DNA of 23,649 nucleotides from positions 1 to 23,649 of IMG/VR virus record IMGVR_UViG_3300005260_000046; one strand, 5' to 3'. Positions 1 through 23,649 of this stretch are shown piece after piece; positions within the stretch are counted from its first letter, which is position 1, and every line of letters begins with the position of its first letter. The notes under the pieces were generated by a model. It was not told the origin of the DNA and did not search any database. It saw only the letters and a program-made list of their open reading frames with translations. The position numbers and the translations under genes are program-made. The stretch is from a virus.

Positions 1-453
1 TTACGATGCTGTTTTGTATTCGTGTTCGTAATACCACTGCAACAGGTAGACGCCGTCGCTCCAGCTTAGCTTGCCATCGGCAGCAACATCGGCTATTAAT
101 ACGGAAAGGCTATGCAGGAAGGAACTCTGAACATCTGCATCCAAACCCTGCAGAACTTTTATGGCACAGGCTGTTATAGCCGCAGGATCAGTCAGCGAAG
201 AGCAGCTATCAGCGAGTTTCAATTCGGTTAGGATCGCGGGAAGTTTGGCGCGCAGCCAATTTTTGATCTCGTCGTCAATGTCGCCGGGGATAATAGCAGT
301 CAGTACATCAGCGGTGGGTGAATCAATAAAGGTTTTGATGTTTTCTGTTACTACGACCCCAATATGTATGGCGGTTTTTAGTTCGGCCGGAATTCCCTGG
401 AACAGGGATTTGATCTCGGCCCAGATCTTGGATAGGAAGGATTGTAAGCTCAT
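1..453 (-). CDS. Conserved-looking phage protein at the end of the lysis cassette (150 aa)
   Basis: I do not recognise a domain with certainty. The protein is soluble and mostly helical, with an amphipathic N-terminus (MSLQSFLSKIWAEIKSLF), a middle region with two cysteines (about residues 83 and 96) and a C-terminal segment ending LSWSDGVYLLQWYYEHEY. It is the last gene in the window in the direction of late transcription. It lies 54 bases after the membrane coiled-coil gene, in the same orientation as lysozyme, so it probably belongs to the lysis or late operon. The spacer before it is A/T-rich with GATTAAG/GATTGG-like words and no Shine-Dalgarno. The stop codon falls exactly on base 1, so the gene is complete. 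A role in lysis is suggested by position only; a late protein unrelated to lysis is equally possible. Confidence 0.75.
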   Translation of the reverse strand: MSLQSFLSKIWAEIKSLFQGIPAELKTAIHIGVVVTENIKTFIDSPTADVLTAIIPGDIDDEIKNWLRAKLPAILTELKLADSCSSLTDPAAITACAIKVLQGLDADVQSSFLHSLSVLIADVAADGKLSWSDGVYLLQWYYEHEYKTAS

Positions 454-507
454 TTTAATATTTGATAAGGTTTAGATTAAGTTGATTGGTTTAGGATTGA
501 GTCGGTG

Positions 508-753
508 TTATCGACGTGTTCTGATCTCGTCGACCTGGCGTTGCAAGACTGCCACCTGACCTTCGAGTACTTTGAGGCGCACCTCATACACCCTGGCCTG
601 TGTCTCTTGTTTGATACTGACATCATGGACGTCGTTCTTCAATTGAAAATAAGTTGCCATCACTGAAGCTACTATGCTTGCTGTACTGAAAACGGTGACG
701 ACCAGGTTCCGGATCGTGATGCCTTTGAGTTCTTTATGTTCGATTGCTGTCAT
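508..753 (-). CDS. Small membrane protein with C-terminal coiled coil (holin- or spanin-like)
   Basis: The 81-residue protein starts at the ATG at 753, two bases after the lysozyme stop; longer readings of this frame would overlap the lysozyme gene. Residues about 16-37 form one hydrophobic helix (VVTVFSTASIVASVMATYF). Residues about 46-79 are charged, heptad-like helix (VLEGQVAVLQRQVDEI). One membrane helix followed by a coiled coil, directly after a lysozyme gene, fits an inner-membrane lysis accessory protein. An i-spanin-like protein or a class III-type holin are the two obvious options. There is no lipobox and no overlapping o-spanin frame that I can see. The function is inferred from topology and position. 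Confidence 0.7.
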   Translation of the reverse strand: MTAIEHKELKGITIRNLVVTVFSTASIVASVMATYFQLKNDVHDVSIKQETQARVYEVRLKVLEGQVAVLQRQVDEIRTRR

Positions 754-755
754 AA

Positions 756-1229
756 CTAAACGGCTTGGTTGGAAAGGAATAATTCGCGTTCTTCCTTGCG
801 CCGGGCCACCAGTGTATCGCATATCACCTTTTCCCCGGTTTTAGGATCTGTGATCTTGTTCCAGACCAGGAATTGGTCTGCAGCGCCAGAATAATCTTTT
901 TCGTTCAACTTTTTAAGCAGCGTCGATTGTTTTAAGGCACTCGTGCCTTCGTTGTAGGTGAACGACACCAAAGCATCAAACTGGTTTTGGCTGAGAGGTG
1001 CTTTTACGCATTGATTTACAGCCTCTTCGTATTGCCCGAGTGTGTTGCTGAAAAGAGCGCTGGCTTGTTGCTCGCTGGCCAGTTTGTCGCCGGGTTTTAT
1101 TGTGCGACCGTCATGGTACCGTGTAGAGCCATATCCGATGGTCCACACTCCGGCAACATCACGGTAGGCATGCAGAGACAGCCCTTCGAAATTTTTGATA
1201 GCATTGATGCCATGGTTACTTAGTTTCAT
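756..1229 (-). CDS. Phage lysozyme (endolysin), GH24 family
   Basis: A muramidase that cleaves the peptidoglycan glycan backbone to release progeny. From the ATG at 1229 the protein has 157 residues. This start is preferred over an upstream in-frame ATG at 1253 because it follows an ACACCAACCAATG leader like those of neighbouring genes and puts the fold at the N-terminus. The T4-type catalytic triad is visible with T4 spacing: E15 in NFEGLS, D24 in AYRD and T30 in WTIGYGST. Later conserved parts include FDALVSFTYNEG and LVARRKEERELF. There is no signal peptide or SAR helix, so it should need a holin to reach the wall. It sits between a small hydrophobic ORF and a membrane coiled-coil gene, a typical lysis cassette. 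Confidence 0.93.
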   Translation of the reverse strand: MKLSNHGINAIKNFEGLSLHAYRDVAGVWTIGYGSTRYHDGRTIKPGDKLASEQQASALFSNTLGQYEEAVNQCVKAPLSQNQFDALVSFTYNEGTSALKQSTLLKKLNEKDYSGAADQFLVWNKITDPKTGEKVICDTLVARRKEERELFLSNQAV

Positions 1230-1254
1230 TGGTTGGTGTATTATCAGGTTCAAA

Positions 1255-1407
1255 TTATTGTACCGCGAATTGGGCGATAGCGGCTACGGCCGTGCCGGCA
1301 GAGATCATAGATGCGGTTAGCGTGGCAGGGATACCGTGGATGGTGGCCAATGTGCCGCCGAGACCAGCTATTCCGAGCGCTAATACCTGGACTTTTTGAA
1401 AAAATTT
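1255..1407 (-). CDS. Small hydrophobic holin-like ORF lacking a visible start codon
   Basis: Read from the AAA codon at 1407, this frame gives 50 residues beginning KFFQKVQVLALGIAGLGG, with two hydrophobic stretches (about residues 7-30 and 33-49) and a stop 25 bases before the lysozyme start. Size, hydrophobicity and position upstream of the lysozyme suggest a holin or other small lysis membrane protein. The frame is open only seven codons further upstream, to a TAG, and none of those codons is ATG, GTG or TTG. The coding sequence begins exactly at the T-rich tail of a terminator-like hairpin that follows the methyltransferase gene. The original 5' end may have been removed when that cargo was inserted, or translation may start at an unusual codon. 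Confidence 0.5.
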   Translation of the reverse strand, partial: KFFQKVQVLALGIAGLGGTLATIHGIPATLTASMISAGTAVAAIAQFAVQ

Positions 1408-1411
1408 AGGC

Positions 1412-1432
1412 GTAGCGCTGCATAGGCGCTAC
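1412..1432 (-). terminator. Hairpin with T-rich tail (second of two after the methyltransferase)
   Basis: The arms GTAGCGC (1412-1418) and GCGCTAC (1426-1432) pair perfectly over 7 bases around a 7-base loop. On the minus strand they are followed by GCC and then TAAATTTTTT, the pattern of an intrinsic terminator. The T-run overlaps the first codons of the small holin-like ORF. Confidence 0.5.
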
Positions 1433-1473
1433 CAGGGGGAAAGGTTTTGCATAGGGAAAAAAATTTGAAAAGG

Positions 1474-1498
1474 ATAAATAGCAACCTTAGCTATTTAT
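1474..1498 (-). terminator. Hairpin with T-rich tail after the methyltransferase gene
   Basis: The arms ATAAATAGC (1474-1482) and GCTATTTAT (1490-1498) form a perfect 9-base stem with a 7-base loop, 22 bases downstream of the methyltransferase stop. On the minus strand CCTTTTCAAATTTTTTT follows. It is A/T-rich, so weaker than a classical terminator, but it is the first of two hairpins in tandem. Confidence 0.5.
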
Positions 1499-1520
1499 AG
1501 TCGAGCCCGTAGAAACAGCT

Positions 1521-2351
1521 TCAAGCAGCGCCTTTTAATATCGGTTTTATATGCAACAAGTTTTGCGCTGAAACTGCCAAAAAGTTTGAGAAAGCATAGA
1601 ATTCACCATTTTTCCTAACATCATATGTATACAATCCATCAGGTTTCAAAAGGAAAATATTATATCCATGTTCTTCGAGCAATTGATAGGCATCTAATAG
1701 GGTCGATCCGGTCATCATCCACACTCTATTGTATTCAAATTGTATAAATCCGATTCTATTATTCTTAATAGAGCTAATAGCACCTTTTAGCGCTTTTAGA
1801 TCGAACCCTTCCGTGTCAATTTTTGCATAATCGAGATAGTTTATGTTCAATCTTGCTATTTCTGAATCAATAGTTGTTGCTTCAACTTCATGCGTTATAA
1901 CTGGTCCCTCGGCCCATTTTTCCACCGCAGAAGACAATTCTCCTGCATTTTCTTGTTCATAGAATTTGAGACTGCCACTTGTATCGCTAATAGCTTTTTT
2001 GTACACGCTTACTTTCGGGATATTTTTAAAACGATCAGATGATATATTATATGCGACTATCCCCGGTTCATAAAGATGAAATTCCGTATGAACATTTTTA
2101 TCATTATTTAAAATATAAGAAGTCCATTCACCTTTATTTGACCCAATGTCGAAGTAACTGCTGCAAACGGGTATTATATGACTTAAAAGTAAATGTTCAC
2201 CATTGCGTTCTGGGGACATATCTTTTATAGCGAATCTTTGGGTAATAATCAAATTGCATTGGTTACGAAACTTTATTGCAAAAAGTGTTATGATGCGAGA
2301 TTTTGCAAGAGTTTTATGGATTTTGGCAAGGAGAATTTCAGTCTTAGTCAT
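1521..2351 (-). CDS. FkbM-type SAM-dependent methyltransferase (accessory gene)
   Basis: The 276-residue protein has the FkbM family pattern of a Rossmann methyltransferase. The SAM loop is FDIGSNKGEW (67-76), followed by the acidic strand end YEP (about 94-96), VEATTID (156-162), the family hallmark KIDTEGFD (177-184) and FIQFEYN (202-208). The family typically methylates hydroxyls of sugars or small molecules; the substrate here is unknown. The gene is clearly more A/T-rich than the virion genes, lies directly after the LamG-like fibre gene, has its own host-type promoter and is followed by two terminator-like hairpins. This is how an independently expressed cargo gene looks. I infer a role in changing host surface glycans or decorating the virion, without proof. 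There is no signal peptide, so it acts in the cytoplasm. Confidence 0.85.
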   Translation of the reverse strand: MTKTEILLAKIHKTLAKSRIITLFAIKFRNQCNLIITQRFAIKDMSPERNGEHLLLSHIIPVCSSYFDIGSNKGEWTSYILNNDKNVHTEFHLYEPGIVAYNISSDRFKNIPKVSVYKKAISDTSGSLKFYEQENAGELSSAVEKWAEGPVITHEVEATTIDSEIARLNINYLDYAKIDTEGFDLKALKGAISSIKNNRIGFIQFEYNRVWMMTGSTLLDAYQLLEEHGYNIFLLKPDGLYTYDVRKNGEFYAFSNFLAVSAQNLLHIKPILKGAA

Positions 2352-2387
2352 TTGGCGTAATCCCTCAGTTATAGTCTTTTCGAGATG

Positions 2388-2420
2388 TTGTAAAGTTACA
2401 ATTTATGGTCATTTGCTCAA
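2388..2420 (-). promoter_or_regulatory. Bacteroidetes-type promoter of the methyltransferase gene, with a dyad over the -7 box
   Basis: On the minus strand, TTG (2420-2418), 19 bases, then TAACTTTA (2398-2391) matches the Bacteroidetes consensus TTTG-N19-TAnnTTTG except for the last base. The -7 box lies inside a perfect dyad, TTGTAA-AG-TTACAA (2388-2401), a possible operator. The start codon is about 40 bases downstream. Confidence 0.55.
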
Positions 2421-2426
2421 TTATGA

Positions 2427-3209
2427 TCATATAGATTTTAATACATAAGTTGATGACGTAGAATTGGTATCCATAAAAAACTCCTGAGCATGATTATTTT
2501 TTCCAGACATATCCCTTATACCCAACCGAATGTCGCTACCATCCTGCAATACAGAAAAATCCAAGTTCTCAAATTTTTCAAATTGATACCAGCTTATTAG
2601 ACTTTCTGTAGTAGACGGATTGTTTCCGACGCCGCCGTTATCATTTAGTATTAATTCTTCTAATGACAAAATTCGGTTATAGATTCTGAATTCATCTAAT
2701 TTAGTATTTGATGGTAATGAACCATCAGATTGGGCGGAAATCGCAACCGCATCAATAAGAATATTGATGGGTGATGTGATAGGGGAAGAGTTTATTTGCG
2801 TCAGAACAGCATCGCTCCATGAATATAAATTTGAAGAATCCCACATAAAAGCATAATGATGAATTTCATTATAATCCGTAGAGCCAGGAGGTTTTGATGC
2901 AAAAGTTCCATGAACGGGGCTTTCTATTCCTGGAATAGGGCTATGGTAGGCAGTAATGTCCATATGGGTAGTATCATTAAACAGCACATAAAATTCACGT
3001 TGTCCAGCGTCACGTATCACACTCCCCCAAAACTCTATCGTTCCCTCCAGCGGCCAGGTTTTGCCTACCAGGCCGGGGATAAGCAGGTAATCATCCACAC
3101 CATCCGGGCAGAGGCCGTTGCCAAAGCTGAAGGGAGCAGGGAGGGCCCGGCCGTAGCCTACGCCTTTCGGGCCCCTGATCTTTGGGTTTAATCCGTTTCG
3201 TGATGCCAT
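2427..3209 (-). CDS. LamG/concanavalin-like tail fibre or receptor-binding protein
   Basis: A 260-residue virion protein with a concanavalin A-like (LamG) fold: the strand motif CPDGVDDYLLIPG (34-46), EGTIEFWG (55-62), and the family-typical KLDEFRIYNRILSLEEL about two thirds along. Such folds bind carbohydrate, so a surface glycan receptor is likely. It starts two bases after the stop of the 154-residue-frame gene and belongs to the same late operon. The first about 60 codons are G/C-rich like the virion genes, while the remainder is strongly A/T-rich like the methyltransferase that follows. This suggests a conserved virion-attachment end joined to an exchanged receptor-binding end. It could also be a decoration protein on the capsid, but its place among fibre genes argues for the tail. 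Confidence 0.72.
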   Translation of the reverse strand: MASRNGLNPKIRGPKGVGYGRALPAPFSFGNGLCPDGVDDYLLIPGLVGKTWPLEGTIEFWGSVIRDAGQREFYVLFNDTTHMDITAYHSPIPGIESPVHGTFASKPPGSTDYNEIHHYAFMWDSSNLYSWSDAVLTQINSSPITSPINILIDAVAISAQSDGSLPSNTKLDEFRIYNRILSLEELILNDNGGVGNNPSTTESLISWYQFEKFENLDFSVLQDGSDIRLGIRDMSGKNNHAQEFFMDTNSTSSTYVLKSI

Positions 3210-3211
3210 GA

Positions 3212-3646
3212 TTATGCTGCGTACGACCCGCCGGATGTGGTTATGGTGATGGTTTCACCTGAAGAAAGCGCTGAAAGCATGGCCATTTCCAGGTTCATAT
3301 TCAGGTTCAGGTCGATGAACGGGTTACCGTCGCTGTCTATCTGCAGCCAGGGTAAATTACCACGGTTGAGCCCTGAAACGATGGACACTGAGCCGTTGGT
3401 GCCTGCGCCGGCCGGCACCGTGATAACGCCCAGCGGTGCAATATCGCCGGTTGTGGAGTTGTGCAACTGCAGCAATACGTAATGCTGCGTAGCGGCGGTG
3501 GATGAGATGGCCATAAAATTGATACGGCTTGCCGGATCGGCCGGGGCATATATTTGTTTGGCTGTGGTACTGTCGGTGCTGGTAAAGGATACCGGCCGCA
3601 CGCCCACGCCTTTGGTAAAGGCTACTATTTCGTTATAATCTGACAT
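3212..3646 (-). CDS. Small phage structural protein of the fibre region
   Basis: The 144-residue product is not one I can name. I place the start at the ATG at 3646 (MSDYNEIVAFTKGVG) because AACCAACATCC precedes it, as at other starts here; an in-frame ATG at 3676 lies inside the GTCCG repeat spacer. The protein looks all-beta with alternating hydrophobic residues (HYVLLQLHN, PLGVITVPAG) and a Thr/Ser/Gly-rich tail (SGETITITTSGGSYAA). It lies between the collagen-like fibre and the LamG-like fibre, two bases before the latter. A fibre-associated adaptor or virion decoration protein is plausible; the evidence is context only. Confidence 0.68.
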   Translation of the reverse strand: MSDYNEIVAFTKGVGVRPVSFTSTDSTTAKQIYAPADPASRINFMAISSTAATQHYVLLQLHNSTTGDIAPLGVITVPAGAGTNGSVSIVSGLNRGNLPWLQIDSDGNPFIDLNLNMNLEMAMLSALSSGETITITTSGGSYAA

Positions 3647-3660
3647 GGATGTTGGTTTTA

Positions 3661-3696
3661 GTCCGGAAGTCCGCATAAGTCAGCGTAAGTCCGAAA
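3661..3696. repeat. GTCCGnAA short tandem repeat spacer
   Basis: Four degenerate units, GTCCGGAA, GTCCGCATAA, GTCAGCGTAA and GTCCGAAA, fill the spacer between two structural genes. The same 8-base word family recurs at 10682-10713. Confidence 0.7.
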
Positions 3697-3702
3697 GATT
3701 TT

Positions 3703-5001
3703 TTAGGAGTAGTTCGTTTTCTTGAAAATTTTGAGGACCACGTTGTCCTGGCTTAATGAGGCTACGTTTTCGGCGACTTCATTGAGGGCTTCGACCAGGT
3801 TGTTCTTGTCGTCGGTTACCAGGGTTGTTTTATCACCAATGGTATCGACAAACGCCGATTGTGTTACGTAATCCACTCCCGGTGCACTGGTTGTCGATGT
3901 GCCGGAAGGTGTAACCAAAGCAAAACCGACCTCGATTGAATCAGACGGCAGGGACGGCTTTATGGGGTTTGGCGATGCTGTGCCCGTGACAACGGCGATG
4001 GTACTTGTATTATCAGCGTAAATCAGGTCGATGCGATTATCAACCGAGTCTGCCGTGCTTAGAGTAAGGCTGGTTGTGGATGTGGTGTGATAAATTGTAC
4101 CGGTTATTCGCCATTGGCCCGCGGTGACACTTACGCTTAAACCTGATATGGATAATGCCAGGCCTGTAATGATGCCATTCGGCGCGGTGGCACCCGTCAC
4201 CGGCGGATCGATCCAACTGGTATCGTAATCGCTGTTACTGTCCTTCGATAACAACTGACCAGTTGTGCCGCCTGAAACTATACCCGGACCTGCGGCTCCT
4301 GCCGCACCCGCCGGACCGGTATCGCCTGTGTCTCCCTTCGGCCCGGCGGGACCTTCATCGCCATCGGCGCCCGTCAAACTTATTCCCGCAGGCCAAGCGC
4401 CGGAGGCTTTCGGCCCGAAGAGGGTATAAGTGGTGGTATTGATGTAGAAATCGCCGTTGGAGCCATCATGCAAATTAGATGGGTCAATGGTCCCGCTAAG
4501 GATAGTTTTTCCATCGGCGCCGTTGGTTCCATTGCTGCCATTTGTTCCGGCAGGGCCGGCGGGGCCAGTTTGCATGGAAAATACCTGTGACCATGCCCCG
4601 CCTGATTTTTTATAGAATACACCTGTGCCGGTATTGATATAGGTGTCGTTGTCGTTTCCGGTTGAAATGCCGGGTGCGCCGAGTCCATAGAGAACCGTGC
4701 CGTCGGTTGACCCGTTTGATGATGGAAGGGTGTAAACCATAGTCCAGGTACCTGAAATTTTCTGAGCGAAACTCCCGGCTGAGGTATTGATAAACACGTC
4801 GCCGTCTTTTCCTACCGTGTTCTGCGGTAATGTCCCGCCAAAGGAGATGTGAGCACCAAGATCAATCCCTGAACCGATAAAGCTGAGCAGGGTGGAAAAG
4901 GCAAATTGGTAATCGGTGCCGTTGCTCACCAGCACGGAAAAATCGGCGGTGCTGATGGAGGAGGCGACGGGCAGTTCGCTGATTTTTTGGTCTGTAGGCA
5001 T
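3703..5001 (-). CDS. Collagen-like tail fibre protein
   Basis: A 432-residue fibre. The N-terminus KISELPVASSISTADFSVLV (6-25) is of the kind that begins many phage fibres. Three similar blocks with the pattern NT-x5-KxSG-x-W occur at about 67-88, 117-138 and 183-204, for example GDVFINTSAGSF. Collagen-like Gly-X-Y tracts lie at about 146-163 and 211-240 (GPAGPKGDTGDTGPAGAAG), and these normally form trimeric triple helices. The C-terminal part is Ser/Thr-rich beta and ends in a predicted helix (DDKNNLVEALNEVAENVASL) that may trimerise or serve as a tip. Its ATG overlaps the stop of the upstream gene by one base (TAATG), so the two are translationally coupled. It is probably the host-recognition fibre together with the LamG-like protein. 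Confidence 0.85.
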   Translation of the reverse strand: MPTDQKISELPVASSISTADFSVLVSNGTDYQFAFSTLLSFIGSGIDLGAHISFGGTLPQNTVGKDGDVFINTSAGSFAQKISGTWTMVYTLPSSNGSTDGTVLYGLGAPGISTGNDNDTYINTGTGVFYKKSGGAWSQVFSMQTGPAGPAGTNGSNGTNGADGKTILSGTIDPSNLHDGSNGDFYINTTTYTLFGPKASGAWPAGISLTGADGDEGPAGPKGDTGDTGPAGAAGAAGPGIVSGGTTGQLLSKDSNSDYDTSWIDPPVTGATAPNGIITGLALSISGLSVSVTAGQWRITGTIYHTTSTTSLTLSTADSVDNRIDLIYADNTSTIAVVTGTASPNPIKPSLPSDSIEVGFALVTPSGTSTTSAPGVDYVTQSAFVDTIGDKTTLVTDDKNNLVEALNEVAENVASLSQDNVVLKIFKKTNYS

Positions 5002-5624
5002 TAGTTGATGAATTCGTTGATCGGTAAATAATTACCGGCATAATCGTCGCCGGGGTAGTTGAAAATGGTTTTATCGATGCTGCGGATACGCGGCCCGGCC
5101 TGGCGGCTGCTTCGGTTTTTGGGATTATAGTTCCAAAGCGGGAAGTCGGCCTTATTGTCGCGCAGGAATTTCTCGACCTCGTTGGCATGTGCATTCGCCA
5201 CACTTCGGTGCTGCTGCACCAGCTTAGCTACTTCTTGCGGCGATAACGGGTCGGCGTTGTCATGATGCTTGATCACAGGTCCGGTCGCCGTATAGTGTAC
5301 AGCGTCCGATTCGATGAATCGTGCAAAGGTGAAATACACCAGCATCGGTAACAACCCTTCGTAGAGAACAACATGACCGTAGCGGTCAAGATATTCAGAG
5401 CCGTTGAGCAGGTCCTTATAAGGCTGTGGCGTTTCGTCCTTTAGTGTGCCATCAGTATTGAAATACTGAATAAAATCATAATACAACGAGTGACCGAGGA
5501 AGGGCTTCAGGTCAAGTTCCTGCGCTTTTTTGACGAAGAATTTAATACGGTCGGATTTGATATTAACCGACAGGTCCTCGTAATTCTGGAATGTGATCTG
5601 GTCGATCAGGTAAACGGAGTTCAT
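5001..5624 (-). CDS. Putative head-tail connector-like structural protein
   Basis: A 207-residue, largely helical protein beginning MNSVYLIDQITFQNYEDLSVNI, with a helix-rich middle (YKDLLNGSEYLDRYGHVVLYEGLLPMLVYFTFARF) and a disordered, basic C-terminal region (NPKNRSSRQAGPRIRSID). It directly follows the portal gene in the transcript, and its stop overlaps the start of the collagen-like fibre gene. Size, helical content and the position after a portal match gp6-type head-tail adaptors, whose job is to join the portal to the tail. I cannot confirm the family from motifs alone. A virion protein specific to Bacteroidetes phages without a connector role is the alternative. Confidence 0.65.
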   Translation of the reverse strand: MNSVYLIDQITFQNYEDLSVNIKSDRIKFFVKKAQELDLKPFLGHSLYYDFIQYFNTDGTLKDETPQPYKDLLNGSEYLDRYGHVVLYEGLLPMLVYFTFARFIESDAVHYTATGPVIKHHDNADPLSPQEVAKLVQQHRSVANAHANEVEKFLRDNKADFPLWNYNPKNRSSRQAGPRIRSIDKTIFNYPGDDYAGNYLPINEFIN

Positions 5625-5650
5625 TTGATTTGGTTAATGGTTTATGGATC

Positions 5651-5701
5651 ATGGTTCATAGCCGATAGTGGGTTCAATAGCATGAGTTTACGATGAACCA
5701 T
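5651..5701. repeat. GGTTCAT-family inverted repeat downstream of the portal gene
   Basis: ATGGTTCAT (5651-5659) and ATGAACCAT (5693-5701) are a perfect 9-base inverted pair with a 33-base loop that contains further GGTTCA-like words. The same word family lies on the other side of the portal gene at 7042-7125. Confidence 0.65.
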
Positions 5702-5712
5702 GAAGCTATCAA

Positions 5713-6999
5713 CTATAGGCCAACCATCGCCTCAGCTTCGGTTTGTTTGAAGCCGTAGGCATGCACCAGGATGGCGATTTTGTTGGCTACGGGGATATTG
5801 GATAAGAGTAACTGATTGATGCTGGCGCCGGCTTTGATGCCTGTAATGTCGTCGGCTACTTCAGCCGGAACCGGGGTGATCGTCCAGTTTCCTGATGGGT
5901 TGATGCTTTTATAAAAGTTGCCGAATATTTCAGAAAAGGCTTCTGAAAGCTCAAGCCTGTCGGGAGCCGTGTTATCGTTGAATTCGCGGATAGCTTCCTT
6001 TTTTTCGCCACCATTGCTTAGGCCGGATGAATTTTCGGAATTTATCAACTCTTTAGGAACCGAAAACCCTTTGATTATGCGTGCCTCGACCGAGCGTTCG
6101 GTAGCTTCGAAAAGCTTATCATTGTTTTGGATAGAATAGGGCTTGAATTCGGGTTTGGAATTTTCATCATCATACTCTATCACAATGATCTTCTGGGCGC
6201 TTTTTGCTCCCTGGAAGATGCCGAGGTCGCGCTCCAGTTGCGATGGAACGTTGTAAGAATGTTGCTCGTCGCTGTCGGGGCGACTGTTATCGGCTTCTTC
6301 GCGGCGACTTTGCATAAATAGCATCGTCGAAGGCAGAAAACCGGTGGTAACCTCGCGGTTGTTGAATATCTTGATGCCGGCTTCGGTTTCAAAATCTTCC
6401 CAAACACTGTCGGCTTCTATTAGCGGATAATCGTCTACTTCAGGGTTGAAGTAGTAAAGCTGGCCCTTGTATTTGTCCCATCCGCCTGCGGCGATCACTT
6501 GTTGTTTAATTGCCTTCGGATCAGGGTCGTATTTATCTAGAAAAGTAATTCGGCTGCGGGTGATATTTTTCCAAGTCTTTCGCCCCCAATCTGAATAAAG
6601 CGCATACTTGTTTTTTGTTTCCGGGCTGTCGGTATCACCCAGGCGGATATCTTCGAAGCGCACATAATTTGCGGACGCTACTTTGAAGTTCGCATTGTAA
6701 TTGATATGGATGCCGAAGCCGGTAAAGAGGGCTTTATCCGAAGCTATTGCCTTGAGCAGTTTTGCCAGCGTAAGACCTTTGTCGTTGATCATTTGTTTGC
6801 CCAGATCGGGTTGCTCAAAACCATTGCCGCCGATAAATTTTGCCCGTTTGCTCCAGCAGTCCTTGGCCGACGGCGACGAGGCAACCAGTTCCAGCATACG
6901 CTGCGGGTAGGCGTTGTCGAGGTCGTAGTTCAGTATGCCAAAGGTTTGATTGGAACGTACTAAAATGCGGCGCTCTATTTGTGGTAGATAGGTCTTCAT
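5713..6999 (-). CDS. Phage portal protein
   Basis: The portal is the dodecameric ring at one capsid vertex through which DNA is packaged and ejected. At 428 residues the protein has usual HK97/SPP1-class size. The order of segments is typical: an N-terminal part with LDNAYPQRMLELVASSPSAKDCWSKRAKFIGGNGF (about 27-61), a central alpha/beta wing, and a C-terminal helical clip and stem region (RSVEARIIKGFSVPKELINS, then the gap-rich LSNGGEKKEAIREFNDNTAPD). The motif pattern 'start of polar helix, P-x-x-L, then S-G-x-S/N-x-G' near residue 330 is common in portals. It is followed by a connector-like gene and preceded by a tail tube-like gene, so it is far from the terminase. The assignment rests on overall pattern and context. 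Confidence 0.82.
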   Translation of the reverse strand: MKTYLPQIERRILVRSNQTFGILNYDLDNAYPQRMLELVASSPSAKDCWSKRAKFIGGNGFEQPDLGKQMINDKGLTLAKLLKAIASDKALFTGFGIHINYNANFKVASANYVRFEDIRLGDTDSPETKNKYALYSDWGRKTWKNITRSRITFLDKYDPDPKAIKQQVIAAGGWDKYKGQLYYFNPEVDDYPLIEADSVWEDFETEAGIKIFNNREVTTGFLPSTMLFMQSRREEADNSRPDSDEQHSYNVPSQLERDLGIFQGAKSAQKIIVIEYDDENSKPEFKPYSIQNNDKLFEATERSVEARIIKGFSVPKELINSENSSGLSNGGEKKEAIREFNDNTAPDRLELSEAFSEIFGNFYKSINPSGNWTITPVPAEVADDITGIKAGASINQLLLSNIPVANKIAILVHAYGFKQTEAEAMVGL

Positions 7000-7041
7000 T
7001 GGTTGTTGTTATTACACTGATTTGATTGTGATTCCACCGAT

Positions 7042-7125
7042 GGGTTCATAGTTCATAGATCACAGCCTGCTTGGTTTAGGTTTGCACATTTGGCTATGAG
7101 CCATGAACCGTCAGCCATGAACTAT
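7042..7125. repeat. GGTTCAT-family inverted repeats upstream of the portal gene
   Basis: GGTTCAT (7043-7049) pairs with ATGAACC (7103-7109), and ATAGTTCAT (7048-7056) pairs with ATGAACTAT (7117-7125). Together they fill the spacer between the portal start and the tail tube-like gene. Confidence 0.65.
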
Positions 7126-7706
7126 CCTACCAAGGCTTCGATCGCTGCCAGAGTGCTGGCGAAAGTTGCGCTGCCGCTTTCGGGTGCGATGGATACTGCA
7201 CGTGGGGGATAAGGCTCCCTGAGTTTGTCAGGATTGGTTAATTTGAGCTTGTAACCGCCGTCGATAGTTTCATCGGATGCATTGCGTTCAGCATCGGTCA
7301 GGATCATGCCGTTTACTGCACCGAACAATTCAATGGCTGAGTCGCTGGAGTTGTAATTGTTTACAGCGATCGCTCTTACACGACCATAGCCCATAGCCAT
7401 CAGTTGTGTTTTGATGTCGACCGACAAGCCGGCAACGTTGAAATCGATCTCTTCGGTATATCTTGGTCCAACTGAAGTTTTAGCCAGTTTCGACATGGTG
7501 CTGAAGCTGTTGTTGGTGCCTTCGAACTTGTAGACCTTAGCACTGCCGACAGCAGCCAGACCGGTTATGATAAGCGGGTTACTGGGATCATAGGTTATAG
7601 TAATATCATCCTGGTTGAAGACGTATATCATATCTTCGATACCTGCGGTGATCGGGGAGCCTGTACCCAGGCTGAACCCCGCGTTTATTTTGTTGTAAAT
7701 TGACAT
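7122..7706 (-). CDS. Putative major tail (tube-like) protein
   Basis: A 194-residue virion protein, rich in beta strands and without membrane segments. The start MSIYNKINAGFSLGTGSPITAGIEDMIYVFNQDDI and the later GYGRVRAIAVNN and KLTNPDKLREPYPPRAV are compatible with a tail tube subunit. Abundant virion proteins commonly sit next to the major capsid gene, as this one does (80 bases after its stop). The leader carries a strong 12-base inverted repeat. I do not see a diagnostic motif; a head decoration or capsid cement protein is the main alternative. Confidence 0.6.
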   Translation of the reverse strand: MSIYNKINAGFSLGTGSPITAGIEDMIYVFNQDDITITYDPSNPLIITGLAAVGSAKVYKFEGTNNSFSTMSKLAKTSVGPRYTEEIDFNVAGLSVDIKTQLMAMGYGRVRAIAVNNYNSSDSAIELFGAVNGMILTDAERNASDETIDGGYKLKLTNPDKLREPYPPRAVSIAPESGSATFASTLAAIEALVG

Positions 7707-7730
7707 TTTTGAGTTGATTAAGTTGAATAG

Positions 7731-7781
7731 GTTGATTGAGTTGGATTAAGTTGTCAGAGCTATAAGTTGAACTCAATCAAC
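7731..7781. repeat. Perfect 12-base inverted repeat in the capsid/tail spacer
   Basis: GTTGATTGAGTT (7731-7742) and AACTCAATCAAC (7770-7781) are exact reverse complements with a 27-base loop. The flanking bases 7710-7765 contain four more GTTGATT/AGTTGAAT-like words. A hairpin here would form in the transcript right after the capsid stop, and could slow 3' decay or attenuate transcription. Confidence 0.7.
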
Positions 7782-7786
7782 TACGC

Positions 7787-8995
7787 TTAAGCGCTTAGAT
7801 AAAAGATCTCGTTTGCAAATTTGAAGTTTACGGCTGCTTTCATGCGGGCCTTCATGCGTACTACATCGTCGTTGGTGTATGGCTTCATGTAGACGGTAGA
7901 GAGCTCTGAAGCGTCTCCTAGCAGATCGACGCCGAGGAATAGATTTGATGCGCGTGCACCGAGAATTGTATTTGCCTGCCAGTGGTTCATTAGTTGCAGG
8001 GGAACGCCCAGGTAATCCATTTTTTTAGGGTCGGTGAAGGCATTCAGCACATTGACGGCTTTGTTTGCCTGCGCCTGGGCATAAGCGTAACCTACGTGCA
8101 ATGGAATTTGCAGGTTAAAATCATCCTGACTGCGGTCGGCCGGGTCAAGCTGAGAATATACGCTGCTTAATACACCCAGCACGTTGCTGGCATTTATGTA
8201 GCTTACCGTTGCAGCGGTTGCCGTTCCGGTGAAAGTGGCGGCTTTGCGTGTATTGATCTCGTTGAAATTGCGGGTCAGTTTAAAGGTAGTCGAACTTAAC
8301 ACGGTTACGAAGTAGGATTGCCCCTGCACCACGATTCCAGGCGTGCCGTTGGTGGTATCTTTGCTGGTACCAGTTACGGCTGTGATAGTAACTACGTCGC
8401 CATCTGCAAAAGCGGACGTATCAGAAACAGTTACCACGCCAGTTGCGTCGATTGCTGACGCGGACATTGATGTAGCGGGTTTGCTAAGATTGACTTTGTA
8501 AACACCTGAAGCTGCGGCGATGGAAGGAAGCAGGCCCGTAAAAGATGCGGTAAAAGCAGCTTCCTTTGTCGAGGATTTACCCAACCAATAGAGGCGTTCG
8601 TTGGCGATCTGTATTTTGGTTAGATAACGCTGCACCATAAAGTCGGACAGATCGACCACGCCTTCATAATCCATAAAGGCGCCATGTTTCAGGCTTTGGG
8701 CTTCCCAGGATTGTACGAGCTTATCCCATTGTTCCTGTTTCATGAATTCGTAGACTACCGGGTCGAGGTAGCTTTCGTTTTGCAAAGCCGTGGTACCCTG
8801 GTCGGCAAAGATGCCGGATGGGTCCTGTAGCACCACGTCGTCGTCCACATCAAGTATTACCTTGCGCGATTTGACGTCATTGATAACGGTCAGCAGGCCA
8901 CGTTTCACCGAATCGGCTTCGAGGAGCGTGCTGGCCATGAACCCGGCCAGCGCTTCGCCGGCATAGGTATTGTTTGTAAATGTAAATTGAGCCAT
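7787..8995 (-). CDS. Major capsid protein with an inserted beta domain
   Basis: A 402-residue protein with the general organisation of an HK97-type shell protein: an N-terminal arm (MAQFTFTNNTYAGEALAGFM), a helical P-domain-like region (about 85-145, YEFMKQEQWDKLVQSWEAQS) and a C-terminal strand-rich part ending VNFKFANEIFYLSA. Residues about 171-268 are different in character: Ser/Thr/Ala/Val-rich beta with SAFADGDVVTITAVTGTS and GQSYFVTVLSSTTFKL. This pattern is seen in repeat domains of phage surface and fibre proteins, so it is probably an outward-facing insertion. The gene follows the prohead protease and has an unstructured leader of ACAAC-like repeats directly before the ATG. The identity as the main shell protein is inferred from position, length and arrangement. 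Confidence 0.78.
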   Translation of the reverse strand: MAQFTFTNNTYAGEALAGFMASTLLEADSVKRGLLTVINDVKSRKVILDVDDDVVLQDPSGIFADQGTTALQNESYLDPVVYEFMKQEQWDKLVQSWEAQSLKHGAFMDYEGVVDLSDFMVQRYLTKIQIANERLYWLGKSSTKEAAFTASFTGLLPSIAAASGVYKVNLSKPATSMSASAIDATGVVTVSDTSAFADGDVVTITAVTGTSKDTTNGTPGIVVQGQSYFVTVLSSTTFKLTRNFNEINTRKAATFTGTATAATVSYINASNVLGVLSSVYSQLDPADRSQDDFNLQIPLHVGYAYAQAQANKAVNVLNAFTDPKKMDYLGVPLQLMNHWQANTILGARASNLFLGVDLLGDASELSTVYMKPYTNDDVVRMKARMKAAVNFKFANEIFYLSA

Positions 8996-8998
8996 TTT

Positions 8999-9050
8999 TT
9001 TGGTTTAGTTGTAGTAGTTGTAAAGGTTGTAATGGTTGGAGTGGTTGTTA
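8999..9050. repeat. GTTGTA-family repeat leader of the capsid gene
   Basis: Degenerate units of GTTGTA/GGTTG (GTTGTAGTAGTTGTAAAGG and onward) fill the region just upstream of the capsid ATG. On the transcribed strand they read as ACAAC repeats in an A/C-rich leader that should be unstructured. Bacteroidetes often use such leaders for translation without a Shine-Dalgarno. Confidence 0.55.
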
Positions 9051-9141
9051 TCCAGTAAGTAGTATCAAATATTGTGGCTTGGTTATTTTATAAGGTTTAG
9101 TAATTTAGGTGAACCTTAGAGGTAAGAAAGTCATATTTAAG

Positions 9142-9363
9142 ATGGGAATAATTTTATTTGGATTAATCGGAATATCGACCGTATATCTAATCCGATGGCT
9201 TATTAGTAAGTTTGAAAGTTGGTCAGGACGGTTTGAAAATCACTCGTTCCAATTTCAGTTGATTTTAATATTTAAAGTGGTGATTATAATAGCTATAGCA
9301 ATCGTCGCACTGTGTGCCTCTTTTGCTGCCGCTACATTTAATTACTCAATCTTATTCAAATAG
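9142..9363 (+). CDS. Small two-helix membrane protein (accessory gene)
   Basis: The 73-residue product has two hydrophobic segments, about residues 1-18 (MGIILFGLIGISTVYLI) and 39-63 (ILIFKVVIIIAIAIVALCASFAAA), separated by a polar loop. A GTG at 9109 in the same frame would add MNLRGKKVIFK in front; I prefer the ATG at 9142 but the longer form is possible. The gene is A/T-rich, runs against the late genes and fills the gap between the protease and capsid genes, like the other plus-strand cargo genes. No family is recognised. A superinfection-exclusion-type membrane peptide would fit position and size, but nothing in the sequence shows this. Confidence 0.5.
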   Translation: MGIILFGLIGISTVYLIRWLISKFESWSGRFENHSFQFQLILIFKVVIIIAIAIVALCASFAAATFNYSILFK

Positions 9364-9442
9364 CCACCAAGGTTAAATATTTCATCCCATGGTCTAACAG
9401 GTAAATAGCCTTCCTTTGATACCAGCTATTGGTTGCTGGATA

Positions 9443-10639
9443 CTATTTCGTGATAGCTTTCTTAACAGCGTTTTGCGCTAAAGTGGTTTGTGGCGAGAAG
9501 AAAGGCATCGGTTCGGTTTTGGCTTTGTTGCTGCGGCGTGAATTTTCGGGAGTGAAGTCTGAGCGGATCTCATTTTTCACTTCTTCGCGTGTTTTGTCCA
9601 GGCAGGTATTAGCTGCGTCCAGGGCTGCTTTCGCTTCGGCTAACAGGGCATTTTGCGCGTGCAATTTTGCTTTGATGGCTTTTACACGATTTTGCAGATC
9701 TGCTTTCTTTTTCGAACCGAAAATATTTTCCGGCATAACGTCATCATCATCGTCTGCATCAGGTTCTGCATCCGGATCAGCAGGAGTAATTTTCTGAACT
9801 TTGCCGCTTTTTACAGCGACTTTCTGCCCTGTTGATGTTGTATAACAATCACTTGCGGCAGGAGTTGTCATGTCTTCATCCTGGTAAACCTCTGCGCCTT
9901 CGTCCAGTTCGCCGGTATGATGCAGCGTACCTTTGTCGGTAATGGTTTGTTTGTTGACGACCTTCTTAAAGAAGTTCATGATCCTATCCAGGACGGATGT
10001 GTTCCTGTCGATCAGTTCTCTGTTTTCAATGTTCATGTTTGGGTTGTTATTTAAGATCTTATTGATGCAGCGACGATAGAACAAGGGTGCTGTGCCTGTG
10101 AATTGTTTAATAATTGCGCTGTTCGAAATTTCGGCAGTATAATCTTCTATCTGATCGATGAAGCCGAGATCAAGCGCCTGGTCGGCGGTCATCCAGGTGA
10201 CGGAGTCTATCAGACTATTAATAGTGATACCATCCAACCCGGTTTTGTCGATGTATATCTGGGCCAGGCGCGATTGTACGACGTTCAGCATTTTTATGTC
10301 CTTCAACAACTCGTCAGCGTTACCACCTGAACCGACCATTGGCTTATGGATCATCAGCAGGGCATATTTGCTCATGATAATGTTTTGGCCGGCCATAGCC
10401 ACAATAGAAGCAGCGGAGGCAGCCAGCGCATCGACATAGGTAGTAACATTGCCGGGGTATTTTTTTAGTAGATCATAGATGGCAATGGCATCGAGCGCGC
10501 TGCCGCCGGCCGAGCTGATGTGTACTTCCACATCCTGCCCGGCTGCTGCTTCCAGTTGGGTTTGTATATAAGCTGATGATAAGGTTCCGGTGCCGATGCA
10601 ATCGGTGTCGGTATCGTATAGGTAGATTTTGTAGCTCAT
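9443..10639 (-). CDS. ClpP-type prohead protease fused to a scaffold-like C-terminal domain
   Basis: The N-terminal about 190 residues are an S14 (ClpP-fold) protease: substrate loop HISSAGGSALDAIAIYD (40-56), nucleophile S75 in DALAASAAS, H98 in LLMIHKP, and the C-terminal WMTADQALDLGFIDQI (149-164), with D145 as the likely third residue. The usual Gly before the nucleophile loop is Ala71. After residue about 200 the protein changes: a linker, an acidic patch (DPDAEPDADDDDD) and a basic, Ala-rich coiled coil (about 310-365), as in phage scaffolds. The protease matures the prohead by cutting scaffold and capsid. The gene lies upstream of the capsid gene, with a plus-strand cargo gene between. 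A second start at 10036 may make the scaffold part alone. Upstream is the highly structured gap 10640-11030. Confidence 0.88.
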   Translation of the reverse strand: MSYKIYLYDTDTDCIGTGTLSSAYIQTQLEAAAGQDVEVHISSAGGSALDAIAIYDLLKKYPGNVTTYVDALAASAASIVAMAGQNIIMSKYALLMIHKPMVGSGGNADELLKDIKMLNVVQSRLAQIYIDKTGLDGITINSLIDSVTWMTADQALDLGFIDQIEDYTAEISNSAIIKQFTGTAPLFYRRCINKILNNNPNMNIENRELIDRNTSVLDRIMNFFKKVVNKQTITDKGTLHHTGELDEGAEVYQDEDMTTPAASDCYTTSTGQKVAVKSGKVQKITPADPDAEPDADDDDDVMPENIFGSKKKADLQNRVKAIKAKLHAQNALLAEAKAALDAANTCLDKTREEVKNEIRSDFTPENSRRSNKAKTEPMPFFSPQTTLAQNAVKKAITK

Positions 10640-10643
10640 TTTA

Positions 10644-10671
10644 GATATGAGATGTGAGATATGAGATGTGA
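10644..10671. repeat. 7-base tandem repeat, GATATGA/GATGTGA x2
   Basis: Four perfect heptamers alternate, GATATGA, GATGTGA, GATATGA, GATGTGA, so the unit is also a 14-mer repeated twice. They lie immediately upstream of the protease start and read ATCTCAT/ATCTCAC on its transcript. Confidence 0.85.
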
Positions 10672-10681
10672 GATTTTTTTG

Positions 10682-10713
10682 GTCCGAAAGTCGGGAAGTC
10701 CGTAAGTCCGAAA
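10682..10713. repeat. 8-base tandem repeat, GTCCGnAA x4
   Basis: The units GTCCGAAA, GTCGGGAA, GTCCGTAA and GTCCGAAA are head to tail without gaps. The same word family occupies the spacer at 3661-3696, about 7 kb away in the same late transcript. Confidence 0.85.
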
Positions 10714-10734
10714 GAAAATTCGAGAATTATTGAC

Positions 10735-10793
10735 TTGGTATATTCAAAGATCGGAAGAAATTGCGGTTAAAGTGGTGACAGTGTTTTGTCAGT
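10735..10793 (-). promoter_or_regulatory. Bipartite 59-base element, copy 1 (candidate phage promoter/operator)
   Basis: On the plus strand it reads TTGGTATATTCAAAGATCGG (10735-10754), 14 unconserved bases, then a 25-base block from AAAGTGGTGACAG to TTTTGTCAGT. The 25-base block contains the dyad TGACA-N6-TGTCA (10776-10791). Read on the minus strand, towards the protease gene, the first block contains GATCTTTG, one mismatch from the TAnnTTTG -7 box, followed by AATATACCAA. No normal -33 box is present at the right distance, so an activator bound at the dyad would be needed. The 391-base gap 10640-11030 has no gene that I can support. Confidence 0.5.
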
Positions 10794-10810
10794 ACTTTTT
10801 TATGATTGCG

Positions 10811-10860
10811 CCGATTGTATTTGGTGATTACACCGATTCTATTTTGATCTTACCGATTGT
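10811..10860. repeat. Three CCGATTST repeats about 21 bases apart
   Basis: CCGATTGT (10811), CCGATTCT (10833) and CCGATTGT (10853) are spaced 22 and 20 bases, two DNA turns, so they face the same side of the helix. The first two are followed by ATTTTG-like bases. They lie between the two copies of the bipartite element. Such phasing suits cooperative binding of a protein. Confidence 0.55.
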
Positions 10861-10915
10861 TCGCGCAGGAACCAAGTTACTAAGGCGGAAAGATAAGTAA
10901 TGATTATTATGTTGA

Positions 10916-10974
10916 TTGGCATATTCAAAGGTCGGGATAAAGATTTATAAAAGTGGTGACAGCGTTTTGTCAGT
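10916..10974 (-). promoter_or_regulatory. Bipartite 59-base element, copy 2 (candidate phage promoter/operator)
   Basis: It has the same architecture and total length as copy 1: TTGGCATATTCAAAGGTCGG, 14 unrelated bases, then the 25-base block with TGACA-N6-TGTCA (10957-10972). The two outer blocks differ from copy 1 only by transitions (18 of 20 and 24 of 25 identical), while the 14-base middle matches at only 5 positions. The minus-strand -7-like word is GACCTTTG. Confidence 0.5.
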
Positions 10975-11030
10975 GAATGGATTTGCTTGATTGACAGTAT
11001 TGTTTTAATTTAGATAAGTTGATTTAAACA

Positions 11031-11462
11031 ATGGAACCCAAGTCCTATCAATATAGCCTTCTCAATTGCTTGGCCTGGTTTCTTAATTGCGCGATATACG
11101 GGTATCTGCTATCGAGAGTATTTAGACCCTCGCACACTTTACCACCTTTTTGGCTTTATGTTGGAATATTCGCAATTGCCATATGGACATATCGATTCTT
11201 CGAACAGTTGATGTATTATTTTATACCGTTCATCTTAGGCAGAACCGCTTTCAAATTGGATAGTGAAGGGCTTTCTTACAGGAGCAAAACTGTTGGCTGG
11301 CAGGAGATAAAAGAAATTAAAGTATCTACAATGGGCACCAGACTGAAGCTTATTTTGAACGACCGTAAAAAGGTAAGAATTAATTTAAACATCATCAAAG
11401 GCAATGATGCTGAAATACATCGAAATTTGCTAACCTATTTTGAAAAGAGCAAAACGCAATGA
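11031..11462 (+). CDS. Membrane protein with PH-like cytoplasmic domain (accessory gene)
   Basis: The 143-residue protein has two membrane helices (about residues 9-29 and 38-56, possibly running on to about 68), followed by a soluble beta domain. That domain begins AFKLDSEGLSYRSKTVGWQEIKEI, the signature seen in bacterial PH-like domains (strand, 'GL.yrs', then W-x-x-I-x-x-I). Such proteins occur in Bacteroidetes as small membrane proteins of unknown function, some next to toxin genes. Here the stop overlaps the start of a secreted protein gene (ATGA), so the two form a translationally coupled pair on the plus strand, against the late genes. I see no clear promoter in the 60 bases upstream. 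The function is unknown; immunity, exclusion or envelope stress roles are guesses. Confidence 0.7.
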   Translation: MEPKSYQYSLLNCLAWFLNCAIYGYLLSRVFRPSHTLPPFWLYVGIFAIAIWTYRFFEQLMYYFIPFILGRTAFKLDSEGLSYRSKTVGWQEIKEIKVSTMGTRLKLILNDRKKVRINLNIIKGNDAEIHRNLLTYFEKSKTQ

Positions 11463-12343
11463 AATATTGTATCACTTTTTTAAAATACGCCTTTTCAATT
11501 TTATCAGCGGTTTTTGCTGTAAATAGTTTTTCTTACGCCCAATCCCAAAACTGTAATTGTCCCGCAAATGAGTTTGGCTATTCAAAGGCAAAAAAGGCTG
11601 ACACCGTTTTTCACCTGTCCAACGATAAATCGATTGCCTTATACGGAAGTAAAGATACCGAAATTGCAAAAGGCAGAACCTTCTATTCTGAATTTGTGCT
11701 TGCTGCTTGCGGCGAAAAGAATGTTATCAAATTCTGGGGGGCCGTGCTGGAATGCCAGCTAAAAGTAAAAAAAAATACACTTATAGTTGAGACCGTTGAC
11801 AGCTTGACAACCGGTAAAAATATGCGATACAAATGGACGGTGTGGACCATGGAGCGCATCTATTTCAAGAATGGCAAAGCTGTAAAAGATTTTAAAGTTA
11901 ACAGGCAAATGCCTAAGTATAATGCGCAGGAGATACAGTCGACTTTGAAACAATATGAAGAGTCTGTCAAGAAAGATGAAGCTATAAATAACCCCAATCG
12001 CGTCAATAATGTGAATATGGAAATAGCTGACAAGCTGTTCATAAGTGCCATTTCGGGAAGCAGACAGGCGCGCGAATATTTGAAGCACTTTAGATCGCAT
12101 TTTGGCGGCCTCGACGGCGAATATTTGGAATGGTACGATAATCTGACGCGAAAAATGAAAGAGTGGGATACCAACACATCTGCTAATGAATATAGGTTAT
12201 ATCATTCCTCAAAACAATTCAATGCCCGCCATATAGTTCGTTCATCGCGGCCAAATTTGCCGGCGGCTTCCAGTACGGCCTGGTGCTTGCTGAGGCCCCG
12301 CTTTTTTACCTGGGCCTCCACCCATAAATACATTTCGCGGTAA
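11459..12343 (+). CDS. Secreted protein of unknown function whose 3' end runs antisense into the next gene
   Basis: The ORF encodes 294 residues. Residues 1-28 are a signal peptide (MKYCITFLKYAFSILSAVFA, cleavage after SYAQ). The mature part begins with a Cys-rich stretch (CNCPANEFGYSK), has further cysteines and a C-terminal helical region (IQSTLKQYEESVKKDEAI, then REYLKHFRSHFGG). It starts by ATGA overlap with the PH-like membrane gene, so the two proteins probably work together at the envelope. From about residue 249 the frame is the exact antisense of the small HTH-like minus-strand gene, with a low-complexity, unprotein-like tail (SSRPNLPAASS). The native end was therefore probably near residue 248 and its stop lost. 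No family is recognised. Confidence 0.65.
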   Translation: MKYCITFLKYAFSILSAVFAVNSFSYAQSQNCNCPANEFGYSKAKKADTVFHLSNDKSIALYGSKDTEIAKGRTFYSEFVLAACGEKNVIKFWGAVLECQLKVKKNTLIVETVDSLTTGKNMRYKWTVWTMERIYFKNGKAVKDFKVNRQMPKYNAQEIQSTLKQYEESVKKDEAINNPNRVNNVNMEIADKLFISAISGSRQAREYLKHFRSHFGGLDGEYLEWYDNLTRKMKEWDTNTSANEYRLYHSSKQFNARHIVRSSRPNLPAASSTAWCLLRPRFFTWASTHKYISR

Positions 12344-12432
12344 ATAAAGATCTTGCCGGTAATGAAACCGGCTTTGTACATTTCGGAAAAAATGCCATCG
12401 TTGAATAAGGTGTTGGCGAGGGTGATATTCAT
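12202..12432 (-). CDS. Small HTH-like protein of the late region
   Basis: The 76-residue protein from the ATG at 12432 begins MNITLANTLFNDGIFSEMYK. Its C-terminus (KHQAVLEAAGKFGRDERTIWRAL) has the helix-turn-helix look of small DNA-binding proteins that recruit RNA polymerase or control late genes. A longer reading of the frame to 12504 adds a Cys/Ile-rich N-terminus that looks like untranslated sequence. It lies between the tape measure and the protease genes, in the late orientation. It is one of the few candidates in the window for a regulator acting at the bipartite elements at 10735-10974; that link is speculative. A virion-associated small helical protein is the alternative. Confidence 0.6.
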   Translation of the reverse strand: MNITLANTLFNDGIFSEMYKAGFITGKIFIYREMYLWVEAQVKKRGLSKHQAVLEAAGKFGRDERTIWRALNCFEE

Positions 12433-12455
12433 AAAAAAAATTGATCGAGAAAATA

Positions 12456-12500
12456 AACCTTTGCAGGTTATTGTTATCCTAATTAAAACTAATATATTTA
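12456..12500 (+). promoter_or_regulatory. Bacteroidetes-type promoter of the plus-strand lipoprotein gene
   Basis: TTG (12471-12473), 19 bases, TATATTTA (12493-12500) fits TTTG-N19-TAnnTTTG except the last base, with the start codon 22 bases further on. A dyad, AACCT-TTGC-AGGTT (12456-12469), lies just upstream of the TTG and may be an operator shared with the divergent HTH-like gene. Confidence 0.55.
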
Positions 12501-12522
12501 GCACAATTTAAACCTAAGCATT

Positions 12523-13041
12523 ATGCTATTTCAAGTAAAAAGCTCATCTACCAGGATATTGGTATCAATCATCTTCGCAGTAATTGTTTCGTCTTGCGGA
12601 GTTAGGATTAAACAGCAATATTATGATGATGATTATCAAACCACTGTTCTTCCAACATCTGATAAAATTCTTTGTACTAATGAGAATGGTGAGAGAATAG
12701 ATGGATGGCTAATTGCGAGACATGATTCCATTTTTTTAGTATTGCAGCTCCAGTATTCACGATCAAATCACAGAAGATTTTATATGCCACAGGGAGATTA
12801 TTTATCTGTAGAATTTTCTGATGGCGAATATTACCATTTGATCAATGGCTGGGGCACAAGATCGTGGCGAGGCAACGTATTGGGTGATGACGATCGTATA
12901 ACGAACGCTTTCATCCCATTGTCAGATAATGATATGAGCAAATTATTATCAAAAACGATTGTTGCCTTAAATGTGCAAACCAGTGCCAGCAATACAAGAT
13001 TCATTGTAAAGCCTAAGAAGGACCTTGCTCTTAAAAAATGA
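12523..13041 (+). CDS. Predicted lipoprotein (accessory gene)
   Basis: The 172-residue protein carries a lipoprotein signal: a basic start (MLFQVKSSSTRILVSIIFAV), then VIVSSC with Cys25 as the lipidation site and Gly next. The mature part starts with an acidic/aromatic segment (YYDDDYQTT) and is predicted beta-rich, with NENGERIDGWLIARHDSIFLVLQLQYSR and an aromatic segment YYHLINGWGTRSWRGN. I do not recognise a family. It is A/T-rich, lies on the plus strand against the late genes, has its own host-type promoter, and is convergent with the tape measure gene, whose stop is 77 bases away. It probably acts at the outer membrane of the lysogen, for example in receptor masking or exclusion; that is inference. 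Confidence 0.72.
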   Translation: MLFQVKSSSTRILVSIIFAVIVSSCGVRIKQQYYDDDYQTTVLPTSDKILCTNENGERIDGWLIARHDSIFLVLQLQYSRSNHRRFYMPQGDYLSVEFSDGEYYHLINGWGTRSWRGNVLGDDDRITNAFIPLSDNDMSKLLSKTIVALNVQTSASNTRFIVKPKKDLALKK

Positions 13042-13117
13042 TCTCATTGATGCGCCCGGCCTTGTTGCAGCTTTATCTGGATCAGGTCAAATTACCATTG
13101 CCACGGATACGGTAAAC

Positions 13118-14344
13118 TTAAAGGTTGACCCGGTTCACCGTTTGTGCCATTATATTTTGTTGGTTGTTTATATCCTTCACATCGACATATACCGGCGGGA
13201 AATTATTGATCATCTGGTAAGCTATCGTATTGGCCAAATTCTTATTGTCATTCACCGGCTGGTTGTAATAACGGTTGGCATTGCCGCCATCGGTAAAGAT
13301 GCCGCCTACTGCATATCCTTTTGAATAGGCAGGAACTGAAAAATCGCGGCCGCCGTAGGCTACGTTAATAGCGCTTACCATATTGCGCGCCCATGGATCG
13401 CGCATGGCCTCGGATACCACCACTCCTTCGCCTGAGCGCAAATGCGCATTGGTATTGTCAGAGCGGCTGTAGCCAGGTAGGACTGCACCTTTGCCATCTG
13501 ACCTGAAATAACCCCCTTTGGCATAAGTGGCTAATTTGGCGGGCGGCTGCTGCGCCTCTATTGTTGCAATTTGGGATGCTGTTTGCGCTACTATGGCAGC
13601 AAGAGCAATGGTACCTGCGATAGGCCCTAACTCGGCCTCGGCTTTTGTGACAGCCATGGCACCGTTCATGATGGCTTGGGCGATGTTGTATTTTTGCTCT
13701 TGTTTAAAGGCATTGCGTTTAGCCGTATCCTCCAATTTGTATATGTTGTTTTCTTTCGTTTTCTTATCGGAGGCTTCAAGGCTCGTATTGTTATCTATGG
13801 CTTTTCGCTGATCCTCCAGCCCCCGGACCTGTGCATCACGCCGTTCATCAATGCCTTTTGTAATTATATTGAAAACAGCGTCAGAAGTTTTTTGGGCGCT
13901 TTCAATCTCACTGGCACGGATCTTGTCCTGTGAGGCCTTGGTACTCTGTTCGATTGCAGTGTTAGTCTGTTTGTTGGCCTGTACAGCCGCATCAGTTCCC
14001 TTCTTTAACGGCTTTTTGTAATAACCTTCCACGTTGCTAAAAATATTTTTGAAACCGGTACTGAAGACAGTACCTATGGTTTCCCCAAAAGATTTTAATG
14101 ACTTAATAAAGCCATTGATGATATTGTTAGCTTGCTGAACTTGTTTTGCACCGTCCGTTGTGATTTTGGTAGCACTTTCACTTATCGTGTCTATGTTTTT
14201 TTGGGCTTTCGATACACCCTCAGCTAAGTTGGCAACTGCGGCGTTAAGGTCGGTCACTGCTCCTGAATATTTGTCCAATTGCTGAAGTCCGTCTGAATTT
14301 ACTTGCACATCGAGCGTGATTTTTTTATTAATGTCGTCTGCCAT
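13118..14344 (-). CDS. Tail tape measure protein (short)
   Basis: Spans the tail lumen and sets its length; it also helps DNA enter the host. The 408 residues begin with polar coiled-coil heptads (LNAAVANLAEGVSKAQKNIDT), then helical repeats rich in Lys, Gln and Ala. A hydrophobic segment lies at about 219-262 (PIAGTIALAAIVAQTASQIA), and the Gly-rich C-terminal region carries the pattern common in tape measures, YAKGGYFRSDGKG and LRSGEGVVVSEAMRDPWARN. Such proteins are often 600-1500 residues, so a short tail is expected. The gene follows the two large tail proteins and a secreted-protein cargo gene, and it is well separated from the assembly chaperone, which normally lies just before it. Confidence 0.83.
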   Translation of the reverse strand: MADDINKKITLDVQVNSDGLQQLDKYSGAVTDLNAAVANLAEGVSKAQKNIDTISESATKITTDGAKQVQQANNIINGFIKSLKSFGETIGTVFSTGFKNIFSNVEGYYKKPLKKGTDAAVQANKQTNTAIEQSTKASQDKIRASEIESAQKTSDAVFNIITKGIDERRDAQVRGLEDQRKAIDNNTSLEASDKKTKENNIYKLEDTAKRNAFKQEQKYNIAQAIMNGAMAVTKAEAELGPIAGTIALAAIVAQTASQIATIEAQQPPAKLATYAKGGYFRSDGKGAVLPGYSRSDNTNAHLRSGEGVVVSEAMRDPWARNMVSAINVAYGGRDFSVPAYSKGYAVGGIFTDGGNANRYYNQPVNDNKNLANTIAYQMINNFPPVYVDVKDINNQQNIMAQTVNRVNL

Positions 14345-14393
14345 AATTTTTGGTTTATTATTTAAAAGAATAAAATGGGATAAGCATTCACTG

Positions 14394-14441
14394 TTATGCC
14401 GGGGACAGCCTATTACTATGTAATAAGTGCAATTGGCATAA
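14394..14441. other. Nested inverted repeats between cargo gene and tape measure
   Basis: The outer arms TTATGCC (14394-14400) and GGCATAA (14435-14441) enclose a second hairpin, TATTAC-TAT-GTAATA (14411-14425). The spacer lies 35 bases after the stop of the secreted-protein gene. No T-run follows, so it is more likely an RNA structure than an intrinsic terminator. Confidence 0.4.
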
Positions 14442-14475
14442 TTAAGATTTTGAAAATTATTGAAGCCGACGCTTG

Positions 14476-15042
14476 TTAAAGATCTGATCTTCTTCTGGAC
14501 TGAACTAAACTAAACAAGGCAGCATCCTGGTATACCAGCATAACATTCAGCGAATGTACAGTGGACTGAAACTCTAATGAGGCCGCATTTTTATTTTTCG
14601 ATCGCCACAGGGTTGTGCAAAATTGATTGCCTGATTTGAGCATTCTTATGCGGGTTCTATTGTTTTCTGAATCCCTAAAATTGTTGGTAAGGATGCCTTT
14701 GCCGTAAACCGCGTTGATATCATTCCTCAAATTATCATAGAAATCAAGTACTTCGTCTTCAGGAGAGACTACGAAAATAAAATCAGCTTCATAAGCTTTA
14801 TTATCTACAAATTTAATTACACAGCCAACTTCTCTTCCACTCACGGTAAAGCCCGCAAATACTGGACTGTCTTTTCGGCTCAGCGAATCGATTTGTTTTC
14901 CGCCCTTAGCCGCTATGGCATTTTTTACAGTGATCGAATCGCTTCCAAAAGGGATGTCCAGAAACCCGTCAATAGATTTTTTGCCTTGAGAGAATGCAAT
15001 CAGAGGCATAGTAATTATCAATAGTAATAGAAGTTTTTTCAT
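14476..15042 (-). CDS. Secreted protein of unknown function (accessory gene)
   Basis: The 188-residue protein starts at the ATG at 15042 (MKKLLLLLIITMPLIAFSQG, a clear Sec signal peptide with cleavage after FSQ); a TTG four codons upstream is unlikely. The mature part begins with SIDGFLDIPFGSDSITVKNAI, a pattern like small periplasmic proteins that start with 'G...iPFG.s...v...l'. It ends with a Ser/Arg-rich tail. No catalytic motif is visible. It is transcribed with the late genes but has its own perfect host-type promoter in the 66 bases between it and the upstream tail gene. It is the only minus-strand cargo gene in the tail module and probably acts in the periplasm of the lysogen. Confidence 0.7.
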   Translation of the reverse strand: MKKLLLLLIITMPLIAFSQGKKSIDGFLDIPFGSDSITVKNAIAAKGGKQIDSLSRKDSPVFAGFTVSGREVGCVIKFVDNKAYEADFIFVVSPEDEVLDFYDNLRNDINAVYGKGILTNNFRDSENNRTRIRMLKSGNQFCTTLWRSKNKNAASLEFQSTVHSLNVMLVYQDAALFSLVQSRRRSDL

Positions 15043-15060
15043 GCGTAAGGCCAAGTATTA

Positions 15061-15105
15061 CTAATTTTATTAGCAAATATAACTAACATGTTTTTGATTT
15101 GCAAA
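15061..15105 (-). promoter_or_regulatory. Strong Bacteroidetes-type promoter of the secreted-protein gene
   Basis: Minus strand: TTTG (15105-15102), 20 bases, TATATTTG (15081-15074), a perfect -7 box and a perfect TTTG -33 box. A dyad CTAAT-TTT-ATTAG (15061-15073) follows at once, at the expected start of transcription. Confidence 0.65.
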
Positions 15106-15107
15106 TT

Positions 15108-17165
15108 TCATCCAAGTTTTATTAATTCCACCTTACACGGCTGACCTTTGCGCCAGCTATCGATCTTATTAATGTAATAGTAAGCATTATCCTGTTTGAG
15201 GTAAATCGGGATCATCAGATCCAGTTCCAGTATATCTCTTGGTGTAAGCAAAACATAGTGTGTTATCTTTTTAGTTTGCGTTAGTATTTTCTGAAATTCA
15301 GAATAATATTTTGTCTGCAAACCTGGCAATTTTTTATTGTTGTTCGACGGCATATCGCAGAAACACAAATTGTATTCGCCGTCGGGTTTATAAAAATAGG
15401 GTACCGATATCCAGTCGTTCACCATGATGTTGTTTGCAGTGTTGCCATCGTTGAAGGTGACGGTTTTGCTTATTGTCCTGAGGTCGAATTTCTGATCAAC
15501 AAGCAGGCGTGGACCTGTGCTGAGAGAAAAATCGTTATCATCGCTTTTGGGGTCCTTCTTGAGGATTTGTGCTATTGTTCCCCCCCAAAACGGTCGATTG
15601 AGTGTTGGTGCGAACTGGCTTTGAAACAGATTGCCGGTAGCGGGCAGGGTTGTGTCGGCAATATTGATCTGTGAATTGGCAAAGTCCTTTGGTAGCACGT
15701 TGTCATCTTCCTTGTACTTCAGGTAGTTGACCTGGGCATAGCTGCCGAGCTGGAAGACAATTTGTTTGCCCTGATCGATGCATTTGCTGCTCCAGTCTTT
15801 TGCGATCGGAATATTGTTGACGACATCACGCAGCGAATTGAAGCTGATGGTGCGATTAGCGTTATCGGTTTGGCAGATGATACCGAACTTTTGCAGGATA
15901 TCTTTTAGCAAGTCTTTTTGCGAGATATCGGGAAAAATGCGTTCGCATTGGATAGCCTGACCATATTGAACATCCTGCGTTTTATTCTGAATGTTGAAAG
16001 TGGCACCGCTATTCAATGTAAACGAGCCCCCGGTATATCCTGAGAATTCGTAAGTGATCTTGATGCCTTGCCCGGGTTGAAGCACCTGGTCAAACGATAC
16101 GGTTTGATTTTTTAAAACAATGGTATTCGCACTACCCCTGTCGGCATAATCTACAGTGGTTTCGGCTAATACCTGGGCATCGGCGTCAGACTGGGTAACG
16201 TTATCATATAAACGTATCTGTACGCCGATCTTGGATGAATAGCTCGCATGCGAAGGATTGGTGGATGTGAATGAAATGCCAAAAGCCACTGAAGCGGTTA
16301 TATTGGTGATCTCAGACACAAAATAGCCATTTATCGCCGGATTATAATATTGGCTTGGATCTGAAATAATGATACTAAAAGGAATCGGACCAATATTATG
16401 AGAGGTGTCGGGATGTGATCTCGAAAAGTTTTGCCCGCTTTGTACCGTGATGCTTTTGTAGCTCATATTGTTTTGTACATCGGTACTGTGATCGAATGAA
16501 TCATTAGCAAACTGGCATATGAGCTTTGAGTATAACGGCTCATTCAACAATGAGCCGGCGCCTTTGTATCCGGCTGATTTGAGCAGCAGATCGATCGCTG
16601 TTTTAATGAAAAAGCCCGGCCGCTGATAATGCACGTCGATCGGTGTGGAATAATCGGAATTACTGATCAGGCCATAGTCGACAACCGGCCATATCCATCC
16701 CTCCGTTTTGGTTTGCGAATAGGCGACATTTTCGACATTCCATCTATGATCGTATGGTTGCCATAGCAGGCTCTTGCCCCAACGGCTGGTACTATCGCCC
16801 ATGTCATATAATTTGCCGTCGATAGCGTCGAAGAAATCGGCATTGCCTGAAAGAACGGTAACGTTGGCGTTATCTTGGTCTATTTGATTTAATTCGGCAA
16901 TGCCGTAGGGTATGATCTCGAGCCCATCCTGTATCAACTTAGCCGGATATTGCTGATAAGGCGCGTTCGTAGTAAAGGTTAAATCATCAGGAAAGCCCAA
17001 TATCCGCCGGTTTCGTTGTGTGAGCGGTAGTTTGAATCGATTGCTGGTGTTGCCTTGCTGATTTTGTACTTCGGCCAGATTATTCACCTGAAAGGTGAGT
17101 GCGATGGGCGAATCGTCATTCTGATCGACGAGCTGATCGTTGATATATAATTGAAGTTGGTTCAT
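15108..17165 (-). CDS. Large tail protein, probably baseplate or tail tip
   Basis: A 685-residue virion protein. It starts with MNQLQLYINDQLVDQNDDSP and a conserved-looking segment (NRFKLPLTQRNRRILGFPDD). A long beta-rich middle contains many Thr/Ser/Asn strands, and the C-terminus includes VLLTPRDILELDLMIPIYLKQD. The near start has LTFQVNNLAEVQNQQGN and later QYPAKLIQDGLEIIPYG, reminiscent of baseplate hub and tail tip proteins of Bacteroidetes prophages, but I cannot name a domain. It is transcribed after the 691-residue protein and before the tape measure, in a block that should form the distal tail. It may also carry host-wall contacts. Confidence 0.68.
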   Translation of the reverse strand: MNQLQLYINDQLVDQNDDSPIALTFQVNNLAEVQNQQGNTSNRFKLPLTQRNRRILGFPDDLTFTTNAPYQQYPAKLIQDGLEIIPYGIAELNQIDQDNANVTVLSGNADFFDAIDGKLYDMGDSTSRWGKSLLWQPYDHRWNVENVAYSQTKTEGWIWPVVDYGLISNSDYSTPIDVHYQRPGFFIKTAIDLLLKSAGYKGAGSLLNEPLYSKLICQFANDSFDHSTDVQNNMSYKSITVQSGQNFSRSHPDTSHNIGPIPFSIIISDPSQYYNPAINGYFVSEITNITASVAFGISFTSTNPSHASYSSKIGVQIRLYDNVTQSDADAQVLAETTVDYADRGSANTIVLKNQTVSFDQVLQPGQGIKITYEFSGYTGGSFTLNSGATFNIQNKTQDVQYGQAIQCERIFPDISQKDLLKDILQKFGIICQTDNANRTISFNSLRDVVNNIPIAKDWSSKCIDQGKQIVFQLGSYAQVNYLKYKEDDNVLPKDFANSQINIADTTLPATGNLFQSQFAPTLNRPFWGGTIAQILKKDPKSDDNDFSLSTGPRLLVDQKFDLRTISKTVTFNDGNTANNIMVNDWISVPYFYKPDGEYNLCFCDMPSNNNKKLPGLQTKYYSEFQKILTQTKKITHYVLLTPRDILELDLMIPIYLKQDNAYYYINKIDSWRKGQPCKVELIKLG

Positions 17166-17170
17166 GAATC

Positions 17171-17284
17171 TTGTTAAAAGGTTGTAGGTTGGAAAGTTGT
17201 AATGTTATTCTTGCAAATGTTTCAGGGCCTGTTGTAGGGCCACAACCTTTCAACCCTAAAAACATTTTCAACTTTACAACAAAA
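17171..17284. repeat. GTTGTA/GTTGAAA repeat spacer between the two large tail genes
   Basis: GTTGTAGGTTGGAAAGTTGTAATGTT-like words at the left face CACAACC/TTTCAACC/CAACTTTACAAC words at the right, forming a long imperfect inverted repeat between the genes. The same words occur at 19367-19435 on the other side of the 691-residue gene. Confidence 0.55.
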
Positions 17285-19360
17285 TCATTGTGTCTGAATA
17301 TTGATCGAGGGCATATTGAAGGTAATGCTGAATGGCGCCTGGCCGTTCAGGGTTTCGTATTCGCTGTAGGTTGCGGTATTGATCACAACGGTTTGCCATT
17401 TGACCGGATTTTTGTTCATAAGCATTTGTACTTTGGGTGAATACTTGATAGACTGCAGTCCCTTGATGTTGTTGACAGAAAGGTCTTCAGCCATTACTTT
17501 CATTTTCTGGCCTGCATCTTTGGCTATCACTTCTTCAATACCTTGTTGGTTTTCCCAATCGCTTACATAGTTTTTGATGATGGTTGCGTTTTGAACGTCG
17601 AGTGAGATTTCCTGGTTGTAGACGAAACGATAATAATTCCAGGAGCCTGTCAAACCTATCCAGCGCAGATAAATCGAATTTTCATCAACAGCGTCGTCGA
17701 TACGGATGGTTTGCGTTTGGGTAACGGCGTGCGGTGTACTGTCTTCATCATTGTATTTCAGTGTCAATGTGAAATAATACGCTTCGGGCGAAAATGTGGT
17801 ATTGATGAGCAAACGATTTAATCCCAGTTGTGCCGGTAATGGCGTATCTGTAATCGATTCGCCAGCAATGATGAACTTGGTGCTGTCCTCATTCAATAGC
17901 CATGATCCATCTTCGTTCAGCAGATCGGTTGTTTGTGAATCGCCGGGCAATGGTTGCCGGTTGATATCGAGCGGAATGATCTCGCAATAAATATCGCGAC
18001 CAAGGAGGTCTTCGCTGTAGATAAAACCAATATCAAAGGGATAGCTATTTGAAAAAACAGGCTCAGCGAAATCTGTTATCCAGGCAGCGGGTTGTGCGCC
18101 GTCGGCAATTGAAGCAAAAGACACGAAGGCGGCCATGTTGCCACCGTAACGCTGGCCCAGCTGCCGGGCAGCATATAGCACATAATAAGGTGTGCTAACC
18201 GGAATATAGGCGGATACATGGCCATTTGCGGTTCCATTGTCCCAGCTTTCGGCGTACTGAATTTGGTAGCTAGCGGAGAGATTGGCATCCCGGAAATTGA
18301 TTTGGGTATAATCGCTATCGTCTTTAGGCTGTAGCAGGCTTTGGAGAAAGTTGGAAAAATCGGCTTTCACCAAACCGGTGCTATCGGGCCTGTTGGTGGC
18401 GCTTATGACCTGTTGCTGACCGGTAAGCGGATCCTGGTAGGTGATCTGAGTCAATATCTTGTAGTATGGCCGCAGGCGGTTGATATTAATAAAACCGGAA
18501 GCATTACCTGTGTACGGCGCATTTATTAGCAGGGTATTATCGCTGTTTGCGACATTTACAGTGTAGACGCCTTTATAATTTCCTGAGTTAAGATAAACAA
18601 GGTCGCCGGCTGCTACGGCGTAACCTGTTGCCGGATCGGAAAGGGGTGCATTTACGGAAAGTAACGCGTTGCCTGTTACAGAATCGCGGTTGATGACTGT
18701 TACTTCAAAATCTTTGCGCTGATAAGTAAATACAATAGGATTGAAAGCAGCATTCCAGCGGGAAATATTGCCATTTCCTAAATCAACAGAAGGGTCCGAA
18801 ACGAGCAGGTTGGATAAAACCGATACGCTTACTGAACTGATCTTCGTACATCCTGCAGGATTGGCGTCTTTTACTTCGAACTGATGTGCGCCGCCAGAGA
18901 GGCCGGCAAATGTTGGTGAGTTTTGCCAGGTGGCGCCGGCATCCTTACTGTATTGCAGCGGCAGGTAGGTAGACAGAGCGTTAATGGTGATCTGTCCATC
19001 CAATGCACCGGGTGCCGATTCAGACTTATCGATAGAAATATAATCGATAAACAGATCGCAAGGATTGGCGGGCGGCGGCGTGCCCGGAACAGCACCGATA
19101 TTGATAACCTGGAACTTTGTGAAAAACAGGGGAGAACTATTGACGATTTGGCCAAAGTAGATCAGTTGCGACTGACCGGCTATATTCACCGTGTTTTCGG
19201 TTACGGTGCCATTGATGTTCATGTCGAAGGTGACAGCTACGTTGTTGCCGTTAACCAGCTGACCCGTGGCGGCGTCTTTAAGCTGGATATAAACATTTCC
19301 GTTTACCTGGGTACCGGACACGGAGGTATCGGCGTAGACGATGGAGGCGATGAGGCTCAT
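17285..19360 (-). CDS. Large tail/fibre protein with an SprB-like domain
   Basis: The 691-residue protein begins MSLIASIVYADTSVSGTQVNGNVYIQL. Residues about 104-181 closely follow the pattern of SprB-type repeats from Bacteroidetes adhesins: D.....I..G....LDGQITINALSTYLPLQYSKDAG, then TWQNSPTFAGLSGGAHQF and EVKDANPAGC. A second beta unit follows (GDLVYLNSGNYKGVYTVN, about 244-261), similar in style to the insertion in the capsid. The rest is strand-rich, with a long C-terminal part (YLRWIGLTGSWNYYRF) of unknown fold. No signal peptide is present, so it is a cytoplasmically made virion protein, most likely of the tail tip or a side fibre. It is the first of two nearly 700-residue proteins. The function is inferred. 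Confidence 0.7.
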   Translation of the reverse strand: MSLIASIVYADTSVSGTQVNGNVYIQLKDAATGQLVNGNNVAVTFDMNINGTVTENTVNIAGQSQLIYFGQIVNSSPLFFTKFQVINIGAVPGTPPPANPCDLFIDYISIDKSESAPGALDGQITINALSTYLPLQYSKDAGATWQNSPTFAGLSGGAHQFEVKDANPAGCTKISSVSVSVLSNLLVSDPSVDLGNGNISRWNAAFNPIVFTYQRKDFEVTVINRDSVTGNALLSVNAPLSDPATGYAVAAGDLVYLNSGNYKGVYTVNVANSDNTLLINAPYTGNASGFININRLRPYYKILTQITYQDPLTGQQQVISATNRPDSTGLVKADFSNFLQSLLQPKDDSDYTQINFRDANLSASYQIQYAESWDNGTANGHVSAYIPVSTPYYVLYAARQLGQRYGGNMAAFVSFASIADGAQPAAWITDFAEPVFSNSYPFDIGFIYSEDLLGRDIYCEIIPLDINRQPLPGDSQTTDLLNEDGSWLLNEDSTKFIIAGESITDTPLPAQLGLNRLLINTTFSPEAYYFTLTLKYNDEDSTPHAVTQTQTIRIDDAVDENSIYLRWIGLTGSWNYYRFVYNQEISLDVQNATIIKNYVSDWENQQGIEEVIAKDAGQKMKVMAEDLSVNNIKGLQSIKYSPKVQMLMNKNPVKWQTVVINTATYSEYETLNGQAPFSITFNMPSINIQTQ

Positions 19361-19366
19361 TTTTTG

Positions 19367-19435
19367 GTTGTAATACTTGAAGAGGTGGACGAAAAGTTGT
19401 ATTGGTTGTAGTAATTGCAGAAGTTGTAATAGTTT
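19367..19435. repeat. GTTGTA-family repeat leader of the 691-residue gene
   Basis: Units GTTGTAATA, GTTGTATTG, GTTGTAGTA and GTTGTAATA are distributed upstream of the start codon. The transcript reads as ACAAC repeats, as in front of the capsid gene. Confidence 0.55.
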
Positions 19436-19891
19436 TTAATTTCCAGGGCCAAGCGTATTAACAATTTGCCGGACGACAGCATTGGCTATTTGTTCTGCGG
19501 ACGAATGAAGCCGGAAGTTGATGTTTTCATCGCTCAGCGGTTCGGACAGGATACCCGGCAAGCCTTTGAAGCCTTTTTTATCAATCGACTTTTTTATCGC
19601 CCAAACCGCCTGGTCGGGGATGCCTTTGGCCCCGCACCAGGCTTTTATCCGTTCGATCATTGGCGGGTTGCTAAGCGTTGGGTTTGAGCCAGTGGGCGCA
19701 CGACCGGTTTCCAATAATTGCATGTATCCAGGCAATTGTAATTGAGCAGAATTGCTATCGCCGGTAACGATGATCTGTTGAGCCGTTTGACCGGTCACTA
19801 TTTTGCCATGTGACTGTAAGGAGTGGATGATGTCTGCTTTAAGGGACTCGAGGAACTCGATTATTGGATCGGTCATTGGTTCATTTGTCAT
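19436..19891 (-). CDS. HK97 gp10-like neck/tail completion protein
   Basis: The 151-residue protein shows the pattern of HK97 gp10-type proteins: an N-terminal helix (FLESLKADIIHSLQSHGKIV), GYMQLLETGRAPTG (55-68) and PPMIERIKAWCGAKG (76-90), then a C-terminal helix. These proteins sit at the head-tail junction and are needed to join or complete the tail. An in-frame ATG at 19876 with a similar leader is an equally good start and would give 146 residues. It follows the terminator-like gene by 23 bases in the transcript. Family recognition is by residue pattern only. Confidence 0.72.
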   Translation of the reverse strand: MTNEPMTDPIIEFLESLKADIIHSLQSHGKIVTGQTAQQIIVTGDSNSAQLQLPGYMQLLETGRAPTGSNPTLSNPPMIERIKAWCGAKGIPDQAVWAIKKSIDKKGFKGLPGILSEPLSDENINFRLHSSAEQIANAVVRQIVNTLGPGN

Positions 19892-19914
19892 TGGTGTATT
19901 TGTTAAAGTCTGAA

Positions 19915-20361
19915 TCAGAATGAATCAAAATACATTGTTTGCAAAGTTATTGTCAGGTTGACCCCAGTTGAATTTACATCGAACTTATTATAAACAGGCA
20001 GGCATTTAGCTTTGTCGCCGGCTTTGACGCGGAAGTAGCGGCCTTCGCTTTCACGGTATTTTGATGATTTAACAATGAATTCATTGGCCATGTTAAGCGC
20101 TTGGTTCACATAGGTTTCGTTGTCAGCTGTGTATTGATCGAACTCGGTTTTATATAAAAACTCGAGGTAAATAGAAAAACTGTTGTCGACCGATCCATTG
20201 ACCTGCGGTGAAACTTCAATGGGTTGTAGCGGATACATGAACACCACCGGAAATGAGGCGTCATCAGCTAACGAATTAAGTTCGTTGGCGGTTCCGTAGA
20301 CAAAAGATGGTTGTGCTGATAGCGATCGTGTGACCGCCTCGACCTGGTTACGAATGGGCAT
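19915..20361 (-). CDS. Tail terminator-like protein
   Basis: A 148-residue protein beginning MPIRNQVEAVTRSLSAQPSF, followed by strands and helices without any membrane segment (VFMYPLQPIEVSPQ, IYLEFLYKTEFDQY), and ending in beta (LTITLQTMYFDSF). Size, alpha/beta character and position between the assembly chaperone and an HK97 gp10-like protein suggest a tail terminator that caps the tube. It is not confirmed by any motif. The start follows an A/T-rich spacer containing short direct words (GAGACTAGAGATAAAAGA). Confidence 0.6.
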   Translation of the reverse strand: MPIRNQVEAVTRSLSAQPSFVYGTANELNSLADDASFPVVFMYPLQPIEVSPQVNGSVDNSFSIYLEFLYKTEFDQYTADNETYVNQALNMANEFIVKSSKYRESEGRYFRVKAGDKAKCLPVYNKFDVNSTGVNLTITLQTMYFDSF

Positions 20362-20405
20362 AATATTAGAGACTAGAGATAAAAGATTAGGTGTTATTCC
20401 CGAAC

Positions 20406-20708
20406 TTATCGTTGTGCGCTCAGCAACTCGGTGTAGCGACGCTGGTATTCGGCTTCAGTTTTATTTAGCAGCAGTTTGGTGAGCATACGCTCGTAAGGCA
20501 TAGCCAGGATGACCGGCCATTTGGTGATATCGCCACCGGAGAGTGCATTTATGGTGTTAATATATTTGAATTTCTCAAACGCCTGGATACCTGCCTTTTT
20601 CTCCAGCGCTGACGGAGCTGTCGCAAGAAGCCTATTTTCTGTTTCAATAAGTTGGGATAACAGGTAAAAAAATGTCGGGCGATAGGCAGAGCCTCCGTTA
20701 CCTTTAGT
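20406..20708 (-). CDS. -1 frame extension of the tail assembly chaperone (GT-like product)
   Basis: This frame has no plausible start of its own but encodes 100 clearly protein-like residues from the shift point: TKGNGGSAYRPTFFYLLSQL, then IETENRLLATAPSALEKKAG, IQAFEKFKYINTINALSGGD, and a helical end ERMLTKLLLNKTEAEYQRRY. It overlaps the 3' end of the chaperone gene, whose zero frame has the slippery run A_AAA_AAA (20714-20708). Slipping back one base joins residue 181 of the chaperone to this frame, giving a 281-residue product. This is the gpG/gpGT arrangement of lambda-like phages, in which the extension recruits the tape measure to tube subunits. It is a real second frame by composition; that the shift occurs is inferred. 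Confidence 0.7.
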   Translation of the reverse strand, partial: TKGNGGSAYRPTFFYLLSQLIETENRLLATAPSALEKKAGIQAFEKFKYINTINALSGGDITKWPVILAMPYERMLTKLLLNKTEAEYQRRYTELLSAQR

Positions 20709-21250
20709 TTTTTTACTTCTTCACAAAATTCTTCAGCTTCATATTCATCGTACCTTTTGCCGGTAACGCGGCAAAAAAAGTAGTGCGACAATACCTGGGA
20801 GCAAGCTTTCAGCGAGGGAAGGAAATGATCTTGCCAGTCTTCTTCACCATATAAGTTGATATGCTCGTTGATCTCGTCAGCAATGATGTCCCTTGCAGCA
20901 AGGAAGGCGCCGGCGGGTTCGACTGACAAATTGTGCGTGACATTAATTACAATTTTTTTACCGTCGATAACAAATGTTATGCGGTTTGGAATGCTATCGC
21001 TTTGATACAGGTACCTGATCTGGTTTGCCAGGGAATTTACGTAATCGCCAAAGGTGAGAAAGTCCTCGAAGTTTTTGACCGCGTTCAGCTCATCTTTCGG
21101 TATACCTGAGAGTATGCTGATCGCGTCCAGGTCGTCGAGATAAGATTTTTCCTGCATAGCCAGCATCTGGCCTAAGGTCAATTCATTGAGCAAGGTAGGT
21201 ATTCTGACCCTGATCTTTCCGTCAGTTGTTTTTAATATTTTTTCTATCAT
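20549..21250 (-). CDS. Tail assembly chaperone (G-like), source of a programmed frameshift
   Basis: The 233-residue zero-frame product starts at the ATG at 21250 (MIEKILKTTDGKIRVRIPTL), preceded by a GGGGAAAGGGGG run that may act as a Shine-Dalgarno, unusual here. It is helical with acid-rich segments (EDWQDHF, DEYEAEEFCEEVKK). In the zero frame it ends in a basic tail (RQRWRKRQVSRRLRNSN). The stretch before the end contains two heptamers suited to -1 slippage, A_AAA_AAA (20714-20708) and T_TTT_TTT (20672-20666). The -1 frame stays open to 20406 with convincing protein sequence. Assembly chaperones of siphoviruses are made in exactly this way. The gene lies after the large terminase rather than next to the tape measure. 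Confidence 0.75.
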   Translation of the reverse strand: MIEKILKTTDGKIRVRIPTLLNELTLGQMLAMQEKSYLDDLDAISILSGIPKDELNAVKNFEDFLTFGDYVNSLANQIRYLYQSDSIPNRITFVIDGKKIVINVTHNLSVEPAGAFLAARDIIADEINEHINLYGEEDWQDHFLPSLKACSQVLSHYFFCRVTGKRYDEYEAEEFCEEVKKLKVTEALPIARHFFTCYPNLLKQKIGFLRQLRQRWRKRQVSRRLRNSNILTP

Positions 21251-21256
21251 ATTGCC

Positions 21257-21275
21257 CCCTTTCCCCAAGGGAGGG
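21257..21275. other. CCC/GGG hairpin before the chaperone start
   Basis: The plus strand shows CCCTTTCCCC-AA-GGGAGGG, able to fold into a short interrupted stem that covers the G-rich stretch in front of the chaperone ATG. It resembles the C/G-rich intergenic repeats of Bacteroidetes genomes, although only one copy is visible. Confidence 0.4.
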
Positions 21276-21321
21276 TTTTATAATGTTTTAACTAATTTGT
21301 TTTCGCCTGTTTGTGTATTTT

Positions 21322-22548
21322 TTAATTATCAATTATTTCTTTCAATGATCCCCATGCTGGCGGGCCCGGAATCAAAGGAAACCTGACTTTGGACTTAGCT
21401 AAGTTATTGATTTTTAGTTTATTTAATGCAATATATCTTAAAGGATCTATCAAATGATTCCAATCGTCCGAAGGCTGATTTAATATTTTGCCCTCGCGAG
21501 CCCTTCTCCACTTGTATTTTTTTAGTTCGTTGAGTAAGTCAATACTTGAACGCGTGACATTGAGTTTGTATCTTTTTAAAATATCGATGGATAATCTAAC
21601 GCTGTCCGGGCCTTTTCTGGCCGGAACAATTCTCCATCCCATCCGCCGGAGTTCTTCTATAGATTTGGGCTCGGCGCTGTCGGCAATTATTTCGATATTC
21701 CGATTTAATCCGGCATCAGCAAGCTTTTGTGAAATATCCGGGTTTGTGAGTCCGGTTTCATATATCAGCTCTTCGATCCATAACTCGCCGGTTTGCTTAT
21801 AGACTATGATACAGCCGGTAGGATCATTGGTGTAACCAAAGTCCAACCCGGCCGCAACAAGTTTTGCTTTCGGTGGAATATCTTCGCATATCTGCCAGTT
21901 GTCCAGGACCAGTCCGTGTATTCTTCCGGTTAAACCGCGGGCGTAAACCTTCCATCGTTCATTATCAGTTTGCTTCAATGACTCGATCTTTTTCCTGGTA
22001 GCCACGTCAAGGAAAGGATTGTGCCGATGATCGGAGATGATAAGCTGGACACCTGGTTCCCCTAATAAATATTCGTGCACCCAAAAATCGGTATTGGGAT
22101 TGTAATCGATATAAATCCTTTTTCGTGTACGCAATGCCAGCTCGCTGTAGACATCCCAGCTAATACCGTTGGCTTCGTTTACGAACAGGTAGTCGCGTTT
22201 TCCCGACTTGGCATCCTGCGCATCGGCATAGCTTTTGAATTCGATCACGCTGCCGGTCCTGAATTGAAAAATACGTTCGGATTTGTTGTATGACGTTACA
22301 GATGCTTTTAATTTGTCCGACCGTTTGTATATATCTAATGCATCGCGTAAAACGCCGGATTTTATATTTGGGATATCCTGGCCTGTTACGGTGATGATCT
22401 GTTGCGTTTGCTCGCAGGCTAACGTAAATAGTACTTGCAAGATGGCCGTCGTTTTTCCGGAGCTGGTACCACCCTGGTTTACTACAATATGTGCTTTCGC
22501 GCTGTAGTTTTTCTCGAATAATACCGATGCTTTATAACCGTTAGCCAT
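21322..22548 (-). CDS. terL: Terminase large subunit
   Basis: The motor and nuclease that cuts concatemeric phage DNA and drives it into the prohead. The 408-residue protein has both halves. The N-terminal ATPase carries a Walker A GGTSSGKT (26-33) and a Walker B YLFVNEA (120-126) with the catalytic E125; DYNPNTDFWVHEYL (148-161) follows. The C-terminal RNase H-like nuclease carries acidic positions D236 in GLDFGYTNDPT, D290 in IIADSAEPKSIEEL and D368 in NHLIDPLRY. This is the Terminase_3 (PBSX-like) arrangement. The gene is separated from the small subunit by the plus-strand lipoprotein gene. It starts 60 bases from that gene's start, so the two are divergent. Confidence 0.96.
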   Translation of the reverse strand: MANGYKASVLFEKNYSAKAHIVVNQGGTSSGKTTAILQVLFTLACEQTQQIITVTGQDIPNIKSGVLRDALDIYKRSDKLKASVTSYNKSERIFQFRTGSVIEFKSYADAQDAKSGKRDYLFVNEANGISWDVYSELALRTRKRIYIDYNPNTDFWVHEYLLGEPGVQLIISDHRHNPFLDVATRKKIESLKQTDNERWKVYARGLTGRIHGLVLDNWQICEDIPPKAKLVAAGLDFGYTNDPTGCIIVYKQTGELWIEELIYETGLTNPDISQKLADAGLNRNIEIIADSAEPKSIEELRRMGWRIVPARKGPDSVRLSIDILKRYKLNVTRSSIDLLNELKKYKWRRAREGKILNQPSDDWNHLIDPLRYIALNKLKINNLAKSKVRFPLIPGPPAWGSLKEIIDN

Positions 22549-22561
22549 GTAATTATATTTG
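22531..22561 (+). promoter_or_regulatory. Bacteroidetes-type promoter of the plus-strand lipoprotein gene
   Basis: The perfect -7 box TATATTTG (22554-22561) follows TTTA (22531-22534) by 19 bases, so the -33 box is one base off TTTG. The start codon is 48 bases after the -7 box. It overlaps the start of the divergent large terminase gene. Confidence 0.5.
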
Positions 22562-22608
22562 TAGAAAGATTTTAGTTAAATTTATATCACAAAAACCCCC
22601 TGAGTTCC

Positions 22609-23175
22609 ATGCGTCATTTTTATCACTTTTGCCTGTTCCTGTTTGCGTCAATATTGTTTTTTGCCTGTAAGCCCGACAAGAATGGTGTAGTTCCCCTTCA
22701 AGCATCCCAAAAGATGATAGTAGGCACCTGGGCAATGCAACAAGAGCATTACACGCAATATATTGATGGTGTAAAGCAGCAAGATACCACTGTTAACGCT
22801 ACAGACTATAACCGGGCCTATATCAAATTTAATGGTAATGGCACTTTCAGCAGTGCCGGTGTTTACACGTCAGCGGATATGGGCAGCCTGAGCGGCGGGT
22901 TGGTAAACGCGGCCGACTCTACATCTGGTACCTTTAGCTTTACAGGTTCGGCATTAAGCTTGTCGGAACCGATAGCAGGTTTGGTGATGAATGCATCATT
23001 TGGGGTAGTGAGTACCATTACAGCACCTGTTATCACTCCTGTTTCGCATGCTGTTTCGATAAGCCAGTTAACGGCTGCGGCACTGAAGATACATACAGAA
23101 TATATTTATACCTACTCCGTAAACAGCTCGTCGCAGACTTATAAAATGGAGGACGACTATTATTACACCAAATAG
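22609..23175 (+). CDS. Predicted lipoprotein, lipocalin-like (accessory gene)
   Basis: The 188-residue protein has a lipoprotein signal (MRHFYHFCLFLFASILFFAC, Cys20 lipidated) followed by KPDK, which has the Lys/Asp look of Bacteroidetes surface-export lipoproteins. The mature part has MIVGTWAMQ (36-44), the first strand of lipocalin-like beta barrels, then strand repeats (YNRAYIKFNGNGTFSS, STSGTFSFTGSALSL). This is common in small Bacteroidetes lipoproteins, usually of unknown function. It is inserted on the plus strand between the two terminase genes. Its stop is immediately next to the small terminase stop (TAG then CTA, reading TAGCTA). It likely sits on the cell surface of the lysogen; receptor masking would be an attractive but unproven role. 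Confidence 0.75.
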   Translation: MRHFYHFCLFLFASILFFACKPDKNGVVPLQASQKMIVGTWAMQQEHYTQYIDGVKQQDTTVNATDYNRAYIKFNGNGTFSSAGVYTSADMGSLSGGLVNAADSTSGTFSFTGSALSLSEPIAGLVMNASFGVVSTITAPVITPVSHAVSISQLTAAALKIHTEYIYTYSVNSSSQTYKMEDDYYYTK

Positions 23176-23649
23176 CTAAAGCGCTACTTCGCTTTCTGAT
23201 GATACTGGCATATGTTCGGATGGAACCATTTCGACTTTAAGTATGTTATCAGATTCGTTTTCGTCAGGTTTTTCAATCGATCTATCAGTCCAGCCCAAAG
23301 TTTTTAACATGTGCGTAACGCCGGTTGACGAGGAACCATGAAGTTTTTTTTCATATTCAGCAATGATGCGCAATTTTGCCCGCTTTGCCTGGTCGGCATA
23401 TTCGCCGTGTGCTTCATAGTCTTCAAATTGCTGCTTGCTGACGAAGCCCAGGAAGTACATGAGCCCTGCAGCAGTCGGCGGTTCCGGTTCCCGATCAGTT
23501 ATTTTCACAGACTGGCGTTTTGACCGGCCGTTTTCGTCTTTTATTTTTCTGCGGACGGTACGTGTGACGCCTTTGATGGATGTGAAATAATCGGCGATTA
23601 AATCTTCAATATCGCTTAGTGATGAGAATAAAGGTTTAGTTGTTTCCAT
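23176..23649 (-). CDS. Terminase small subunit
   Basis: Recognises the packaging site and delivers DNA to the large subunit. The 157-residue protein has a helical middle, PPTAAGLMYFLGFVSKQQFEDYEAHGEYADQAKRAKLRIIAEYEKKLHG (about 57-105), matching the P22 gp3-type packaging protein pattern: 'T..GL...LGF.S.Q.....' then a basic helix. A lysine/arginine-rich stretch (VRRKIKDENGRSKR, about 32-45) precedes it. The C-terminal part ends in the acid-rich tail SESEVAL. The ATG coincides with the right edge of the window, so the gene is complete but its promoter and packaging site lie outside. The plus-strand lipoprotein gene separates it from the large subunit. Confidence 0.8.
   Translation of the reverse strand: METTKPLFSSLSDIEDLIADYFTSIKGVTRTVRRKIKDENGRSKRQSVKITDREPEPPTAAGLMYFLGFVSKQQFEDYEAHGEYADQAKRAKLRIIAEYEKKLHGSSSTGVTHMLKTLGWTDRSIEKPDENESDNILKVEMVPSEHMPVSSESEVAL
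23178..23195 (+). terminator. Short hairpin at the convergent ends of lipoprotein and terminase genes
   Basis: AAAGCG (23178-23183) and CGCTTT (23190-23195) form a perfect 6-base stem with a 6-base loop, starting 3 bases after the lipoprotein stop and inside the end of the small terminase gene. Without a long T-run its effect as a terminator is uncertain. Confidence 0.3.

Follow-up and report, generated by a model that had tools for sequence, protein, structure and literature searches.

The window, the whole 23,649-bp stretch of this virus record, has nearly all of its genes on the minus strand and encodes the small and large subunits of a terminase, a tape-measure-like protein and a head protease, with capsid and portal genes assigned by position and size. 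The small terminase subunit (23176..23649, minus strand) matches phrog_606 (E = 1.5e-10), the large subunit (21322..22548, minus strand) matches phrog_2 (E = 2.3e-35) and PF17288/PF04466 above the cut-off, and the tape-measure-like protein (13118..14344, minus strand) matches phrog_3336 (E = 1.2e-9). Accessory genes that differ among relatives, several of them on the opposite strand, lie between the structural genes at 1521-2351, 11031-13041, 14476-15054 and 22609-23175; the gene at 1521-2351 resembles an FkbM-type methyltransferase by eye.

The large terminase is directly upstream of a gene that is open in two overlapping frames on the minus strand. The 0 frame (21250-20549) starts with an ATG at 21250, stops at 20551-20549 and encodes 233 amino acids. 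The -1 frame (20406..20720) is preceded by a stop at 20723 and is open from 20720 to the stop at 20408-20406, a stretch of 104 codons with no ATG, GTG or TTG among the first 72. The frames are joined at T_TTT_TTT (20666..20672, 0-frame codons CAT TTT TTT ACC), which gives a fused product of 195 + 86 = 281 amino acids that reads IARHFF and then YLLSQLIETENR across the slip. The 195-residue N-terminal domain (20666..21250; AlphaFold2 model mean pLDDT 90.7) is common to both products, the 86-residue -1-frame C-terminal domain and its stop (20406..20666) belong to the long product, and the short product has a 0-frame tail of 38 codons and a stop (20549..20665) that overlaps the -1 frame and contains TCYPNLLK. 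Frame analysis and relatives agree with the first-pass annotation, in which a 0 frame ended at 20549, a startless -1 frame ran on to 20406 and the products had 233 and 281 residues. That annotation also placed X_XXY_YYZ heptamers in the overlap without saying which one was meant. Two heptamers are in the correct register, and conservation separates them: T_TTT_TTT is kept among relatives, and A_AAA_AAA (20714-20708) was rejected as the slip site, being present in only 28 of 68 non-redundant copies and lying upstream of a stretch, between the two heptamers, in which the 0 frame is still conserved.

Close relatives on viral contigs were sought with peptide patterns placed outside the slip site. 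All 58 carry N and C segments that meet at residues 194/195 (31-84% identity, best segments), and 57 of them have the simple -1 relation with T_TTT_TTT in register; in the exception (L058) the heptamer is present and a second, separate frame break lies upstream. A genome scan yielded 70 loci, nearly all from the soil bacterium Mucilaginibacter, and a C-domain scan added a few more. T_TTT_TTT is in register in every genome locus that reaches the site; the others are cut short by a contig end or a deletion, apart from one copy with an interruption past the site. All 68 copies of a non-redundant set (mutual identity <83%) have a wobble T at each of the three heptamer codons, compared with 30-62 of 64-68 copies (44-91%) at control conserved Phe/Tyr codons; the wobble test rests on related sequences, but the contrast with the control codons does not require them to be independent. 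The T-run is 7 long in 51 copies, 8 in 7 and 9 in 10, and these differences are 3'-side substitutions that leave the in-register heptamer constant.

A homopolymer is a classic place for sequencing errors, and the locus could in principle be a single continuous gene minus one T, either misread or decayed. This explanation is rejected because the relatives keep the same two-frame relation, which recurs in over 100 different sequences taken from many assemblies, complete chromosomes included. Run lengths vary by substitution and never by a frame-restoring indel, and the 0 frame past the site is kept open; error or decay is thus left with a negligible probability. Homologues with a single continuous frame were sought and none was found among the close relatives, the only two being remote and shorter. 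The programmed -1 shift proposed on first reading is supported by both frames and the in-register T_TTT_TTT in close relatives.

Pairwise comparisons distinguish the frames by the position of their substitutions. Variability upstream of the site peaks at the 0-frame third position (15274 vs 7866 and 5423), and right after the site the peak shifts to the -1-frame third position (19672 vs 5514 and 10937), which also holds for the stretch where both frames are open. The substitution phase switches at the site, and therefore the protein read past it is mainly the -1 one. The C domain is conserved in a 50-row alignment (A4), and its mean column identity of 69% exceeds the 62% of the N domain.

The amino acid sequence of the 0-frame tail is mostly unconserved among relatives, and its reading frame was compared with sequences in which the -1 protein was kept and the codons were redrawn by the genes' own codon usage. 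A 0-frame stop falls before codon 35 in 93.6% of the recoded sequences, mostly at codons 2 and 5, compared with 6/109 real copies, none of which stops before codon 20. The real genes avoid early 0-frame stops through near-invariant Leu CTT and Ser TCC codons. CTC is equally stop-avoiding and never used at that Leu, and therefore some of the constraint acts on the nucleotide or the 0-frame residue. Comparative sequence evidence thus indicates that the 0 frame is kept open past the slip, giving the short product its own tail, which is a new result of this analysis. Charge and hydropathy of the tail do not differ from those of the recoded sequences. A selected position of the 0-frame stop was considered and found unsupported; with early stops avoided, the -1 protein alone makes stops at codons 35/38 likely.

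Profile searches gave 14 divergent loci from Mucilaginibacter and other Sphingobacteriaceae genera, which have T-runs of 8-10 and keep the -1 C domain, and one short, single-frame relative (G214, locus L302). In the divergent locus L296 (G175) the 0-frame tail resembles a membrane helix (VLIALAFMVILTLLILLLAAIYFAG); the other tails are basic. The N-domain model resembles gp38 of Nonlabens phage P12024S by Foldseek (E = 2.6e-4, probability 1.00), and its BFVD matches, gp38 among them, are uncharacterised phage proteins. The N-domain model has no fold match in the PDB, and the C-domain model (pLDDT 61) was too weak for structure search. In the gp38 gene a T9 run leads into a -1 ORF containing gp39, and comparison of the main-group and P12024S-group profiles gives probabilities of 93.9 for the N and 94.4 for the C domain. 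P12024S gp38/gp39 is like the window gene in its place directly after the large terminase, its fold, its related N and C profiles and its T-run with a -1 continuation, and unlike it in having T9 instead of T7, in the length of the 0-frame tails of its group (16-84 codons) and in being annotated as two unrelated genes. PHROGs files gp38 (phrog_32199) and gp39 (phrog_38404), which begins at a late start codon, as separate unknown families, in line with the expectation that automatic annotation would miss the long product.

In the P12024S group, which comprises gp38/gp39 itself and 42 related contigs, all 43 members carry T9 or T10, almost always exactly 9, a count to be read with the proviso that the distant contigs may have been found via the pattern FFYHLGND, which fixes Phe-Phe and not the TTT codons. 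Conservation of YHLGND after the slip in this group was set aside as partly an artefact of the same pattern. The -1 ORF has 80-92 amino acids in all but one of the group. The median recoded sequence of this group stops at about codon 6, and the openness of the real 0-frame tails gives p<=0.002 in 25/32, the four shortest tails not being significant. The C domain is also related to Elizabethkingia phage TCUEAP1 QGZ15838 (hhalign probability 96.6), encoded directly after the terminase. TCUEAP1 QGZ15838 and G214/L302 are unlike the window gene in having a single continuous frame, in which the N part is shorter and both T-run and shift are missing. Judged by these sequences the shift appears to be ancient within the family, yet it is not universal.

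The alignments show that each domain is under selection in its own frame, where exactly the slip site lies, that this site is conserved and that the 0-frame tail is open, and the gene probably makes two proteins by a programmed -1 slip on U_UUU_UUU, an abundant short one and a rarer long one with a G/GT-like role. Most ribosomes would stay in the 0 frame and produce the 233-residue protein, which consists of the N domain and a tail of about 38 residues and is presumably the more abundant product. A minority, with the Phe codons UUU UUU in tandem occupying the P and A sites, would slip back one base and produce the 281-residue protein, the same N domain followed by the conserved C domain.

The slip itself is more readily attributed to the ribosome than to transcription. 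Transcriptional slippage would have RNA polymerase add one U on the T-run, such that some mRNAs encode the fused frame and are read normally by ribosomes. This would fit T-runs of 7-10, which are at or above the reported slippage threshold, E. coli RNA polymerase slipping at ~5% on seven Ts and 10% on T8 (PMC6260861); it would also fit the 9-10 Ts of the distant relatives and the near-constant 9 of the P12024S group, and the absence of a downstream RNA structure at the slip site, where alifold found no conserved stem-loop or pseudoknot. An Rfam search gave no match. Ribosomes of E. coli shift far less on U_UUU_UUU than on A_AAA_AAG (PMC5009743). Polymerase slippage would be indifferent to register, yet the wobble T that completes the heptamer is kept in 17/68 copies with a following T, in which a 7-T run would exist without it; the corresponding 0.6^17 = 2e-4 if this position were free is only suggestive, since the copies share ancestry and selection may favour longer runs in their own right. 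The invariant part of the main group is exactly the heptamer, and a ribosome that slips on tandem UUU is proposed as the reason why the register-true heptamer is kept even where there is a T to spare. Slippage by RNA polymerase is a sizeable but distinctly less probable source of the fused frame.

The heptamer is the one element shared by all copies; the upstream motif is confined to one group. This DNA motif, GGGTAACGGAGGCRCTGCCCAT (20682..20703, minus strand), is wobble-conserved in the main group only, occurs in essentially one copy per genome and is absent from the divergent loci L120-L122, L124 and L125; it forms a weak hairpin and has GGAGG 19 nt before the slip. The upstream GGGUAACGGAGGCRCUGCCC hairpin and GGAGG are both doubtful as stimulators, being present in the main group only, spaced by 19 nt and absent from divergent loci that keep the heptamer. 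The upstream spacing in dnaX is ~10 nt, shorter than the 19 nt found here. A helix between the upstream GGGUAAC and the downstream GUUAUCCC was dropped, as the downstream part persists where the upstream part is lost.

The signature of tail assembly chaperones is a programmed -1 shift that yields a common N domain plus an extended form in small amounts. The window gene is like the lambda gpG/gpGT system, reportedly the subject of Levin 1993 and of Xu, Hendrix and Duda 2004, in its overlapping frames, its -1 shift on an X_XXY_YYZ heptamer late in the first frame, its shared N domain and extended C domain and its location in a structural-gene cluster. It is unlike lambda in slipping on U_UUU_UUU, in lying beside the terminase and not before the tape measure, in having no detectable sequence or fold match to gpG/gpGT, in a C domain that is better conserved than its N domain, and in a short product that is not a simple truncation and instead carries a 38-residue 0-frame tail of conserved openness. 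Two usual features of the chaperones are present: overlapping frames, the second being -1 without its own start and both being under protein-level selection, and a slippery heptamer conserved in the overlap. Two others are absent. The gene follows TerL and is not between the major tail protein and the tape measure, the tape-measure-like gene starting ~6 kb downstream, an arrangement that recurs wherever the cluster is intact in a set of 20 genomes, and searches with sequence profiles and against solved structures gave no Pfam, PHROG or PDB match to known chaperones. The identification as a tail assembly chaperone in the first-pass annotation is supported by the G/GT layout (described for lambda in PMC5009743) and not by similarity or gene position.

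A tail-chaperone role is likely, because the G/GT layout comes with a structural-cluster setting that includes terminase, tape measure, protease and capsid. If the pair behaves as gpG/gpGT does in lambda, the tape measure would be coated by the short, abundant product, and recruitment of tail-tube subunits would fall to the long, rarer one. The position directly after the large terminase in the window, P12024S and TCUEAP1, together with the lack of detected similarity to known tail chaperones, would also suit another morphogenetic role, such as a terminase partner or a head-tail joining factor, in place of tail-length control. That role is improbable given the chaperone-like pairing of a shared N domain with a rare extended form and a cluster in which a search, which was not exhaustive, showed no other tail-chaperone candidate. 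The protein would thus work like a tail chaperone, but it is not filed as a proven member of that class because its gene does not precede the tape measure, as is usual, and it does not resemble known chaperones.

Of 150 Mucilaginibacter genomes, 110 carry the N domain, nearly all of them in a single copy. Deletions aside, the cluster (genome loci L220-L259) has the same gene order across 20 genomes, most of which also share the genes upstream. In most of the 20 genomes the next feature downstream is a tRNA-Leu(gag)/tRNA-Leu(cag) pair, usually no more than ~100 bp beyond the last cluster gene (e.g. L221, L231 and L237); this pair is likely the ancestral attachment site. Upstream of the terminase (L230, L220), a pair of genes named by eye as RES-Xre toxin-antitoxin-like (clusters c19/c20) occurs in 10/20 genomes. 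The concatenated cluster tree has 9 of 17 splits in common with the rpoB tree, a level of agreement reached in at most 4 of 20,000 label shuffles. The cluster appears to be a former prophage inherited vertically with Mucilaginibacter, as in gene transfer agents, because it is single-copy, occupies one chromosomal place and has an rpoB-congruent tree. No integration or replication genes were seen among the conserved cluster genes in the matches listed, and an integrase-like ORF (cluster c42) lies just outside the cluster in a few genomes. These genomic grounds make the cluster a Bacteroidota candidate for either a gene transfer agent or a domesticated prophage. It is like gene transfer agents of the RcGTA type as a vertically inherited, single-copy structural cluster in one chromosomal place with no integrase or replication module seen among its conserved genes, and unlike them in containing a small-terminase gene, in having a different large terminase and in its Bacteroidota host. 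No description of a gene transfer agent from Mucilaginibacter or Bacteroidota was found in the open-access literature.

Seven genomes lack ~20 kb between the same two points (L073, L090, L091, L099, L101, L117 and L406). The deletion ends are TAC ...CCCATNGC (CCAATAGC in G085) and the holin-like ATHGTN..., which are equivalent to 20679/20678 and 676/675 in the window, and the deletion joins the tail-chaperone-like gene to the holin-like gene at the same nucleotide junction, close by on the 3' side of the conserved motif GGGTAACGGAGGCRCTGCCCAT. Six of the deletion genomes were tested for the major capsid gene, and none has it. The deletions group with their own species on the trees of both flanks and are polyphyletic; the starred branches of the TerL-side tree force at least four changes in deletion state. 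One further locus (L086) breaks at the same point as the deletions, into unrelated DNA. A fuller scenario, in which a living Bacteroidota gene transfer agent, retained while Mucilaginibacter diversified, would depend on the frameshift for tail assembly, would need the overlapping-frame tail of the short product and would have in the slip-adjacent motif a hot spot of recurrent exact structural-gene loss, is unlikely to hold as a whole.

A two-frame protein family of Bacteroidota phages that annotation misses or splits gains a concrete product structure and a testable site. The co-inheritance of the cluster with a bacterial genus makes it a gene-transfer-agent candidate in a phylum for which the open-access literature describes none. 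U_UUU_UUU is a poor site in E. coli, and that it is so strictly conserved here raises the question of how this sequence is handled by the ribosomes or polymerases of Bacteroidota. Selection for openness of the frame that is skipped over suggests that the short product is more than a truncated form.
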